This document shows, one piece after another, positions 1 to 64,000 of a DNA stretch of 64,000 bases. The position numbers were made by a program, and so were the translations under genes. The DNA is from an uncultured Desulfovibrio sp. (GTDB lineage Bacteria; Desulfobacterota; Desulfovibrionia; Desulfovibrionales; Desulfovibrionaceae): NCBI GenBank assembly GCA_913063155.1, contig CAJXYU010000001.1, positions 620,001-684,000 on the forward strand, given 5' to 3'. The stretch's first letter is position 1; the number at the start of each line of letters is the position of its first letter. The notes below the pieces were generated by a model. That model had not been told where the DNA came from and searched no databases. It was given only the letters and a program-made list of their open reading frames with translations.

Positions 1-467
1 TCCTCAATGGAGTCGGAGAAGGTCTCTCTTTGGCCGGAGACGTCTTTGGCGACGACATCGTCCAACCCCATGGTCTGAATAACCCGCTGCAACATGTCGC
101 GGGCATGAACAAGGTCGGCCACATCCATGTTCAGGCAAAGCATCCCGGCCAACCCTCCATCGTCGTCGCGAATAAAATAGGTGGCTGAGCGCAAAGGGCG
201 ATCGTCTTTGGAACGGGTAGTGTAACCCATGACCCAGTCACGGTGCTCGTATTCTTTTTCCACCACAAATTTGAGGGCTAAATCGGTAAGCGGAGCTCCG
301 ACCTTCCGACCGGTAATGTGACTGTTGGCGATGGCCAACACGGAATTCTCCTTGGCGGAAGTGTCGTGCAGGACCACCTCGCAATTGGACCCGAGAAAGG
401 CCCCCATGAACTGGACAAGAGGCACATAGGCGTCGATGACACGTGGCGGCGTGTTTTCCGTATGCAA
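1..467 (-). CDS. YheO/DadR-like PAS-HTH transcriptional regulator (3' end cut by window edge)
   Basis: Reading from 467 towards 1 gives an open frame of 155 codons with no stop. It begins with a TTG codon preceded by AAGGAG at a 5-base spacing; no ATG or GTG lies in frame close upstream. The protein shows the N-terminal PAS-like domain of the YheO family: 'FLGSNCEVVLHD', then 'SVLAIANSHITGRKVGAP', then 'YTTRSKDDRPLRSATYFIRD' and 'LCLNMD'. Members of this family bind DNA through a C-terminal HTH, which would lie beyond the edge. Homologues regulate amino-acid or small-molecule metabolism in response to a ligand, but the target here cannot be read. It lies downstream of cheD on the same strand with a 97-base gap. 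Confidence 0.8.
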   Translation of the reverse strand, partial: MHTENTPPRVIDAYVPLVQFMGAFLGSNCEVVLHDTSAKENSVLAIANSHITGRKVGAPLTDLALKFVVEKEYEHRDWVMGYTTRSKDDRPLRSATYFIRDDDGGLAGMLCLNMDVADLVHARDMLQRVIQTMGLDDVVAKDVSGQRETFSDSIE

Positions 468-564
468 TGAGACTCCTTGGTTGATAATTTTTTATTAACG
501 GAAAAATTTGGTATCGCGACAAGAGCAACGTTGTCAAATCAGGGAAAAGCACACGGGATGGGAG

Positions 565-1056
565 CTACAGCTCCGACTCCTGCCCGAGGGATTTGATGAA
601 GACTCGGCCGGTATCGATATGCAGGAACATACTCCGCGGGATGGAATTCCCCACGGCGGAGGCGGCCAAAGTGATATTGTTGCGATCAAGAAGGCGGAGC
701 AACGCCTCGAAATTGCGTTGGCCTGTGAGAAACATGTCGTCGTTACGCATATTGGCTCCACCAGCGGCCTTAAAGATCAGCCTTCGCACTTCCGCTCCTT
801 TCTGGATGAGCTTGCGGACCATGAGCGGCACTCCGGTGGTCACGAACATGTAAGGATTCTGCTTGGCCTTTTCACGGGCGGCAGAGGCTCGGGGCAACAG
901 GCAATGAATCAAACCGCCAACACGGACCTCGGGATCATAGGCGGTGACCCCGAGGCAGGACCCCAGTGAGTAGGTGACCACCACATCATCGGGGTTGTCC
1001 GAGATCTTCATGTCCGAAATATTGACCACAAGAAGGTTCGGTTCCAGTTCGACCAT
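565..1056 (-). CDS. cheD: Chemoreceptor glutamine deamidase CheD
   Basis: This 163-residue protein matches CheD in length and motifs. The catalytic cysteine is C34 in 'SLGSCLGV' and the histidine is H51 in 'GGLIHCLLP'; the conserved 'KAAGGANM' follows. CheD deamidates glutamines on methyl-accepting chemotaxis proteins and, with CheC, tunes adaptation at the cytoplasmic face of the receptor array. A GAGGG sequence lies just before the ATG at 1056. No other chemotaxis gene is adjacent, so the gene stands alone here. The family assignment is firm; the partner receptors are unknown. Confidence 0.93.
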   Translation of the reverse strand: MVELEPNLLVVNISDMKISDNPDDVVVTYSLGSCLGVTAYDPEVRVGGLIHCLLPRASAAREKAKQNPYMFVTTGVPLMVRKLIQKGAEVRRLIFKAAGGANMRNDDMFLTGQRNFEALLRLLDRNNITLAASAVGNSIPRSMFLHIDTGRVFIKSLGQESEL

Positions 1057-1195
1057 CTGCCCTCAACTCGGTAAGGATACGATTCATGAACAAATTACAG
1101 GAAATCGCCCTTCACCGCCACCGCGTTATTCAAACGACATGCTTAAAATCATGCGAGGCTTGTCATGTGAAAAAAAGTCATGAATACTCCCCCGC

Positions 1196-1954
1196 ATGTA
1201 TAATTATAGAAATACGAGACCATTTGCGGCTCTCTCGGACATCCACGGCAACTCCCTGGCTCTTGAAGCCGTGCTCGCCGATATCAAAAAACGAGGCATC
1301 GAAACCATCATCAACCTGGGGGACACTTACTACGGCCCTCTGGACCCAGCCGGAACCGAAAAACTGCTGAACACGGTGGACGTCATTTCCATCCTCGGCA
1401 ACCAGGACCGCATTCTCATCGCCCCCACTGCAGCCTGGTATGGTATGCCCACCTTCCGGCACACCATGGGAAGCCTCTCTCGGGAAGCACTGGAACGGCT
1501 GGGCGAATTGCAGGGGGAAAAGCGGCTCTGGGACGGAGAGGTTCTCTGCTGTCATGGCGCCCCCGGCAGCGACACGACCTATCTGACCGAAAACGTCGCC
1601 GACGGCTGGCCGGAGCTACGCTCCTGCGGCGAAATTGCGGCGGATATGGGGTCCTGGCGACCATCCCTGGTCCTGTGCGGGCACAGCCATATTCCCAGAG
1701 TGGTGAATTGCGGCAAGCTCACTGTGATCAATCCCGGCAGCGTCGGCCTCCCGGCCTACAGCGACGACACCCCACCCCACTCCATGAGTGCGGGAACGCC
1801 GCACGCGCGCTATGCCGTGGTCACGCCAAAACAGGACCGTTGGTTCACCACGCAGATGGAGGTTGAGTACGATTGGCAAAGTGCTGCGGCCATGGCTCTG
1901 GCAAATGACCGCCCCGACTGGTCCGGGTGGCTGCGCACAGGGGTGGCTTCCTGA
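1196..1954 (+). CDS. Metallophosphoesterase (calcineurin-like, YfcE/MJ0936 type)
   Basis: This 252-residue protein carries the full metallophosphoesterase motif set: 'SDIHGN' near residue 15, 'LGDTYYGP', 'GNQD', 'CHGAP' and 'CGHSHIPR', which supply the ligands for two metal ions. The arrangement is that of the small stand-alone phosphodiesterases and serine/threonine-type phosphatases of the calcineurin superfamily. The substrate is not predictable. No strong Shine-Dalgarno precedes the ATG at 1196; an upstream ATG at 1181 runs into a stop after seven codons, so 1196 is the best start. It is divergent from cheD across 139 bases. It is likely a single-gene unit. Confidence 0.85.
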   Translation: MYNYRNTRPFAALSDIHGNSLALEAVLADIKKRGIETIINLGDTYYGPLDPAGTEKLLNTVDVISILGNQDRILIAPTAAWYGMPTFRHTMGSLSREALERLGELQGEKRLWDGEVLCCHGAPGSDTTYLTENVADGWPELRSCGEIAADMGSWRPSLVLCGHSHIPRVVNCGKLTVINPGSVGLPAYSDDTPPHSMSAGTPHARYAVVTPKQDRWFTTQMEVEYDWQSAAAMALANDRPDWSGWLRTGVAS

Positions 1955-2102
1955 TCATCAACAGCCTTGCCATTTGTTTCTGGACTTTTTTTAGATTTTT
2001 CTGAAGAATGTGATGCAAAGCTCGATTCCTCGGCTTTCGCGCCGATAACACAGCAAGAAAACCCGAAGGTCGCCCAACAGGTGATTCGGACTGATACGTA
2101 TC

Positions 2103-3881
2103 GTGAAAAATATAAATAAATTAGCACTTTTCAGTGCCGGTCTTTTGCTGTGCATCCTGTTCCTCAGCCCCGCAGGCACGGTTCAGGCCGCATCCACCAG
2201 CGCCCTTTTCAACAGGGCGTACCAAAATTTCCACACCCTCAAGGACAACCGTTCCAAGGCCAAATACCGCTCCAACTGGAGAAAGGTGGAGAACCAATTC
2301 GCGGCCATTTACCGTAAATCCCCCAGCGGCGCCTATGCCCCAAAGGCTCTTTACTACCTCGGCCGTACCTATGAGGAACTGGGCAGACACAGCGGCCTCA
2401 AGTCCGACTTCCGCAAAGCGGTGGACTACTACAGCCGCTGCGCCACCCGTTTCACCAAGCACGGTTGGACGGACGACTGCATTTACCGCCGAGCCCAAGT
2501 CCGATACCAGCGCCTCAACGAATGGACCAACGCACGCCGCGACCTCGCCATCATCATCGTCAAATACCCTCAGTCTGATATGGCCCCCAAGGCCAAAACG
2601 CTGCTCAAAAAACTCGGGGACGGCGAACGCTTCATAGCAGAGCTTTCCGGCAAGAAAATTGCGCAAAGCCCGAGAAAAAAGGCTCCCAAGCCTGTGGTCA
2701 GAAGCAACAACGGGCATAAGGATCCCCCCAATTTTCAACACCTGGACAACATCCGTTACACCAGCAGCAACGAGTACACCCGAGTAGTATTGGAAATGGA
2801 TGGAAAAACCAGCTTCCGGTACAAAATGCTGCAACCCGCCCCCGAGCACAACCGACCGCACCGTTTGTACATCGACCTGAACAGCACGCATCTGGGAAAT
2901 GGGGTGGCGCGAGCCACTTCCGTGTCCGACGGCATCCTCAAACAGATCCGCAGCGGCCAGAAGGACAAACAAACAACCCGTGTAGTGCTCGACTTCCTGA
3001 CCATGCAGGATTACAAGGTTTTTCCGCTTGAAAATCCATTCCGCATCGTCATAGACGTCTACTCCCCTGATTCCCCTCAAGTGCAAGCCAAGGCGGCCAC
3101 TCCCAGGAAGGCCCCGCGCGCCAAAACCAACGTCAAGGGCAAATTCAAGCCATCTTACAAGAGCAAGCAGATGGCCCAATACCTGGTGGAACAACTCGGT
3201 TTGACCATCAAGACAATTATGATCGACCCCGGTCACGGTGGTAAGGATCCAGGCGCACGCGCCTACAAACTCCGCGAAAAAGACGTCAACCTGCGCTTCG
3301 CCAAAATCCTCGGCAACCTGCTCAAGGAGAAAGGCTTCAATATCCTTTATACCAGGACTACAGACAAGTTCATTGCCCTGGAGGAACGCACGGCCATGGC
3401 CAACGTAAAAAAGGCCGACATGTTCATCTCCATCCACTGCAACGCCCACCGAAACAAGAAAATCAACGGGTTGGAGATCTATACGTTGAACTTGGCCAAA
3501 ACCAAGGCCGCCGTACGCGTGGCTGCGCGAGAAAACGCCGTTGACCCACGCAGCATAAGCGACCTGCAGTTTATCCTGGCCGACTTGGCCGTGAACTCGA
3601 AAATGAAGGAAAGTCGAGATTTGGCCAAGGGTGTACAGGCCCAAACCCTTCGGGAAGTACGGCGCAAATGGAAGCTCAAAGATATGGGCGTACGCGAAGC
3701 ACCGTTCTACGTGCTTATGGGCGCCACAATGCCTTCGATACTCGTAGAACTGGGCTACTTGACCAATTATACGGAGAATACGCGCCTCAAGAGTGAAACA
3801 TATCTGAAGTACCTGGCGCGCGGCATAGCCAAGGGTGTTTTGGCCTACAAGCAACAAATTGAACGCTACGCCATGAAATAG
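2103..3881 (+). CDS. N-acetylmuramoyl-L-alanine amidase with N-terminal TPR region and AMIN domain
   Basis: The protein has 592 residues. After a signal peptide (about 1-30), residues 35-165 form TPR-like repeats rich in 'YYLGRTYEELG'-type helices. An AMIN domain follows (about 215-330), and the Amidase_3 domain fills about 370-585. Zinc ligands are visible in 'IDPGHGGKD', 'LREKD', 'ISIHCNAH' and 'LVELGY'. The family cleaves the amide between MurNAc and the stem peptide in the periplasm, mostly at septa; AMIN anchors it to peptidoglycan. The TPR region makes it longer than classical AmiC and may bind an activator. The start is a GTG at 2103, the only plausible one, with a weak ribosome site. 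A strong terminator follows. Confidence 0.92.
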   Translation: MKNINKLALFSAGLLLCILFLSPAGTVQAASTSALFNRAYQNFHTLKDNRSKAKYRSNWRKVENQFAAIYRKSPSGAYAPKALYYLGRTYEELGRHSGLKSDFRKAVDYYSRCATRFTKHGWTDDCIYRRAQVRYQRLNEWTNARRDLAIIIVKYPQSDMAPKAKTLLKKLGDGERFIAELSGKKIAQSPRKKAPKPVVRSNNGHKDPPNFQHLDNIRYTSSNEYTRVVLEMDGKTSFRYKMLQPAPEHNRPHRLYIDLNSTHLGNGVARATSVSDGILKQIRSGQKDKQTTRVVLDFLTMQDYKVFPLENPFRIVIDVYSPDSPQVQAKAATPRKAPRAKTNVKGKFKPSYKSKQMAQYLVEQLGLTIKTIMIDPGHGGKDPGARAYKLREKDVNLRFAKILGNLLKEKGFNILYTRTTDKFIALEERTAMANVKKADMFISIHCNAHRNKKINGLEIYTLNLAKTKAAVRVAARENAVDPRSISDLQFILADLAVNSKMKESRDLAKGVQAQTLREVRRKWKLKDMGVREAPFYVLMGATMPSILVELGYLTNYTENTRLKSETYLKYLARGIAKGVLAYKQQIERYAMK

Positions 3882-3920
3882 GTTTCCGGCCTTGAGAGGC
3901 CCTCTCCCACCAGAACTAGA

Positions 3921-3958
3921 AAAATCCCGACGGCCTAAAAAGGCCGTCGGGATTTTTT
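3921..3958. terminator. Rho-independent terminator, likely bidirectional
   Basis: A 15-bp perfect stem, 3922-3936 with 3941-3955, encloses an AAAA loop. The right arm runs into a T-tract and the left arm begins with an A-tract, so it can stop transcription of the amidase gene and also of the opposing 99-residue gene. Confidence 0.9.
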
Positions 3959-4027
3959 AATGCATTATTAAATACTTCACACTCGCGGACACAAAGTGAT
4001 GCAAAGGGGATAATCTCCCGACAGACG

Positions 4028-4327
4028 CTAGAGCTTACGTTCCTCCGGAGCATTCAGTTCGAAAAACTTGGTAAGCTCCTGCTCCACCGTCATGGCCAAA
4101 GTATCGCGCACAAGGTGGGGCTTCTCCCGGGCAACGATTTTGTAAACCAGCTCCTGAAGGCAAGTGGAGGAAGTCGCCATGGCGTCCAGCTCGGCATCCA
4201 TAATCATACGCCCTTTGAACCGATCCCAGACAATATACTTGAACAGCGTGGCCCGGGATGCTGCGGGATTGAGACGCACCTTTTCCCGGTAGGCCTTGAG
4301 TATTTCCAGAGCTATTTCATTAAGCAT
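4028..4327 (-). CDS. Small conserved-looking hypothetical protein, 99 aa
   Basis: I do not recognise this protein. It is 99 residues, mostly helical by composition, with no signal peptide or membrane segment. It has an N-terminal amphipathic stretch ('NEIALEILKAYREKVRLNP'), one cysteine and a charged C-terminus. It lies between a terminator and a divergent DUF1992 gene, 84 bases away. Being flanked by a terminator and a divergent promoter region supports it as a real single-gene unit. No function is proposed. Confidence 0.6.
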   Translation of the reverse strand: MLNEIALEILKAYREKVRLNPAASRATLFKYIVWDRFKGRMIMDAELDAMATSSTCLQELVYKIVAREKPHLVRDTLAMTVEQELTKFFELNAPEERKL

Positions 4328-4411
4328 CAGATCTTCCTTCTCTGTCGCTGCCCCATGGTACGGCAGCCAAATCAGGTTGACAACATGGGCAAATTAAGGA
4401 AATAGGAATAC

Positions 4412-4792
4412 ATGCTCTACTTTGCCCAGATAGTGGCCGAAGACCACATCCAGCGTGCCATCAAGGACGGCAAATTTGAAAGGCTCGAAGGCATGGGCAA
4501 GCCTCTGCCTGTGGACGAGGCCGCCAATATACCTCCTGAATTGCGCATGGCCTACCGTATCCTCAAAAATGCCGGATACATTTCCTCCGAAGCCCAGGAA
4601 AAGGTTTCCGAACAGGCGCAAACCGTCTCCACCCAGGACCTCTTCGACGACCTGTCCGACGAACAGATAAAATACCGACAAATCCGCAAGCTCAAGGTGG
4701 CGGCAACCCGTGCGGGACGGGACCTGACCATCGATGAGAATTCGGAATATTACGAACGGATCGTGGGCAGAATGAGAGTGCCCCGAAAATAG
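4412..4792 (+). CDS. DUF1992 / DnaJ-C28-like protein
   Basis: This 126-residue protein has the DUF1992 signature: 'IVAEDHIQRAIKDGKFERL' near the start, then 'GMGKPLP' and 'ELRMAYRILKNAGY', the region conserved between bacterial YhdN-type proteins and eukaryotic DNAJC28. The biochemical role is unknown. An AGGA precedes the ATG. Its TAG stop abuts the stop codon of the convergent hybrid kinase with no spacer (4792/4793), so no terminator separates the two genes. Confidence 0.85.
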   Translation: MLYFAQIVAEDHIQRAIKDGKFERLEGMGKPLPVDEAANIPPELRMAYRILKNAGYISSEAQEKVSEQAQTVSTQDLFDDLSDEQIKYRQIRKLKVAATRAGRDLTIDENSEYYERIVGRMRVPRK

Positions 4793-7700
4793 TTATTTGT
4801 CGTGCCCCCTGAAAGAGCCGCCCTTGAGCACCACCCGCCTTAAAACGGCCTCCAGATCATCCTTGTTCACCGGCTTCGAGACATAATCGTCCATCCCCGC
4901 TTCCAGAAATTGTTCCCTGTCCCCCTTCATGGCGTGGGCGGTCAGGGCCACCACCGGTTTGTTGGCGATCTTCGGATCATCCGATCTGCGCATGACGCCT
5001 ACGGCCTCTATACCATCCATCTGCGGCATCTGGATGTCCATGAACACACAGTCGAAATCTTGCTCAGCAAGCTTTTCCAAGGCCTCACGGCCATTCTGAG
5101 CCCAGACGACCGCATGACCCAGCTTCTCCAACAGGCGCTGCGCCGTAATACGGTTGACCCGGTCGTCTTCTGCCAGCAAAATCTGTAATTTCGGCATTTC
5201 TGGCGGAACTTCCACAGCAGTGGACACATCAATAGCGTCTTCGTCCATCACCCCCACCTTGACCGTAAAGCTGAAGGTGCTCCCCATGCCCTCTGTGCTT
5301 TTGACCTTGATCTGTCCTTCCATCAACTCCACAAAACGACGCACGATGCCCAACCCGAGGCCCGTACCCGGATATTTTCTGGAATAGGAACCATCTACCT
5401 GCTCGAAGGCTCGAAATATGAGCTCCAGCTTGTCTTCGGGAATGCCTATGCCCGTGTCCGCCACCGAAAAAAACAGGTTGACCTTGTTGATGGCCCCGGG
5501 CTCGGGCAGTGTGTCCGCCTCGATAACGATCTCCCCGTCGTTGGTGAACTTGATGGCGTTGCCTACCAGGTTAAACAAAATCTGGCGTATCCTGCCGGCA
5601 TCGCCCACCAGCATGTCCTTGGCGTCCGGGTCCACATCCCAAGTGAAGCTCAACCCCTTTTCATTGGCTTGTGTGCTGAAGATGGCATGTACAGAGGCCA
5701 CCAGTTTGCGCAGAGAAAAACGTTCTTCCTGGAGTTCGATCTTGCCAGCCTCGATCTTGGAAAAATCAAGCACATCGTTGATGACCCGCAAAAGGTTCTG
5801 TCCCGAGGTTATTGCCGTTGAAAGGTAATCCTCTTGTTCCTCGTCCATTTCAGTGGCCAGCAAAAGCTGCAACATACCAAAGATGCCGTTGAGCGGCGTA
5901 CGGATCTCATGACTGACGTTGGCCAAAAATTCGCCCTTGGCCTTGCTTGCGGCCTCTGCGGCATCCTTGGCCGAAACCAAAGCGTTTTCCGCCTGCCTGC
6001 GTTGCACGGCGATGGCGAAGAGGTCGGCCAGGGCGACCACCACGCGCAGGTCTTCATCCGTGTAGTCGCGGCCGGGATTGGCCAAGGCGATCTGTCCCAT
6101 AAGCTGGTCTTCGTACATGGCCGGGGCGGACAGGAACTGGTCGATGCCCATGTGGTTTTCTGGCACACCCCGGGACGCCTCATGGTTGACGGGGTCATTG
6201 GTGAAGAAGCCCCTATGTTCCTGCAGGGCGTATCCCCACAGGGCCGAATACCCCTCGCCATGAGCTTTGAAACGGAACGGGCTGTGACGCATGGCACACA
6301 CCCCCTCTTCCATCATGGCGGAAAAGGAATGGATGACATTATCTCCGGTGACGGCGTCAATGGAGGAAACATAACCGTGTTCGCTGTCTGTGATGTGCAT
6401 TGCATGCTGCCGAACCGCCTCTGCAATGCTCTCGATACTCGATTCCGGCGAGGTAAGAACCTTGGCGATCTCGGCCTGGGCGAGGTTGACCCGGGATTCG
6501 CGCAGCAGCTTCTCCTCGACCTTGCGCCGCTCGGTGGTGTCTCGCGCCTGACAAAGAACCACTTCCCGCCCCGCGAAAGTAATGCGCGAGATCTGGACCT
6601 CCACCGGCAGTTTGACGCCGTTGGAGCGCACATACTCCGCATCAATCTTTCTGGGAGCATATGCCCAGACCGTTTTGACCGCATCCGTGGGCGTGAACGG
6701 ATCAACGTCCCAAACCGTCATTTCCATAAGCTCTTCCCGGGAGTACTCCAGGGTTTCGCACGCCTTGCGGTTGACCAGAACGTATTTCCCGGTCATGTCA
6801 TGAACGAACATGGCATCTCCGGCCTGCTCAATGAGTGCCCGGAAACGTTCCTCGCTTTCCCGCAAAGCCATCTGGTCGTTACGCCGCGAGGTGATGTCCT
6901 TGACAAAACCGATATAACGCCCTTCTTCCAGTTTAAAGGCGTCCACATACGCATACATGAGCGGCCCATCCTTGGGCTTGAGAGCAAACCCGCCGCTGAA
7001 CGAGCCATCCTTGCGAAACGTTTCGAAGCCTTCCATGAAATCGGCCCGTCCTTCCTGCGGCAGCAGATCGACAAGGCTCATCTCAAGCAGCTCATCTTCG
7101 TGGTATCCCGTCATGGAAGTCACGGCATGGTTCACTTCCAGCAAGCGCCCATGGTTATCACAAATGATCACCCCATCCGGGGAAAGGTTCACCTGGGTCC
7201 TATATCTTTTTTCACTTTCCCCCAGGCGCAGTCCCAGTTTTCGCCGCGTACGCACCGCGTGAAAGAGATAACCGAGGCAGAGCAACACCAAAGAAGACAG
7301 ACCGACAATCCCGAAGTAATTCCCGTCCCCCACCGGTTCCAGCCGTTTTTGGTGAATAATTATCCTCGCCTCGGGCAAAAGATCGGGGGAAATGCCGAAC
7401 CGGTCCAGTTCCTTCTGGTCGAACATGTAGGCATTGGCGTCCTCTCCCTGGACCAAGGAAAGGCTGGATGCAGGCGTCCCCTTGATGATGGACAGGGCCG
7501 CTTCGCCGGCCAGCTGTCCCTGTTTGAAATGGCTGACTACCTTGCCGCCGAAAACCCCCTGTCCGAGACCGTGCCGCCATAAATGAAAAATGGGGCCGGA
7601 GCTCGCAGCACGGATCAGGCGCAAGCTTTCATCAAACGACTTCACCTCTCCATCCCTGTCTTTGTAGGCGGAAAGCAGCAACACAATGGAATCTTCGGGC

Positions 7701-8335
7701 ATGGCCCGGAGACCCGCCGCCAGTTCGGCAAAGGTAATCCTCGCCAAATTGAATCGTTCGAATTTGAGCCAGGGGAAAAGCCGGGTTATGGGCAGCACCC
7801 GCTTGAAATCGCTTTTGCCGCTCGACGTGCCGTCGTATATGAGGGCCATGGTGCGCGCAGAAGGAAAGAGTTCCCGAGCCAAGCTTATGGTCGCGCGGGT
7901 GGAGATGCTTTCCAGAACACCGGTAATTTTGTCATGGGACAACATGCTTTCCGTGGCAAGGGCCTCGTTGTTCACCCCACAGAACACTATGGGGATGCTC
8001 GGAAAAAGCTCCTGCCGATACTGAATAGCAAATCGCAAGGCATTATCGTCGGCGGTTACCAGAACCTGGGGACTCGGCAACTCGGACATCTTGTATTGCA
8101 ACATGTCCTTGTAGTTCGAGATATGCTTTTTGTCATACAGCCGCTTGCTGTCCAGGTACTCCACGTCGAGCAACACGCCGGCAGGTGTGAGAACAGACCT
8201 GAGACCCTCTATCTGATCCATGAAGGTAGGAAAAGTGGGACTATAGGAACTGAGGAGCAACACTCGTGGAGCGGCCGCAGACGCGGTCGCGCAAAAAAAA
8301 GCAAGAAAAACGAGTGTGGCAAGAACATGTCTCAT
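4793..8335 (-). CDS. Hybrid sensor histidine kinase with periplasmic ABC-substrate-binding-like sensor, PAS, GAF and receiver domains
   Basis: The protein has 1180 residues. A signal peptide (1-21) leads into a periplasmic domain (about 22-330) like ABC substrate-binding proteins of the TrpX type ('[15 protein letters not shown]', 'VFCGVNN'). One membrane helix follows near 340-362. In the cytoplasm come two PAS domains ('[20 protein letters not shown]' and '[20 protein letters not shown]'), a GAF domain, a HisKA domain with the phospho-histidine in '[12 protein letters not shown]', a HATPase with '[11 protein letters not shown]' and '[16 protein letters not shown]', and a C-terminal receiver with 'AEDD', '[10 protein letters not shown]' and 'SKPVN'. 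It probably senses a periplasmic small molecule and phosphorylates an HPt protein; the response regulator is not adjacent. Confidence 0.93.
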
Positions 8336-8476
8336 GGAATCGGGCCCTTGGATGACAATCGTTACGACTCCTAATCACCTTACATGGTACTGAAAGGAAT
8401 TGCCATTATATCAAAATCCCAGAGCCGGCGCCTGCCGGGGCAGGAGCCAGTTGAATTCCGTAAGAGAAAACGACTG

Positions 8477-9388
8477 TCAGGATTTGAGCTGGGAAACAAT
8501 CATTCCCACAAGCATGAGCCCACAGCCGATAAGAGCTCGAAAACCCAGCACTTCTCCCAGCAGCAACCAGCCGCCGACGGCTGCGAACACCGCCTCAAGG
8601 CTGAGGATGATGGCTGCGTGGGAGGCGTTGGCATCGCGCTGGGCTACGACCTGCAGTGTATAGGCAACGCCGACGGACATGAGGCCTCCGTAGAGAATGG
8701 GAACGGCCGCCGCGACGATGCCAGCAAAGGCGATCCTTTCGGTCAGGACGGCCCCCACCATGCTGAACACGGAACAGGCCGCGAACTGTACGCTGGAAAG
8801 TTTGACCGCATCGACCGCGTCCATTCCCGGTGAAAGCCAACCGATGATAAGCACATGACCGGCCCAGAAAAAAGCGCTCATGAGCACCAGCAGGTCACCG
8901 AAAGCCACGGACAGGTCGCCGGTGACCGACAACAGGTACATGCCTGCCACAGCCAGAGCGGCGCCCACCCAAGTGCCGAGAGCTGCCTTCTGTTGGAAGA
9001 ACAACCCAAGGATTGGGACAAAGACGACATAAAGGCCAGTGATGAAACCAGCCTTACCTGCCGAGGAGGACTCGACACCCCAGGCCTTGAGCATGGGCAC
9101 GGCCAGCCCCATCTGCTGCAGGCTTGCACCTGCAAACAGAACCACGCCAAGCAACAGGCCGCCCCAGAAAAGCTTCGAGGGCTCTGTTATCGGTCCGGGC
9201 CGGGCACGGCTCCTTTCCATGCGCACGATAAGTGGGACCAAGGCCAAAGCCCCCAAGGCAAAACGAATGCCATTGAACGTCAAGGGGCCCACATGATCCA
9301 TGCCCACTCGTTGAGCGACAAAGGCGAATCCCCATATGGCGGCTGTCACGAAAAGCAGAATGTCGGCACGCAAGGTACGGACGTCCAC
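8477..9388 (-). CDS. EamA/DMT-family transporter
   Basis: This 303-residue protein contains about ten hydrophobic segments in two repeated EamA halves ('LFVTAAIWGFAFVAQRVG' in the first; 'AGHVLIIGWLS' and 'LEAVFAAVGGWLLLGEVLG' in the second). Such inner-membrane carriers export metabolites or drugs; the substrate is unpredictable. I place the start at the GTG at 9388, which has GGGAGG at a good distance. An ATG at 9436 in the same frame would add a hydrophilic His-rich leader and lacks a ribosome site. It may share the transcript of the lipoprotein gene upstream. Confidence 0.87.
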   Translation of the reverse strand: MDVRTLRADILLFVTAAIWGFAFVAQRVGMDHVGPLTFNGIRFALGALALVPLIVRMERSRARPGPITEPSKLFWGGLLLGVVLFAGASLQQMGLAVPMLKAWGVESSSAGKAGFITGLYVVFVPILGLFFQQKAALGTWVGAALAVAGMYLLSVTGDLSVAFGDLLVLMSAFFWAGHVLIIGWLSPGMDAVDAVKLSSVQFAACSVFSMVGAVLTERIAFAGIVAAAVPILYGGLMSVGVAYTLQVVAQRDANASHAAIILSLEAVFAAVGGWLLLGEVLGFRALIGCGLMLVGMIVSQLKS

Positions 9389-9560
9389 AAGATACCTCCC
9401 TCGGACAATAAGAATGGCGTGGTGGTGCGACAGCACGAGCGCGGGTCGAAAACGGCCGGGGCTTGTGCACTCCAGCAGTTAGCTGTTGCGCATTTCGTCC
9501 AAGATATCAAGCAGTTTGTATTCGGAAGAGAGCTGGCGAAATTCCCGGGAGATCAAAATA

Positions 9561-9851
9561 TCACTGAGTCAAATCCTCCACCTTGTTGATCAGAGAGTCT
9601 TTGGCTTCGACAATGCCGTCACCGATCTCCTGAGCCGTGGCATTGACCTTTCTTTTTACGCCCTGAAAAGCGGCGTTGGCGTCATCATTGAACTTTTCCA
9701 GCGCGCCCTGGCTTTCTTTCTTGGTGGTATTGACCACGTTATCAATCTTCTTGCCCAACTTTTCCGCCGGGCCCTCCTCCTCCGTACAGCCAAGGAAAGC
9801 AAAAAGAAGAGTTAAGGCAGCCACCAAAAAAAACATTTTTTTGAGCATCAT
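9561..9851 (-). CDS. Small lipoprotein with amphipathic helical tail
   Basis: This 96-residue protein has a lipoprotein signal peptide ending at a lipobox ('LFAFLGC', Cys about residue 22). Behind it runs a highly charged helix with alternating Lys and Asp/Glu ('EKLGKKIDNVVNTTKKESQ') and no cysteines. The pattern resembles LEA-like or apolipoprotein-like helices of small envelope proteins. Two tandem ATG codons begin the gene with GAGG just ahead. The function is unknown; it is presumably anchored to the outer membrane, since Ser or Asp at position +2 is absent (Thr is there). Confidence 0.75.
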   Translation of the reverse strand: MMLKKMFFLVAALTLLFAFLGCTEEEGPAEKLGKKIDNVVNTTKKESQGALEKFNDDANAAFQGVKRKVNATAQEIGDGIVEAKDSLINKVEDLTQ

Positions 9852-9879
9852 GAATCCTCGGGATTTGATTTAAGGGGAA

Positions 9880-10467
9880 TCATCGTACCGGCAATGATTG
9901 CACAACACGTTTGAACTGTTTTTTCAATTCTTTTCTACCGGAAGTAAATTCAGGCACATCCCACAGCATTTCCCAGCCGGTAAAAAGACACACGAGCGTT
10001 ATGGCGGCGCCGCGGCAGTCCGACTCATTCAAGCCATGCCCGGAACGATACAGCGCCTTGCCTATGGCTGCGGCCCACCCTTCCATTATGGTTTGGTACA
10101 CATTGTCGATTTCAGGATACTGATACCTTGAAGAGTTCAGAATGGAGTACAGAGCCTTTTCCGTGGCGCTTTCTTTAACCGGGCGCTCCAGTTCTTCGGC
10201 AAGAATATCCTCAACGCCGACCCCCTTATCTATCCACCTCCAAAACTCCGCGATTTCCTCCTCATGACGCCGAAGCACATCCTCGACCAACATAAGGATG
10301 AGATTGTCGCGCGTACCTACGAAATGGTGCACCAACGTCCTGGAAAGTCCAGCCTCGCGGGCCACGGCGCTGATACCGCTGTTATCCAGGCCGTTCCTGA
10401 CCACGCATTTTCCGAATGCTTCCAGGATCTGTGCAGTACGTTCCTGATCGAGTTTTTTCCGTCCCAT
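9880..10467 (-). CDS. TetR/AcrR-family transcriptional regulator
   Basis: The protein has 195 residues from the ATG at 10467, which is preceded by AAGGA. A longer reading to 10707 would cross the pst terminator hairpin, so I reject it. Residues 5-55 form the TetR helix-turn-helix: 'RTAQILEAFGKCVVRNGLDN', then 'SGISAVAREAGLSRTLVHHF' and 'GTRDNLI'. The C-terminal ligand domain is generic. TetR proteins usually repress a neighbouring efflux or metabolic gene; the candidates are the lipoprotein and the DMT exporter just downstream on the same strand. The ligand is unknown. Confidence 0.88.
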   Translation of the reverse strand: MGRKKLDQERTAQILEAFGKCVVRNGLDNSGISAVAREAGLSRTLVHHFVGTRDNLILMLVEDVLRRHEEEIAEFWRWIDKGVGVEDILAEELERPVKESATEKALYSILNSSRYQYPEIDNVYQTIMEGWAAAIGKALYRSGHGLNESDCRGAAITLVCLFTGWEMLWDVPEFTSGRKELKKQFKRVVQSLPVR

Positions 10468-10604
10468 ATGGTCCTTAGTGTTTATTCCTATGTCGTTTGC
10501 CCTCATGACATAGGAAGCCTCCGACGGGCAAGCGGGGAAATCCCCTTTTCCCAGAATGGGCTTTTGCTCAGTCCAAGGCCAGATCCCCTCCTCACTTGTT
10601 CTTT

Positions 10605-10650
10605 GAAAAACACGAAACACCCGGTGTCTCCACGAGACGCCGGGTGTTTC
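10605..10650 (-). terminator. Rho-independent terminator of the pst operon
   Basis: A 17-bp stem with a single T.G wobble (10614-10630 with 10634-10650, loop CAC) is followed on the minus strand by GTGTTTTTC. It lies 60 bases past the pstA stop and ends the pstSCA transcript before the TetR gene. Confidence 0.88.
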
Positions 10651-10710
10651 GATGAACGAGTTCAAGTCTGGGGAAAAACTTTTAAAGAGGATTTTCCCAC
10701 CCCACACTTT

Positions 10711-11637
10711 CTATTTGCTAAGCTTCCTGCGGAGCTTGCTGCGCAAGACGATGGCAATAAGGTTCATGCCCAGCACCAAGGAGATGAGCACCAGTGAAGT
10801 ACCGTACTGCAACGGCAAGGTCGCATCCGGATCGGTGGACGACACGGACAGAGAATAGATTTGATATGGCAGGGCCATGACTTCGTCAAAAATGGACTCG
10901 GCCAACTGCGGATTGTAACTGGCTGCCGCAGTGAACATGATGGCCGCGGTCTCACCGGCCGCTCGGCTGATGGAAAGAATGGAACCGGTCAGAACACCAG
11001 GCAACGCCGCAGGCAACACGACTTTGAAGATGGTCTGCCATTTGGTGGCGCCCAACCCCAGGGAAGCCTCACGATAGGTGTCGGGCACGGAGCGTAGTGC
11101 CTCTTCAGAAGTACCGATAATGACCGGCAGAATAAGCACGGCCAAGGTCAAGGACCCGGACGCGATGGAGACGCCCATCCCCAGTCCCCCGAGATCGCGG
11201 CTGGCCACAAAAAAGGCCATGCCGAACAGGCCGAAAACCACCGACGGCACACCGGCCAGGTTGTTGATGGACAGGCGGATGACGCGCATAATCGTGCCAG
11301 GTGTGGCGTATTCATGCAGATAAATGGCCGCAGCCACGCCAAGGGGCAGGGCCAGAAGCATGGACCCGAGACTCAGGTAGAATGTCCCGACAATACAGGG
11401 CAAAATGCCGCCCGCAAGGCCTCCCTCGGTGGGCATTCCTGTCAGGAAATCCCAGGAGATCGCGGGGAAGCCGTAATAAACCATATAGCCGACAATGATC
11501 ACCAGGGCCGCACCATTGATAAGCACTGCACCTTGAAACAGACCGAACCACAAGCCCTCAACAATTCTGCGGCGGGCCAGGAGGGCTGGTTCATTCGGAA
11601 GCTGGTCGATGATGGATTCGCGTACCATTTCGCTCAT
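10711..11637 (-). CDS. pstA: Phosphate ABC transporter permease PstA
   Basis: This 308-residue inner-membrane protein has six hydrophobic segments and the binding-protein-dependent transport loop 'REASLGLGATKWQTIFKVVL', which docks on the ATPase. The 'GGLAGGILPCIVGTFYL' and 'AGVPSVVFGLFG' stretches are typical of PstA. It pairs with PstC to form the phosphate channel. It begins 10 bases after pstC behind a strong AAGGAG site. The ATPase gene pstB and phoU, often downstream, are absent; a terminator follows instead. Confidence 0.93.
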   Translation of the reverse strand: MSEMVRESIIDQLPNEPALLARRRIVEGLWFGLFQGAVLINGAALVIIVGYMVYYGFPAISWDFLTGMPTEGGLAGGILPCIVGTFYLSLGSMLLALPLGVAAAIYLHEYATPGTIMRVIRLSINNLAGVPSVVFGLFGMAFFVASRDLGGLGMGVSIASGSLTLAVLILPVIIGTSEEALRSVPDTYREASLGLGATKWQTIFKVVLPAALPGVLTGSILSISRAAGETAAIMFTAAASYNPQLAESIFDEVMALPYQIYSLSVSSTDPDATLPLQYGTSLVLISLVLGMNLIAIVLRSKLRRKLSK

Positions 11638-11647
11638 TCCTCTCTCC

Positions 11648-12571
11648 TTAAAGGGTCGCGGCTCCGACCTGCTTGTACTTGTGTGCGATGTGGTCAGCCA
11701 ACAGGTTGAAAAGGAAGGTGATCACAAAAAGAACCATGGCGATGGCAAAAAGAGCAAAATAGTGCATCTCCAAGCCAAAGCTGGTTTCACCCATTTCCGC
11801 TGCGATACTGGCAGGCATGGGGCGAACCGGGTCGAAAATGGAGTTCGGAATGCGCGCCGCACCACCAGCCACCATGAGCACGACCATGGTCTCGCCGATG
11901 GAGCGGGACATGCCGAGAATGACTGCAGTGGACAGTCCGGACAGCGATGCCGGCAAAACGACCTTCTTGATGGTCTCAAAATGAGTTGCCCCAAGGGCCA
12001 GGGAGCCTTCCTTGAGTTCGGCAGGCACGGAATGGATGGCGTCCTCCGCAATGGAAGTGATGGTGGGAACGGCCATGAAGGCCAGCATGATGGATGCGTT
12101 CAACATGTTCACGCCGAAACGAATGTCGAACAGCTCCAACATGATGGGTGCAACGACAGCAAGCCCGAAAAAGCCGATGACCACCGACGGCAGGGAAGCC
12201 AGCAGTTCCACCATGGGCTTGACGACTTCGCGTACCTTGTTGGGGGCGATTTCGGCCAGATAAATGGCGGTCATGACCCCCAGCGGTATGGCGATGATCG
12301 AAGAAAGCAACGTGACCCAGACAGACCCCATGATCAGCGGAAGAATGCCCCACTGCGGGTGTTCGGAAACAGGCTTCCACTGCGCGCCGAAGATGAAGTC
12401 GAAAAAGGAGACGCCCTTATGCACTTCGCCCATGGCGTCAAAACCGAAAAATGTTGGCAGGGCTTCGCTGACAAGAAAATACATGATCAGGCCCAGTGCG
12501 ACGATGGAAATGGAAGCTGCACCAAAGAACATGCCTTTGATGAGTGTTTCCTTTCGTTTGCGATCAATCAT
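11648..12571 (-). CDS. pstC: Phosphate ABC transporter permease PstC
   Basis: This 307-residue inner-membrane protein has six predicted helices, a periplasmic 'FDFIFGAQWKPVSEHPQWG' segment characteristic of PstC, and the ATPase-docking loop 'LKEGSLALGATHFETIKKVV'. 'LLASLPSVVIGFFGL' is the PstC/PstA family motif. It is the second gene of pstS-pstC-pstA, with GGAG ahead of the ATG. A strong hairpin separates it from pstS and should lower its level relative to the binding protein. Confidence 0.93.
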   Translation of the reverse strand: MIDRKRKETLIKGMFFGAASISIVALGLIMYFLVSEALPTFFGFDAMGEVHKGVSFFDFIFGAQWKPVSEHPQWGILPLIMGSVWVTLLSSIIAIPLGVMTAIYLAEIAPNKVREVVKPMVELLASLPSVVIGFFGLAVVAPIMLELFDIRFGVNMLNASIMLAFMAVPTITSIAEDAIHSVPAELKEGSLALGATHFETIKKVVLPASLSGLSTAVILGMSRSIGETMVVLMVAGGAARIPNSIFDPVRPMPASIAAEMGETSFGLEMHYFALFAIAMVLFVITFLFNLLADHIAHKYKQVGAATL

Positions 12572-12602
12572 TGAGTGCTCCGTTCCCCTTGGAGACAGGT
12601 TG

Positions 12603-12631
12603 CCCGCCGGTACGCCCTGCGTACCGGCGGG
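12603..12631 (-). promoter_or_regulatory. Intercistronic pstS-pstC hairpin
   Basis: A perfect 13-bp stem (12603-12615 with 12619-12631) with a CCT loop lies between the pstS stop and the pstC start. No T-run follows on the minus strand, so it is more likely a stabiliser of the 3' end of pstS mRNA or a partial attenuator than a full terminator. This fits the usual need for more binding protein than permease. Confidence 0.7.
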
Positions 12632-12660
12632 AGAGGGTCGAGAATCGAATCTCTACTGAG

Positions 12661-13473
12661 TTACTTGGTCATGGGCACGAAGCCGACTTCCTCAATGATC
12701 TTCTGACCGGCCGGGCTCATGACGAATTCGATGAATTCCTTCACTTCACCGGTGGGGCTGCCAGCGGTGTAGAGGTTCAGACCGCGAGAGAGCGGGTAGG
12801 ACTTGTCCAGAGCAGTCTTGACGGAAGCCATCACACCGTTGACCTTAACGGCCTTGATCTTGGGATTCAGGAAGCCCAGGCCGACGTAACCGACACCTTT
12901 CTTGTTGCCGGCGATCTTGGCGGCCATGGCGGCGTTGGAAGGCATGCGGGAAACCATGTCGAACTCGTCTTCCTTCTTCATGACTTTCTTGTGCCACACT
13001 TCGTAAGTACCGGAGTTGGTCTCACGGGAGAACAGGGCGATGATTCCCTTGTTGCCACCCACGTCGGCCCAGTTGCGGATCTTGTCCTGGTAGATATCCT
13101 TGAGTTGAGCAGTGGTCAGAGCGCTCACCTTGTTGGACGGGTGAACGATGGGAACCAGGCAGTCCAGGGCGATGACGTACTGTTTCGGAGTCACGCCGTT
13201 CGCCTTGGCCTTTTCAACTTCAGCGGACTTCATGTCGCGAGACATCATGCCTATATCGGCGGTGCCGTTGATGATGGCTTTGGCGCCGTCACCGGAGCCG
13301 GTGGCGGAAATGGAGAAATTCACGCCGGGGTTGATCTTTTTGTAAGCGGCGACAAGCTTCTTCATGGCCGGGTCCACAGTGGTGGAACCTTTCACACGGA
13401 TATCACCGGCGAAAGCGGTGGCCGCGATGCTCATGATCATGACGGCGACGAGAGCGATCAAAGACTTTTTCAT
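12661..13473 (-). CDS. pstS: Phosphate-binding periplasmic protein PstS
   Basis: This 270-residue protein starts at the ATG at 13473, which has GGAGGAAGG ahead of it; a further 34 in-frame codons upstream lack a ribosome site. A signal peptide ends at 'AATAFAGD'. The mature protein shows the phosphate-binding motifs 'VKGSTTVDPAM', 'SATGSGDGAKAI', 'MMSRDMK' and 'FSRETNSGTYEVW'. It captures phosphate in the periplasm for PstCA. It is the first and probably most abundant product of the operon. It is a short PstS, as is common in delta-proteobacteria. Confidence 0.94.
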   Translation of the reverse strand: MKKSLIALVAVMIMSIAATAFAGDIRVKGSTTVDPAMKKLVAAYKKINPGVNFSISATGSGDGAKAIINGTADIGMMSRDMKSAEVEKAKANGVTPKQYVIALDCLVPIVHPSNKVSALTTAQLKDIYQDKIRNWADVGGNKGIIALFSRETNSGTYEVWHKKVMKKEDEFDMVSRMPSNAAMAAKIAGNKKGVGYVGLGFLNPKIKAVKVNGVMASVKTALDKSYPLSRGLNLYTAGSPTGEVKEFIEFVMSPAGQKIIEEVGFVPMTK

Positions 13474-13554
13474 GGTTTTCCTTCCTCCGAAAACGTAATT
13501 GGATTGTGTCTTGCGCGGCCCCTTTGGCCTGCTCAGGAAGAAATACTCGTCAAA

Positions 13555-13572
13555 TGTTACAGAGGCGTTACG
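13555..13572 (-). promoter_or_regulatory. Possible Pho box upstream of pstS
   Basis: On the minus strand two 7-base half-sites, CGTAACG and TGTAACA, stand 11 bases apart (7-4-7), the spacing of PhoB direct repeats. The match to the E. coli consensus CTGTCAT is only partial. The position, about 80-100 bases ahead of the pstS start, suits a PhoB site, but this is inference. Confidence 0.35.
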
Positions 13573-13715
13573 CAAAGACGAAAGTCCAGTGACACTCTAT
13601 GTTTTCTTGTTTGACAGAACAGTTGAAATATTCGCAATATACCACGGCAAACAGGATTTTGGCAGTAAATAGTCGGCCTGTTGCAACACTTATAACCCCC
13701 TTCCCGGAGGCAGTG

Positions 13716-15074
13716 ATGAAAGCGAAATACGTCATCATCGGAGCAGGACCCACCGGCCTCGGCGCGGCCAATCGGCTTCGTGAACTTGGCGAGGATTCAT
13801 TCATTGTCCTCGAACGCCATGCATACGTAGGCGGCCTGGCCGCCAGCTTTCGGGACGAAGCCGGATTCACCTGGGATATCGGGGGGCATGTGGTCTTCTC
13901 CCATTACAATTACTTTGATGATCTCATGGACGAACTCCTGGGCGGGGAACGCCTGGAGCATGAACGCGAATCCTGGGTCCGGGTCTGCAAAACCTGGGTC
14001 CCCTATCCGTTCCAGAACAACATCCGCCATCTTCCCAAGGACATACGCTGGAAATGCGTCCAAGGCCTCCTGCCGGAAAACCGCTTACAGCGGCAACCGA
14101 AGAACTTCAGCGAATGGATAGATTACGTTTTCGGTGCTGGAATCGGCGAAATTTTCATGAGGCCCTACAACTTCAAGGTATGGGCCACCCCTCCCGAACT
14201 GATGCAGTACTCCTGGATAGGCGAAAGGGTCAGCATCATCGACCTGAAGAAGGTTCTGGAAAACCTGATTCTTGAGCATGACGACGTAGCCTGGGGCCCA
14301 AACAACACCTTCAAGTTCCCCCTGCACGGCGGAACGGGCGAAATATTCCGCAGGTTGGCCGCCAGGGTGGAGGACTGCATCCATCGGAACCAGGAAGTCT
14401 TCGCCGTGGATTGGGACGCGAAGAAAGTGACCACGGCCCAAGGATTGGAGGTGGAGTACGAATATCTGCTCAACACGGCTCCCCTTGATCTGCTGGCCGG
14501 GCAATGGCTGAAGCAGAAGGACGACGTCATGGTCAATGCGGCGGCGGATTTCAGCCGCAACGGGGTCTTCGTTGCCGGCATCGGCCTGGATACCCGCGAC
14601 CACGAGGTCAATTCGCGCTGCTGGATGTATTTTCCGGAAAGCGACTCCCCTTTCTATCGGGTGACCAACTTTCACAACTATTCGCCCAACAACGTTGCAC
14701 GCCCGGAAAAACAACTCGGGTTCATGTGCGAAACATCCTTTTCAGAGCACAAGCCGGAAAACCTGGATCAACTCATGGACCGCACCGTGCAGGGGCTTGT
14801 CAACACCACCATGCTGGAAGGAAAGCGAACAGCCGACCTGGCCACAAAATGGAGCATAACCGAGGAGTACGGCTACCCCGTGCCCTGCCTCAAACGCGAC
14901 AGTGCGCTGGGGGCCATTCAGCCTCGGTTGGAAGCAAAGGGGATATTCTCCCGCGGCCGCTTCGGCGGCTGGAAATATGAAGTTGCCAACATGGACCATT
15001 CGGTCATGCAGGGTGTGGAATGGGCCCAGCGCATGGTCCTGGCGGAACCTGAAACAACCTACTCATGGGGCTAG
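13716..15074 (+). CDS. FAD-dependent oxidoreductase of the UDP-galactopyranose mutase / amine oxidase type
   Basis: This 452-residue protein begins with a Rossmann FAD motif, 'GAGPTGLGAANRL', then 'VLERHAYVGGLAASF' and 'TWDIGGHVVFSHYNYFD'. These are shared by UDP-galactopyranose mutases, protoporphyrinogen oxidases and phytoene desaturases. The ATG at 13716 has CGGAGG ahead; an earlier in-frame ATG at 13599 lacks one. The C-terminal 'GRFGGWKYEVANMDHSVMQG' resembles the FAD-closing segment of the superfamily. It likely acts on a sugar-nucleotide or lipid-linked substrate, but the reaction cannot be fixed. The M24 peptidase gene follows after 3 bases, so they form an operon. Confidence 0.8.
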   Translation: MKAKYVIIGAGPTGLGAANRLRELGEDSFIVLERHAYVGGLAASFRDEAGFTWDIGGHVVFSHYNYFDDLMDELLGGERLEHERESWVRVCKTWVPYPFQNNIRHLPKDIRWKCVQGLLPENRLQRQPKNFSEWIDYVFGAGIGEIFMRPYNFKVWATPPELMQYSWIGERVSIIDLKKVLENLILEHDDVAWGPNNTFKFPLHGGTGEIFRRLAARVEDCIHRNQEVFAVDWDAKKVTTAQGLEVEYEYLLNTAPLDLLAGQWLKQKDDVMVNAAADFSRNGVFVAGIGLDTRDHEVNSRCWMYFPESDSPFYRVTNFHNYSPNNVARPEKQLGFMCETSFSEHKPENLDQLMDRTVQGLVNTTMLEGKRTADLATKWSITEEYGYPVPCLKRDSALGAIQPRLEAKGIFSRGRFGGWKYEVANMDHSVMQGVEWAQRMVLAEPETTYSWG

Positions 15075-15077
15075 GAA

Positions 15078-16148
15078 ATGGACAAACGAATCTTCGAACA
15101 ACGACGCGACAACCTGAAGCGCAAACTCGCCGAAAAAAAACTACCGGCGCTCCTCGTTTCCCATGCAGCCAACCGCTTTTATCTGAGCGGTTTCGAGCTG
15201 CACGACGGTCAGTGCAATGAGTCCAGCGGCTGGGTGGTGGTGACCCAGGACGGCCCCGACTACCTGTTCACGGACCCGCGTTTCGACGATGCCGCCAAAC
15301 GTCTCTGGAACGAGGAGAACATCGTCATCTATTCTGACAAGAAGCACCGGACCGTTGGCGAATTTCTCAAGGGCAAGGGCATCAAGACCCTGGCCTTCGA
15401 CCCGGAAGTGACCAGCCTCTTCGATCACGAAGGACTCAAGCCCTACGTAGACCTTACCGCCCAACGCGGTCTTGTGGAGGAGCTACGCATCTACAAGGAT
15501 GAAGAGGAAGTCAGACGCATGGAAGCGTCCATTGGCCTGAACCACAAGATCATGGACGAAATCCAGGAATTTCTGGTGCCGGGCGTCACGGAGAAGGAGG
15601 TGGCCTGGCAGATCGAAAAGCTTTTCAAAAACAACGGCGCCGAGGAAATGGCCTTTTCCTCCATCGTGGGCGTGGGCCCCAATGCGGCCCTGCCGCACGC
15701 CATTCCCGGCGAAACCGAGTTGCGCGAGGGCGACTTGGTGCTCATAGATACCGGTTGCCGCCTGAACGACTACAACTCGGACCAGACCCGTACCTTCTGG
15801 GTGGGGGACAAACCGTCCGACCGTTTCCAACAGGTGCTGGAATGGGTGCAGGGTGCGCAACAGGCGGCCATCGACACCATGCGGCCCGGCCTCTCGCTCT
15901 ACGAACCCTGGAAGGCGGCCTGGGACTATTTCGACAAGCTGGGCGTGGCAAAATACTTCACCCACGGGCTCGGCCACGGCGTTGGCCTGGAAACCCACGA
16001 ACCACCGCGCATGTCGCGCGTGGCCAAGGGGACGCTGGAGCCGGGCGTCATCATCACCGTGGAGCCGGGACTGTACTGGCCCGACTGGGGCGGCGTCCGC
16101 TGGGAGCATGAAGTGCTCATCACCGAGGACGGCTGCCGTGTGTTGTAG
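15078..16148 (+). CDS. Xaa-Pro aminopeptidase-like M24 metallopeptidase
   Basis: This 356-residue protein has a creatinase N-terminal domain (1-125) and an M24 pita-bread domain. The five metal ligands are visible: Asp in 'VLIDTGC', Asp in 'NSDQTRTFW', His in 'GLGHGVGLETHE', Glu in 'TVEPGLYW' and Glu in 'RWEHEVLI'. The family removes N-terminal residues before proline using two divalent metals. The length fits the short PepQ/PepP-like peptidases. It is cytoplasmic, with no signal peptide. It is the second gene of the operon and ends in a long hairpin. Confidence 0.92.
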   Translation: MDKRIFEQRRDNLKRKLAEKKLPALLVSHAANRFYLSGFELHDGQCNESSGWVVVTQDGPDYLFTDPRFDDAAKRLWNEENIVIYSDKKHRTVGEFLKGKGIKTLAFDPEVTSLFDHEGLKPYVDLTAQRGLVEELRIYKDEEEVRRMEASIGLNHKIMDEIQEFLVPGVTEKEVAWQIEKLFKNNGAEEMAFSSIVGVGPNAALPHAIPGETELREGDLVLIDTGCRLNDYNSDQTRTFWVGDKPSDRFQQVLEWVQGAQQAAIDTMRPGLSLYEPWKAAWDYFDKLGVAKYFTHGLGHGVGLETHEPPRMSRVAKGTLEPGVIITVEPGLYWPDWGGVRWEHEVLITEDGCRVL

Positions 16149-16161
16149 GAATTGAAAAAGA

Positions 16162-16201
16162 GACGGGGGAAGAACCTTTTGCAAAAGGTTCTTCCCCCGT
16201 C
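16162..16201. terminator. Perfect 40-bp palindrome; terminator or dispersed repeat
   Basis: A perfect inverted repeat with 19-bp arms (16162-16180 with 16183-16201) around a GC centre begins 13 bases after the M24 peptidase stop. The core reads GAACCTTTTGCAAAAGGTTC inside G/C-rich flanks. A short T-run follows further on. It most likely terminates the operon; its symmetry also suggests a repeat of the kind scattered through some genomes. Confidence 0.75.
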
Positions 16202-16645
16202 CCCCATTTTCAAAACTGTTTATCGATTGCGCCCCGGGCGCGATGTCATCTTCCCCACCACCTTTCAGCTTTATACAAGTGACCTTTACGGCTGGCGAAA
16301 AAACCGTCCCACCAGCCTCGCCCACAACCGCCCCTGTTTCATCATGAGACTTCACCAACTCTCCAGGATTCGGCCAAGCCGCCACGCCGGACCGCTACAG
16401 CTCCCTTCCCTGAGTCCGGTGTACTTCACGGCTCCTCCGGGTTTTGGAAAAAACCTGGCCCCGATTTCCCGGCCCGGCTAAAACCGAAAAGCAAAAGGAG
16501 GCCTCAAAGATATAATGGACGCTTGACACGCCCCCGGCAAACAGAAGACACAGCGCAAAAAGTTGCACATACTTGTCTCGGTCTTTATCTTCACTCTACG
16601 GTGACCTAAATTTTCATACCAAATCAGAATAGATCCGGAGTATCC
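16202..16645. other. 444-base stretch without a gene
   Basis: No reading frame here has a ribosome site and a plausible protein. The part before about 16480 is GC-rich; the last 100 bases become AT-richer and probably hold the promoter of the TPR gene, but no clear -35/-10 pair was found. A weak hairpin sits near 16439-16463. It could be a decayed gene. Confidence 0.5.
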
Positions 16646-17260
16646 ATGGGAACCCACAAAAAAGAAAGGGAGTCGGAAAGATTCGCCAAGCAGCACGTGC
16701 GTAAGTCCACTTGCGCCATGCTGGTGATTTCCGCGCTCATAATCGGAGCGTTCGTCGGCAACGTGGTCAGCAGTCTCATGTACCAGCAAAAACAGGCAAC
16801 CATGTCCCGCCCCATGGGCCAACCCGGGAGCACCGCCAGTGTGGACTCCAAACAGTCCAAGTTGGAGGCGGCCGTGGCGGCCAACCCCGAGGACCCGCAT
16901 GCATGGTCCGACCTCGGCCACTACTACTTCGACCACAACATGCCGGAGCGGGCCGTCGCCGCCTACGAAAAGTCCCTGTCCATTGCTCCAAACCACCCGG
17001 GGATCTGGTCCGACCTGGGGGTCATGTACCGCCGCACCGGCCAATTCAAAAAGGCCCTCGACGCCTTCGAACACGCAGCAGCCCTAGATCCCAAGCATAT
17101 TACCGCCCGTTTCAACAAAGGAATCGTGCTGCTCTACGACCTGAAAAAAAAGGATGAAGCACTGACCGCCTGGCGGTCCATCCTGAACATCGATCCCGAC
17201 GCCAAGGCCCCGGATGGACGCCCCATGACGGAAGTCATCAGAGAAGTGGAAACAAAATAG
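16646..17260 (+). CDS. Membrane-anchored TPR protein
   Basis: This 204-residue protein has a basic N-terminus, one membrane helix at about 24-45 ('CAMLVISALIIGAFVGNVVS'), a linker, and three TPR units from about residue 75 ('AWSDLGHYYFDHNMPERAVA', 'IWSDLGVMYRRTGQFKKALD', 'ARFNKGIVLLYDLKKKDEAL'). The topology puts the TPR domain in the periplasm. Such proteins usually scaffold cytochrome-maturation, pilus or secretion complexes (CcmI-like), but no partner gene is adjacent. CGGAG lies ahead of the ATG. A hairpin follows. Confidence 0.85.
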   Translation: MGTHKKERESERFAKQHVRKSTCAMLVISALIIGAFVGNVVSSLMYQQKQATMSRPMGQPGSTASVDSKQSKLEAAVAANPEDPHAWSDLGHYYFDHNMPERAVAAYEKSLSIAPNHPGIWSDLGVMYRRTGQFKKALDAFEHAAALDPKHITARFNKGIVLLYDLKKKDEALTAWRSILNIDPDAKAPDGRPMTEVIREVETK

Positions 17261-17282
17261 TCAAACAACATACGAGACGGAA

Positions 17283-17327
17283 AGGGTCGGAAGGCAGCGT
17301 TTAAACAGACGTTTGCTTCCCGACCCT
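17283..17327 (+). terminator. Probable terminator after the TPR gene
   Basis: GGGTCGG at 17284-17290 pairs with CCGACCC at 17320-17326, with further imperfect pairing of the inner AAGGCA and TGCTT stretch. A short pyrimidine-rich tail follows. The stem is imperfect and the T-run poor, so this is a moderate call. Confidence 0.55.
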
Positions 17328-17403
17328 CCCCTTTACAGAATTGTATTTACCGCATACTTTCCCGCCCAATCAGAAAAGACAGCACAGTAAGGAGATACCA
17401 ATA

Positions 17404-18321
17404 ATGACCAAGACCGCCATTCTTTTCCCCGGACAGGGATCGCAGGAAAAGGGTATGGGGTGCGACGTGGCCGAACAACATGCCGAAGCACTGAACCTCT
17501 GGAAATTTGCGGAAGCCGAATCCGGCCTTCCTCTGCGAGAAATCTACTGGGACGGCGAAAAAACCGACATGGCCGACACCCGCGCCCTGCAGCCCGCACT
17601 CACCGTGGTCAATCTGTCCCTATGGCAGGCCTGCGCTTCAAAATTTTCTCCAGTGGCCACCGCCGGACACAGCTTGGGCGAATTTGCCTCCCTGGCCGCC
17701 GCAGGAGTGCTTTCAATCAAGGACGCCATCAGGGCCGTGACCCTTCGCGGGCGCCTCATGTCCGAGGCGGGCAAGGAAGGCCACGGCATGGCGGCAGTAC
17801 TCAAAATGGAACAGAACGCTGTCGTGGAAGTAGTGAAAAAGGCCGCTGAGGCTTCCGGAAAGGAACTGCGCGTTGCCAACTACAACACCCCTGCCCAGTT
17901 CGTCATCTCCGGCGAGGCCGAAGCGCTTGAGGCCGCCGCTCCTCTGGTCAAGGAACTGAAGGGCCGCATGATTCAATTGCCCGTGTCCGGCGCTTTCCAC
18001 TCGCCGCTCATTCAGGAGGCCGCTGACGAATTCGCCTCCTTCTTGAATAAGCTGGAATGGAACGCCCCGTCTTTTCCGGTCTTTTTCAACGCAACCGCCT
18101 TGACCGAACAGGCCCCGGGCACCATCAAGGAACTCATGAAACGCCAGATGACTTCCTCGGTGCTCTGGATCCAGACCGTCTCCAACATGTGGAACTCCGG
18201 TGTGCGCTCATTCACCGAAGTAGGCCCCAAGGGCGTACTTTTCAAGATGCTCAAGCCCAATCTCAAGGGCAAGGAAGAGGAATGGGAGGGCTCCAATATC
18301 GCCTCCCTGGATTCCATCTGA
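17404..18321 (+). CDS. fabD: Malonyl-CoA:ACP transacylase FabD
   Basis: This 305-residue protein carries 'FPGQGSQEKGMG' at the N-terminus, the nucleophile Ser90 in 'AGHSLGEFASLAAAG', the arginine in 'RGRLM' and the catalytic histidine in 'SGAFHSPLI'. FabD moves malonyl from CoA to acyl carrier protein at the start of fatty-acid synthesis. The ATG at 17404 has AAGGAG at good spacing; a longer frame to 17341 crosses a promoter-like region. The gene stands apart from other fab genes here, so it may be a second or relocated copy. Confidence 0.94.
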   Translation: MTKTAILFPGQGSQEKGMGCDVAEQHAEALNLWKFAEAESGLPLREIYWDGEKTDMADTRALQPALTVVNLSLWQACASKFSPVATAGHSLGEFASLAAAGVLSIKDAIRAVTLRGRLMSEAGKEGHGMAAVLKMEQNAVVEVVKKAAEASGKELRVANYNTPAQFVISGEAEALEAAAPLVKELKGRMIQLPVSGAFHSPLIQEAADEFASFLNKLEWNAPSFPVFFNATALTEQAPGTIKELMKRQMTSSVLWIQTVSNMWNSGVRSFTEVGPKGVLFKMLKPNLKGKEEEWEGSNIASLDSI

Positions 18322-18340
18322 GATTTCCCGGTCAACCGTT

Positions 18341-18372
18341 ACAAGGCCCCGGCCAAGCCGGGGCTTGTTTTC
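18341..18372 (+). terminator. Rho-independent terminator after fabD
   Basis: The stem ACAAGGCCCCGGC / GCCGGGGCTTGT with a CAA loop and one bulge is followed by TTTTCCCCC. It ends the fabD transcript. Confidence 0.75.
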
Positions 18373-18493
18373 CCCCGGCAGGCAAGAAGGCAATTCCCAA
18401 AAACCGCAACTTTTCTGCTTGCCCGGCACATTGAAAACCATTATCGTTCATCTTGCACACCATTCGAAACAAGCATTTCCAGAGAGTATTCCT

Positions 18494-19354
18494 ATGAGTG
18501 AAATGTTCGGCACCAGCGTGCCCTTCTACAAGATGCAGGGTTGTGGCAACGACTTCGTGGTCATCGACAACCGCGGACTGTCCATCCCCCAAGCCGTTAT
18601 GCCCCAGTGGGCGAAAAGTATCTGCGCCCGTGCTTTCGGCGTCTATGCGGACGGCCTGTTCTTCATCGACAATGCACCGGGAAATTCCGGTTTGGACTAT
18701 GTCTGGCATTTCTACAACAATGACGGCAGCAGGGCCGAAATGTGCGGCAACGCCTCCCGCTGCGTCGGACGCCTGGCCTATACTCTGGACATAGCTCCGG
18801 CGGAACATACCTTTGGCACTGACGCGGGCCCCATCAAGGCAAAAGTCATCACCGAGGGGCCGCAACGCGGCCAAGTCAAGGTCCAACTCACCCCCCCCAA
18901 AAATATTGAAACAAACATCAATATCGATGTGGATGGCGAGACAATGGAAGTGCACTTCGCTGACACGGGCGTACCGCACACGGTAGCCTTTGTAGACGAT
19001 GTTGAGAGCATTGATATACAAAAGCTCGGCGCCGCCATCCGATACCATGAACGCTTCGCCCCGGCCGGGACCAACATGAGCTTCGCCCAAGTCAAGGACA
19101 GGGAAACCATGCTGCTGCGTACTTACGAGCGCGGTGTGGAAGCGGAAACTTACGCCTGCGGTACTGCCGCAGCCGCCACCCAGCTCCTGGCCAACAAGCT
19201 CGACCTTACCGGCGATGCTGCCGCCCTGACCACCACCGGCGGCGAGATCCTGACCGTCTCCTTGGAGGACGGCAACGTCTTTCTGCAAGGGAGCGCGGAA
19301 ATGACCTTCAGCGGCGATCTCTACCTGGATGCCCTGGGGCTCTCCACCCGCTAA
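18494..19354 (+). CDS. dapF: Diaminopimelate epimerase DapF
   Basis: This 286-residue protein has both catalytic cysteine motifs: 'MCGNASRCVGR' and 'ACGTAAAA'. 'MQGCGNDFVVIDN' at the N-terminus is diagnostic. DapF interconverts LL- and meso-diaminopimelate for lysine and peptidoglycan synthesis. I start it at the ATG at 18494; an in-frame ATG at 18365 would reach back into the fabD terminator. The ribosome site is weak. It is a single-gene unit between two terminators. Confidence 0.95.
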   Translation: MSEMFGTSVPFYKMQGCGNDFVVIDNRGLSIPQAVMPQWAKSICARAFGVYADGLFFIDNAPGNSGLDYVWHFYNNDGSRAEMCGNASRCVGRLAYTLDIAPAEHTFGTDAGPIKAKVITEGPQRGQVKVQLTPPKNIETNINIDVDGETMEVHFADTGVPHTVAFVDDVESIDIQKLGAAIRYHERFAPAGTNMSFAQVKDRETMLLRTYERGVEAETYACGTAAAATQLLANKLDLTGDAAALTTTGGEILTVSLEDGNVFLQGSAEMTFSGDLYLDALGLSTR

Positions 19355-19362
19355 ACAAGATA

Positions 19363-19402
19363 AAAAAGGTCGGAGGGAGACGATACTCCTCCGACCTTCT
19401 TA
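19363..19402. terminator. Bidirectional terminator between dapF and the PqqD-like gene
   Basis: An 11-bp stem (19366-19376 with 19388-19398) is flanked by an A6 tract on the left and TTCTTAT on the right. Read on the minus strand it ends in TTTTTTATC, so it suits the converging PqqD-like operon best. Confidence 0.85.
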
Positions 19403-19421
19403 TCATTGAAGATAACACTTC

Positions 19422-19802
19422 CTATTTGAGCCCAAGCAGCCCCCGTTGCCCCAGCATACGAATGAATTCAGTCACGGACAGGACTGCTTCGCGGCGCTGT
19501 ACCTTGTAGCGCTCCGTAAACAACGCCACGATCTCACGCACCGTGCGTATGCCGTCAAACAATCCCCAGACATAGGACCCGATCTCGTCCAACTCCAGTT
19601 GCCTGGTCATGGGACGGCCATCCCACAACCCCACTTTGGAGGCCACGCGTCCGAACCAGGGCTTCACGGCCACTTCATAGGAGATAAGCACCAGCCCGTT
19701 CTCCTGGACCTCGGCTTTTGCTTCCATATTGCGAAGCGGCACCATGTCCAAGGCTTCCTGGCGAGCCATGGTGGAAACAACCTTTTTTTTAAACAGCGCC
19801 AT
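19422..19802 (-). CDS. PqqD-like (RiPP recognition element fold) protein
   Basis: The protein has 126 residues from the ATG at 19802. The C-terminal half matches the PqqD family: 'LDEIGSYVWGLFDGIRTVRE', then 'IVALFTERYKVQRREAVLSV' and 'EFIRMLGQRGLLGL'. PqqD-type domains bind leader peptides and present them to modifying enzymes; stand-alone relatives also occur in non-RiPP settings. An unusual N-terminal segment (about 1-60, 'MVPLRNMEAKAEVQENGLVL') precedes it. The gene overlaps the end of the upstream gene by 14 bases. No radical-SAM or other modifying enzyme is adjacent, so the partner is unknown. Confidence 0.8.
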   Translation of the reverse strand: MALFKKKVVSTMARQEALDMVPLRNMEAKAEVQENGLVLISYEVAVKPWFGRVASKVGLWDGRPMTRQLELDEIGSYVWGLFDGIRTVREIVALFTERYKVQRREAVLSVTEFIRMLGQRGLLGLK

Positions 19803-20664
19803 ACTCGTCACAAACCCGTTTGAAATCCTCTTCCTGAAAGACCGGCTCTCCTTCGACGACGACAGAAAAAAACGAATTGGCTGGTTGATCCAACCAAATC
19901 CTGCCCTGATGTCGCATAGAGCTACGCAAAAAACGCTTTTGCACATCAGCCCACTCTATCATATTGCTTTTACTGCTGACTTGGCCAACAATAACTTTTC
20001 GATATCTTTCCAGAACCCAGTTATGGAAATCTGTATTCTTGAGTATGGCGTCGGCAGGAGCATAACGCTCCAGTATGAGGTCCGCCCCGGCGCCTCGCCG
20101 AAAGTCCTGGGGAGTGGCTTCCACTGCGGGCATCCGCCTGGGCCTGCGGAACCTGAGGGTGTAGTGCCCCGGCCTGAAACTGAAGGTATCCAAAAGAAAT
20201 CCGGACGGCAGGCGCGCTTGAATACCGAACATGCGCCAAGGCAGGCTTTCGCCATTCCAATGATCTCGGAAAGAAGCAAGAATGGCGGCAGCTTGCCTAC
20301 CTGGTTCAAAAAACTGGGCCAGCAGCGCCAAGCCGGTGGCCGGATTATGCATCATGGCCCCTACAGCGGCGCCCCACTGGAGCAGGGTCACGTTGAAGCC
20401 TGATTGACGCAAGGAGTCGGCAGCCGTGTCCCACTCCTGACTTGGAGAGCCTTCGTGAATGTCCACAGAGCGAAATTTGCGGTCCAGCTTCCGCATGTGT
20501 TTATATGCTGAAAACGCCCCCCCAACCCGACGCCACTTGATCTCGGCAACAGGGATGCCGTCTTGTTCCAGCCGCATGAAATCCCGCTCAAGAATGGACG
20601 GTTCCCAATCTTCAGGAGAACACAGGCTGATACCGTTCCACGCGATGGCATATGAAGCAGGCAT
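19789..20664 (-). CDS. Unrecognised 291-aa protein in PqqD-like operon
   Basis: I do not recognise this protein. It is cytoplasmic by appearance, with no signal peptide or membrane helix, rich in Trp, Phe and Arg, and opens with 'AIAWNGISLCSPEDWEPSIL'. A Gly/Ala-rich centre ('GAAVGAMMHNPATGLALLAQ') is followed by a basic stretch ('LRFRRPRRMPAVEATPQDF'). It begins 2 bases after the exported-protein gene and overlaps the PqqD-like gene, so all three are translationally coupled. Its constant-looking company with a peptide-binding fold suggests a joint role, but no activity can be assigned. Confidence 0.7.
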   Translation of the reverse strand: MPASYAIAWNGISLCSPEDWEPSILERDFMRLEQDGIPVAEIKWRRVGGAFSAYKHMRKLDRKFRSVDIHEGSPSQEWDTAADSLRQSGFNVTLLQWGAAVGAMMHNPATGLALLAQFFEPGRQAAAILASFRDHWNGESLPWRMFGIQARLPSGFLLDTFSFRPGHYTLRFRRPRRMPAVEATPQDFRRGAGADLILERYAPADAILKNTDFHNWVLERYRKVIVGQVSSKSNMIEWADVQKRFLRSSMRHQGRIWLDQPANSFFSVVVEGEPVFQEEDFKRVCDEYGAV

Positions 20665-20666
20665 GG

Positions 20667-21272
20667 CTACTTGGGTACAAACATGTCCAGGTCGTCTATC
20701 TTGCCCGCCTTTTCTTCCCTGCGATATTTCTCCCTGTACTTTTTTTTGTAACAGGCAAATTCGAGGTCCAAAAGAGTCTGATCCGTCATCTTGATGGATA
20801 CGCCGGGCCGAACGGAAGGATCCACGCTGTACATGAGCTGAATCCTCACATGTCTGCCGTCGTCATCGGCAATCTCCCATTCCCAGGCAATCACGTTGCG
20901 AAAGGAATCGCCCTGATACCGGGTGGGCTCGCCAAAATGTTCCTCGAACCGAACCAGCAACTTCTTAAAAAGCTCCTCACTGGTATCGGCAAACTTGATT
21001 TTGACGCGCAGGACTTTCCCGCTGTTGGCACAGTTGCCCCATATGACACTGCCGCCCCGAACACCGTGAATGGCTCCGGTACGGATGAGGGCCTCGTTCA
21101 AAAAGACCGCGTCGGCCATGGCCCCGGCATGTTCCATGCGCAACAGGTGTTCATACTTGTGGAAATCGTCCCCCAGATGGATGCCTGCCAGGGACAGGGG
21201 AGCATCTTCACCGGCAAAGGCACTGGACGAAAACAACAAAATAACCGACAATGAAAGTATGATTCTCTTCAT
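20667..21272 (-). CDS. Exported hypothetical protein, first gene of PqqD-like operon
   Basis: This 201-residue protein has a clear signal peptide ('IILSLSVILLFSSSAFAGED', cleavage near residue 21). The mature part is mixed alpha/beta, with a 'GIHLGDDFHKYEHLL' segment, one 'WGNCANSGK' cysteine, and a charged C-terminus ('YKKKYREKYRREEKAGKIDD'). The 'GI-LG' opening vaguely resembles the exported 155-residue protein at 40054, but I would not call them homologues. It leads a three-gene operon. The function is unknown. Confidence 0.7.
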   Translation of the reverse strand: MKRIILSLSVILLFSSSAFAGEDAPLSLAGIHLGDDFHKYEHLLRMEHAGAMADAVFLNEALIRTGAIHGVRGGSVIWGNCANSGKVLRVKIKFADTSEELFKKLLVRFEEHFGEPTRYQGDSFRNVIAWEWEIADDDGRHVRIQLMYSVDPSVRPGVSIKMTDQTLLDLEFACYKKKYREKYRREEKAGKIDDLDMFVPK

Positions 21273-21385
21273 GGATATTTCATCCGCTTGTTGAAGTGAG
21301 CAGACATACGGACTGCTCTTGCATTTTAACGTAGAACATGGCGTAAATCAAAAAGAGATCCTACGACAAACAACTCAAGAAAAAA

Positions 21386-21451
21386 ATGCGGACATTTTTT
21401 CATTATATTTTCGCGGTGCTGACGGGCACGCTCTACGGAGGCCAGGTTTGA
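21386..21451 (+). CDS. Possible 21-codon leader ORF in frame with the phosphatase gene
   Basis: An ATG at 21386 opens a hydrophobic 21-residue frame ('MRTFFHYIFAVLTGTLYGGQ') ending in TGA at 21449. The stop is in the same frame as the phosphatase ATG at 21458, two codons later. An A-rich stretch rather than a clear ribosome site precedes it. It may be a coupled leader peptide, an ancestral N-terminal helix cut off by a stop, or chance. Confidence 0.3.
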   Translation: MRTFFHYIFAVLTGTLYGGQV

Positions 21452-21457
21452 CCATTC

Positions 21458-22933
21458 ATGGACTCGCTTCCAGTCTGGAAGCTGGCGCTGGTCATTCTTT
21501 TTCCTTTGAGCATCGCCTACGGACTGCGCTTCCTCGTTGAGCGGCAATATGTACTGAAAGCGCCGCAAATCCGCCGTTCAGCCCGGCAGTTCCAACTCGA
21601 CTTCGGCCTTTTTTGCCTTGCAGGCTTGACCATGGCCTTCATTCTGTTTTTCTCGTTCGGTTTTCCACTTGTCCTCAGCGGCTTCAAATTGACTTTCGGC
21701 ATGGCCACCCTGGGTCTGTTCACCGGGTTCGACATGGCTCTTGCCAGGGAGCGAAGCGCAATCCTGCATTCCCTGAAGTTCGGGGGAGCAACCCGCCCGC
21801 CACGAGAATTTTCCCCCATGACCCGGCGTTTCTCCCTCGTAGCCATCCTGACCCTCCTGCTGATCACGGCCATACTGCTCCTGGTGCTTTTACGCGACTT
21901 CCATTGGCTGGCCTCCCAGGCTGTAACCACTGAGACCATCGGCAAACTCAGCAACTCCGTCTTGATTGAGGTTCTCTTCGTCATGGGCGTGCTCATGGCA
22001 CAGGTGGTCAACCTCGTCGTGTCCTGGGCGAAAAACCTGAGGCTGCTCTTTGAGAACCAAACCGATGTGCTCACCCGAGTCAGCCAGGGCAGCCTGGAGA
22101 GGCTGGTGCCGGTGGCGACCCACGACGAACTGGGGTTCATCGCCGGACATACCAACGCCATGATCGCCAAACTTCGGGAAGGGCTCAGAATGCAACAGGG
22201 GCTTAAAATCGCCCAAGAGGTGCAGCGCAATTTCCTGCCTAAAACAGCCCCGGAAATCCCCGGGCTGGAGATAGCCGGAACCAGTCGCTACTGTGACGAA
22301 ACCGGCGGCGACTTCTACGATTATGTGCCCTGCGACGAAGATGCCTGCGGGAGAACCGCCATTGTGGTGGGTGACGTGGTCGGGCACGGAGTGGGGGCTG
22401 CCCTGCTCATGGCTTCGGCCCGGGCCATGATCCAGCAGGGAGCGTCACGACCCGGGAGCGCTTCGGCCAACATCACGCACGCCAACCGACGCCTGAGCAG
22501 GGACACCATGGGCACGGGCCGGTTCCTGACCCTTTTCTTCCTGGACATCGACCCCGTTGCCGAACACATGTGCTGGGTCAATGCAGGTCACCCGCCCGCC
22601 TTGCTCTATGACCTGGGACGCGACACTTTTGAACGGCTGGCAGGAAGTGGAGACATTCCCCTGGGAGTGGACGTGGAATGGCGTTACAGCGAACATGAGA
22701 CGCCCCGGCTCACCCCCGGCCGGCTGCTGTTCATCGCTACGGATGGAGTATGGGAGGCGCGCAATGCAGACAAGGAAATGTACGGCACGGAACGTTTCAA
22801 AAGAATCGTGAGAAAAAACGCACAAAAAAACGCGCAGGAAATCCTGCGCGCTGTCATGACTTCAATTGACGCTTTCCAGGATGGAGCACCTCTGGACGAC
22901 GACATCACCCTGGTGGTTCTCAAGGGCATATGA
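21458..22933 (+). CDS. Membrane-bound SpoIIE/RsbU-type PP2C phosphatase with HAMP-like linker
   Basis: This 491-residue protein has an N-terminal membrane region with four or five helices, a HAMP-like linker near 200-245 ('VLTRVSQGSLERLVPVATHD'), and a C-terminal PP2C domain. Metal ligands are in 'DETGGDFYDY', 'VVGDVVGHGVGAALLM', 'FIATDGVWEARN' and 'LDDDITLVVL'. RsbU-type phosphatases dephosphorylate STAS-domain anti-anti-sigma factors; a STAS gene converges from the other side with 3 bases between. The ATG at 21458 lacks a good ribosome site; GGAGG lies 16 bases ahead. The gene is divergent from the PqqD-like operon. Confidence 0.88.
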   Translation: MDSLPVWKLALVILFPLSIAYGLRFLVERQYVLKAPQIRRSARQFQLDFGLFCLAGLTMAFILFFSFGFPLVLSGFKLTFGMATLGLFTGFDMALARERSAILHSLKFGGATRPPREFSPMTRRFSLVAILTLLLITAILLLVLLRDFHWLASQAVTTETIGKLSNSVLIEVLFVMGVLMAQVVNLVVSWAKNLRLLFENQTDVLTRVSQGSLERLVPVATHDELGFIAGHTNAMIAKLREGLRMQQGLKIAQEVQRNFLPKTAPEIPGLEIAGTSRYCDETGGDFYDYVPCDEDACGRTAIVVGDVVGHGVGAALLMASARAMIQQGASRPGSASANITHANRRLSRDTMGTGRFLTLFFLDIDPVAEHMCWVNAGHPPALLYDLGRDTFERLAGSGDIPLGVDVEWRYSEHETPRLTPGRLLFIATDGVWEARNADKEMYGTERFKRIVRKNAQKNAQEILRAVMTSIDAFQDGAPLDDDITLVVLKGI

Positions 22934-22936
22934 CAG

Positions 22937-23269
22937 TTAGAGGCCGGTCAACGCCGCCCCCCGGGAAGGAAACATGGAAAAAATCTTGTCGTAACCCGAC
23001 ACCTCGAACACCTCTTGAATATAGTCTTTCACTCCGCAAATGGCGACCTTGCCGGACGACTTTTTGAGCCGCTGATAGGCCAATACCAGCACACGAAGCC
23101 CGGAGCTGTTGATGTAATCCAAATCCGTAAAATCAAACACCAGACTCTGGGCCCCGCCTTCCAAAAGGGAAACGACCTTTTCTTCAAGCGCCTGAGTGCC
23201 GTCGGCATCCAGGCTCCCTTCCACATGCAGAATCGTGATGCCGTCCTGCTTAATCTCAGCAACTCCCAC
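22937..23269 (-). CDS. STAS-domain anti-sigma factor antagonist
   Basis: The protein has 110 residues from the GTG at 23269, which has GGAGG at a 7-base spacing. A longer reading from 23299 would overlap the upstream gene and lacks such a site. The STAS fold is clear: 'GITILHVEGSLDADGTQALE', then the phospho-acceptor serine in 'DYINSSGLRVLVLAY' and 'GKVAICGV'. Phosphorylation by an RsbW-like kinase inactivates it and a PP2C phosphatase restores it. The kinase and a phosphatase are fused in the gene just upstream, 17 bases away. Confidence 0.92.
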   Translation of the reverse strand: MGVAEIKQDGITILHVEGSLDADGTQALEEKVVSLLEGGAQSLVFDFTDLDYINSSGLRVLVLAYQRLKKSSGKVAICGVKDYIQEVFEVSGYDKIFSMFPSRGAALTGL

Positions 23270-23286
23270 GTCGCCACCTCCATGAA

Positions 23287-25887
23287 CTAACACGTGCATT
23301 CTTCATTTAACATTTTTTCAAGGGTCAGGATATTCTTTCCGTTCTCCCGCTTATAATGCAGGCAGTTGACCAGTTTCTTGACTATATGGATTCCCATGCC
23401 GCCGACTTGGCGATCCCGCTCATCCAGAGGGGTATTCAGTTCCGGCAAGGGCGCTTCAAGAATGTTGAAAGGTTCCGCATCATCCTCGATCCGCAAACGG
23501 ATCATGGTGCCGTCCGTGCCTATGCTTACATCAATGGGATGCTCATCCATATCCGAATAGCCATAGGATATGATATTGGTGATCAACTCATCGAGAACCA
23601 GGGTCAGGTTGAACACCATCTTTCCGGGGAAATTGTGCTTACGACAGAACTCTTCCACCTTGGGACGGAAGATTTGAAAACACTTCTGTTTGTTGGTCAG
23701 CCTGAAGGAAAAGGTATCCATTTTCTTTCCATCCCGGTTACCGACCCCGTCCCCTGTCCGGCGCATGACGACAACGGTAATGTCGTCCACCTGCTCGCCC
23801 CCGCCAATAAATGCGTCCACGGTCTCAAAAATAACCGCTTGAAGCTCTGCAGCCTTTTTATCCGCATTTTCCCGGATGATTGCAAGCAGCCGTTCCTTAC
23901 CGAACATTTCTCCTTGAACGTTATGCGCTTCCCAGGCGCCGTCCGTGGCAATGACGACGATACTGCCCCGAGGGATGGCCCCGTCGCATGCCTCGAAATT
24001 GGTGTCCGGACAAATCCCCAATGGCAGTCCGTCTCCCATGAGCTCCTCGAAAGTATCCGTGCCGGGATGATAGACGATGGCCGGATCATGCCCGGCTCTT
24101 ACCCAGCGAATCCTGTCCGAATCCGGCAGAAACTGCAGGTAGAACAGAGTCAGAAAACGCCCGGAACCCTCCAGGTCTTCGTTGAGCTGCAGGTTGGCCA
24201 TGGCCACCCGTCTGTTCAGCGGCATGTGCGCGCCGGACAAACCATGCAGCAAAGCCCGGGCCGAAGACATGAGCAAGGCAGACGGGACACCGTGACCAGT
24301 CACATCTCCCACCACCACCGCATGCGCCGGTCCCTCGACGCCACTGACCGTCAGATAATCATAGTAATCACCACCGGTCTGGTCGCAATAGACGATACCA
24401 CCGGAGATATCCCAACCGGGAATATCAGGTTGCTCTTTGGGGAGCAGATGCGCCTGGACAGTGCGGGCCAGTTCCAGATCGCGTCGAATTTTCAGATGTT
24501 CCTTGAGCTTCGGACCAACCTCGTTGATGGTCCGAATAAGATCGTCCCGTTCATCGCCGGTCCAGGAGTCGATGCGCACATCGAAATCTCCTTCCCCTAT
24601 GCGTCGGGCCGCATTGCTGATGGCCAATAAAGGTTTCGTGCTGGACCGGGCCCAGAACCACCCCACAATAGCCGCCATCAGGATAACACCCAGCGCGCCC
24701 ACACCAACATAGTTCCGCCACTGATCAAAAAATTCGTTCATACTGCCCACGATGGCATCCGGAATCTCGGCTACGGCTCTTTCGGGGACGATGATCAGAT
24801 AGGTATAATCCGGTTTTGATGCAAAGGCCCAGACCGAGTCCACCCCCCGGTACGGCATACGCATGGTGCCTGAGTCTTTTTCCCGCACATCACGCAGAAG
24901 GGCGGCGAATCTCACTGTATCGCTTGAGGATAGCCACTCGGTATCGATGGGCGTCATCCAATGCTGGCCACCCCTGGCATAATCCATCTGGGCAATAATG
25001 CGCAGTCCCGGGGCGGCCGTTTCCGGATGATCTTCACGCAAAAGCAGAAACGGTTTTTGATCGCTTCCCCATTCCGGGGCGACCATTGTCTGCAACAGGA
25101 TGTCCTGCATGAGCAGATCCACCACCGCCACGCCAAGAACCTTACCATGCTTGTCCCAAAGGACATGACCGACGCTGGCCACGACCTGCTTGCTCGAGGG
25201 ATCGACATGGGGCATGGACCACACAGCACCGGAAGAACGGCGCATATGTCTGTACCAGGAGGTCTGACGGGGGTCGAAGTGGGGCGGAGTCCCCCCATGG
25301 GCCGGATACACCGCACTGACGCCGGAAGCCAGGTAGACATGTACCCACCAGGCTTTTCCATCCAGATCCTCATAAATGGTGCGCATGATCCTTTCCAGAG
25401 AAGCCAGCCATTGAATATCCTTCTCCGCGGCTCTCCGATCCACTCCTGACGCCAAGGATATGGCCACCTCTCCGAAATTCACGGGCAGGGGACGCTCACG
25501 GCCGGACATGGTCCTGCGCTTGTACTTGTCATCCTCGACAGTTCCTGTGGGGCCGGGGCCACCTCCATGCATGCCGAACGCGGAGGTGAACAATGCGTCT
25601 TTTCCGATGCCCCTATCTTCGCCACGAAGCCGCAGGGCCTCCATGGCCAGCACCCGTGCCGACTGGCCGTAGGCCATGCCCTGATTCTCCAGAATCTCGG
25701 CCGCTCCCCGGGCGGTCTCCTCGAGACCGTAGCTCATGAGCTCGAGAATGTCCTGCCGGGCCACTTCCGAGGCTTCCCCCAGACGGCTGCGACTGACCTT
25801 GCTGACAACAGTGCGCATGAGCAGCATGGGGGCCAGGCTGAAAACCAGCAAGACAAGGAAAACTTTGGTGCGAAAACTCATGCGCAT
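23287..25887 (-). CDS. Cache-HAMP-PP2C phosphatase fused to RsbW-like serine kinase
   Basis: The protein has 866 residues. A membrane helix near 8-25 leads to a large periplasmic Cache-type sensor (about 30-385; 'ASGVDRRAAEKDIQWLASLE'), a second helix near 395-415, HAMP (about 416-470), a PP2C domain (about 480-700) with 'DQTGGDYYDY', 'VVGDVTGHGVPSALLM' and 'VIATDGAWEAHN', and a C-terminal HATPase (about 725-860) with N-box 'LVLDELITNIISYGY' and 'QVGGMGIHIVKKL'. The fusion carries opposing phosphatase and anti-sigma kinase activities for the STAS protein encoded downstream. It probably couples an external ligand to partner switching; no sigma factor gene is adjacent. Confidence 0.9.
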   Translation of the reverse strand: MRMSFRTKVFLVLLVFSLAPMLLMRTVVSKVSRSRLGEASEVARQDILELMSYGLEETARGAAEILENQGMAYGQSARVLAMEALRLRGEDRGIGKDALFTSAFGMHGGGPGPTGTVEDDKYKRRTMSGRERPLPVNFGEVAISLASGVDRRAAEKDIQWLASLERIMRTIYEDLDGKAWWVHVYLASGVSAVYPAHGGTPPHFDPRQTSWYRHMRRSSGAVWSMPHVDPSSKQVVASVGHVLWDKHGKVLGVAVVDLLMQDILLQTMVAPEWGSDQKPFLLLREDHPETAAPGLRIIAQMDYARGGQHWMTPIDTEWLSSSDTVRFAALLRDVREKDSGTMRMPYRGVDSVWAFASKPDYTYLIIVPERAVAEIPDAIVGSMNEFFDQWRNYVGVGALGVILMAAIVGWFWARSSTKPLLAISNAARRIGEGDFDVRIDSWTGDERDDLIRTINEVGPKLKEHLKIRRDLELARTVQAHLLPKEQPDIPGWDISGGIVYCDQTGGDYYDYLTVSGVEGPAHAVVVGDVTGHGVPSALLMSSARALLHGLSGAHMPLNRRVAMANLQLNEDLEGSGRFLTLFYLQFLPDSDRIRWVRAGHDPAIVYHPGTDTFEELMGDGLPLGICPDTNFEACDGAIPRGSIVVIATDGAWEAHNVQGEMFGKERLLAIIRENADKKAAELQAVIFETVDAFIGGGEQVDDITVVVMRRTGDGVGNRDGKKMDTFSFRLTNKQKCFQIFRPKVEEFCRKHNFPGKMVFNLTLVLDELITNIISYGYSDMDEHPIDVSIGTDGTMIRLRIEDDAEPFNILEAPLPELNTPLDERDRQVGGMGIHIVKKLVNCLHYKRENGKNILTLEKMLNEECTC

Positions 25888-26033
25888 AAGACCGACTCCG
25901 TCTCGAAATCATTCAAACCGTTCAAGCCCCACTCAACCTCTCATTGCAAAAGGGCCTTCTCAATTATACTTGGAAAGGCGGCCAAGTTTATCTATAACTT
26001 GGAATACCTTGAAAAATCGCACAGGGAAAGATC

Positions 26034-28556
26034 ATGCCATCCACCTCCGAATATACCCCGGTCACAAAAAAATCCATTTACTCCTGGGTATTTTACAAAA
26101 ATACACACTTACAGCTCCTGGTTGTAGGCATCATCCTGGTCACCGTGGCCCTGCGCCTCATCCCGCTGGAGATGTCCAAACGCATCATCAACGAAGCCGT
26201 GGGAATGCGTGACCTGCACAGGCTCTACCTGTATTGCGGCATCTACATCGTCAGCGTCGTTCTGGCCAGCGTACTCAAGATGGTCATCAACCTGCTGCAA
26301 AACTTCATCGGGGAACGCACTCTCAAAGTCCTGCGCGAGCGGCTCTATGCCCATGCATTATCCTTACCGCTGAATTTCTACCGCAAAACTTCGCCCGGCC
26401 AAGTCATCTCCTACATGATTACGGAAATGATTCCCGTGGCCAACTTCATCGGCTCGGCTGTGGCCGTCCCGGCAGTCAGCCTGCTCACCTTTCTGGCCTA
26501 TTTCATCTACCTCTTCTACCTGAACCCATATCTGAGTCTCATGGCCGTGGCCATCTACACGGCGGAGGTATTTGTCATCCCGCCCATTCAAAAAAAATTC
26601 AACAAGGCCAATCGGGAACGCATCGACAACACTCAAAAGGTTTCCGGAATCATCGGCGAGGCTATCTCGGGGGTGCATGAAGTCCACTCCAACGCCTCCA
26701 TTCCTCTGGAGCGCAACAGATACCGCAGAGCGCTGCAGAAACTGTACAGGTCCACCCTGGTCATGAACGCCTACAAATACGGCATCAAGTTTTCCAACAA
26801 TTTTTTCCAGAGCCTGGGACCGTTTTCCCTGCTGCTCATCGGCGGTTACCTGACCATCAAAGGACGCTTCGACCTCGGTGCGCTCTTCGCTTTCCAAGCG
26901 GCCTATGACAAGCTCTATCAGCCATGGAAGGATCTCATGGAATTCTGGCAGATCTACATTGACAGTTCGGTACGCTACAAGCAGGTCATGGACGCCTTCG
27001 ACATAGAACCCGACCACGAACTGGAAGCCAAAGGCAGGGCCCCTTATCATCTGGACGGCGACATTTCGGTCAGACATCTTACCTATGCGGTGGGCAGCAA
27101 CATAAAGCTCCTGGACGACGTTTCCCTCGAGATCGGGGAAGGAGAACACGTGGCTCTGGTCGGTTTTTCAGGCAGCGGCAAATCCACCCTGGCTCTTTGC
27201 ATCGCCCAGCTCTACAAGTACACGGGCGGCAGTGTGCGGATTGGCGGCCATGAGGTGGCGGAGCTGTCAAAACAGGATATGGCCCACAACCTGGGCATGG
27301 TGGCCCAGCACCCCTTCATTTTCAACGGGACGGTCTGGGACAATCTCATGTACTCCTGCGACGCCCTGACCTTACAGGGAGGAGGTTGCGCCCGGAATGG
27401 CCGCCCTCCGACTCTGGACAAGGTCATCGAAGTCGCCCAACAGGTGGGACTGTTTCTGGACGTGCTCAGCTTCGGTCTGCGTTCCACCATCGAACCGGAT
27501 GAATATCCGGACCTGGCGAAGGCCATCATCCATGCCCGCCATGAATTCAAGGCGGAACACGGACAGGATCTCGCCAATGACATCGAGATCTATACTCACG
27601 ACTCCTATGTCTACTACGGCAGTGTGGCCGCCAACATCATCACAGGCGCACCGCTCAAGGACAATTACAATGCGGCACCCCTGCACGAATGGCCCTTGTT
27701 CAAGGATTTTCTCGTACGCCAGGAACTCATGAACCCGTTGGTCGAACTCGGCACGACTTTGACCCGACGTGTGGTGGATATCTTCAGTTCCATCGGCGAC
27801 GTGCCAGAAGAACTCTACAAGGAAAGCCCCATCAGGCAGGAGGACTTCGAACAATACAAATCCATTGCCGACCATCTGGAACGCGGCTTGAAACCCACAG
27901 AAGAAGAAGTCGCCCTGCTCCTTAAACTGGCTCTGAACTGTATTCCCGGTGTACACAAATTAGGCAGCATTAGTGACGAACTGGCCCGCATGATCGTGGA
28001 AGCACGAACCCCCTTCCGCAAAATGATGCAGGAGCGCGACCCCCTTGCCTTCGCATTTCTCGACGAGGACGAGTACATGCGCGGCCGCAGCATCCAGGAC
28101 AACATCGTCTTCGGGCGAGTCAAACCGGACAGCGCAGGCGCCGAGGAACGCATCAACCAAGGCATCATGCAGCTGCTGATCATGGAAGGCGTACTAGAGC
28201 AGGTGGTGGAAATGGGATTCCACTTCGAAGTGGGCAGTATGGGCGATCGCCTTTCGGGCGGTCAGCGGCAGAAAATCGCCCTGGCCAGAATATTCCTCAA
28301 GACCCCGCACATCGTCATACTGGACGAGGCCACGGCAGCCCTGGACAATGCTTCCCAAAAGAGAGTCCAGAGCGTCATCACCCGAAAATGGAAAGGAATC
28401 AACACGGTGGTGGCGGTCATCCACAGGCTGGACATGCTGGTGCATTACGACAGGGTCGCGGTGCTTAAAGCCGGCAAAATCATAGAACAAGGCACGTACG
28501 AGCAACTTATCGACAAAAAAGGAGCACTCTATGAGCTCGTTTACGGAAAACAATAG
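26034..28556 (+). CDS. ABC exporter half-transporter with greatly expanded nucleotide-binding domain
   Basis: This 840-residue protein has an N-terminal six-helix type-IV exporter membrane domain (about 25-320), with 'LPLNFYRKTSPGQVISYM' typical of that fold. The ATPase follows: Walker A 'GFSGSGKST' near 377, Q-loop Gln425, signature 'LSGGQ' at 740-744 and Walker B 'IVILDEATAALD'. Normally about 55 residues separate Q-loop and signature; here 315 do. The extra part contains two further copies of the post-Q-loop motif (G432, G529 and G684 in 'FNGTVWDNL', 'YYGSVAANI' and 'RGRSIQDNI'). No stops interrupt it and codon use is ordinary, so it is not a frameshift. The substrate is unknown. Confidence 0.85.
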   Translation: MPSTSEYTPVTKKSIYSWVFYKNTHLQLLVVGIILVTVALRLIPLEMSKRIINEAVGMRDLHRLYLYCGIYIVSVVLASVLKMVINLLQNFIGERTLKVLRERLYAHALSLPLNFYRKTSPGQVISYMITEMIPVANFIGSAVAVPAVSLLTFLAYFIYLFYLNPYLSLMAVAIYTAEVFVIPPIQKKFNKANRERIDNTQKVSGIIGEAISGVHEVHSNASIPLERNRYRRALQKLYRSTLVMNAYKYGIKFSNNFFQSLGPFSLLLIGGYLTIKGRFDLGALFAFQAAYDKLYQPWKDLMEFWQIYIDSSVRYKQVMDAFDIEPDHELEAKGRAPYHLDGDISVRHLTYAVGSNIKLLDDVSLEIGEGEHVALVGFSGSGKSTLALCIAQLYKYTGGSVRIGGHEVAELSKQDMAHNLGMVAQHPFIFNGTVWDNLMYSCDALTLQGGGCARNGRPPTLDKVIEVAQQVGLFLDVLSFGLRSTIEPDEYPDLAKAIIHARHEFKAEHGQDLANDIEIYTHDSYVYYGSVAANIITGAPLKDNYNAAPLHEWPLFKDFLVRQELMNPLVELGTTLTRRVVDIFSSIGDVPEELYKESPIRQEDFEQYKSIADHLERGLKPTEEEVALLLKLALNCIPGVHKLGSISDELARMIVEARTPFRKMMQERDPLAFAFLDEDEYMRGRSIQDNIVFGRVKPDSAGAEERINQGIMQLLIMEGVLEQVVEMGFHFEVGSMGDRLSGGQRQKIALARIFLKTPHIVILDEATAALDNASQKRVQSVITRKWKGINTVVAVIHRLDMLVHYDRVAVLKAGKIIEQGTYEQLIDKKGALYELVYGKQ

Positions 28557-29052
28557 CCAGCTATGCTGCGAACACGACAGGATCATGGATATCCTGCGGT
28601 CCATTCCCCATTTCAGCGAGTTGCAAGTGGATTCCCTCAAGGTCATGGCGCTTGTCTGCAACCACATGAATTATCAGCCCGGGGCCAATGTTTTCGGAGC
28701 CGGAGACATCGACAACAAGGCATACTACATTGTCGAGGGAACCGCCGAAGTCATCCGGGCCACCGACCAGGGTGAAGTCGTCGTCGGCGCCTTTGCGCAG
28801 GGGGCCTTTATCGGCGCACTCGCTCTGCTGTCCGATGTGAAACGCCTCTTTTTCCTTCGCGCCAAAACTCCGCTCAAATGCCTGATCATCCCGCGAAAAA
28901 AATTAAGCCAGACCCTTGGACAGTCCGGTAACGGCTTCCAGGTGTTTCTAAAAAGCATCGCCGCCAGCATTGTAGCCTGGGAAGAAGTCCAGCTCCGTTC
29001 CGGAACAAGCATCAAGAGCAGCCCGGGAGGCGCAGGTGTGAGCCTGCTCTGA
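28531..29052 (+). CDS. Cyclic nucleotide-binding domain protein
   Basis: This 173-residue protein is a cNMP-binding (Crp-type beta-roll) domain: 'IPHFSELQVDSLKVMALVC', 'YYIVEGTAEVIRATDQGEVV' and 'GAFIGALALLSDVKR'. The usual phosphate-binding 'RSA' is replaced by 'KRLFFLRAKT', so ligand binding may be altered. There is no DNA-binding HTH behind it, only a helical tail. It overlaps the ABC transporter gene by 26 bases and has AAGGAG at good spacing, so translation is coupled. It likely regulates the transporter post-translationally. Confidence 0.85.
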   Translation: MSSFTENNSQLCCEHDRIMDILRSIPHFSELQVDSLKVMALVCNHMNYQPGANVFGAGDIDNKAYYIVEGTAEVIRATDQGEVVVGAFAQGAFIGALALLSDVKRLFFLRAKTPLKCLIIPRKKLSQTLGQSGNGFQVFLKSIAASIVAWEEVQLRSGTSIKSSPGGAGVSLL

Positions 29053-29180
29053 GCCATCTCCCGTCTCCAGGGGGGCTTCTCGCCCATACTGCGACGAAAT
29101 TGCATTTTGTTGCGGTTTCAAATAGTGGTGCGGGCTCGAGGCCCATGGAGCCGGAAACACGCCAACCCAGGAGATGAAAA

Positions 29181-29516
29181 ATGCAGGAACCAGCAGAAAA
29201 AGCCGTTGAACTGTTTCGACATATGAACAAGCATCGCCGAGACATCTTCAAGGCGTACCAGAGTTTTACTTCGGCCATCAAAAAAGGCAGCTCCATCGAG
29301 GGGAAATACCAAAGTCTGATTCTCATTGCCTGTTCCATTCTTTCCCAGTGCGACATGTGCATTTCCCTGCACGTCCAGAATGCAGCCACCCAAGGGGCTT
29401 CCAGAGACGAAATCATTGATGCAGGCTTGCTGGCAGTGGCCATGGGCGGTTCGCCCAAGATGATGTATATGAAGTACGTCTATGAAGAGGTGGAAAAACT
29501 CTTTGAGGACGACTAG
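29181..29516 (+). CDS. AhpD/carboxymuconolactone decarboxylase-like protein
   Basis: This 111-residue protein belongs to the CMD/AhpD family. The redox pair is 'SQCDMCISLHVQNAATQGAS', a CxxC followed by the family histidine. Stand-alone members act as peroxidase-like or thiol-disulfide proteins, usually as hexamers. AGGAG precedes the ATG. It lies 128 bases behind the cyclic-nucleotide-binding gene and may share its transcript. A weak hairpin follows. Confidence 0.88.
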   Translation: MQEPAEKAVELFRHMNKHRRDIFKAYQSFTSAIKKGSSIEGKYQSLILIACSILSQCDMCISLHVQNAATQGASRDEIIDAGLLAVAMGGSPKMMYMKYVYEEVEKLFEDD

Positions 29517-29657
29517 ACCAAAATTTTTTCCAGGGGAGGGACGGCGTGTTCTTCCATAAGACTGCCCTCTCCTCTTCACACCTCCTTGGCGGCTGCCTTT
29601 CGCATACCGAACACATAAAAAAACGACCATGGTCCATTAACAGCCATCTTCCCCGAA

Positions 29658-29683
29658 CCGCCTTCTGCCGAAGGTGGCGTTTT
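29658..29683 (+). terminator. Weak terminator after the AhpD-like gene
   Basis: An 8-bp stem with one G.T pair (29658-29665 with 29670-29677) and a TGCC loop is followed by CGTTTTG. The T-run is short, so read-through into era is possible. Confidence 0.4.
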
Positions 29684-29739
29684 GAGGCTTGTCAGGCTAC
29701 AACGCTTACAACGAAGTAAACCTCAACAGACATAAAAAT

Positions 29740-30654
29740 ATGAATACACATAAATTCGGCATGGTGGCGCTCATCGGTCCGCCCAACGCAGGCAAAAGCA
29801 CCCTGATGAACCAATTTCTCGGCCAGAAGGTGGCCATTGTCTCTCCGCGCCCGCAGACCACCCGCAACCGCATCAGCGGTATCCTGAGCTCCGACGAGGC
29901 CCAGGTGGTCTTTCTGGACACCCCGGGCATTCACCGACTGCGGGGCAAAATGAACAGATTTCTGCTGGAATCCGCTTGGAATGCTTTGGCCAGTTGTGAC
30001 ATCGTCACGGTCATGATCGATGCGGCCCTGTACTCCTCAAAACCGCATCTGATGGAAAAGGAGATCGCACCGTTGGTCAAGCCGGTGGCCAAAACCGGCC
30101 GTCCAATACTGGTGGCCGTCAACAAGGTGGACCGGGTCAAGGACAAGCCCGCTTTGCTGCCAGTGCTGGAAAAGGCCAACGAGCTCTGGCCCGATGCGGA
30201 AATATTTCCAGTCTCCGCTCTCAAGGGAGAGGGCACCCAGCCGCTGTTGAACAAAATTCTGGAAATGATCCCCGAAGGCCCGCCCATGTTCCCGGAAGAC
30301 CAGATATCCACTGTGCCCTTGCGCTTCATGGTCTCGGAAACCATCCGGGAAAAACTCTTCCTGTCTCTACGCCAGGAGCTGCCCTACGGAACGGCCGTGG
30401 AAATCGAACTCTGGGAAGAAGACCACAAATCAGGCAGAGTGAACATCTCGGCCGTGATCTATACTTCCAAGAAAAACCACAAGGGGATGATCATAGGCAA
30501 GCAGGGAGCGAATCTCAAAGACATCGGCTCCAGGGCGCGCAGGGAAATCCAGGAAATGCTCGATTGCAGGGTGCATCTGGAACTGTGGGTCAAGGTCCGT
30601 GACGGTTGGACCGAGGACCCGGGTTTCCTCAGAACGATGGGGCTCGGAGAATAG
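29740..30654 (+). CDS. era: Ribosome-assembly GTPase Era
   Basis: This 304-residue protein has all GTPase motifs: G1 'GPPNAGKST', G2 'RPQTTRNRISG', G3 'DTPGIH', G4 'NKVD' and G5 'SALKG'. A C-terminal KH domain follows ('KGMIIGKQGANLKDIG'). Era binds the 3' end of 16S rRNA in 30S maturation and is membrane-associated. The best start is the ATG at 29740; an ATG at 29689 adds 17 unrelated residues. Neither has a strong ribosome site. It ends in a strong bidirectional terminator. Confidence 0.95.
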   Translation: MNTHKFGMVALIGPPNAGKSTLMNQFLGQKVAIVSPRPQTTRNRISGILSSDEAQVVFLDTPGIHRLRGKMNRFLLESAWNALASCDIVTVMIDAALYSSKPHLMEKEIAPLVKPVAKTGRPILVAVNKVDRVKDKPALLPVLEKANELWPDAEIFPVSALKGEGTQPLLNKILEMIPEGPPMFPEDQISTVPLRFMVSETIREKLFLSLRQELPYGTAVEIELWEEDHKSGRVNISAVIYTSKKNHKGMIIGKQGANLKDIGSRARREIQEMLDCRVHLELWVKVRDGWTEDPGFLRTMGLGE

Positions 30655-30657
30655 GAC

Positions 30658-30690
30658 AAAAAAAACGGCCGGTTCTTCCGGCCGTTTTAC
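30658..30690. terminator. Bidirectional terminator between era and the FlgM-like gene
   Basis: An 11-bp stem (30662-30672 with 30678-30688) with a TTCTT loop is flanked by A-rich and T-rich tracts. The stop codon of the FlgM-like gene lies inside the right arm. Confidence 0.9.
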
Positions 30691-30905
30691 ATTCCACGAT
30701 CAAGCGCTGATGTCAGGAGGCGGGCGATGTCCTTGATGTCCGGCTTGTAAAGCCCGTCCCGGATTTGCTCCTTGAGGGCGTTGAGCTTTCGGGCCCGCTC
30801 CTCCGAAGTGGACGAAGCCGCTTTTTCAGGAGCCTCTCTCCTCAGCTCCCGCTCAAAGCAGATCGTATCAAGAGCCTGATCCAGGCCATCCCATTTTTCG
30901 TTCAC
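30687..30905 (-). CDS. FlgM-like anti-sigma-28 domain protein
   Basis: The protein has 72 residues from the GTG at 30905, which has GGAG at a 7-base spacing; a GTG at 30923 lacks one. The C-terminal half ('ALKEQIRDGLYKPD' then 'IARLLTSALDRG') matches the conserved helix of FlgM, which binds and inhibits the flagellar sigma factor FliA. FlgM normally sits next to flgA or flgN; this gene stands alone, though flgE lies 3 kb away. The match is short, so another small helical protein is possible. Confidence 0.6.
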   Translation of the reverse strand: MNEKWDGLDQALDTICFERELRREAPEKAASSTSEERARKLNALKEQIRDGLYKPDIKDIARLLTSALDRGM

Positions 30906-31192
30906 TTGCTCTCTCCGTTCCACCTCTTATCGGGAAGGGCGCGAAGCCCCTCCCGGTTCTCCCTTTCCCCGCAACGGCGCCTCCATGTCAGGGACACGAA
31001 ATACCGGCGTTGCCGGAATACGCGGATTGTCTCCGGCTTTGCCGGCCGCGCTTGACTCTCTTATCGGAAGGTTGGCCGGTTTGCTTAGGGCACACAGTCC
31101 CTATTTGCAAAGCATCCATCCAATTATTTGATTTTTAAGTCGATATTTTTCATTCTCTTTGAAGTTGCCTGTTTCCCGTAGCCGAAACAAGC
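30906..31192. repeat. Intergenic region with three small hairpins and a direct repeat
   Basis: Three short stem-loops lie close together: GGGC-GCGAA-GCCC inside a longer stem at 30931-30955, CCGGC-GTT-GCCGG at 31004-31016 and CCGGC-TTT-GCCGG at 31033-31045. The sequence CTCTTATCGGGAAGG at 30924-30938 recurs at 31058-31071 with one base missing. The layout resembles REP-type clusters. I see no gene in the rest of the stretch. Confidence 0.5.
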
Positions 31193-31220
31193 ATGACAAA
31201 ACCAACTTTCTCGGTATATA
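31193..31220 (+). promoter_or_regulatory. Possible promoter of the glycosyltransferase-TPR gene
   Basis: ATGACA (31193-31198) and TATATA (31215-31220) are 16 bases apart, 37 bases ahead of the start codon. The -35 differs from TTGACA at two positions. Confidence 0.4.
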
Positions 31221-31256
31221 CCAATCAGACTTTGAAAACCTTTCCAAAGGGCCGGA

Positions 31257-32927
31257 ATGCAACTCAACTCCATTTGCTGTATTGACTGTCGTCCCGACAT
31301 AGTCGCCTCATTTCGGAAGCTGGTACCCCAGGTCATGGACCTGAGACCCGGCTTGCACGATTATCACTTTGATCTGCCCAGCGCCTTGCAAGACACCGGT
31401 TTCCGACCGGACGCCATTATTCAGCACGAAAATCTGACGCGCAGGGTGCTTGTATCCGGCCTCGACATCTATGATTGCCCAAAACTCTACTGGGGGTTGG
31501 ACCCCCATCTGAACGCGCATTGGCAGTCCGCCTATGCACGGCTCTTCGACATGACCTGCTCAACTCAAAAACGATGCATCACCGCCCTCAAGAGCCGAGG
31601 AGCCGCCGACGTGCGCTGGCTCCCATGGTTCGCTCCGGAAGGGCGATGGCTGCCTTGGAGCAAACGAAACCACAAGATTGCATTCGTGGGCAGAATAACG
31701 CCACAGCGCCCGGCCCGAAAATGGATGGTGGCACTTCTGGAAAACAAATTCCGAGCGGCAACCCCCGCCATCAGGGACGGCCTGCCCTATCCCGAAATGC
31801 TTTCCCTGTACCGAGATTCCATGCTGGCCCCCAACGAAACCATCTTCCATGAAACCAATCTCCGGCTTTTTGAAGCGGCCTCCTGTGGATGCTTGGTTCT
31901 CAACCCGGACACGGGTGAAGAAATGGAAGGCTTGTTCGTCCCCGGCAAGGAAGTGGAACTATTCGACACCATCACGGACCTGCAGGCACTACTCACACGC
32001 CACCTGGCGAACACACGTACGGCACAGGCCATGGGCAGGGCCGCATTCGAAAGGACTCAGGCCGAGCACCTCATCACCCATCGGGTGGAACAGCTGCATG
32101 CCTATATACAGGATACCGGTTCCCACGCGGCCAAAGGCAAGGACAATGAAAAATGGTTCTGGTTAAGCGCCTTCGCCCTTCTTGAGGCCGGGTTATGCGG
32201 CATTGCGGCAGGTACAGTACTGAGCGAGGTGGGCAAACTGAAACAGGACCCGGATGTGACCACCACCTTGCTCAAAGCCCAAGGCATGGCGAACAACCCG
32301 CAGGAAGCACTGAACAACCTCCAGGCCCTCCTGGCGGGCCGGGTGCACGAACAAAGCCAGGACGTCAATCTGGCGGGGAGTATGCTGGCGCTGAAAATGG
32401 GACGGGAGCAGCCCTTTTGGGATTGCGCCAAGGCCTTCTGGTACCGGCACCTGCAGGCCAAGGGAGTCCGCATGCCACGCCCTCCCCATGATACACTGCA
32501 GCTGCGGCTGTTCTGGGCCAAAGAGCTTCGCAAAGAAGGCACGATTCTCAGGGCGGGCTTTCCTTTTGACGCGTCCCGCCACCTTCCAGCCACAGCCGTG
32601 GAATGCCTCATGGCGGTACTGCACGAGGAACCGCAACACCTGGAGACCCTCAAGCTCATGGAAACCATGACCAGAGACATCCGGGGCCTGGAGCAGACCC
32701 GGGTGGGTTATCTCTCCATATTGACGCTTTTCGAACGCAATGACTGGCGAATGGGCCTGGAACTGGCCATTGCGAACCTGCGGGCCTTCCGATTGGATCA
32801 GGGATTGGAGGAACTGGCCATCGCCCGCTCGCTGGCGCAGAAACAAGGGCAACTCGTTCACTTCACCCGCGCCCTCAAGGCCAGAGACCGGATGGGGCAG
32901 TTGCAAAAAATCCTGGAGAAGGCCTAG
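31257..32927 (+). CDS. Glycosyltransferase (CgeB/GT1-like) with C-terminal helical repeats
   Basis: The protein has 556 residues. The first 290 look like a CgeB-type glycosyltransferase: 'KLYWGLDPHLN', 'WLPWFAPEGRW', 'HKIAFVGRI' and the donor-site 'NLRLFEAASCGCLVLNPDTG' then 'VPGKEVELFD'. The remaining 260 residues are helical and TPR-like ('AMANNPQEALNNLQALLAG'-type stretches), probably for protein binding. Proteins of this build in Desulfovibrio often lie near flagellar genes and may modify flagellin or surface polymers; that is inference. Its stop codon shares the four bases CTAG with the stop of the convergent gene. Confidence 0.75.
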   Translation: MQLNSICCIDCRPDIVASFRKLVPQVMDLRPGLHDYHFDLPSALQDTGFRPDAIIQHENLTRRVLVSGLDIYDCPKLYWGLDPHLNAHWQSAYARLFDMTCSTQKRCITALKSRGAADVRWLPWFAPEGRWLPWSKRNHKIAFVGRITPQRPARKWMVALLENKFRAATPAIRDGLPYPEMLSLYRDSMLAPNETIFHETNLRLFEAASCGCLVLNPDTGEEMEGLFVPGKEVELFDTITDLQALLTRHLANTRTAQAMGRAAFERTQAEHLITHRVEQLHAYIQDTGSHAAKGKDNEKWFWLSAFALLEAGLCGIAAGTVLSEVGKLKQDPDVTTTLLKAQGMANNPQEALNNLQALLAGRVHEQSQDVNLAGSMLALKMGREQPFWDCAKAFWYRHLQAKGVRMPRPPHDTLQLRLFWAKELRKEGTILRAGFPFDASRHLPATAVECLMAVLHEEPQHLETLKLMETMTRDIRGLEQTRVGYLSILTLFERNDWRMGLELAIANLRAFRLDQGLEELAIARSLAQKQGQLVHFTRALKARDRMGQLQKILEKA

Positions 32928-33793
32928 CTGTATCGCTGTACGTTTTCCCGGCACTGCGCCGCAAAGGGATGGTCAAAGCCCACAGCCTTTTCCATAACCC
33001 GCGCGGCGCGCTCCCAATACGTCACGGCCTGCGCGCTTTCGCCCTTGGCCAGCATGGTATAGGCCAGTCCATCCAGAGCGGGAGCCAACATGGGATTGTC
33101 AGCGGTGTAGATTTCCTCCCGCAGGGCGATGCAGGCCCGGTATTCACGCTCTGCGCCATCCACATCCCCTCCAGCGAGCCGAATCATGCCGAGCCCTTCG
33201 TAATCCGCGCCGATATCGGGATGCTTTTCCCCTTTGACATCAACATCCACCAAAAGAGCCGCCTCAAGATAACGAGCAGCGTCTTCATACCGTTCCTGCT
33301 GAAAAAGGAAAAAACCGGCCTGATGCAGAACCCTGTTGGCCGCGGCCGAACGGACACCCTCTCGGACCAGTTCATGGCATGCCGCCACATGGGGCATAAG
33401 CGGTTCCGCCGCATACCAGTTCCCGGGCTCTGCGTCGGGAAGACTCAGGTTGAGCACATAGCATGCCCGCGCCGCCCATTCGAGCCTCTCTTCCGCTGAC
33501 AATGCGTCCAGGACGGCTTGGCGCACCTCAGCCGGAATACTGAACGTCTGGGACTCTGTGTCACTTTTTGCCAGTCCTGCACTGAAAAGCGGCTCCAAGG
33601 TGGCCGCCACGGCAAAGACCGCCGCCGCAGGGTTGAGCAAAGCGGGGCTATGCATGCCCCCTTCCACATGCAGGGCAAACTCCGTGGGCAAAGGAGCGTC
33701 CGCAAGAAAAGCTCCCATGCACAGAACCTCTGCGGCCATGGGGGCTTCTTTCCTCAACTGTTCGAGGGTGGGCCATATGTCTTCACCAAGCAT
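32924..33793 (-). CDS. TPR-repeat protein
   Basis: This 289-residue protein opens with a helical domain ('LEQLRKEAPMAAEVLCMGAF'), resembling the C-terminal part of NB-ARC-type proteins. Kinesin-light-chain-like TPRs follow from about 150 ('AGFFLFQQERYEDAARYLEA', 'GLGMIRLAGGDVDGAEREYR', 'GLAYTMLAKGESAQAVTYWE'). There is no ATPase domain, signal peptide or membrane helix. It is probably a soluble scaffold protein. AAGGAG precedes the ATG. It could interact with the convergent glycosyltransferase, but the only evidence is proximity. Confidence 0.75.
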   Translation of the reverse strand: MLGEDIWPTLEQLRKEAPMAAEVLCMGAFLADAPLPTEFALHVEGGMHSPALLNPAAAVFAVAATLEPLFSAGLAKSDTESQTFSIPAEVRQAVLDALSAEERLEWAARACYVLNLSLPDAEPGNWYAAEPLMPHVAACHELVREGVRSAAANRVLHQAGFFLFQQERYEDAARYLEAALLVDVDVKGEKHPDIGADYEGLGMIRLAGGDVDGAEREYRACIALREEIYTADNPMLAPALDGLAYTMLAKGESAQAVTYWERAARVMEKAVGFDHPFAAQCRENVQRYS

Positions 33794-33925
33794 GTGCGCT
33801 CCTTTTTTTATCAGCTTTGCTCCTACCCGGAATTGGACGGCAAGACAACAACCCGTTCCTGCAGGAGAAATGCTGTCGTATAGTTATTGTTAACTTATCA
33901 TTTTTATCTTTTTGAATTAAATACA

Positions 33926-33957
33926 AAAAAGGCCGTCGATTTTCCGACGGCCTTTCA
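33926..33957. terminator. Bidirectional terminator downstream of flgE
   Basis: A 10-bp or longer stem (AAAGGCCGTCG with CGACGGCCTTT) around a short T-rich loop ends in an A-tract on one side and CTTTCATTT on the other. On the minus strand it ends in CCTTTTTTG and suits flgE. Confidence 0.9.
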
Positions 33958-33979
33958 TTTTGTTCACGAAAAAACGCTT

Positions 33980-35578
33980 TTAGCGTTTGGTCTGCAAGGC
34001 AACGTTCATCAGGTGATCGGAAGTGGTCACCACTTTGGTGTTTGCCTGGAAGGCTCGCTGAGTCAGAATCATGTCCGCGAATTCCTGGGCCATGTCCACG
34101 TTGGACATCTCCAGGCTGTTCTGGGAGACGACCCCGCGTCCCCCCTCATCGGGAGCCCCCTCAAGGGCCGCACCGGACTCGTTGGTGGCGGAAAAGACAT
34201 TGTCACCTTCCCGCCGCAGGCCGTACTCGTTGGTGAACATATACAGACTGACCTGATACAGCCGTTCCTCCTCCCCATTGGAGAAATGGCCGGTCAGGAA
34301 ACCGTCGCGATCAACGCTCAAATCCTGCAGATAGCCTCGAGTATAACCGTTCTGGCTGGAAAATAGCGTGGCGTTGCCAAGCGAAGGGTTGCTCGTCATG
34401 TGGTTTGCGTCCTGCACCCAATTGGAGAGGTTCGGGAGATTGGCGGCATTGGAACCAACGGCGTTTGCTCCTGCGTTGGACCCCGTGGCGGTCCAAGAGG
34501 AATCAGGCGAAGAAATGCCGAAATCAAAACTGATGCTCTGAGTGGTGGTTGCGCCCGAACCGGCAAAGGCAACATCCAGTTGCGGGACACCGTCCGCCCC
34601 GAACGAGGCGAGTGACCAGTTGCTCAAAACCTTGGGCTCCGATGTCCCGGCTCCAAGAGTATACATGGTCAACCCGGATATGCCGCCGGATGTATCGAAA
34701 GTCATGGATCCGGTCGCGAGTATGCCTGCTGCAGAGGTGCCCGCCATTCCGGTGCGCCCATCCTCGGAGGGGTCAATGGTGACCATGTATTCCCAGTAGG
34801 TGCTGGCCCCGGCATTGGAAAGACTCGACGAGTTCACCAAATCATAATGGATGGTCACCGTGTGCGAGCCGCCGTTCTCGTCATACACTTTGATGGACGA
34901 GGAATTACCGGACGAGAAGGTGCCTGCATTGGATGCGGCTCCCTGCCAGGCGTTGAACATGGCAAAAAACGGATTGGCGGAATCCGTGAAAAGATCACCC
35001 TTGGTGGAATCCAGGTTGGCGGCAAGCTCCACTTCGGTGGTGGCCTGAGGCGGCGAAGAGACGACCCTGACCGTCTGGCCTGATGCGTTGGTGACATCCT
35101 CATACGGCAACAGGATATCCGTCGCCGATGTTTCCACCACTCCGGTTTCCCGGTCAACGGCATAGCCTTGCAACCTGAGCCCATGCGGGTCCACCAGGTA
35201 GGCTTCGTTGTTGAACCGAAAAACACCGTTGCGTGTATAGCGTATGGCCCCGCCGCTGGGGTCGCTCACACCAAAAAAGCCCCGCCCCTCTATGGCGAGA
35301 TCGGTGACGGTGCTGGTCGTTTCAAAAGCGGCCTGCTCGAAATTCGGCAAAATGGCTGCAACCGAAACCCCCTTGCCCTTCTGAGATACTCCGAGGACAC
35401 CGGCATCATCCTTGACTCCCGGCGTTCCCGCATGAACGCTCATGAGGTCCGCATAGCGTATTTCGCTGCGCCTGTACCCGGTGGTATTGACGTTGGCCAA
35501 GTTGTTGCCGATGACCTGCATTCCGGTACTATACGACTTCAACCCGGTCACGCCGGTATACATGGAACTCAAACCCAT
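33980..35578 (-). CDS. flgE: Flagellar hook protein FlgE
   Basis: This 532-residue protein begins with the FlgE/FlgG rod-hook motif ('SSMYTGVTGLKSYSTGMQVI', 'GNNLANVNTTGYRRS') and ends with the matching C-terminal helix ('NVDMAQEFADMILTQRAFQA'). These two helices form the hook's inner core; the Ser/Gly/Ala-rich middle is the exposed domain. The length is usual for hooks of delta-proteobacteria. AGGAGG lies ahead of the ATG and a sigma-54 promoter sits 97 bases upstream. flgD, fliK and other hook genes are not adjacent. Confidence 0.95.
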   Translation of the reverse strand: MGLSSMYTGVTGLKSYSTGMQVIGNNLANVNTTGYRRSEIRYADLMSVHAGTPGVKDDAGVLGVSQKGKGVSVAAILPNFEQAAFETTSTVTDLAIEGRGFFGVSDPSGGAIRYTRNGVFRFNNEAYLVDPHGLRLQGYAVDRETGVVETSATDILLPYEDVTNASGQTVRVVSSPPQATTEVELAANLDSTKGDLFTDSANPFFAMFNAWQGAASNAGTFSSGNSSSIKVYDENGGSHTVTIHYDLVNSSSLSNAGASTYWEYMVTIDPSEDGRTGMAGTSAAGILATGSMTFDTSGGISGLTMYTLGAGTSEPKVLSNWSLASFGADGVPQLDVAFAGSGATTTQSISFDFGISSPDSSWTATGSNAGANAVGSNAANLPNLSNWVQDANHMTSNPSLGNATLFSSQNGYTRGYLQDLSVDRDGFLTGHFSNGEEERLYQVSLYMFTNEYGLRREGDNVFSATNESGAALEGAPDEGGRGVVSQNSLEMSNVDMAQEFADMILTQRAFQANTKVVTTSDHLMNVALQTKR

Positions 35579-35912
35579 AACTTTATCCTCCTGACCGGCC
35601 TGACCGGTACAGCCGGGAACAATCGGTTACCCCTAACCGGAAACATGTTCCCCGTTTCTTCTCCAATGAAGGCTAAGCAATGGGCATGCCAAAAAATTTT
35701 ATTTTATTTTCAAACCGTTAATACAAATACCCAGCGGCATATCCTGCCGCCTGGAAATCGAAGCCCTCTTTCATCACATTGAAAAGATTATTTTTCGTGA
35801 ATCCAATACGGTGCAACCGCTGGACATGGCCGGGCACGACACGTATGTTGCCACAACCTGCGTCACAACCTGAGTGATGTGGGATTAAAATAAACAAACG
35901 GAGCAATACCCG
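35579..35912. other. 334-base divergent intergenic region
   Basis: The region holds the sigma-54 promoter for flgE, an AT-rich block at 35691-35720 and, on the other strand, the leader of the OmpH-like gene. No coding sequence with a ribosome site was found. Confidence 0.6.
35675..35691 (-). promoter_or_regulatory. Sigma-54 promoter of flgE
   Basis: On the minus strand TGGCATGCCCATTGCTT matches the -24/-12 consensus TGGCACG-N4-TTGCW, with exactly 10 bases between the GG and GC doublets. RpoN control of hook genes is established in many polarly flagellated bacteria. Confidence 0.88.
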
Positions 35913-36458
35913 ATGAAACGTACTATCATTTCCCTTTGCCTCACCATGACCTGCCTGATGGTTCTCGCAGCCTGCAACCAGCAGGCTCCCTCCATCGGCG
36001 TTCTGGACGAAGCCGCCGCATTCCGTGACAACCAGGCCGCAAAAGCCGCCATGGAATTCCTCAAGCAGAAAAGCGCTCCGCTTCAAGCGGAAGCAGAAAA
36101 GGCCTACAAGGCCATGCAGGCAGAAGAAAATGAAAAAACCTCCGCAGCGTATCGTGAAGCCATGGGCAAGCTGCAGAGCGTCATGAGTGCCGAGCAGCAG
36201 CGCGTTGTTGCCATGCTCAGCGAAAAATTCAACAAGGTCATCGACGACTACCGCGCCAGCAAGGGCCTGACCCTCGTGGTGGACAAAAAGTCCGTCCTGT
36301 CCATGGACGACTCCGTGGAAGTGACCCAAGACATCATCGACGCCATGGACAAGCTTGAACTGGACTTTGCTGCCAAAGCCGAAGTTTCCGAGAATCCGGC
36401 AGCCACTGTTGAGCAGAAAGCCGCGGCCAAAAAAGACGAAGAAAAGAAGGCCGAGTAA
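35913..36458 (+). CDS. OmpH/Skp-like periplasmic lipoprotein
   Basis: This 181-residue protein has a lipoprotein signal ending in 'VLAAC' and a long coiled coil ('AMEFLKQKSAPLQAEAEKAY' and following) like the tentacles of Skp/OmpH. 'IGVLDEAAAF' matches the start of the Skp core. Skp chaperones outer-membrane proteins across the periplasm; a lipidated version would stay membrane-bound. The tail is Lys/Glu/Ala-rich. GGAG lies ahead of the ATG. A strong terminator follows. Confidence 0.8.
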   Translation: MKRTIISLCLTMTCLMVLAACNQQAPSIGVLDEAAAFRDNQAAKAAMEFLKQKSAPLQAEAEKAYKAMQAEENEKTSAAYREAMGKLQSVMSAEQQRVVAMLSEKFNKVIDDYRASKGLTLVVDKKSVLSMDDSVEVTQDIIDAMDKLELDFAAKAEVSENPAATVEQKAAAKKDEEKKAE

Positions 36459-36468
36459 AGGAACATTA

Positions 36469-36508
36469 AAAAAACGCCCCGACCCCTGTTGGGATCGGGG
36501 CGTTTTTA
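36469..36508. terminator. Terminator between the OmpH-like and HPt genes
   Basis: The stem AAAACGCCCCGA with TCGGGGCGTTTT and an interrupted inner part (CCCCTGTTGGGA) is followed by TTTTTATT. The A-tract on the left makes it usable from both sides. Confidence 0.9.
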
Positions 36509-36853
36509 TTGCAAACCTTCCATAAAGAGCCGCATCTCATTAAGAGCGATGTCCAAAACGGCAGCAAACTCCCTATAGACGACTTTGACCCGGGCCAAGT
36601 CGCCGTCCTTTGCCGTGGCTTCCATATCCAGGGCCATATCCACAAGGCGCTGAGCCCTTACCACTCCGGACATCCCCTTCAAGGAATGAGCAGCCTTGGC
36701 TGCGGCACTACCGTCAGAGGCCACCAAAGCCTCTCCGAGCTTCTTCGCCCTCTGAGGACTATCTTCGATATATGCGGTCAGCAACTCGACAGCGAGTTCC
36801 GTGTCACCGCCAAGACTGTCCATGAATGATTCGGAATTGAATATCTCTCCCAT
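36506..36853 (-). CDS. Histidine-containing phosphotransfer (HPt) protein
   Basis: The protein has 115 residues. The HPt four-helix bundle is marked by the phospho-histidine in 'AAKAAHSLKGMSGVV'. HPt proteins pass phosphate from the receiver of a hybrid kinase to a final response regulator. A candidate partner is the hybrid kinase at 4793-8335, which has a C-terminal receiver; this is inference. I use the ATG at 36853; a GTG at 36871 is also possible. It lies downstream of the glycosyltransferase gene on the same strand. Confidence 0.88.
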   Translation of the reverse strand: MGEIFNSESFMDSLGGDTELAVELLTAYIEDSPQRAKKLGEALVASDGSAAAKAAHSLKGMSGVVRAQRLVDMALDMEATAKDGDLARVKVVYREFAAVLDIALNEMRLFMEGLQ

Positions 36854-36897
36854 ACAGCACAGCTCTCCCACTCGACTGATTGATTTCAGCTCCCCCC

Positions 36898-38046
36898 TTA
36901 CTGCGGGGCGCTCTCACCCGTACGTCCCGTGACTCCCTCATACAAGCTATAATACAGCCCCACGATTTTCTCCAGAGAATACAGGGAAAGAATACGTTCC
37001 CGGGCACAATGGCCCAATTCCCGACGGGCCGCGTCTCCCCGCTCCAGCAATGATTTCATGCCTTGACAGAGGGCCGGAACATCCTCGGGGGGAACCACCA
37101 CCCCAGTGTCGCCGATGATACTGGCCGCGTCCCCTACATCGGTAACCGCGCAAGGAACGCCACAGGCCATGGCCTCCCCCACCACATTGGGAAAACTCTC
37201 CCCTTTGGAACTGCATACGGCGATATCCAGGCCTGCCGTCAACTGCGGAATATCATTCCTCCTGCCCAAAAGAAAAATCCTGTTTTCAAGCTGATTTTCG
37301 CGAACCATGGCGGCAAGCTTCTCATTACTCCACACGATTCCGTCACCGCAAAGCACGAACCGGACCTCGGCATGCGACCGGACCAACTCGCCGGCGGCCT
37401 GTAAAAAGGTCGCGTGATCTTTCATCGGGTCAAACCGAGCCACCAGGCCGATGAGAGCATTGGCGTGCTCTAATCCCAGTTCCAGGCGCAGACGACGCGG
37501 CGCCTCCGGGTCCGGCCGGAACAGGGCGGTGTCGAACCCGTTGGGAATAACCTCGAAACGCTGAGGGCTGTACCCCAATTCGCGATGAAAACGGCGAGCT
37601 TCTTCGGAATTGGCGAGAACTGCGCTTGGTAGCCGAGAGAGCCATGAGCAAAGCCTCAGCACCAGAGAGGTGGTCCGCCGATATTGGGACAGATCCATAT
37701 AGGCACAACGGATGTTCCAGACCACAGGCACGGAACCGGCCATGCGGGCAGCCAGCAGCCCCAGCAGGTCAGCATGATACAGCCAGGTTTGAACAACATC
37801 GGGCTTCCAGCGGCGAATGAGCCGGAAAAATCTCCAAAGCGCAGCGGGGGAAGGTACACCGCGTTTCATGCCCAAGGAATCAACCTGTACGCCCATCTGC
37901 TGCAACGTCCCAGCCATGGGGCCGAGCGGCAGCAGGCTGACCACACGGCACTCCACGCCATGTTCCGGCAACCGGGAGACCACCTTGCAGAGCATGGCCT
38001 CGGCGCCGCCCGTGTTCAGGCCTGTGATACAATGCATTACCTTCAT
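36898..38046 (-). CDS. Family 4 glycosyltransferase
   Basis: This 382-residue protein is a GT-B fold retaining glycosyltransferase of family 4. 'ITGLNTGGAEAMLCKVVSRL' is the N-terminal glycine loop, 'PNGFDTALFRP' and 'GLVARFDPMKDHATFLQAA' mark the linker and C-terminal domain, and 'ESFPNVVGEAMACGVP' is the EX7E donor-binding motif. It would add a sugar from a nucleotide donor to a lipopolysaccharide, capsule or exopolysaccharide precursor at the inner membrane. The acceptor is unknown. No polysaccharide cluster surrounds it, so it is an isolated gene. Confidence 0.92.
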   Translation of the reverse strand: MKVMHCITGLNTGGAEAMLCKVVSRLPEHGVECRVVSLLPLGPMAGTLQQMGVQVDSLGMKRGVPSPAALWRFFRLIRRWKPDVVQTWLYHADLLGLLAARMAGSVPVVWNIRCAYMDLSQYRRTTSLVLRLCSWLSRLPSAVLANSEEARRFHRELGYSPQRFEVIPNGFDTALFRPDPEAPRRLRLELGLEHANALIGLVARFDPMKDHATFLQAAGELVRSHAEVRFVLCGDGIVWSNEKLAAMVRENQLENRIFLLGRRNDIPQLTAGLDIAVCSSKGESFPNVVGEAMACGVPCAVTDVGDAASIIGDTGVVVPPEDVPALCQGMKSLLERGDAARRELGHCARERILSLYSLEKIVGLYYSLYEGVTGRTGESAPQ

Positions 38047-38365
38047 CCACTTCCCCGAAATGTTTCGAACAATCTACCCGTAAAGTCCGCCTCAGTCCAA
38101 CACATGAAAAATGGCCCGACACAAAAAGCATGTTGTTGAGAGGGACGGATCAAAAATAATAACAGGAAAAATCTCTCCTGAAAATTCAGGACCATGTGAG
38201 GTAGGAACAATACACTTTTTCACGAAAAATAAAATATATAGCCTTAAAATCAAGGTGGTTATCAATCTTTAAAACGCCGTAACCCGACATTGGATTACAA
38301 ATTTGACACAAGGCATATCCGTCATTATATGCGAATCCTCCGGGATGTTTCAGGAGAAACACAGA
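38047..38365. other. 319-base AT-rich divergent intergenic region
   Basis: The stretch between the glycosyltransferase and the 3D-domain gene is clearly more AT-rich than its surroundings, especially 38140-38270. It holds a good sigma-70 promoter for the 3D gene near its end. No gene was seen in the remainder. Confidence 0.6.
38303..38331 (+). promoter_or_regulatory. Sigma-70-type promoter of the 3D-domain gene
   Basis: TTGACA at 38303-38308 and TATATG at 38326-38331 are separated by 17 bases, 35 bases ahead of the start codon. The -35 is perfect and the spacing optimal. Confidence 0.7.
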
Positions 38366-38863
38366 ATGAAAGCTAAAGTAAATTATACAATCATAACAAT
38401 ACTATGTCTACTCATCGCAACATTTGGGGTAGTCATCGGCTATAAGGAACGCACCATCGACTCCCTCCGTCACGAGCTTGCCCTGGCAAAGCACACCGCC
38501 GAGGCGCGCAAGGTCATGGTGGAGGAAGCCCGCCTGCTGCAAAAGGCTGTAAACGCCAGCCACAAGGCTTTAAGAGTCACGGTCACAGCATACAACCCAA
38601 CGGCCTCTCAGACTGACTCCGACCCGCTTATCGCGGCCAGCATGCGCAAGGTCAGAGAGGGGACCATTGCGGTCTCCCGCGACCTGTTCGACCAAGGGTG
38701 GGTTTTCGGGAAAAAAGTCAGAATCGAAGGGCTCGGAATTTTCGAGATCAACGACCTCATGAACAAACGCTACACCAAGCGTATCGACGTTTTTATGTGG
38801 GATGAATCACAGGCCAAAAAATTCGGCAAGCGCACCATAAAGGCGGCGCTTCTCAGCCTGTAA
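38366..38863 (+). CDS. Membrane-anchored 3D-domain protein (MltA/RpfB-like double-psi barrel)
   Basis: The protein has 165 residues. One membrane helix (about 8-28) is followed by a coiled-coil linker (30-70) and the 3D domain: 'VTVTAYNPTASQTDSDPLIA', 'IAVSRDLFDQGW' and 'GIFEINDLMNKRYTKRIDVF'. The 3D domain is named for three aspartates and is found in lytic transglycosylases and resuscitation-promoting factors; this protein lacks the other catalytic modules. It likely acts on or binds peptidoglycan in the periplasm. AGGAG lies ahead of the ATG at 38366. Confidence 0.85.
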   Translation: MKAKVNYTIITILCLLIATFGVVIGYKERTIDSLRHELALAKHTAEARKVMVEEARLLQKAVNASHKALRVTVTAYNPTASQTDSDPLIAASMRKVREGTIAVSRDLFDQGWVFGKKVRIEGLGIFEINDLMNKRYTKRIDVFMWDESQAKKFGKRTIKAALLSL

Positions 38864-38892
38864 AGAAATATTTCAAGTAACCGGAGCACCAG

Positions 38893-38930
38893 GGGCGCAT
38901 CCTTTCCGGATGCGCCCTTTTCTTTTCCTT
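38893..38930 (+). terminator. Terminator after the 3D-domain gene
   Basis: A perfect 10-bp stem (38893-38902 with 38908-38917) is followed by TTTTCTTTTCC. Confidence 0.88.
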
Positions 38931-39492
38931 ACTTTTTACCCAGCACCTTGGGAACGACCTGCTCCATGACTCCCTGCAGGGCCTCGGTGAGTACTTCCTC
39001 GCGATTGCTCACTCCAAAAATGATCGGCTTTTCCACTTCGCTGATAAACGTCTCCTTGGGGATGGACACGCCGTTGCGTTCCACGCTCACAGCCACCTTG
39101 ACCATGCCTTTCCACACGGTCTTGCCCATGGGAGTCAGGCGGACATCCACGACCTCGCCGCTCACGAGGGTCCCGACCGGCTCGTCCCTGCGAACGCCAC
39201 GGTACTTCACAGAGCAGCCCTGCGCCACCAGTTCCTCATACAAGGACCAACTCACCCAGTCGCCCACATCCGTGGCAGGGCGTAATTCATAGCCGTCAGA
39301 ATCACGGCCGAGGCTGTGCTGCTTGCGGGCATCCTTGAACTCAAGCACGGTAACAGGGCCTTTGCAGGATTGCCCGGCTGGAGTCACAAGAGCGTAGTTC
39401 AAGGGAACCACCGTATTCGTGGCACACCCAAGCAAAGCCATTATGCCCATCAACGCCAGGCCCAGACAAATTTTTTTAAGGACAGTCTTCAT
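38929..39492 (-). CDS. Lipoprotein of unknown function, 187 aa
   Basis: A lipoprotein signal ends at 'MALLGC'. The mature part has a compact beta-rich pattern with 'GPVTVLEFKDARKQ', 'DVGDWVSWSLYEELVAQGC' and 'LVSGEVVDVRLTP', like the YajG/LptE-type outer-membrane lipoproteins, but no motif is conclusive. It ends 13 bases past a second lipoprotein gene and probably shares its operon. The function is unknown. Confidence 0.7.
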   Translation of the reverse strand: MKTVLKKICLGLALMGIMALLGCATNTVVPLNYALVTPAGQSCKGPVTVLEFKDARKQHSLGRDSDGYELRPATDVGDWVSWSLYEELVAQGCSVKYRGVRRDEPVGTLVSGEVVDVRLTPMGKTVWKGMVKVAVSVERNGVSIPKETFISEVEKPIIFGVSNREEVLTEALQGVMEQVVPKVLGKK

Positions 39493-39505
39493 GAATCATG
39501 TACCT

Positions 39506-39934
39506 CTAGAGAGTCTTGTCGGTTTCAGGAGAGAATTCATCCGGTTTCGCAGAAGGGTCATCCGTCGGGTCCTCAAGCTCCTTTTCAAGCCTGTCCATGA
39601 TCTTCTTGGACAGATCGAGCATGCGCTGCAGACTTTCCCGGGCGAACTCCCGCGCGGAGTTGTCCAATTCATCCTTGCCGGCACGCCCGTTCAAAGCGAC
39701 GGAGAGTTCCTTCATCTGCTTCCGCAGGCTCTCGATATCACCACGAAGCGTTGCGAGTTGCCGGTCGCTTTCCATCCTCAAGGACAATAGATCCTGTTCG
39801 ATACGGGTCAGACGCGCCTCCATTTCACCGGAAGTCGCCACCTTGCCCGGAATGGACAGTTCCTCGGACGGCTGAGAACTGCACCCTGCCAGGACCGCGC
39901 AAACAACCAATGTCAGCATCAATCTTCCAAGCAT
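39506..39934 (-). CDS. Small coiled-coil lipoprotein
   Basis: This 142-residue protein has a lipobox 'VLAGC' with Ser at +2, suggesting outer-membrane location. A coiled coil follows from about 35 to 85 ('MEARLTRIEQDLLSLRMESD'), then a second helix and an acidic tail. AGGAGG precedes the ATG. It begins the two-gene lipoprotein operon. No family is recognised. Confidence 0.7.
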   Translation of the reverse strand: MLGRLMLTLVVCAVLAGCSSQPSEELSIPGKVATSGEMEARLTRIEQDLLSLRMESDRQLATLRGDIESLRKQMKELSVALNGRAGKDELDNSAREFARESLQRMLDLSKKIMDRLEKELEDPTDDPSAKPDEFSPETDKTL

Positions 39935-40053
39935 GGTCCCTCCTTTTCTGCCCCGTCCCTAGCACAGCCACAGCCCTGATACAATCCATGTGCAACAACT
40001 TGCAATTCACGAAAGAATAATTAGGATTGTCTCGCTAACCAAAGGAGATCGAC

Positions 40054-40521
40054 ATGAAGGGAAAAACCGCCTTCGTCAGCATACTTATCCTGCTTTTATT
40101 CGTGCCTTTCGCCGCCTTGGCCGGAGATTTCGTCCAGAGCCCGGCCCCCACGGAGTTTCGGGGCATCAAGTTCGGAGAAAGCCTGGAAAGTCTCAAAGAG
40201 ATGATTCCGGTACCGGGTAAAGGCTATAAAAACACATACTACCGCAAGGATGAAAAGCTCAACTTCGGTCAGGCGGACATCGTTTCCGTAGCTTACTATT
40301 TTCACGACGACAGGCTCTTCCGCGTCGGAATGGCCTTTTCCGGCGAAGCCAACTATTTCCTGATCAAGGAAAAACTCATCAAGGACTACGGTCCCGGCAG
40401 ACAGATTGGCGCCCGCTACGGCTGGATGTGGCCCGATTTCTCCATGGAAATCAATTACGACACCGCACAGCATCAAGGCGGGGTCTACTACACCTTCGAG
40501 GGCAAGTCGAAAAACGGTTAG
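40054..40521 (+). CDS. Exported hypothetical protein, 155 aa
   Basis: A signal peptide ends at 'FAALAGD'. The mature part is a single globular domain with 'TEFRGIKFGESLESLKEMIP', 'YYFHDDRLFRVGMAFSG' and 'YGWMWPDFSMEINYD'. The family is not recognised; the 'GIKFG-SL' opening occurs in many small exported bacterial proteins. AAGGAG lies ahead of the ATG. It is divergent from the lipoprotein operon and followed by a GGDEF gene. Confidence 0.7.
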   Translation: MKGKTAFVSILILLLFVPFAALAGDFVQSPAPTEFRGIKFGESLESLKEMIPVPGKGYKNTYYRKDEKLNFGQADIVSVAYYFHDDRLFRVGMAFSGEANYFLIKEKLIKDYGPGRQIGARYGWMWPDFSMEINYDTAQHQGGVYYTFEGKSKNG

Positions 40522-40596
40522 AATAATAGACTACCTGCTTTTGGCTAGTATCATGGCAAATACCGAGGGAGAACATCCGCACCCCATGGAGCCGCC

Positions 40597-41376
40597 ATGA
40601 AAGACAAACGGTCCGAGGGAAACACCCGAAACAGAGCAATACTTCTCTATACACTGAGCCTTTTTCTGGTCGGCGTAATCCTTCTGCTGGACTTCGGACT
40701 ACTTTACAATCAATCCGTCGCACCGGGAATCCCCCCGGAACGGCTGACCAAGTTCGCCTACCTGCTCATGATTGGCGGACTTCTCGCTCTCGGCGCCCAG
40801 GCCCTGCTCGTCTTCAAAGGGCTTATCGCCAACATCGACAAGGACCGGCAAACTGCCCGGGAACTGAGCGAGAAGGTGGCCCAACTCTCGGTCATCGACG
40901 ACCTGACCAAAGCATTCAATCGCTACAAGTTCAATTCGGTCATGACCCGGGAATTGGAGAACGTCCGCCGTTACCGAAGTGTACTTTCCGGAATCATGTT
41001 TGACATCGACGGTTTCCGAACCATCAACGAAAGGCACGGATACGACGCTGGGGACAAACTTCTTTACCACCTTGCCCGCTTCGTCAACAAGCGTGTCCGC
41101 AAAACCGACTATCTCTTCCGTTGGCGCGGGGGCAAATTCATCATCCTGGCCCCTCACATCGACCACCGTGTGGCAGAAGAAGTGGCTGAAAAACTACGCC
41201 AAATGGTGGAAAGCATGCCCTTCGGCTCCATCAGCATCACAATCAGCCTCGGCGTCACCCAAGCCGCTGGCCGGGATACACTGGAAACATTCCTGCAACG
41301 TCTCCAGGGCGGACTCACCAGCGCCAAGAACAAGGGGAGAAACTGCGTCATAGGCAACCCGCCAAACAGATTGTAA
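40597..41376 (+). CDS. Membrane GGDEF-domain protein with degenerate active site
   Basis: This 259-residue protein has two membrane helices (about 16-34 and 51-71), a short linker and a GGDEF domain ('LSVIDDLTKAFNRYKFNSVM', 'GIMFDIDGFRTINERHGYDA'). The catalytic loop, normally GGDEF, reads R177-G-G-K-F181, so the metal-binding acidic pair is lost. It is unlikely to make c-di-GMP and may act as a GTP sensor or scaffold. The N-terminal half of the domain still looks intact. GGAG precedes the ATG. A full GGDEF-EAL gene lies 83 bases downstream. Confidence 0.85.
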   Translation: MKDKRSEGNTRNRAILLYTLSLFLVGVILLLDFGLLYNQSVAPGIPPERLTKFAYLLMIGGLLALGAQALLVFKGLIANIDKDRQTARELSEKVAQLSVIDDLTKAFNRYKFNSVMTRELENVRRYRSVLSGIMFDIDGFRTINERHGYDAGDKLLYHLARFVNKRVRKTDYLFRWRGGKFIILAPHIDHRVAEEVAEKLRQMVESMPFGSISITISLGVTQAAGRDTLETFLQRLQGGLTSAKNKGRNCVIGNPPNRL

Positions 41377-41459
41377 TTTTCAGTTGATCCTTCCCTTTTC
41401 CCCGCCCTCGTATTATGGCTTACGGGACCGACCAGACAGTCTCATCCGGGAAAAGGGAT

Positions 41460-43904
41460 ATGACGAAGGAAAAAATCAAATACCCGTTCTCCCTGCTGGT
41501 CAGGATCCTGCTCCCGACCGCGTTGACGCTCGCCCTTTTCGCCGGGGCCGTATTTCTTTATGTGCTGCCGACCGTAGGCGATTCTTTTCTGGAGCACAAA
41601 AAAAGGACCATCCGGCAACTCACCGAAACCATCATCAGCGAACTTTCCTATTTTGACGACCTGACGCGCTCCGGCAGGCTGACTTTGCCCCAAGCCCAGC
41701 GTATGGCCAAGGAACAAGTGCGCGCCATACGCTACGGACCGAAAGGCAAGGATTATTTCTGGATCAACGACACCCGCCCCTTCATGGTCATGCATCCCTA
41801 CCGAACCGAATTGGAAGGAAGCGACCTGACCGGCTTCCGGGACAAGACCGGACTGGCGCCGTTCGTGGAGTTCACTCGGCAGGCCAAGGAAGGAGGCGGT
41901 TTCGTCAGTTATTTCTGGCAGAACAAGGACCAACCGGGCGTCATCGCACCCAAACTGTCCTATGTCCAGAAGTTCAAGCCTTGGGGCTGGATAGTAGGCA
42001 CCGGAATCTATCTGGACGACGTGGAGCAGGAACTGGCCTACTTCAGAGACAGAATCACCTTGGTTCTGTTGGGAATTCTGGGGCTCATCGCCGTGCTTTC
42101 GGGCATCGTCACCCACCGGGCCTATGATACGGAAAAAAAGCGCCTCAAGGCGCAACGCCAACGAGAGCGGCTCCTTGAGGCCCTCAAGGCAGGGGAAGAG
42201 CGCTACCGAACCATTGCCGACTTCGCCTATGACTGGGAGGTCTGGGTCGGGCCGGACGGCACCGTCATGTACTGTTCGCCATCCTGCGAGCGCATCACGG
42301 GCTACCCCCCCGAAGCCTATTTCGAAAACCCAGCGCTTATCCGAGAAATCGTGGCCCCGACCTTCCAGGAAGACTGGGACCACTATATAAGGCGGGTCTC
42401 CCACAAGGAAGGGCAACAGCTCGACTTCCAAATCATCAAAAAAGACGGCGGGCATCCCTGGCTCAGCGCCGTGGGCAGAAGCGTCTACGGCATCGGCATG
42501 AAGCCCCTGGGCCTGCGCTTCAGCTTCCGGGACATCACGGAACGGAAGAACATGGAGGAACAACTCCGGCATCAGGCTCTGCATGACCCTCTCACCGGGC
42601 TGGCCAACCGCACCCTGTGCCTGGACCGCATCCGCCAGGCCATGGAAAGGGCCAAGCGACGCGCCAACTACTATTACGCCGTGGTTTTCATCGACCTGGA
42701 TCGTTTCAAAGTCATCAACGATTCCCTCGGGCATCGCTTCGGCGACATGGTGCTGGTGGAGACAGCCCGCCGCCTGACCCGCCATGTGCGCAGCCTGGAC
42801 ACTGTGGCACGCTTCGGCGGCGACGAGTTCGTCTTCCTGCTGGACGAACTGCAATCCCCGCGTGAGGCCATCCGCATCGTCAAGCGATTGCGTCTGGAAA
42901 TGGCGGAAAAATTCTGTTTCGAGGGGCACGAAGTCACGACCACGGCCAGTTTCGGAATCGTCCTGAGCCCCGTGGAATACAGCCGCCCCGAGGATGTGCT
43001 CCAGAACGCCAACATCGCCATGCACAGGGCCAAGGACAAGGGCCGCAACCAGTTCAAGGTCTTCACTTCCCGCATGCTGGAGTACGCAGTGGCCCAGCTG
43101 AGCATGGAAAACGACATGCGCCGGGGCTTGGCAAACAACGAATTCTATCTCAACTTTCAGCCCATCCTGCTCCTGAATACCGAGGAACTCATCGGCTTCG
43201 AGGCGCTGGCCCGCTGGAAGCACCCGAAACGGGGAATCATTACGCCGTCGGAATTCATTCCCATGGCAGAAGATTCAGGACTGATCATGGAGTTGGGACA
43301 ATGGGTGCTGAAAAAGGCACTGGACACCCTGGCCCTCTGGCGGGCCAACAGCAAGGTGGCCGAACACTTGTTCGTGGCCGTGAATGTATCCAGCAAACAA
43401 TTTGCCCAGAGCGACCTTTCCGACGCCATCATGACCCAACTGAAAGAGTCCGGCGTTCCAGCGGAAAACCTCAAGCTGGAAATCACGGAGAGTACCCTCA
43501 TGGACAACCCGGAGCAGGCTCTCCAAACCCTCAACCGGCTTCGCAAGCGCGGGGTCCAATTTTCCATTGACGACTTCGGCACCGGCTACTCATCCCTCAC
43601 GCTCCTGCAACGCCTGCCCGTGGACACCCTCAAGGTGGATCGGAGCTTTGTCTCCCGCCTGGGCGAGGACAAGGAGAACCTGGAGATCGTGCGGGCGGTC
43701 ATCGCCCTGGCCCACAGCCTTGACCTGAACGTGGTTGCCGAAGGAGTGGAAAAAAATTCCCAGCTCGACTCTCTCAGTCCGCTGTCCTGCGAATATGTGC
43801 AGGGCTTCCTCTTCCATAAGCCTTTGTCGGCCATGGAGGCGGAGCACCTTATCGTCAAGCAGGCCTCTCTACGCAAGCCCCCGTCGTCCGACGACGAGTC
43901 TTGA
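41460..43904 (+). CDS. Cache-PAS-GGDEF-EAL c-di-GMP turnover protein
   Basis: This 814-residue protein has a membrane helix (about 15-35), a periplasmic single-Cache sensor (about 40-195; 'KDYFWINDTRPFMVMHPYRT', 'GWIVGTGIYLDDVE'), a second helix, a PAS domain ('DFAYDWEVWVGPDGTVMYCS'), GGDEF (intact, G453) and EAL (E581 of 'FEALARWKHP', with 'DDFGTGYSSL' and 'AEGVE'). Both enzymatic signatures are complete, so it may make and degrade c-di-GMP under control of an external ligand. I start it at the ATG at 41460 behind AAAGGG; one at 41415 is possible. Confidence 0.93.
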   Translation: MTKEKIKYPFSLLVRILLPTALTLALFAGAVFLYVLPTVGDSFLEHKKRTIRQLTETIISELSYFDDLTRSGRLTLPQAQRMAKEQVRAIRYGPKGKDYFWINDTRPFMVMHPYRTELEGSDLTGFRDKTGLAPFVEFTRQAKEGGGFVSYFWQNKDQPGVIAPKLSYVQKFKPWGWIVGTGIYLDDVEQELAYFRDRITLVLLGILGLIAVLSGIVTHRAYDTEKKRLKAQRQRERLLEALKAGEERYRTIADFAYDWEVWVGPDGTVMYCSPSCERITGYPPEAYFENPALIREIVAPTFQEDWDHYIRRVSHKEGQQLDFQIIKKDGGHPWLSAVGRSVYGIGMKPLGLRFSFRDITERKNMEEQLRHQALHDPLTGLANRTLCLDRIRQAMERAKRRANYYYAVVFIDLDRFKVINDSLGHRFGDMVLVETARRLTRHVRSLDTVARFGGDEFVFLLDELQSPREAIRIVKRLRLEMAEKFCFEGHEVTTTASFGIVLSPVEYSRPEDVLQNANIAMHRAKDKGRNQFKVFTSRMLEYAVAQLSMENDMRRGLANNEFYLNFQPILLLNTEELIGFEALARWKHPKRGIITPSEFIPMAEDSGLIMELGQWVLKKALDTLALWRANSKVAEHLFVAVNVSSKQFAQSDLSDAIMTQLKESGVPAENLKLEITESTLMDNPEQALQTLNRLRKRGVQFSIDDFGTGYSSLTLLQRLPVDTLKVDRSFVSRLGEDKENLEIVRAVIALAHSLDLNVVAEGVEKNSQLDSLSPLSCEYVQGFLFHKPLSAMEAEHLIVKQASLRKPPSSDDES

Positions 43905-43935
43905 AGTTCCCGGTCTCCTCCACTATGACGCAAAG

Positions 43936-44427
43936 ATGAAACGCGTATTCTTGCCCTGCTGCCTGTTTTGCCTGTTGCTCCTGCCCGCTCTTGCCCGTGC
44001 GGATCAGGCCCGGTTCCTGAGCGTCATTGATGGAGACTCTCTCATGATCCGGCTTGGCGACCGCCCCGTTGAAGTGCGCCTCATCGGCGTCGACGCGCCG
44101 GAATGGGACCAGGAATGGGGCGTGCGGGCCAAGGCCTTTTCCCTGCAGTTCTGCTACGGCAAGGAGTTACGCCTGGAATACGACAAGGAAAGAAAAGACC
44201 GCTACGGCAGACTTCTGGCCTATGTCTACGACGGTACAACAATGCTCAACGAAGCTTTGGTAAAAAACGGCTTGGCCGTCCCCATACTGGTCAGGCCCAA
44301 CGGCCGCTATTACAGGAAATTCAAGAAGGCTGGAAAGACTGCCCGCGAAGAACGCCGCGGTTTCTGGCTGCACGGCGGCCTGAGCATGACGCCTGGACAG
44401 TGGCGTAAAAAACATAGAAAATCTTAA
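43936..44427 (+). CDS. Secreted thermonuclease-like (SNase) protein
   Basis: The protein has 163 residues. A signal peptide ends at 'ALARAD'. The SNase OB-fold follows, with 'VIDGDSLMIRLGDRPVEVRL', the catalytic Arg/Glu pair in 'VRLIGVDAPEWDQ', and 'RYGRLLAYVYDGTTMLNEAL'. The calcium-dependent relatives cut DNA and RNA outside the cell. The start at 43936 follows the GGDEF-EAL stop by 31 bases, so the genes may be cotranscribed. The length fits a minimal SNase. Confidence 0.9.
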   Translation: MKRVFLPCCLFCLLLLPALARADQARFLSVIDGDSLMIRLGDRPVEVRLIGVDAPEWDQEWGVRAKAFSLQFCYGKELRLEYDKERKDRYGRLLAYVYDGTTMLNEALVKNGLAVPILVRPNGRYYRKFKKAGKTAREERRGFWLHGGLSMTPGQWRKKHRKS

Positions 44428-44521
44428 TCCATGCACTTCGCTTCTGGCGTAGATTGACTCGGCAGAAAAAGCAGACATCAATGTTCCCCTCCCTGCACCT
44501 TGCCGGACATTGCCCACCCAA

Positions 44522-44548
44522 AAAGAAAAAGCCGCCCGAAGGCGGCCT
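44522..44548 (-). terminator. Terminator after the tail-collar gene
   Basis: The stem GCCGCC with GGCGGC (44531-44536 with 44541-44546) and a CGAA tetraloop is followed on the minus strand by TTTTTCTTTTT. Confidence 0.88.
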
Positions 44549-44562
44549 AACTTCAATTAAAG

Positions 44563-45240
44563 CTAGTATTTGATGACGTACATGAGAGCCACGTTTCGGG
44601 GACGGTTTTCCTCGGCAGTAGGAACTACGCGGGAGGCGTCGAATTCAATAAACTGTGGGGTCGTCTTAGCATCCCCGCCATATTTATACGCCCAACTCTC
44701 CCCTCCAAACATAGCTCCTGAATTTTCAGGCGAAGTCATGGCAGCAGCACTTGCTGCGTTGAACCAACGCCCATTAATATTTCTGATGGCATCTCCCTGT
44801 TCGGAACCCATTACACGGTCGGTATCCACGCCTCGTCCGTCGTCCACACCACGAATGAACTCGCCGCGCAGGTCAGGCAGATTGAAAGTGGTGGCCTTGT
44901 CGCCTTCTCCGAAAGTGGCGCCAATACTGTCGAACAGGTCGGCATACTCTGTACGGGATATCTCGGCACCGTCGCACTTCAGCCAGCCGTCAGGAACCTT
45001 GGTGGAGGCTGAAGCGTTCACCGTGCCAACGGGAGTGCCGGAATTGGCCATGGAAGCGAACAGGTCGATCCATTCGGTGTCATCGGCATTGCGCTGACGC
45101 AGCACGGCCGGAGTCTTGCTGGTGTCCATCCAGAGCATATAAGGCGCAGTGGACGGCGGCTCGGAAGAGCCGGAACTGAGGGTGATGAGGGCGTCGAACG
45201 CCTGGGACAGGTTGCTCGACGGGAAATTGAACTGCGACAT
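44563..45240 (-). CDS. Phage tail-collar domain protein
   Basis: This 225-residue protein contains the phage tail collar motif: 'KVPDGWLKCDGAEISRTEYA', 'LFDSIGATFGEGDKATTFNL' and 'PDLRGEFIRGVDDGRGVDT', and ends in 'RPRNVALMYVIKY', typical of tail-fibre and Mdp-type microcystin-dependent proteins. The N-terminal 60 residues are a Ser/Thr-rich shaft. No other tail, capsid or integrase gene is adjacent, so it is an isolated fibre gene or relic. AGGAG precedes the ATG. Confidence 0.88.
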   Translation of the reverse strand: MSQFNFPSSNLSQAFDALITLSSGSSEPPSTAPYMLWMDTSKTPAVLRQRNADDTEWIDLFASMANSGTPVGTVNASASTKVPDGWLKCDGAEISRTEYADLFDSIGATFGEGDKATTFNLPDLRGEFIRGVDDGRGVDTDRVMGSEQGDAIRNINGRWFNAASAAAMTSPENSGAMFGGESWAYKYGGDAKTTPQFIEFDASRVVPTAEENRPRNVALMYVIKY

Positions 45241-45276
45241 TTTTTTTCTCCTATTTCATACCGCTGTGTAGAAATC

Positions 45277-45296
45277 GGAGAGCCATACGGCTCTCC
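45277..45296. repeat. 8-bp perfect hairpin upstream of the collar gene
   Basis: GGAGAGCC (45277-45284) and GGCTCTCC (45289-45296) enclose a 4-base loop. It lies in the leader of the collar gene and lacks a T-run; it may be an RNA structure or a weak attenuator. Confidence 0.5.
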
Positions 45297-45411
45297 ACAA
45301 ACATTGACGCTGTACTTGCGCACAGGGCCCGGAGTCCCTTCCGCGGAAAGAGAGGCCGGCTGGCCACGGCCAAGCCTGCGCGGGGGGATCAATCCCGCGA
45401 CTACTCCAAAT

Positions 45412-45672
45412 TTATGTTATTGGTATGAAAAGGGTGTCCGAACTATTCGGGCCTTTCAGGCCATTGCACGCCATGGGGAAACCAGACAATGTCCGGAAGG
45501 AGGCAAAGTGCCTCCCGAGGGGCATGCCAGCTGGATGTTCCTGCAGAGCGGAGACGTCGTTGTCCAGTATCCTGCATCCGTTGAAATATTTGGCAAGATT
45601 CGTGATCCCCTCCAGCCTGGGGCGCAACTCGCCGGGAATGAGATTCGTCAATGCCGATGTGGCAATGCTCAT
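45412..45672 (-). CDS. Small hypothetical protein upstream of the collar gene
   Basis: This 86-residue frame has AGGAG at an 8-base spacing ahead of its ATG, like the collar gene. The sequence ('SALTNLIPGELRPRLEGITN') has a plausible helical start and a Gly/Pro/Asn-rich end but matches nothing I know. It could be a small tail-associated protein. The 171 bases between it and the collar gene hold a hairpin and no clear gene. Confidence 0.5.
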   Translation of the reverse strand: MSIATSALTNLIPGELRPRLEGITNLAKYFNGCRILDNDVSALQEHPAGMPLGRHFASFRTLSGFPMACNGLKGPNSSDTLFIPIT

Positions 45673-45851
45673 GTGATACGCTCCTATTCCGCCAAAGTTT
45701 CAGGTACTCTACACCCGGTTTTGCAGGCTGGATAAAATCGGCAGGAAAAAGGAAGCCACCGGGAAAAGAAAGACTGTTGACAGGGAGAGGCGAACTGGAC
45801 TCAAAAGGGGAATCGGGGTAATCGCTTGCCCCTGTGAAGCAGGAACCATCA

Positions 45852-46892
45852 ATGACGGCAGAGACCGCAAACAAACTCGCACAACTTGTGAACCGTCCTC
45901 TGGAAGTGGGAGAAAAGATCATTGCCAACAGGCTATGGATGGCTCCCATGGTCGGTCTCGGCCACGTGGCTTTCCGCCAGGTGCTTGACAGCTATGGCAA
46001 TTGTGGGCTCATGGTTTCGGAAATGTGCAGCGCCATAGGCCTGGCCCATGAAAATCCTGCGACCTCCCCCATCTTCAAGTTCCGTGAGGATGAGTTACCC
46101 AGACTGTCCTGTCAGTTGGCCGGTGCACAACCAGGGGAATTCGTCGAAGCGGCCAGACGCGTTGAAGCCGAAGGTTTTTTCGGAGTGGACATCAACATGG
46201 GCTGCGCCGTGTCCGGCATCTGCAAAAAAGGTTGTGGCGCAGATCTGCTGCGAACTCCAGACCGGGCAGAATCTGTGGTGAAGACCGTGCGAAAAGCCGT
46301 AACCTTCCCGGTGAGCGTCAAATTCCGAACGGGCTGGAACGCGGCCCCGGAACAAGCCGTGGAGTTGGCCAAGCGCTTTGAGCAGGCCGGTGCAGACGCA
46401 CTGATTTTCCACCCGCGTGTAGCCCCGGACAAGCGCTCTCGCCCACCAATATGGAATCACATCCGACTCATCAAGGAGGCGGTCTCCATTCCGGTCATAG
46501 GCAACGGCAATGTCTGTACGCAGGACGACGCCCTTCAAATGTTCGAAAGAACCGGCTGCGACGGCATCGCGCTCGGCCGCATGGCCATAGCCCGACCCTG
46601 GGTTTTCTCTCATATGGCAGGAAAAGATATCCCAAGAGACAATGCCTACCAAGCATACGGCCTCAAGCTTATTGACGCCATTGAGGAACACTTCCCCGAC
46701 CCTATCCGACAGGTAAAACTATTTAAGAAAATAGCTATTTATATAGCTACCAACTATTTGTACGGACTGCGTCTTCAGGGAGAGTTGCTCAAAGGCGATA
46801 CAATGGACAAAATGCGTGAAAACGTACGTTCAGTCCTGACACCGGAACGCCCCACCACGGAAAAACCCAACGCCCTCATGTTTACCAGCTGA
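45852..46892 (+). CDS. tRNA-dihydrouridine synthase family protein
   Basis: This 346-residue TIM-barrel flavoprotein has the Dus signature 'GVDINMGCAVSGICKKGCGA', where the first Cys is the catalytic acid (usually in GCP; here GCA). 'PVSVKFRTGW', 'ALIFHPRVAPDKRS', 'PVIGNGNV' and 'CDGIALGRMAIARPW' are FMN and barrel motifs. It reduces specific uridines of tRNA to dihydrouridine. The alanine after the cysteine is unusual. The ATG at 45852 is preceded by AGGA; an in-frame GTG at 45834 is possible. The cyclase-like gene follows after 12 bases. Confidence 0.88.
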   Translation: MTAETANKLAQLVNRPLEVGEKIIANRLWMAPMVGLGHVAFRQVLDSYGNCGLMVSEMCSAIGLAHENPATSPIFKFREDELPRLSCQLAGAQPGEFVEAARRVEAEGFFGVDINMGCAVSGICKKGCGADLLRTPDRAESVVKTVRKAVTFPVSVKFRTGWNAAPEQAVELAKRFEQAGADALIFHPRVAPDKRSRPPIWNHIRLIKEAVSIPVIGNGNVCTQDDALQMFERTGCDGIALGRMAIARPWVFSHMAGKDIPRDNAYQAYGLKLIDAIEEHFPDPIRQVKLFKKIAIYIATNYLYGLRLQGELLKGDTMDKMRENVRSVLTPERPTTEKPNALMFTS

Positions 46893-46904
46893 AAGGAGGA
46901 AGTC

Positions 46905-47540
46905 ATGCAGATCATCGACCTGACCCATACGCTTGAGCCCGACATGCCTGTTTATCCCGAAGACACTCCGCCCGAATTCCCCCGTCCCTGTACTTACGAA
47001 ACCTACGGTTTCTCGGTCACAGCCTTAAACATGGGCGTGCACACCGGCACTCACATGGATGCCCCTTTCCACATGCTCCAGGACGGCCCGGCCGTCGACT
47101 GGTTCCAGGCCGATTATTTCATAGGCAAGGCCATGGTCATAGACCTGACCGGGACTGGTCGGCTCATCGCTCCGGAACACCTGGCTCGACTCTCCAAACA
47201 AAACGACTTGGACTACGTTTTGCTGCGCACAGGATGGGACAAACATTGGGGAACCGAACAATACTACCGGGACTGGCCCGAGTTGACCCTACTGGCCGCC
47301 CGTGTCCTCACCGGCCTGGACTTACGGGGCGTCGGCATGGACAGCCCTTCTCCCGACCCACTGGATTCCCATGAGTACGAGGCACATATGACTCTCTTCC
47401 GAGCAGGCATGGTCTGCATTGAGAATCTGACCAACCTGGCTCGAATCCCGGAAGGGACGTTCACATTCAGCTGCCTGCCCCTGCCCATCAGGAACAGTGA
47501 TGGATCACCCTGCCGGGCCGTGGCCATGGTTGAGGACTAA
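46905..47540 (+). CDS. Cyclase-family (kynurenine formamidase-like) metal hydrolase
   Basis: This 211-residue protein has the cyclase/KynB signature 'HTGTHMDAPFH', which carries the metal ligands, and 'VGMDSPSPDPLDSHE'. Family members hydrolyse N-formylkynurenine, isatin or cyclic amides. AAAGGAGG lies ahead of the ATG. It follows the Dus gene closely and is in turn followed by a DMT exporter, suggesting processing and export of an aromatic or amide compound, which is speculative. Confidence 0.85.
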   Translation: MQIIDLTHTLEPDMPVYPEDTPPEFPRPCTYETYGFSVTALNMGVHTGTHMDAPFHMLQDGPAVDWFQADYFIGKAMVIDLTGTGRLIAPEHLARLSKQNDLDYVLLRTGWDKHWGTEQYYRDWPELTLLAARVLTGLDLRGVGMDSPSPDPLDSHEYEAHMTLFRAGMVCIENLTNLARIPEGTFTFSCLPLPIRNSDGSPCRAVAMVED

Positions 47541-47609
47541 CCATCCCTAAAGCAGATATTCTTTTTTTCGACTGGGCGGCCCCCGACGCCAAGAGTACCA
47601 CCAAAAAAC

Positions 47610-48497
47610 ATGAATCGAGAATCATCCTCCCTTATCTACACCCTGCTTGTGGGAACCATGGCCCTCTGGGGAGGGACCTGGGTGGCGGGCCGTGTGCTGG
47701 CCGGACATATGGGACCGCTTTCCGCTTCATTCCTGCGCTTCCTGGCGGCCTCCGTTTTTCTGGCCCTGTTCGTGAGCCGGACCCAAGGCGGCTTTCCACG
47801 CCTTGAACGAAAGCTCCTGCCCCAAATGGCCTTTCTGGGCGCAACGGGCGTGTTCATGTACAGCTATTTCTTCTTCACGGGACTACAGCACATCAACGCC
47901 AGCCGCGCGGCCCTCATCGTGGCCTGCATCCCGGTCTGCATCTCCGCCCTGTCGGCCATCCTGTATCGTGAAAAATTCGGCGCCATCCGCATTTTCGGCA
48001 CTCTGCTTTCCTTATGCGGCGTGGCCGTCGTACTTTCCAACGGCCATCCCACGACTCTGTTAGAGCGGGGGATTTCCAGCGGCGACCTGCTCATATTGGG
48101 CTGCGTCGCGGCTTGGACCGGCTACTCGCTAGGGGGACGCACTGCCATGAAACACCTGTCCCCACCGGTCGCAGTCATGTGGTCGTGCATTTTCGGGTCG
48201 GCCTTCCTGCTCATTCCAGCCCTGAACGAAGGCCTGCTGACCGACATCAGAGCCGCTTCCCTGATCGACTGGTCCTGCATCTTCTTTCTAGGAGTCCTGG
48301 CCACCGGCTTAAGCTACGCATGGTACTACAAAGGCATCCGGGCCATCGGCCCTTCCCGGGCCGGGATATTCATCAATCTGGTTCCGATCTTCGCCATCCT
48401 GTTTGCTTCCATTATACTCGGGGAGAGCATTGGTGTTTCCCTGCTTCTAGGTGGAGCAATGGTCATTACAGGCGTCTACCTCACCAACCGTCCGTAA
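47610..48497 (+). CDS. EamA/DMT-family transporter
   Basis: This 295-residue protein has ten hydrophobic helices in two EamA repeats ('TMALWGGTWVAGRVLAGHMG' opens the first; 'GPSRAGIFINLVPIFAILFA' and 'LGESIGVSLLLGGAMVITG' close the second). It is a second DMT carrier in the window, not closely similar to the one at 8477. It probably exports a metabolite; the substrate is unknown. No strong ribosome site precedes the ATG. It is 69 bases behind the cyclase gene. Confidence 0.88.
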   Translation: MNRESSSLIYTLLVGTMALWGGTWVAGRVLAGHMGPLSASFLRFLAASVFLALFVSRTQGGFPRLERKLLPQMAFLGATGVFMYSYFFFTGLQHINASRAALIVACIPVCISALSAILYREKFGAIRIFGTLLSLCGVAVVLSNGHPTTLLERGISSGDLLILGCVAAWTGYSLGGRTAMKHLSPPVAVMWSCIFGSAFLLIPALNEGLLTDIRAASLIDWSCIFFLGVLATGLSYAWYYKGIRAIGPSRAGIFINLVPIFAILFASIILGESIGVSLLLGGAMVITGVYLTNRP

Positions 48498-48582
48498 GGG
48501 ATCCTGAAAAGCATTGCCTCATCGTCACTTCCTCTCAGTCTCCATTGACACGTTTTCTATTTTTTTATACGAGTTACGCTCT

Positions 48583-48601
48583 ATATTATATAATCATTAT
48601 C
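48583..48601. promoter_or_regulatory. Fur box over a TATAAT -10 element
   Basis: The 19-mer ATATTATATAATCATTATC matches the second 12 positions of the classical Fur box GATAATGATAATCATTATC without error. A perfect TATAAT (48589-48594) lies inside it. The site is 28 bases ahead of the substrate-binding protein gene, as expected for iron repression of the operon. Confidence 0.75.
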
Positions 48602-48628
48602 CATATAAAGCGGTAGGTTTTAATAAAA

Positions 48629-49771
48629 ATGCAGCGTATCGTATCCCTTTGCATACTTTCCCTGCTCCTTTTCGGATGCAGCCAGGAGCAACCACAACAA
48701 ACCGCAACCATCACCATCACGGACATGGCCGGGCGGACCGTGGAGACACCGATACATCCCGAGCACGTGCTCGCATCCGGCTCTGGATGCTTGCGTTACC
48801 TGACCTATCTTCAAGCCCAGAACAGAGCTGTTGCGGTAGACAGTGCAGAGACCAAGATCCGGCTCATCGATGCCAGGCCCTATGCCATGGCCAACCCCCA
48901 ATTCAGGACAATGCCGCTCTTCGGGGAGTTCCGCGGCCACGACAACCCTGAACTCATCGCCGCTCTGGAACCGCGCCCCCAGGTAATTTTCAAAACCTAC
49001 GGGACCATGGGACACGACCCTGACGAACTACAGCAAAAAACAGGCATCCCCGTGGTGGTGCTGGACTACGGCGATCTGGGCGTACGCAGAGAAGCCATGA
49101 ATAACGCTCTGACACTCATGGGCAAAATTCTCGGTAAAGAGAAAAGAGCCGAATCGGTCATAGCATTTATGGACGCCCATATCGCGAATCTAAAAAAACG
49201 TACCGCGGGCCTGACCGGTCCCACCTGTTACGTTGGCGGAATCGCCTTCAAGGGCCCGCACGGATTCCGGTCCACCGAACCGGGCTACCCTCCTTTCCAA
49301 TTTCTGAACGCCCGCAACGTGGCTGCTCCACAAGATAATTCCGTTCCTCTGCGTCATGCGGACATGGCCAAGGAAAAAATTCTGGAATGGAACCCGGAAT
49401 ACCTGTTTGTGGATTTGTCCACCATCCGGGCTGGCACTGAATCCAACTCCTTGTACGAACTGCACAACGACTCCGCCTTCAGGGAACTGACCGCCTGCAG
49501 GCAGGGGCGCATCTTCGGGGTATTGCCCTACAACTGGTATACCTCCAATCACGGCAACACCTTGGCCGACGCCTACTTCATCGGCAAGACTCTGTACCCC
49601 ACAGCCTTTGTCGACATCGAGCCTGCGACCAAAGCGGACGAAATATACACCTTCCTGGTGGGCAAGCCCGTGTTCAACGACCTGTCCAAAGCCTTCGGGG
49701 ATCTGGCCTTCAAGCGTCTTGATCCGTCCGTCATCCACATCGGTGAAAAGGGAAAAATCCTCGATAAATAG
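48629..49771 (+). CDS. Iron/siderophore-type ABC transporter substrate-binding lipoprotein
   Basis: This 380-residue lipoprotein (lipobox 'LLLFGC') is a class III (BtuF/FecB-type) binding protein: 'ITDMAGRTVETPIHPEHVLA' opens it, then 'LEPRPQVIFKT', 'NALTLMGKILGKEKRAESVI' and 'NPEYLFVDLSTI' follow. The substrate could be a ferric siderophore, haem, cobalamin or another metal chelate. It heads an operon with a permease and an ATPase, and lies behind a Fur box, which favours iron. Confidence 0.88.
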   Translation: MQRIVSLCILSLLLFGCSQEQPQQTATITITDMAGRTVETPIHPEHVLASGSGCLRYLTYLQAQNRAVAVDSAETKIRLIDARPYAMANPQFRTMPLFGEFRGHDNPELIAALEPRPQVIFKTYGTMGHDPDELQQKTGIPVVVLDYGDLGVRREAMNNALTLMGKILGKEKRAESVIAFMDAHIANLKKRTAGLTGPTCYVGGIAFKGPHGFRSTEPGYPPFQFLNARNVAAPQDNSVPLRHADMAKEKILEWNPEYLFVDLSTIRAGTESNSLYELHNDSAFRELTACRQGRIFGVLPYNWYTSNHGNTLADAYFIGKTLYPTAFVDIEPATKADEIYTFLVGKPVFNDLSKAFGDLAFKRLDPSVIHIGEKGKILDK

Positions 49772-49780
49772 GAGTCCCAT

Positions 49781-50851
49781 ATGCATTTTGACGATGGAGT
49801 GCTGCCCGCCGACTACCTGCGGCATGTGACCCGCAAGAAGGCGATCATTGCCGGAACCGGCACTCTGGCTATCGCCGCCCTGCTCCTGGCGGTCAGTTCC
49901 GGGGCCGTGAGCATTCCATTAACCGACGTTTGGCGTGCGCTGACCGGAACTGCAGCAAGCAAGCGGTGGGACGCCATCATCTGGAGCATCCGCCTGCCGC
50001 AGGCACTTGCGGCCATCGTTGCCGGTGCAGGGTTGTCCGTGGCCGGGGTGGTCATGCAGTCCGTACTTCGCAATCCGCTGGGCTCGCCTTTCACTCTGGG
50101 AATTTCCCATGCAGCGGCTTTCGGCGCAGCCTTGTCGGTCATGGTCCTGGGTACCGGCGTCATGCATTCCAGAGGTGCGGATGCCGTCGTCATCAACAAT
50201 CCTTATGCAACCACCATGGCGGCTTTTGCCGCCAGTCTCCTGGCCACGGCCGCCATCATCGCCATCTCGCGCATCCGCAGGACCTCGCCCGAAATCATGA
50301 TCCTGGCCGGAGTGGCCTTGGGCGCACTGTTCACAGCCGGCACCATGTTCCTGCAGTACTTTGCAGACGATGTGCAGCTTGCGGCCATGGTCTTCTGGAC
50401 TTTCGGAGACACGGCGCGAGCCAGCTGGTCCGAGTTGGCCATCATGGGCGCGGTCACAGTTACAGGCACTGCATTTTTTTTCTTCAACCGCTGGAACTAC
50501 AATGCCGTCGACGCTGGAGACGAAACCGCCTCCAGCCTGGGAGTGCGGGTGGAGCGCGTCCGAATGCTGGGCATGCTCATTTCCTCGCTGATCACAGCGG
50601 TCATCGTCTCCTTCTTGGGCATCATCGGCTTTGTGGGGTTGGTCTGTCCGCACATGATGCGCCGTATGGTGGGAGACGACCACCGTTTTCTACTGCCCGC
50701 ATCCATGCTCTGTGGAGGAGTGCTCCTCCTCGTCTCGGACACAGCGGCCAGACTCATGCTGGCCCCGCACGTGCTGCCGGTTTCCGTGCTCACGGCCTTT
50801 CTGGGCGCTCCCGCCTTTCTCTACCTCATCATCAGAGGGTATCGGAAATGA
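49781..50851 (+). CDS. FecCD/BtuC-type ABC transporter permease
   Basis: This 356-residue protein has about ten membrane helices and the FecCD motifs 'IRLPQALAAIVAGAGLSVAG' and 'SVLRNPLGSPFTLGISHAAA', 'GIIGFVGLVCPHMMRRMVG' and 'DHRFLLPASMLCGGVLLLVS'. It forms the homodimeric channel for the binding protein encoded 9 bases upstream. AGGAG precedes the ATG. Its stop overlaps the ATPase start (ATGA), so translation is coupled. Confidence 0.95.
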   Translation: MHFDDGVLPADYLRHVTRKKAIIAGTGTLAIAALLLAVSSGAVSIPLTDVWRALTGTAASKRWDAIIWSIRLPQALAAIVAGAGLSVAGVVMQSVLRNPLGSPFTLGISHAAAFGAALSVMVLGTGVMHSRGADAVVINNPYATTMAAFAASLLATAAIIAISRIRRTSPEIMILAGVALGALFTAGTMFLQYFADDVQLAAMVFWTFGDTARASWSELAIMGAVTVTGTAFFFFNRWNYNAVDAGDETASSLGVRVERVRMLGMLISSLITAVIVSFLGIIGFVGLVCPHMMRRMVGDDHRFLLPASMLCGGVLLLVSDTAARLMLAPHVLPVSVLTAFLGAPAFLYLIIRGYRK

Positions 50852-51657
50852 TCCTCAGCGTTGACGGCCTGGAGTTCCACTACAAAAGTCTTTCCGTGCT
50901 CAAAGGCGTGAATTTCGGAGTGGAAGAGGGAGAGGTGCTGGCCATCATGGGGCCCAACGGCGTTGGCAAAACCACCCTGCTCAAATGCATGAACGCCATC
51001 CACCGGCCATCCGGAGGATGTGTCATGGTGGACGCCGCCGACATCTGCCGCATGAAGCCGGAGGCCATCGCCCGACGGGTGGGCTATGTGGCACAGAAGC
51101 AGGAGACCGGCCGCATGACCGCTTTCGACGCCATCCTCATGGGCCGCAAGCCGCATATCCGCTGGCGTATTTCCGAGCATGACCTTCGTATCGTGGACTC
51201 GGCCGTCAAACGGTTGCGGCTGGAAGAGCTTTCCCTTCGTCATCTGGACGAAATGAGCGGTGGCGAGGTGCAGAAAGTATGCATTGCCCGCGCCCTGGTG
51301 CAGGAGCCTCGGGTGCTGCTCCTGGACGAACCCACAAGCAGCTTGGACCTGCGCAATCAGGTGGAAATTCTCTCTCTGGTTCGTGCCGTGGTGCGCAGCC
51401 ACAAGGTGGCCGCCGTAGTCACCATGCACGACCTCAACCAAGCCCTGCGCTTTGCGGACAAATTCCTCTTTCTCAAAGGCGGCTGCATCCACGCCGCCAC
51501 CCACCGTAGCGGGGTAACTGCAGAGGTCATTGAAGAGGTCTACAACGTGCCCGTACACATAGAACATGTGGCCGGACGGCCCGTAGTGGTCCCCCTGGGA
51601 GCAACGGAAACCGAATCCCTTGAGAAATATCGGCACGAACATCACCTGACGCAGTAG
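50848..51657 (+). CDS. FepC/BtuD-type ABC transporter ATPase
   Basis: This 269-residue ATPase has Walker A 'GPNGVGKTTLL', Q-loop 'VAQKQE', signature 'EMSGGEVQKVCIARAL', Walker B 'VLLLDEPTSSLD' and the His switch 'MHDLN'. The start at 50848 overlaps the permease stop by 4 bases. It powers uptake through the permease. The C-terminus after 'FLKGG' is the short regulatory tail usual in this family. Confidence 0.95.
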   Translation: MILSVDGLEFHYKSLSVLKGVNFGVEEGEVLAIMGPNGVGKTTLLKCMNAIHRPSGGCVMVDAADICRMKPEAIARRVGYVAQKQETGRMTAFDAILMGRKPHIRWRISEHDLRIVDSAVKRLRLEELSLRHLDEMSGGEVQKVCIARALVQEPRVLLLDEPTSSLDLRNQVEILSLVRAVVRSHKVAAVVTMHDLNQALRFADKFLFLKGGCIHAATHRSGVTAEVIEEVYNVPVHIEHVAGRPVVVPLGATETESLEKYRHEHHLTQ

Positions 51658-51666
51658 GAGCACGCC

Positions 51667-52278
51667 ATGAGTACAACCATCTCTCAACAACACATCAACG
51701 ACACCATCGCCTTCCATGGCCATTCTTGTCCGGGCCTGTCCATTGGTATCCGCGCTGCGGAACTATGCTTACGGGAACTGGGACACAACAACGAGACTCC
51801 CCTGACCGCCATCTGCGAAACCGACATGTGCGGGGTGGATGCCATCCAGTTCCTGACCGGCTGCACCCTGGGCAAAGGCAACCTCATCCATCGAGACTAC
51901 GGTAAGATGGCTTTTACATTTTACCGCAAAAACGACGGCAAGGGCATCCGGGTTCTGCTCAGGCCGGAAGCCATGGGGGCAGATTATCCCGAATGCAGGG
52001 AACTGTTGAAGAAAAGCCTGAGCGGGATCATCACCCAAAAGGAAGAAAACCGCTTGGAAAAACTGCGATGCGAACAACAGGAACGGCTCATGGCCGCCTC
52101 ACTTGAAGATATCTTTGAGGTAGCGGAGCCAAAAATTCAGCAGCCCCGCCCAGCCAAAATCCTGGAGACCCTGACTTGTGCACACTGTGGAGAAGGCGCC
52201 ATGGAATCGCGCACCCGCCGTTTCGAAGGGCAAACCCTGTGCATTCCGTGCTTCAACAAGGTGGAGCAAAAGCTCTAA
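51667..52278 (+). CDS. FmdE-like protein with C-terminal zinc ribbon
   Basis: This 203-residue protein has the FmdE domain (residues 10-140) with 'AFHGHSCPGLSIGIRAAELC' and 'CGVDAIQFLTGCTLGKGNLI', and a C-terminal four-cysteine ribbon ('CAHCGEGAMESRTRR' and 'CIPCF'). FmdE is named after formylmethanofuran dehydrogenase subunit E, but in non-methanogens such proteins lie with metal ABC operons and may handle molybdenum, tungsten or iron. GGAG precedes the ATG, and it is 9 bases behind the ATPase gene, so it belongs to the same operon. Confidence 0.88.
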   Translation: MSTTISQQHINDTIAFHGHSCPGLSIGIRAAELCLRELGHNNETPLTAICETDMCGVDAIQFLTGCTLGKGNLIHRDYGKMAFTFYRKNDGKGIRVLLRPEAMGADYPECRELLKKSLSGIITQKEENRLEKLRCEQQERLMAASLEDIFEVAEPKIQQPRPAKILETLTCAHCGEGAMESRTRRFEGQTLCIPCFNKVEQKL

Positions 52279-52337
52279 GCCTTTACTCCCCCCCCGTTCA
52301 TGCGTATCTCTGCGGCAGAAACACAGGAGAAACCATA

Positions 52338-52544
52338 ATGGAAGATCGCATAGAACGGCTGGAAGCCATCACCGCTGAGCAGGAGCGGCTTCTGGAGCAA
52401 CTGAACGAGGTTGTCTACAACCAGCAGAAACAGATCGACGACCTGGAAAAATTGCTGGACATCATGGCCCACAAGTTCAAGGAACTGGCCGAGGCCTCGG
52501 AAATGCAAACCGTCGATACTCCGCCACCGCATTACGGAAGATAG
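52338..52544 (+). CDS. slyX: SlyX-family protein
   Basis: This 68-residue protein is nearly all coiled coil ('QNEVVYNQQKQI'-like heptads near 20-45) and ends in the SlyX hallmark 'PPPHY'. The role is unknown; SlyX was found beside slyD in E. coli. AGGAG lies ahead of the ATG at 52338. It is followed by the cupin gene after 4 bases. Confidence 0.88.
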   Translation: MEDRIERLEAITAEQERLLEQLNEVVYNQQKQIDDLEKLLDIMAHKFKELAEASEMQTVDTPPPHYGR

Positions 52545-52548
52545 CCTC

Positions 52549-53064
52549 ATGCCCGCACCGCTCACTCCCGAAGACGTCATCCGCCTGCTGAATCTGGAGC
52601 CGCACCCCGAAGAAGGCGGTTTCTTTGCCGAAACCTACCGAAGCGCGGAAAGCATGCGGCCCGGGCACCTGCAGAACCAGTACGACGGCCCGCGCAGTTT
52701 CGGCACGGCCATCTACTACATGCTTACACCCGACACCTACTCGCACATCCACAGGCTCAAAAGCGACGAGATATTCCACTTTTACCTGGGCGCCCCGTGC
52801 GAAATGCTTCAACTCCACCCGGACGGGCGTACCGAGACCATCATACTGGGGCAGGACATTGCCGCTGGCCAGAAGCTGCAGGTGCTGGCCCCCAAAGGCG
52901 TCTGGCAGGGCACCCGCCTGTTGCCCGGCGGCGGCTTCGGCCTGCTCGGCTGCACCGTGGCCCCGGGCTTCGAATACGCCGACTACGACCATGGGGACAG
53001 GGCCGCTCTCATACGGCAATACCCCATGGCCGAAAAATTGATCACCCTGCTCACCAGCAAATAG
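52549..53064 (+). CDS. Cupin superfamily protein (DUF985)
   Basis: This 171-residue protein has the DUF985 pattern: 'LNLEPHPEEGGFFAETYRS', 'TAIYYMLTPDTYSHIHRLKS', 'DEIFHFYLGAP' and 'GFGLLGCTVAPGFEYADY'. The family is a cupin-fold protein of unknown activity. The ATG at 52549 has GGAAGA ahead of it. It is translationally close to slyX and convergent with the HI0933 gene, with only 3 bases between the stops. Confidence 0.9.
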   Translation: MPAPLTPEDVIRLLNLEPHPEEGGFFAETYRSAESMRPGHLQNQYDGPRSFGTAIYYMLTPDTYSHIHRLKSDEIFHFYLGAPCEMLQLHPDGRTETIILGQDIAAGQKLQVLAPKGVWQGTRLLPGGGFGLLGCTVAPGFEYADYDHGDRAALIRQYPMAEKLITLLTSK

Positions 53065-53067
53065 AGA

Positions 53068-54237
53068 TTACAACAAAACTCCCACAGCATGCCCGGAAGC
53101 CCAGGCCCATTGCAAATTATGGCCGCCCAACTGACCGGTCACGTCCAACAGCTCGCCGATGACGTGCAGACCAGACACCGAAGCCACCTCAAAGGTTTTG
53201 GACGATACCGCAGCCGAGTCCACACCTCCGACGGCCACTTCGGCCTTTTCCCACCCTTCGGTTCTTGCAGGCGTCACCCGCCACTGATGCAGGGAGTCCG
53301 CCGCCTGTTGGATTTGCTTGTTGCTCAACTGGGAAACCGGAGTCTCCAAAATCTGTTTCTCAAGAAATTCCTGAACAATACGCTTTGGCAGATGCTGTTG
53401 CAGAAGCTTGCGAAGCAGGGCATTGGATGAACGGTGTTCATCCACCAGCGCCTCCACCCGCAAGCGCGGCAACAGATCGATAACCACAGAATCCCCCATG
53501 TTCCAATAGGAAGAGACCTGTAAAACAGCCGGACCGGAAAATCCCTTATGGGTGAAAAGCAAATCATCAATGAAAGTCCTGCCGCCCGTTGCGGCCGCCA
53601 CGTGCAAGGCCGTACCCGCCAATTCCCGACAGCGATTGCCCTCCTTTCCGGAAAGTACGAAGGGCACCAGTCCGGGCCGAGGCTTGACCACATCCAGCCC
53701 GAACTGCCGGGCTAGGCGGTAGCCCAGGCTTGAAGCGCCCACTTGAGGCCAGGACCGCCCGCCCAAAGCCAACACCAGCCGAGGCGCTTCCAGAATTTCC
53801 CTGCCGGTTTCCACCTGAAATGGCCCCGCCCCCGACACGCTCAGGACTTCACGCTCCAACAACACCGCAACATGGTTGCGATGACACTGCTCGGCCAACA
53901 CACCGGCCACGCGGCCCGCACCCTGATCTGAAAAAAGCTGACCCTCGGCCTTTTCCTCATACCCGATACCGTACTCCGCAAAAAAAGCCACCACATCCCA
54001 CGGCGTATGCCGAGCCAGAGCGGATTTGCAGAAATGGGGGTTCAGGGAAAGAAAATGCGCGGCAGAGCACTCCAAATTGGTGAAGTTGCAACGGCCGCCT
54101 CCGGAAATACGGACCTTGCGGGCCACCTTGGAGCCGTGGTCGACCACCGCAATTTTTCTGCCGCGCCGGGCGGCATGGATCGCACAGTACAGGCCCGAGG
54201 CTCCGGCCCCGAGTATGATGGCGTCATAATGTTGCAT
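53068..54237 (-). CDS. HI0933-family FAD flavoprotein (YhiN/BaiN-like)
   Basis: This 389-residue protein has the FAD-binding motif 'ILGAGASGLYCAIHAARRGR', 'KVRISGGGRCNFTNLE', 'VLALGGRSWPQVGASSLGY' and the C-terminal 'GLHVIGELLDVTGQLGGHNL', all diagnostic of HI0933 proteins. They bind FAD; characterised relatives reduce unsaturated ring compounds. The substrate here is unknown. No clear partner lies next to it, and no ribosome site is obvious. Confidence 0.92.
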   Translation of the reverse strand: MQHYDAIILGAGASGLYCAIHAARRGRKIAVVDHGSKVARKVRISGGGRCNFTNLECSAAHFLSLNPHFCKSALARHTPWDVVAFFAEYGIGYEEKAEGQLFSDQGAGRVAGVLAEQCHRNHVAVLLEREVLSVSGAGPFQVETGREILEAPRLVLALGGRSWPQVGASSLGYRLARQFGLDVVKPRPGLVPFVLSGKEGNRCRELAGTALHVAAATGGRTFIDDLLFTHKGFSGPAVLQVSSYWNMGDSVVIDLLPRLRVEALVDEHRSSNALLRKLLQQHLPKRIVQEFLEKQILETPVSQLSNKQIQQAADSLHQWRVTPARTEGWEKAEVAVGGVDSAAVSSKTFEVASVSGLHVIGELLDVTGQLGGHNLQWAWASGHAVGVLL

Positions 54238-54369
54238 GTCCCGGTTGTAGGCCGAATTACCCGGATGCTCAAGCCGAATGCGCCAGAGTGACTTTCTTCC
54301 ATTCCTGATAAAAACCTGCTATGTGCAAAAAACCGAGAGACTTGCAAGCCAAGAACGGAGGAGCACGAT

Positions 54370-54459
54370 ATGGAAGGTTATTTTTGGTTTTTCCTGGGTC
54401 TGGTGATGACCATCTGCGGTCTGGTGATGATCAAAACCAGCACTCCTGAAGAGGACTAG
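54370..54459 (+). CDS. 29-residue membrane microprotein
   Basis: The frame encodes M-E-G-Y-F-W-F-F and onward: a hydrophobic helix of about 20 residues and a charged tail ending T-P-E-E-D. AACGGAGGAG lies ahead of the ATG at optimal spacing and a strong terminator follows 35 bases behind the stop, so it looks like its own transcription unit. Small single-helix proteins often bind and tune membrane complexes; the partner is unknown. It is divergent from the HI0933 gene. Confidence 0.75.
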   Translation: MEGYFWFFLGLVMTICGLVMIKTSTPEED

Positions 54460-54493
54460 TCTTTTATGCCGGATTTCCGGCCACAAGTTTTCC

Positions 54494-54535
54494 GGGGGGA
54501 TCCGTTTCGCAACGGATTCCCCCTATGTGTCTTTT
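54494..54535 (+). terminator. Terminator after the 29-residue gene
   Basis: A 13-bp stem with one G.T pair (54494-54506 with 54511-54523) and a TCGC loop is followed by TATGTGTCTTTTCCCC. The T-run is interrupted. Confidence 0.65.
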
Positions 54536-54557
54536 CCCCTAAGCCGCGGAGCGCCCC

Positions 54558-55325
54558 ATGATCATCTACTCCTGGAACGTCAACGGTTATCGGGCCGTCC
54601 TCAAAAAGGACTTCCGCATCTGGCTGGACAATTGCGGCGCTGATGTGGTCATGCTCCAGGAAACCAAAGCCGAGAAGGACCAGGTACCGCAAAAGCATAG
54701 TGAACCGGATTCCTTTGCGCACTCCTACTGGAATTCCTCCAAGAAAAAAAAGGGATACTCCGGCACTTGCTGCTTCTGCAATGCGGAACCTTTGCTGGTG
54801 TCCACCGGCCTGCCCGATGAAAGGTATAAGAACGAAGGCCGGGTCCAGCACTTGGAGTACCCGGATTTCCATCTGTTCAACATCTATTTTCCCAACGGCC
54901 AAATGTCGGACGAACGCCTTGATTTCAAGATGGGCTTCTATGACTGCTTCCTGGCCCATGCCGAGGAACTGCGCAAAACAAAACCCATCGTGGTGGGCGG
55001 CGACTTCAACACGGCCCATACAGAGATCGACCTCAAAAACCCCAAGTCCAATGCCGAACGGTCCGGCTTTCTGCCCATCGAACGGGCATGGATCGACAAG
55101 TTCATTGAACACGGCTACGTGGATACCTTCCGCATGTTTGAGGAAGGACCACACCACTATACATGGTGGTCGTACAGGTTCAACGCTCGCAAAAACAACG
55201 CAGGGTGGCGCATTGATTACTTTTTCGTCTCCGAAGAACTGCGCGACAAGATCAAACGATCCTGGATAGAGCCCGATGTCATGGGCTCCGACCACTGCCC
55301 CATCGGCATCGAATTGGACCTGTAA
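54558..55325 (+). CDS. xth: Exodeoxyribonuclease III
   Basis: This 255-residue protein has the EEP/AP-endonuclease fold: 'SWNVNGYRAV', 'QETKAEKDQV' (Mg-binding Glu), 'YFPNGQ', 'VVGGDFNTAH', 'WRIDYFFVS' and 'GSDHCPIGIEL' (catalytic His). It removes AP sites and 3' blocks in base-excision repair. The closest match is the ExoA-type branch. GGAG precedes the ATG. A strong bidirectional terminator follows. Confidence 0.95.
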   Translation: MIIYSWNVNGYRAVLKKDFRIWLDNCGADVVMLQETKAEKDQVPQKHSEPDSFAHSYWNSSKKKKGYSGTCCFCNAEPLLVSTGLPDERYKNEGRVQHLEYPDFHLFNIYFPNGQMSDERLDFKMGFYDCFLAHAEELRKTKPIVVGGDFNTAHTEIDLKNPKSNAERSGFLPIERAWIDKFIEHGYVDTFRMFEEGPHHYTWWSYRFNARKNNAGWRIDYFFVSEELRDKIKRSWIEPDVMGSDHCPIGIELDL

Positions 55326-55404
55326 GCTTCTGACAGCCAAAGGGAATAATCCTCTTTGGAAATCCTGAACCAGGAGGGCGCAGGAAAGAGGACAGATGCA
55401 AAGC

Positions 55405-55456
55405 CCAAAAAAAGTCGACCTGCCGCATTACTAATGCGGCAGGTCGGCTTTTTTTG
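55405..55456. terminator. Bidirectional terminator between xth and mlaA
   Basis: A 15-bp perfect stem (55416-55430 with 55432-55446) has an A7 tract on the left and a T7 tract on the right, so it ends both xth and the mlaA operon. Confidence 0.93.
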
Positions 55457-55489
55457 CACAACGCAATAGGCCTGCAACTATCCTCATAT

Positions 55490-56308
55490 TTATTTCTGTA
55501 CATCCAGCTCGCGTTTTTTTGTGTAAAGGAATCGCACGAATTCATACTCGAAAGGCGTGTCCGTGGAATAATAGCGAAACGGAATATTGGCGCGGGTATT
55601 CACGCCCCGCGTGGCTGTATTGACATTGCGGGCAGTTGGCTTGTCGTTCACATCCGCGGCGCTGTAGATGGCTTCCATCTGATACATCGTGATAAAATAA
55701 TCGGGAACGAGGCCAATGGCGTCACGGCCACTGGAAGGCCCAAGAATAGGCAGCACGAGATAAGGGCCTTCGTCAACCCCCCAAACGCCCAAAGTCTGGC
55801 CGAAGTCTTCCTCGTGCCTCGGCAGGCCCAGTTCGGTGGCGACATCCATGAGTCCCAGAATACCGATGGTGGAGTTGATCAGAAACCGCCCCACGGTAAC
55901 CACGGCTTTTTTGCCCTTGCCTTGCAGTACACAGTTCACAAAGGTGGGAACCTCGTTGAGGTTGTCGATGCCGTTGGAGATACCCTTGCGTACCGGCGGA
56001 ATGAGCACGGCCTCGTAGGTCATGACCACCGGAATAAAGACGTATTTGTCAAAATGGGCGTTGAAACTGTACATGGTACGGTTGAAGTTGTTGGCAGGGT
56101 CGTCCACACCGAAATAGGAATCCTCAACCGCCTTTTTGATGTCCTTTTTGCTGGGAGCGTGTGAAACCGGGGCACGGAACTGGCGATCCTCCAAAGTCAA
56201 CTCCGGAGCAATCTTTCTGGAAGCGCAGGCCGGAAGCAACATCACGAACGCAAGCACGCACACAAGCCGCGCTAAAGAGTGGGTCGATATGGCGTTCCCG
56301 CTTTTCAT
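55490..56308 (-). CDS. mlaA: Outer-membrane lipid-asymmetry lipoprotein MlaA (VacJ)
   Basis: This 272-residue lipoprotein (lipobox 'MLLPAC') matches MlaA: 'VDDPANNFNRTMYSFNAHFD', 'IDNLNEVPTFVNCVLQGKGK' and 'TIGILGLMDVATELGLPRHE', 'EDFGQTLGVWGVDEGPYLVL' and 'GPSSGRDAIG'. MlaA removes surface phospholipid from the outer leaflet and passes it to MlaC. The MlaFEDBC genes are not here. It lies 6 bases behind the hydrolase gene and shares its transcript. Confidence 0.95.
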   Translation of the reverse strand: MKSGNAISTHSLARLVCVLAFVMLLPACASRKIAPELTLEDRQFRAPVSHAPSKKDIKKAVEDSYFGVDDPANNFNRTMYSFNAHFDKYVFIPVVMTYEAVLIPPVRKGISNGIDNLNEVPTFVNCVLQGKGKKAVVTVGRFLINSTIGILGLMDVATELGLPRHEEDFGQTLGVWGVDEGPYLVLPILGPSSGRDAIGLVPDYFITMYQMEAIYSAADVNDKPTARNVNTATRGVNTRANIPFRYYSTDTPFEYEFVRFLYTKKRELDVQK

Positions 56309-56314
56309 ATACTC

Positions 56315-57589
56315 CTACCTGATCATTTTGATCATCGCTTCCACAAAATCTACGTACTGCATGTTGCCGCAATGTCCGCCATGAGGAAACAACGTAGCCC
56401 TGTCCCCAAAGGTTTCCTTCAGAAAACCCACATCCCCGTCGCTCAAGATAGGATCATCCTCATTGCCCACGACAACAATTTTTCCCGCACTCTTCAAATA
56501 CCCTCCAATACTCTTCAGGCTGCACCGGCGAATCACCTCCTCCTTACTCCCCGCAACACCGAGATACTGAAGGTAGGGATAAAGGTATTCGTTGAAGTAA
56601 TCCTCGAACCGCACCTGGGCCAACACGTTCATGTAAGGAAGCAGCGGGTCGTACTTGGTCAGCGCCTTGTCGGCGGGAACAACATACCCCGCGTTGAGGC
56701 ACACGTCCGAGGTGAAGATCATGGACGCAGCGGTAATTCTGAACGTCGTGGCAATGAGAACCCGGTACTCGGAATCGGTGGCCTTCACATAGTCGGACAG
56801 TTGGTACAGCACCTCGCTGTCCAGCTTCTCCAGTTCACGGGTCTTGTAAAATTCGGCGAACTGGCGAAAGAACCTATCGATGATCTCGACAGGCTTCTCG
56901 CCCCCCGTGTTTTTCGGAGACATCCAGGTGTCGAAGCGTAACGCGGATTCGTATAAATCCACGGCAGGATTGATCAGAAGCGCTTTTCTGAAATTGAAGT
57001 CGCCGCGCTGGCTATCCAAGTGGGCAAGAAAAGCAGCGTGCAAGCCTCCGAGACTGTACCCAGCCACGGAAATGTTCTCCACGGGCTGCCGTTTTTCCAC
57101 GACCTCCTTGCACCAGAGCATGACCCGGTAAAGATCTTCCACGTCATGAGGCACATAACCCGCCGCCGCATATTTCGAGGCGCTGACGATAAAATTAAAG
57201 TGAGTGGGAGAAGAGAGGCAAACCACATGGTAGCCTTGACTAAAAAACACCTGAGCCAGATAACGCATTTTCCCGGAATCGTATTTTGCCCCGGTCCCCG
57301 CCACCAGGAACAGAAGCGGGGCCGACTTTTTTTGAAGGACCATGCTATAGGCCAAGTCTTCTGCGTACCAGAAAATCTCCGGAATATGGCGATTCTTGAT
57401 GGACAGGCTCTTGTTGGCCACGAAGCCGAGCTTCTGCGGCTTGTAGATCATTCCGGGGGGAGTCCCAAAGACCGTGGCCTTGTAGGGATCAGTAAATGGA
57501 TACGGGTCGACCCCATCCCCGGCCAGACAGATCGGGGCGAATGTCATAGCGCTGAAGAACAGCAAGAGGGCTGCAAATCGTTTTGCCAT
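56315..57589 (-). CDS. Secreted alpha/beta-hydrolase-like protein in the mlaA operon
   Basis: This 424-residue protein has a signal peptide ending at 'APICLAGD'. An alpha/beta hydrolase fold follows, with the nucleophile elbow 'VAGYSLGGLHAAFLA' and a late histidine in 'FPHGGHCGNMQY'. The oxyanion region 'LLFLVAGTGAK' is consistent. It is probably a periplasmic lipase or esterase; cotranscription with mlaA suggests phospholipid as substrate, an inference. No strong ribosome site precedes the ATG. Confidence 0.82.
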   Translation of the reverse strand: MAKRFAALLLFFSAMTFAPICLAGDGVDPYPFTDPYKATVFGTPPGMIYKPQKLGFVANKSLSIKNRHIPEIFWYAEDLAYSMVLQKKSAPLLFLVAGTGAKYDSGKMRYLAQVFFSQGYHVVCLSSPTHFNFIVSASKYAAAGYVPHDVEDLYRVMLWCKEVVEKRQPVENISVAGYSLGGLHAAFLAHLDSQRGDFNFRKALLINPAVDLYESALRFDTWMSPKNTGGEKPVEIIDRFFRQFAEFYKTRELEKLDSEVLYQLSDYVKATDSEYRVLIATTFRITAASMIFTSDVCLNAGYVVPADKALTKYDPLLPYMNVLAQVRFEDYFNEYLYPYLQYLGVAGSKEEVIRRCSLKSIGGYLKSAGKIVVVGNEDDPILSDGDVGFLKETFGDRATLFPHGGHCGNMQYVDFVEAMIKMIR

Positions 57590-57861
57590 CAGGTACTTCT
57601 GAAATAATCGGTTGTTGAACCATATAAAAAATCAATTCCATCCCCATTAACTCGATGGATACATATGGTCAAATATAATTTGAAATTAGCCTGCAACAAA
57701 ATCAAAATGCTTTCCCACACCCTATACTGCCGCTCCCCGGAGGATTCCGGCCGTTAACCGTTTGTGAATGGACTGAATTCCGCACATGGTGATAATGACT
57801 TGAAAAGAGAGCCAAAAAGACTACAACAGATCTGCTGCAATCATACCGGGAGATAAAGAAA

Positions 57862-59562
57862 ATGCTACTTGGAATAGACGTGGGCGGCACGCACACCGAT
57901 GCGGTGGCCCTGGACACGAGCGGCCTGGGCGTGAAAATTACCGCCTCCTGTAAGGTTTCCACCAATCATGACGACCTTCTTTCCTCGATCACAGAAGCCT
58001 TGGGCATCATTCTCAAGGATATAGATCAGGCGCTCATCAAACAGCTCAACCTTTCCACCACCTTGTCCACCAATGCCATTGTGCAGGGCAAGACCGAGGA
58101 TGTCGGCCTCCTGGTCAGCGCAGGGCCAGGCATCGACCCATACAGTTATCAGCCCTGCCGCGACTACCACATCTTGGAGGGATCAATCGACCACCGAGGC
58201 AATGAAATCAAGGCGCTGCCCATGGCCAATGTGGACCAGGCCATTGCCTCCTGTCGGGAAAACGGAGTGCGTGTGTTCGCGGCCGTAGGCAAATTCTCTA
58301 CCCGTAACCCTCGGCACGAAACCCAAATACGGCGCGCTGCCCTTCAGTGCAAAGACGAGAACGGCCGCGATGCCGTCGACTTCGTGTCCATGGGGCATGA
58401 ACAGGGTGGAGCTCTCAACTTTCCCCGCCGCGTGGGCACGGCCTACTTCAACTGCGCAGTCTGGCGGCTCTACAATGGCTTTGCCTCTGCCGTGCGAAGG
58501 TCCTTGGACGATATGGGCATGTCTCATGTGGCGGTCAACATGCTCAAGGCCGACGGCGGCACCATGCCCCTGGAGGCTTCACGCAAAATTCCAGTGCAAT
58601 CCATCTTTTCCGGCCCGGCGGCCAGCGTCATGGGCATCATCGCCCTCTGCGACGTCGTCCATGACTCGGTCATCCTGGACATCGGCGGCACCACCACGGA
58701 CATTGCGGTCTTCGCGGACGGCGCCCCCCTGGTGGAACGCGAAGGCATTACCATCGGCTCTCACCCCACTCTGGTGCAGGCCCTCAAAGTCAAATCCATC
58801 GGCATCGGCGGCGATTCGGCTATTTCCGTCATCGGCGAAGAAGTCCGCGTGGGCCCCAACCGTCTCGGTCCCTCCGTCTGCCTGGGCGGAGAGCGCCTCA
58901 CCCTCACCGACGCCCTCAACTACACCGGTGCTTGTAAACTGGGCGATGTGGAAGCCTCCAGACAGAGCCTGATCGAGTTCGCCGAAGCACACTCCATGAC
59001 TCCAGACAAACTGGCCCAAACCGCAGTCGACTATGCGGCCACGGCCATTCACAGGGCCACCTACGAACTCGTGGACGCAATCAACTCCAAGCCCGTGTAT
59101 ACCATACACGAACTGCTGGAAAACAAGCGGATAGTGCCGCGCAAGGTTTATATCATGGGGGGGCCGGCCGAAGCCATGAGACAAAATCTTTTCGACCAGT
59201 TCCGTCTTTCCACAGATGTTCCCCCGAACTACGCGGTGGCCAACGCAATAGGAGCAGCCCTGACCCGAACTACCTGGGAATTGGAGCTCTTCGCGGACAC
59301 GGAACGCCACGTGATGTTCATCCCGTCCCTTTCCCACCGGGAAAATATCCCCACCTCCTACACCGAAAAAGACGGTGAAGAGGATGCGATCAACAACCTG
59401 GCCGCCCACCTGGACCAACTCGGAGTCTTCCTGAGGCCTGAGGACGCCCAGATCACCAGTTCATCCAGCTTCAACATGATCAAGGGGTACAACATGGTGG
59501 GCCGCAACATCCGCGTCAAATGCCAAGTACGCCCAGGCGTGGTGCGCACAATGAATTCCTAG
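57862..59562 (+). CDS. Hydantoinase/oxoprolinase A-type ATP-dependent amidohydrolase
   Basis: This 566-residue protein is of the HyuA/ASKHA fold: 'LLGIDVGGTHTDAVAL', 'NLSTTLSTNAIVQGKTEDVG', 'KIPVQSIFSGPAASVMG', 'LDIGGTTTDIAVF' and 'VYIMGGPAEAM'. It is shorter than full HyuA (about 690) and no HyuB follows. The family opens cyclic amides with ATP. GGGAG lies ahead of the ATG. The next gene, a deacetylase, begins 9 bases later. Confidence 0.9.
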   Translation: MLLGIDVGGTHTDAVALDTSGLGVKITASCKVSTNHDDLLSSITEALGIILKDIDQALIKQLNLSTTLSTNAIVQGKTEDVGLLVSAGPGIDPYSYQPCRDYHILEGSIDHRGNEIKALPMANVDQAIASCRENGVRVFAAVGKFSTRNPRHETQIRRAALQCKDENGRDAVDFVSMGHEQGGALNFPRRVGTAYFNCAVWRLYNGFASAVRRSLDDMGMSHVAVNMLKADGGTMPLEASRKIPVQSIFSGPAASVMGIIALCDVVHDSVILDIGGTTTDIAVFADGAPLVEREGITIGSHPTLVQALKVKSIGIGGDSAISVIGEEVRVGPNRLGPSVCLGGERLTLTDALNYTGACKLGDVEASRQSLIEFAEAHSMTPDKLAQTAVDYAATAIHRATYELVDAINSKPVYTIHELLENKRIVPRKVYIMGGPAEAMRQNLFDQFRLSTDVPPNYAVANAIGAALTRTTWELELFADTERHVMFIPSLSHRENIPTSYTEKDGEEDAINNLAAHLDQLGVFLRPEDAQITSSSSFNMIKGYNMVGRNIRVKCQVRPGVVRTMNS

Positions 59563-59571
59563 GAGAACTCA

Positions 59572-60906
59572 ATGCTCAAAGCGGACAATACACTCGGCAT
59601 CATTTTTTTCCCGGCCTTTGACTGGGCAATTTCCCCCACCCACCCGGAACGGGAGGAACGACTGCTCTACACTCAGGACCAGCTGCGCGAAGAAGGCCTC
59701 TTCGACATAGAAGGCATCGGCGAATACAAGCCTGAAGTTGCAGCAACAGAGGACATCGAGCGTGTTCATTTCACCTTCCCGGAAACCGGTGCGGTAATCA
59801 CCCGTTCACACCTCGTGTCCGCAGGCGGCGCCATCCGCGCTGCCCGCCTGATCATGGAGGGTGAGCGCAAGAAGAGCTTCGCCCTGGTTCGCCCTCCGGG
59901 GCATCATGCCATGAAGGTAGTGCACGGTTCACGGGGGTTCTGCAACATCAACATCGAAGCGATCATGCTCGAATGGATCCGCGAACATTACGGGCCCAAG
60001 CGCATCGCCGTCATCGACACGGACTGCCACCACGGTGACGGCACTCAGGACATCTACTGGCACGACCCGGACACCCTTTTCATCTCCCTGCATCAGGACG
60101 GGCGCACCCTGTATCCCGGCACGGGCTTTCCCCAGGATCTCGGCGGCCCAAAAGCGTTGGGACGGACATTGAACGTTCCCCTGCCGCCCAATACCTCGGA
60201 CGAGGGATTCCTCATGGCCCTGGAACACATCGTCATGCCCGTTCTCGAGGATTTCAAACCAGATCTTATCATCAACTCCGCAGGGCAGGACAACCACTTC
60301 ACCGACCCCATCACCAATATGAACTTTTCGGCCCAGGGATATGCAACGCTCAACAAAACGCTGAATCCCGACATCGCCGTGCTGGAAGGCGGCTATTCCA
60401 TTCAGGGAGCGCTTCCCTACGTGAACCTCGGCATCTGCCTGGCCATGGCCGGAGTGGATTACTCCCACGTACGCGAGCCCGACTACACACCTGAGCGGTG
60501 GAGACAGGATAAACGAACCACAGCGTATATCGAACAACTCTGCGACACGTTGCCCGAACTCTACTTCAATCCGCCCCCGTTCGACGGCTCGGAGAAATCC
60601 CGACAGGGCATCATCTCCGGAGAATGGTTCATCAGACACAAAGACATCTATTACGATACGGACGGCATCTCCGAGGCCCAAATCGAAATGGTCTACCAGT
60701 GCCCGAAATGCAGAGGGCTCATGAAGTATGAGACCCGTTCCACCAACAATCCGCTCTGCCTAGGCATTGAGGTTCCTCTGGGCGCATGCAATGCATGCAG
60801 GGATCTGGGATACAAACTCCTGGAAGAGGCCCAGATCAAAGGACAATATCGGTACATTCAGTTCATCAACCGCCGCGACAAGGATTATCTGCGATTCGGT
60901 TTCTAA
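59572..60906 (+). CDS. Histone-deacetylase-family amidohydrolase with C-terminal zinc ribbon
   Basis: This 444-residue protein has the HDAC zinc site: 'ALVRPPGHHAM', 'VIDTDCHHGDGTQDIYW' and 'INSAGQDNHFTDP', and 'VLEGGYSIQG'. Bacterial relatives act on acetylated polyamines or other small amides. Residues 370-430 add a four-cysteine ribbon ('YQCPKCRGLM' and 'CNACRDLG') not usual in the family. AGGAG precedes the ATG. It is cotranscribed with the hydantoinase-like gene; together they suggest amide catabolism. Confidence 0.9.
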   Translation: MLKADNTLGIIFFPAFDWAISPTHPEREERLLYTQDQLREEGLFDIEGIGEYKPEVAATEDIERVHFTFPETGAVITRSHLVSAGGAIRAARLIMEGERKKSFALVRPPGHHAMKVVHGSRGFCNINIEAIMLEWIREHYGPKRIAVIDTDCHHGDGTQDIYWHDPDTLFISLHQDGRTLYPGTGFPQDLGGPKALGRTLNVPLPPNTSDEGFLMALEHIVMPVLEDFKPDLIINSAGQDNHFTDPITNMNFSAQGYATLNKTLNPDIAVLEGGYSIQGALPYVNLGICLAMAGVDYSHVREPDYTPERWRQDKRTTAYIEQLCDTLPELYFNPPPFDGSEKSRQGIISGEWFIRHKDIYYDTDGISEAQIEMVYQCPKCRGLMKYETRSTNNPLCLGIEVPLGACNACRDLGYKLLEEAQIKGQYRYIQFINRRDKDYLRFGF

Positions 60907-60996
60907 CCGCTGGGGCAGGGCAAAGACCGCACGGACATTTTCCACACATCATTGACAGAGAGCCGTTTTTCGGCCCTTATGAGAGGCGAGGACATT

Positions 60997-62370
60997 ATGA
61001 AAAAAACAAGCCCCCTCTTCTGTCTGCTGCTTATCACCCTGCTGTCCGCCTGCGCTATGCCCAAGCCGGGCATGATCCGGGACCTGGAAACCCTGCCTCA
61101 AGATGCGGGTACCTACCATGGGCTGTCCGGTCAGACGCCGCTCATCTCGCCGGGCGTTCAGGCCACCCTGTATGCGGATTTCCTGCGTAAGCACTTTGAA
61201 CCCTGGAGCAACGACCATCAGGCGCCTTCCGCCAAGGAGGCTTTTTGGGCCCTGACCCACTATGCAGGCAAGAAGCTGTATGGCCAAAACACCCTCCAAA
61301 GAGGCACTGACTGGTTGCAACAGCTGACAACGGAAGCGCAGGTGGACTCCTATCCGAACCTGAACCGTCCCTGCGTTGCCGTGACCAACACGAGCATGCG
61401 CACTCTGCCGACCCATGAGCCGGCTTTTTACGACTTCAGCAAGGCCGGGGAAGGATATCCCTTCGACTACGCCCAGAACTCCCTGGTGCTTGCCGGAACT
61501 CCTCTCCGGGCGGTCCATGAAAGCAGAAGCGGACAATGGGTCCTGGTCAAGTCTCGCTTTGCATGCGGCTGGGTGCCGGTCCGCGACATCGCCTGGACCG
61601 GCAAGGACTTCATGGCAGTTTTTAACGCACCGGCCCAAATCGCACTGACCGGAGATAATGTTCCCATTTCGGATAAGGACGGTTCATTCCGATTCTTCGG
61701 CCAGATAGGCACCATTCTCCCCCTTTCCCAACAGCCGGGCGGAGAGATTTTCAAAACATTGCTCCCGGCCAGGGACGCGCATGGAAATGCGGTCGCCATG
61801 GAAGCCAGCATCAGTCGGGACGACGCGATACTGATGCCTCTTCCAACCTCACCGGACAACTTTGCCAAGCTGGCCAACGCCATGCTCGGGAGACAGTACG
61901 GCTGGGGCGGGCTCAACCAGGACCGAGACTGCTCGGCAACGATCATGGACCTCATGACCCCATTCGGGATCTACCTGCCGCGCAACTCGGACCAGCAGTA
62001 TAAGACCGGCAACATAACCGAACTCAAGAACATGAGCCGCAAAAACAAGAAAAGCGTCATCACGGAACACGGAGTTCCGTTCCTGACCCTTATCCGCTCG
62101 CCCGGGCACATCATGCTCTACATCGGCCAACAAGAAGGTGAGCCCATCGTGCTGCAGTCCATGTGGGGCATAAAAACCCAATTCATGTTCGGGGATGAGG
62201 GCCGGCATGTCATCGGACGCACGGTCATTACCACCCTGGAACCGGGCAAGGAGCTTTACAACCTTTCCCCCGTAAAAGGGAATGTCCTGGATTCGGTGTA
62301 TGGCATGTGCTTTCTCGTCACCAACGCACATGTGTCGAAATTCCGACAAATACGCTTTCAAGACAAATAA
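60997..62370 (+). CDS. NlpC/P60 lipoprotein endopeptidase with SH3 domains
   Basis: This 457-residue lipoprotein (lipobox 'LLSAC') matches the Desulfovibrio gamma-D-glutamyl-L-diamino acid endopeptidase type: an N-terminal NlpC-associated domain (about 20-110), two SH3b domains (about 120-270) and an NlpC/P60 domain with catalytic Cys in 'DRDCSATIMDLM' and His in 'LIRSPGHIMLYIG'. It cuts peptidoglycan stem peptides in the periplasm. The ATG at 60997 has GAGG ahead. It lies 90 bases behind the deacetylase gene. Confidence 0.9.
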   Translation: MKKTSPLFCLLLITLLSACAMPKPGMIRDLETLPQDAGTYHGLSGQTPLISPGVQATLYADFLRKHFEPWSNDHQAPSAKEAFWALTHYAGKKLYGQNTLQRGTDWLQQLTTEAQVDSYPNLNRPCVAVTNTSMRTLPTHEPAFYDFSKAGEGYPFDYAQNSLVLAGTPLRAVHESRSGQWVLVKSRFACGWVPVRDIAWTGKDFMAVFNAPAQIALTGDNVPISDKDGSFRFFGQIGTILPLSQQPGGEIFKTLLPARDAHGNAVAMEASISRDDAILMPLPTSPDNFAKLANAMLGRQYGWGGLNQDRDCSATIMDLMTPFGIYLPRNSDQQYKTGNITELKNMSRKNKKSVITEHGVPFLTLIRSPGHIMLYIGQQEGEPIVLQSMWGIKTQFMFGDEGRHVIGRTVITTLEPGKELYNLSPVKGNVLDSVYGMCFLVTNAHVSKFRQIRFQDK

Positions 62371-62439
62371 CAACCGACAACAACCTCCCGGACTTCCCCC
62401 AATTTCCGCACTGGGCACGGCTTTTGCTGCCCCCAAGGC

Positions 62440-63186
62440 ATGAAATGGGAACTTATGCGCAACGGCGCTCTCATAACCATGATGGCCGTCACCCTGCCCG
62501 GCTGTCTCATGCTCAGCGCTCTGCTTGGAGCCAGCAGCTTCGTACTCAGCGGCCCGGCCCAATACATCGGCACCGTGTACACCATCGGCGAATACACCTA
62601 CGAACTGGCGGCCAATGACAAGACGCCCGATATGGTCATCAAGGAAAAGCTGGCTTGGCTGACCGGCCCCGAGGTTGAGCAGGCCCCCCCCGCCCTCCTC
62701 CTGGCTGAAACGCCGCCCACCCTTGTGAAGTCCAAAGGGCCGCTCAAAGAACTCAAGCCCACGGCCTTGCCTACGCCGACATTGTCACTCCCTACGTTGG
62801 GACAGCCAACGGCCGAGCCTCCGGCCATCAAACTCGCCGCCCTCTCCCCTGTTCGCATTCAAAAATCCAAAAGCCATTCGGCTAAAAAACGCACTCCAAA
62901 AACACTTCCCCAAAAGCCAAATAACACAAAATCTCCCCCACAGAAAGCCGAAAAGCCAAAACACCCTACCGCGCCTAAGCAACACTTCATAGTGCAGGCC
63001 GCGGAAGCGCCTCCCCCGTCACGCCTTCTCAAACTGCAACGGCTGGAGCAGTCCTTTCACGCCGCCGACCAGATCATGACCGACGACGTGCAGGGAAACG
63101 GCATAAGGATCACCCTCCCTTCGGACTCCCAGCCAAGCGGAATCAACGGCTCTTGGAGTATCCGCCACAAAACATATTCTAGCTGA
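62440..63186 (+). CDS. Proline/lysine-rich putative lipoprotein
   Basis: This 248-residue protein has a signal-like start ending in 'VTLPGC', an N-terminal hydrophobic segment and 'GPAQYIGTVYTIGEYTYELA', then from about 75 a low-complexity Pro/Lys/Ala/Ser stretch to about 185, typical of a periplasm-spanning linker, and a short structured end. The start at 62440 has AAGG ahead; the ATG at 62455 is also possible. It may link the outer membrane and the cell wall. No family is recognised. It overlaps the end of the converging HTH gene by 8 bases. Confidence 0.6.
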   Translation: MKWELMRNGALITMMAVTLPGCLMLSALLGASSFVLSGPAQYIGTVYTIGEYTYELAANDKTPDMVIKEKLAWLTGPEVEQAPPALLLAETPPTLVKSKGPLKELKPTALPTPTLSLPTLGQPTAEPPAIKLAALSPVRIQKSKSHSAKKRTPKTLPQKPNNTKSPPQKAEKPKHPTAPKQHFIVQAAEAPPPSRLLKLQRLEQSFHAADQIMTDDVQGNGIRITLPSDSQPSGINGSWSIRHKTYSS

Positions 63187-63397
63187 TTTCGCCAAAGAGG
63201 TGCCTGCCGATATTCTTGTCGCGCTGGGCCCGCACCCAACGCCGAAGATCTTCCGGCAATGCCCGCCACTGGCCTCGATTACCCCGTTTCCAGGCGGGGA
63301 GGCCGTGCAGTTTGACCAACGAGGTTATTTCCTTTGGATTTTCCCCTACCGCGTAACATATGTCCTTCGCCCCTTTCAGGCAGATGTGCCGCTGCAT
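63179..63397 (-). CDS. Small HTH (excisionase-like) phage protein
   Basis: This 72-residue protein has a MerR/excisionase-type winged-helix pattern ('GAKDICYAVGENPKEITSLV', then 'PAWKRGNRGQWRALPEDL'). GGGGG at close spacing precedes the ATG at 63397, and it begins 8 bases after the DUF5675 stop, so they form an operon. It may be a phage or integrative-element regulator or recombination directionality factor. The fold assignment is from pattern only. Confidence 0.6.
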   Translation of the reverse strand: MQRHICLKGAKDICYAVGENPKEITSLVKLHGLPAWKRGNRGQWRALPEDLRRWVRAQRDKNIGRHLFGEIS

Positions 63398-63405
63398 TGC
63401 GCCCC

Positions 63406-63810
63406 CTAGTATTCTTCGCGTATGGTCAGATGGAACGTATCGTATCCGTTCAGCAACTCCAAAAAAGACCTGAATGCTTCCCCTGACGCCAGGACAGCCC
63501 TGTCGCCACGCAGTGTGCCGACATTCCTTCCCAGCAAGAAGCATCCCTGAGTGTCCCCCACCACATTCCCCGGATGAAAAAGGACGGACGACCTGCCGGG
63601 GACATCGATCACCTCAAAGGTCTCTCCAAAGCGATTCGACAGGACTCTCTCGCAGAGATACTGCTGGGCCGGAATACTGGAGACATTTTTCTGGTTCTCC
63701 CTATCCGGCGGTTCAAGAGTCAAGCATACAAGCTGTTTATTCAATCGAAGCGCTCCGACGGTTCCCGCCTTCCCTTCTTCCAAACGTATAACTTCAATAA
63801 CCGGTAGCAT
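63406..63810 (-). CDS. DUF5675 phage protein
   Basis: This 134-residue protein matches DUF5675: 'VGALRLNKQLVCLTLEPPDR', 'NVSSIPAQQYLCERVLSNRF', 'GETFEVIDVPGRSSVLFHPG' and 'GDTQGCFLLGRNVGTLRGDR'. The family occurs in tailed phages and prophages and its function is unknown. The ATG at 63810 has GGAG at a 6-base spacing; the one at 63837 has none. It is expressed from a strong divergent promoter. Confidence 0.85.
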   Translation of the reverse strand: MLPVIEVIRLEEGKAGTVGALRLNKQLVCLTLEPPDRENQKNVSSIPAQQYLCERVLSNRFGETFEVIDVPGRSSVLFHPGNVVGDTQGCFLLGRNVGTLRGDRAVLASGEAFRSFLELLNGYDTFHLTIREEY

Positions 63811-63848
63811 AGCTTTCTCCACAAATAGCGCCCTCATTGATTCAGCAT

Positions 63849-63878
63849 ATTTTAGCCAATCGTCTATTATTTAGTCAA
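63849..63878 (-). promoter_or_regulatory. Promoter of the DUF5675-HTH operon
   Basis: On the minus strand TTGACT (63878-63873) and TAAAAT (63854-63849) are 18 bases apart, 39 bases ahead of the ATG. Both hexamers are one base from consensus. Confidence 0.75.
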
Positions 63879-63889
63879 CCATATTTGAC
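63874..63889. promoter_or_regulatory. Inverted-repeat operator candidate 1
   Basis: GTCAA-N6-TTGAC is a perfect palindrome that covers the -35 elements of both divergent promoters. Confidence 0.6.
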
Positions 63890-63914
63890 AAACTTCTTTA
63901 GACATTCTTCTAAA
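63885..63914 (+). promoter_or_regulatory. Promoter of the partial rightward gene, with operator candidate 2
   Basis: TTGACA (63885-63890) and TCTAAA (63909-63914) are 18 bases apart. The -10 lies inside TTTAGA-N6-TCTAAA (63897-63914), a perfect inverted repeat that would block it if bound. Confidence 0.55.
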
Positions 63915-63958
63915 AGTATGTTTTATCCGACTGAAGAATTTGTGAAAGGGGAGCACGG

Positions 63959-64000
63959 ATGGGCTTTACAGAAGATGTTCGAGAGGCGCTTTTGGCCCGC
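63959..64000 (+). CDS. 5' end of a gene, probably a phage repressor-type protein
   Basis: Only 14 codons are present (MGFTEDVREALLAR). GGGGAG at a 5-base spacing precedes the ATG. Its divergent placement opposite phage genes across an operator-like region suggests a regulator, but the protein cannot be identified from so little. Confidence 0.4.
   Translation, partial: MGFTEDVREALLAR

Follow-up and report, generated by a model that had tools for sequence, protein, structure and literature searches.

Known ABC exporters and related ATPases

The ABC exporters MsbA, Sav1866, ComA and PCAT1 (type IV, or type I exporter, fold) share with the protein described here a membrane domain and the Walker A, Walker B, Q-loop, signature and H-loop motifs. 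The stretch from Q-loop to signature is the transmission of ABC transporters, its ordinary helical segment being the part that touches the coupling helices of the membrane domain. In degenerate-site type I exporters, one of the two nucleotide sites is usually degenerate. Large insertions between Q-loop and signature are found in ABC ATPases of the SMC/Rad50 and UvrA type, which are not transporters; there the insertion is made of coiled coil or other domains. An exporter carrying a domain of cyclic-nucleotide-binding (cNMP) fold has been described in Nostoc: according to the excerpted text of the report, HetC is a PCAT exporter whose N-terminal cNMP domain is needed for function and was reported to bind ppGpp in vitro (PMC10986499).

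The window analysed here is a stretch of 64,000 nucleotides from an uncultured Desulfovibrio sp. It encodes an ABC exporter that differs from MsbA, Sav1866, ComA, PCAT1 and ordinary exporters in general by about 250 extra residues, largely two further copies of the helical segment. The insert lies at the same topological place as in SMC/Rad50 and UvrA, but consists of helical-subdomain copies within a transporter. HetC resembles the system in joining an exporter to a cNMP-fold domain and differs in the N-terminal position of that domain and in its C39 peptidase domain; the excerpts mention no tripled segment (PMC10986499). Among the exporters with a cNMP-fold domain described in the literature searched, HetC comes closest (PMC10986499). 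No description of the tripled Q-loop/helical build was found in that literature.

The exporter gene and its motifs

The exporter gene and the features of its nucleotide-binding domain (NBD) are as follows.

26034..28556, + strand: ABC exporter gene (open reading frame, 840 aa), membrane domain and NBD bearing the tripled Q-loop/helical segment
27162..27185, + strand: Walker A GFSGSGKS, residues 377-384 (motif)
27279..27503, + strand: copy 1, true Q-loop (Gln425), FNGTVWDNL and two helices, residues 416-490 (hhalign, AlphaFold2)
27504..27794, + strand: copy 2, helix with invariant R502, strand 517-519, YYGSVAANI (N534), helices to 587 (hhalign)
27795..27971, + strand: helical stretch outside the repeat, separating copy 2 from copy 3, residues 588-646 (no match to the ordinary exporter segment, 1.0%)
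27972..28250, + strand: copy 3, helix with invariant R658, strand 673-675, RGRSIQDNI (N690), helices into the signature, residues 647-739 (hhalign)
28251..28265, + strand: true signature LSGGQ, residues 740-744 (motif)
28311..28331, + strand: Walker B, residues 760-766, with D764 and E765 (motif)

An ABC transmembrane region (PF00664, E 1.9e-28, residues 33-289) is fused to an ABC ATPase (PF00005, E 9.5e-28, matched in two stretches), as in ABC exporters of type IV fold, and the Walker A, the Q-loop Gln, LSGGQ, the Walker B Asp-Glu and the H-loop His are all present. Where that fold has a single helical subdomain of about 55 residues, however, the window protein has 315 residues between Gln425 and LSGGQ at 740 and three homologous copies; by comparison, seven ordinary exporters encoded by the window's genome have a spacing of 56-59 residues. 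A first-pass annotation of the window had given this spacing, a continuous frame and a post-Q-loop motif appearing three times, and was right on each count: Gln425 stands within VAQHP (423), the motifs FNGTVWDNL, YYGSVAANI and RGRSIQDNI start at 430, 527 and 683 (with G432, G529 and G684, as numbered there), and the frame runs through 840 codons with no internal stop.

The lipid A exporter MsbA (TIGR02203) was the best-scoring NCBIfam model and was rejected, its score being 286.8 bits against a cut-off of 602. An SMC/Rad50 assignment was likewise rejected, PF02463 (SMC_N) reaching 26 of the 40 bits required (E 7e-6); the shared insertion site may explain this weak match. The insert is predicted by AlphaFold2 as many helices of at most 22 residues and short strands, unlike the coiled-coil arm of SMC/Rad50. 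The window protein is an ABC exporter whose NBD has a new build.

Predicted structure of the insert

The AlphaFold2 model, calculated from 98 sequences, has a mean pLDDT of 84, and the ten-residue blocks of residues 431-730 average between 80 and 97. The NBD core is intact: all 239 of the 239 residues of the ComA NBD could be aligned, at 1.6 A, across residues 338-837. Predicted elements of copy 1 are strand 420-423 and helices 434-438, 461-471 and 474-482. Copy 2 comprises helix 492-509, strand 517-519, helix 531-536, strand 538-540 and a helix from 566; copy 3 comprises helix 648-668, strand 673-675, helix 687-692, strand 694-696 and a helix from 721. The two are predicted to have the same order of helices and strands with a period of 155-156 residues. 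Modelled alone, residues 484-738 reached a pLDDT of 88.8 from just 14 sequences, and this model gave no convincing match among solved structures. Residues 443-739 alone gave no Pfam match. One known unrelated domain as the source of the insert, which would have spoken against the triplication, was therefore not found.

Three homologous copies of the helical segment

Each copy was compared by hhalign with a profile of seven ordinary exporters, the signature being excluded on both sides. Copy 1 was matched at 97.7% (E 2.5e-12, residues 405-486), copy 2 at 94.8% (E 5e-8, residues 505-590) and copy 3 at 86.5% (E 5e-6, residues 660-735). When the signature was included, the values were 97.7% (E 2e-12), 93.8% (E 2e-7) and 97.5% (E 5e-12), respectively; in that comparison the top score in 30 column shuffles was 22, against real scores of 66, 41 and 62 for copies 1, 2 and 3. 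A profile built from the alphaproteobacterial branch alone (see below) matched the ordinary exporters, signature excluded, at 97%, 83% and 75% for copies 1, 2 and 3. Three control segments, taken from the middle, the TM region and the end of the NBD, remained at or below 1% in both branch sets.

The copies were also compared with each other. Using the 98-sequence profile, hhalign aligned copies 2 and 3 at 97% (E 6e-11, 82 columns), copies 1 and 2 at 76% (E 2e-5) and copies 1 and 3 at 41% (E 3e-4, 31 columns); within the alphaproteobacterial branch, copies 2 and 3 aligned at E 6e-14 with 33% identity. When the Q-loop/GT window 417-442 was scanned over the 840-aa profile, the two best other positions, starting at 514 and 670, were the other two motifs, and the two best matches of the copy 1 helices within residues 330-840 were the helices of copies 2 and 3. 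In the window sequence itself, the self-alignment that the first-pass annotation had proposed gave Smith-Waterman scores beyond shuffles for copies 2 and 3 (z 6.8, none of 500 shuffles as high) and for copies 1 and 2 (z 4.4, 1 of 500), but not for copies 1 and 3 (203 of 500). Among 17 single sequences, at most 5 of 500 shuffles reached the real score in 16 cases for copies 2 and 3, in 8 for copies 1 and 2 and in 7 for copies 1 and 3. Identity between copies is low, at 6-22%. The kinship of copy 1 to the others, weak in single sequences, therefore rests mainly on the profile comparisons.

These results show the three segments to be homologues of one another and of the ordinary segment running from the Q-loop into the helical subdomain; the triplication is real, copy 1 being the most diverged copy. 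Since all three match each other and the ordinary segment, "tripled" is literally right. The true Q-loop starts copy 1 and the true signature ends copy 3. The motif Asn is retained in all three copies, and an invariant Arg is found in the helix preceding copy 2 and in that preceding copy 3. A conserved stretch, Y-S-C-x-A-L...Q-G-G-x-C, follows the motif of copy 1 (27357-27389, residues 442-452); of 117 proteins, 106 have C442 and 69 have C452.

Spread and conservation

Relatives were collected with three queries: residues 425-745 (373 matches), a distant member (729) and a paralogue (184). The best 120 matches per search, forming overlapping sets, yielded 359 distinct proteins. In 117 proteins with lengths of 800-900 aa, among them that of the window, the counterpart of residues 425-738 measures 310-325 residues. 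Five hallmarks of the insert (N437, N534, N690, R502 and R658) are present in all 341 aligned proteins of at least 720 aa, again counting that of the window. Outside the alphaproteobacterial branch, with the window protein included, K383 and Q425 are each kept in 326 of 326 proteins, LSGGQ in 325 (the remaining one being gapped there) and H797 in 323 (three gaps).

The insert is carried by 28 of the 395 sampled genomes of the window's phylum. In a tree of the shared core, the family groups apart from eight ordinary exporters (43/43, support 0.977) and the alphaproteobacterial members group together (15/15, support 1.0). The tripled build dates back at least to the separation of the Desulfobacterota-type branch from the alphaproteobacterial one. 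On plasmids, 262 of 72,556 records contain a match covering 80% or more of the query, and most of these records are from Rhizobium and Sinorhizobium.

More than one insert match occurs in 7 of the 28 carrier genomes (G155, G181, G296, G391, G410, G108 and G359), which shows that paralogues exist within the family; of the three matches in G155, two are pieces of a single gene. A paralogous subfamily (L079, L080, L081, L082; P0330, P0342) has a longer loop before copy 3 and recurring cysteines, at least one within the loop and another immediately ahead of the copy 3 motif, possibly a metal or redox site.

An alphaproteobacterial branch with altered ATPase motifs

None of the 19 proteins of the alphaproteobacterial branch has an unaltered LSGGQ or the Gln at 425. 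Four of them keep K383, three D764, seven E765 and three H797; ten keep none of the five catalytic residues (Q425, K383, D764, E765, H797) and none keeps more than three. The insert hallmarks N437, N534, N690, R502 and R658, together with G694, are found in 19/19. Judging from these sequences, the branch has probably lost ATP hydrolysis or retains little of it; as P0355 and P0358 keep K383, E765 and H797, the loss is not certain for all 19. These relatives share catalytic-residue loss with degenerate-site exporters, but differ from them in bearing the tripled segment and in that the alteration extends to all motifs of a single-chain half-transporter. Their pattern speaks for partner binding or allostery rather than for an insert that takes part in hydrolysis itself.

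The adjoining cNMP-fold protein

Directly downstream of the exporter lies a gene that overlaps its end by 26 bases.

28531..29052, + strand: small cyclic-nucleotide-binding-fold protein, 173 aa (PF00027, E 7.8e-15)

The protein passes the PF00027 gathering score (55.1 vs 27.5 bits). The first-pass annotation had suggested a search for homologues beside such a gene, and these were found: an overlapping cNMP-fold gene is present at 23 of 33 relatives' loci (taking longest-ORF starts), one further locus being cut by a contig end, and the fold is adjacent or fused in most of the alphaproteobacterial relatives inspected. In R. etli and S. meliloti the ABC gene is followed by a PF00027 gene; the cNMP domain is fused to the ABC protein in P0345, P0359 and Ruegeria (Pfam) and in P0344 and P0352 (precomputed Pfam). 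The other nine loci (L022-L028, L083, L076) keep the insert with no cNMP gene adjoining the ABC gene; six are from Pseudodesulfovibrio, one from Salidesulfovibrio brasiliensis and one from the window's genus, the ninth being L076. At these loci the partner was apparently lost or relocated. In Methylobacterium (L096) no cNMP domain was fused or annotated beside the ABC gene, and in P0347, P0349, P0353 and P0355, for which the proteins alone were examined, none was fused. An adjacent cNMP gene is thus not obligatory, given the nine loci and L096.

CRP-like cAMP-binding cNMP domains have a phosphate-binding cassette with G-E and R-S/T-A. In the window protein the cassette reads FIGALALL...KRLF and lacks the canonical Glu, which sets it apart from that class. 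Reading the alignment by eye, we found G-E in 2 of 24 and R-S/T-A in none of 24 Desulfobacterota-type sequences; both were present in 6 of 7 alphaproteobacterial sequences, Ruegeria being the exception. As the canonical Glu is missing in 22/24 and R-S/T-A in 24/24, the ligand of the Desulfobacterota-branch protein is doubtful. The two branches thus show a reciprocal pattern: the Desulfobacterota type keeps the ATPase, mostly with no canonical cNMP G-E, and the alphaproteobacterial branch shows the converse.

SpoIIE/STAS genes and other neighbours

Upstream of the exporter, the SpoIIE, HATPase_c_2 and STAS domains of a partner-switching module occur together in two overlapping genes (22937-25887), next to a third gene.

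23287..25887, - strand: sensor, HAMP, SpoIIE phosphatase and HATPase_c_2 protein (Pfam), divergent from the ABC gene, recurrent neighbour
22937..23299, - strand: STAS-domain protein of anti-sigma antagonist type (PF01740, E 2.8e-21), recurrent neighbour
21458..22933, + strand: MASE10 and SpoIIE phosphatase (Pfam), neighbour in several relatives

SpoIIE, HATPase and/or STAS relatives lie nearby in 24 of the 33 loci and are absent in 9. The window's genome has just five SpoIIE domains, two of them in the window, and four STAS domains over the cut-off. By gene neighbourhood, this module may be linked to the exporter. The window thus holds two different SpoIIE phosphatases within 5 kb (21458-25887), one with its own HATPase_c_2 and an overlapping STAS gene.

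Upstream of the ABC gene, R. etli and S. meliloti have three glycosyltransferase-type genes (L093 4189-7835; L094 2421-6073; Pfam), two of the three being annotated redA and redB in R. etli. They hint at a glycan or glycolipid context.

Possible roles of the additional copies

The protein is an ABC exporter whose helical (alpha) subdomain is tandemly triplicated within the NBD; we propose, with moderate confidence, that the extra copies form an arm that docks the cNMP-fold protein and gates export. The exporter would act as a homodimer in the usual way, copies 2 and 3 forming a rigid side arm on each NBD to which the cNMP-fold protein may dock. The state of this partner, probably set jointly with the neighbouring SpoIIE/STAS/HATPase switch, would favour or block closure of the NBD dimer, and closure, permitted or blocked, would gate export. 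In the alphaproteobacterial branch, where the arm is kept, the sensor mostly kept and hydrolysis probably lost or reduced, the protein may have become a receptor or scaffold. Against this proposal stand the nine loci and L096 with no adjoining cNMP gene, the doubtful ligand of the Desulfobacterota-branch cNMP protein, the catalytic residues kept by P0355 and P0358, and the nine loci lacking SpoIIE/STAS relatives.

Two alternatives deny the triplication itself. That the insert is an unrelated helical domain with three chance look-alike motifs might be suspected from the 6-22% identity and from the comparison of copies 1 and 3 in the window sequence, which was not significant; it is contradicted by the matches of all copies, in both branches, to a profile that gives no match with segments from the middle, the TM region or the NBD end, by column shuffles reaching at most 22, and by the alignment of the alphaproteobacterial copies 2 and 3, and we consider it very improbable. 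An assembly error, frameshift or mobile insertion confined to the window's genome has a negligible probability and is refuted by the open frame and by numerous relatives, 117 proteins having an insert of near-equal length and 341/341 its hallmarks.

Among functional alternatives, the extra copies could be mechanical, adding contacts to the coupling helices or to the second NBD, thereby tuning the transport cycle itself, the cNMP protein being incidental or acting elsewhere. The coupling-helix contacts of the ordinary segment, the persistence of the insert at the nine loci with no adjacent cNMP gene and the intact ATPase motifs outside the alphaproteobacterial branch all agree with this role, which we nevertheless think rather unlikely: an insert serving hydrolysis-driven coupling only is hard to reconcile with 19 alphaproteobacterial proteins that have no LSGGQ, at most three of the five catalytic residues and invariant hallmarks. 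The retention of the arm where ATPase residues decay, and its predicted ability to fold alone, would also suit an oligomerisation platform, linking transporters or tethering them to a membrane or cytoplasmic assembly independently of small-molecule signalling; the recurrent cNMP-fold neighbour or fusion suggests instead a regulatory partner and makes this platform distinctly improbable.

Beyond the docking and gating proposal, it is possible, if doubtful, that the family is a new class of ABC-exporter-derived signalling proteins, in which a triplicated receptor arm for a cNMP-fold sensor was followed by reciprocal degeneration of the lineages. If so, the Desulfobacterota branch would have kept the ATPase and changed the cNMP ligand pocket, and the alphaproteobacterial branch (rhizobia, Bosea, Starkeya and others) would have kept a canonical-looking cyclic nucleotide pocket and lost the ATPase motifs, turning a former pump into an ATP-independent membrane receptor or scaffold. 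A triplication that outlives the ATPase motifs makes it possible to test directly which functions the helical subdomain can have other than in hydrolysis, and the tripled family also tests how a second protein could control an exporter. A membrane protein that rhizobial plasmids commonly encode, annotated merely as an ABC transporter in the records inspected, would moreover gain a role in this way.
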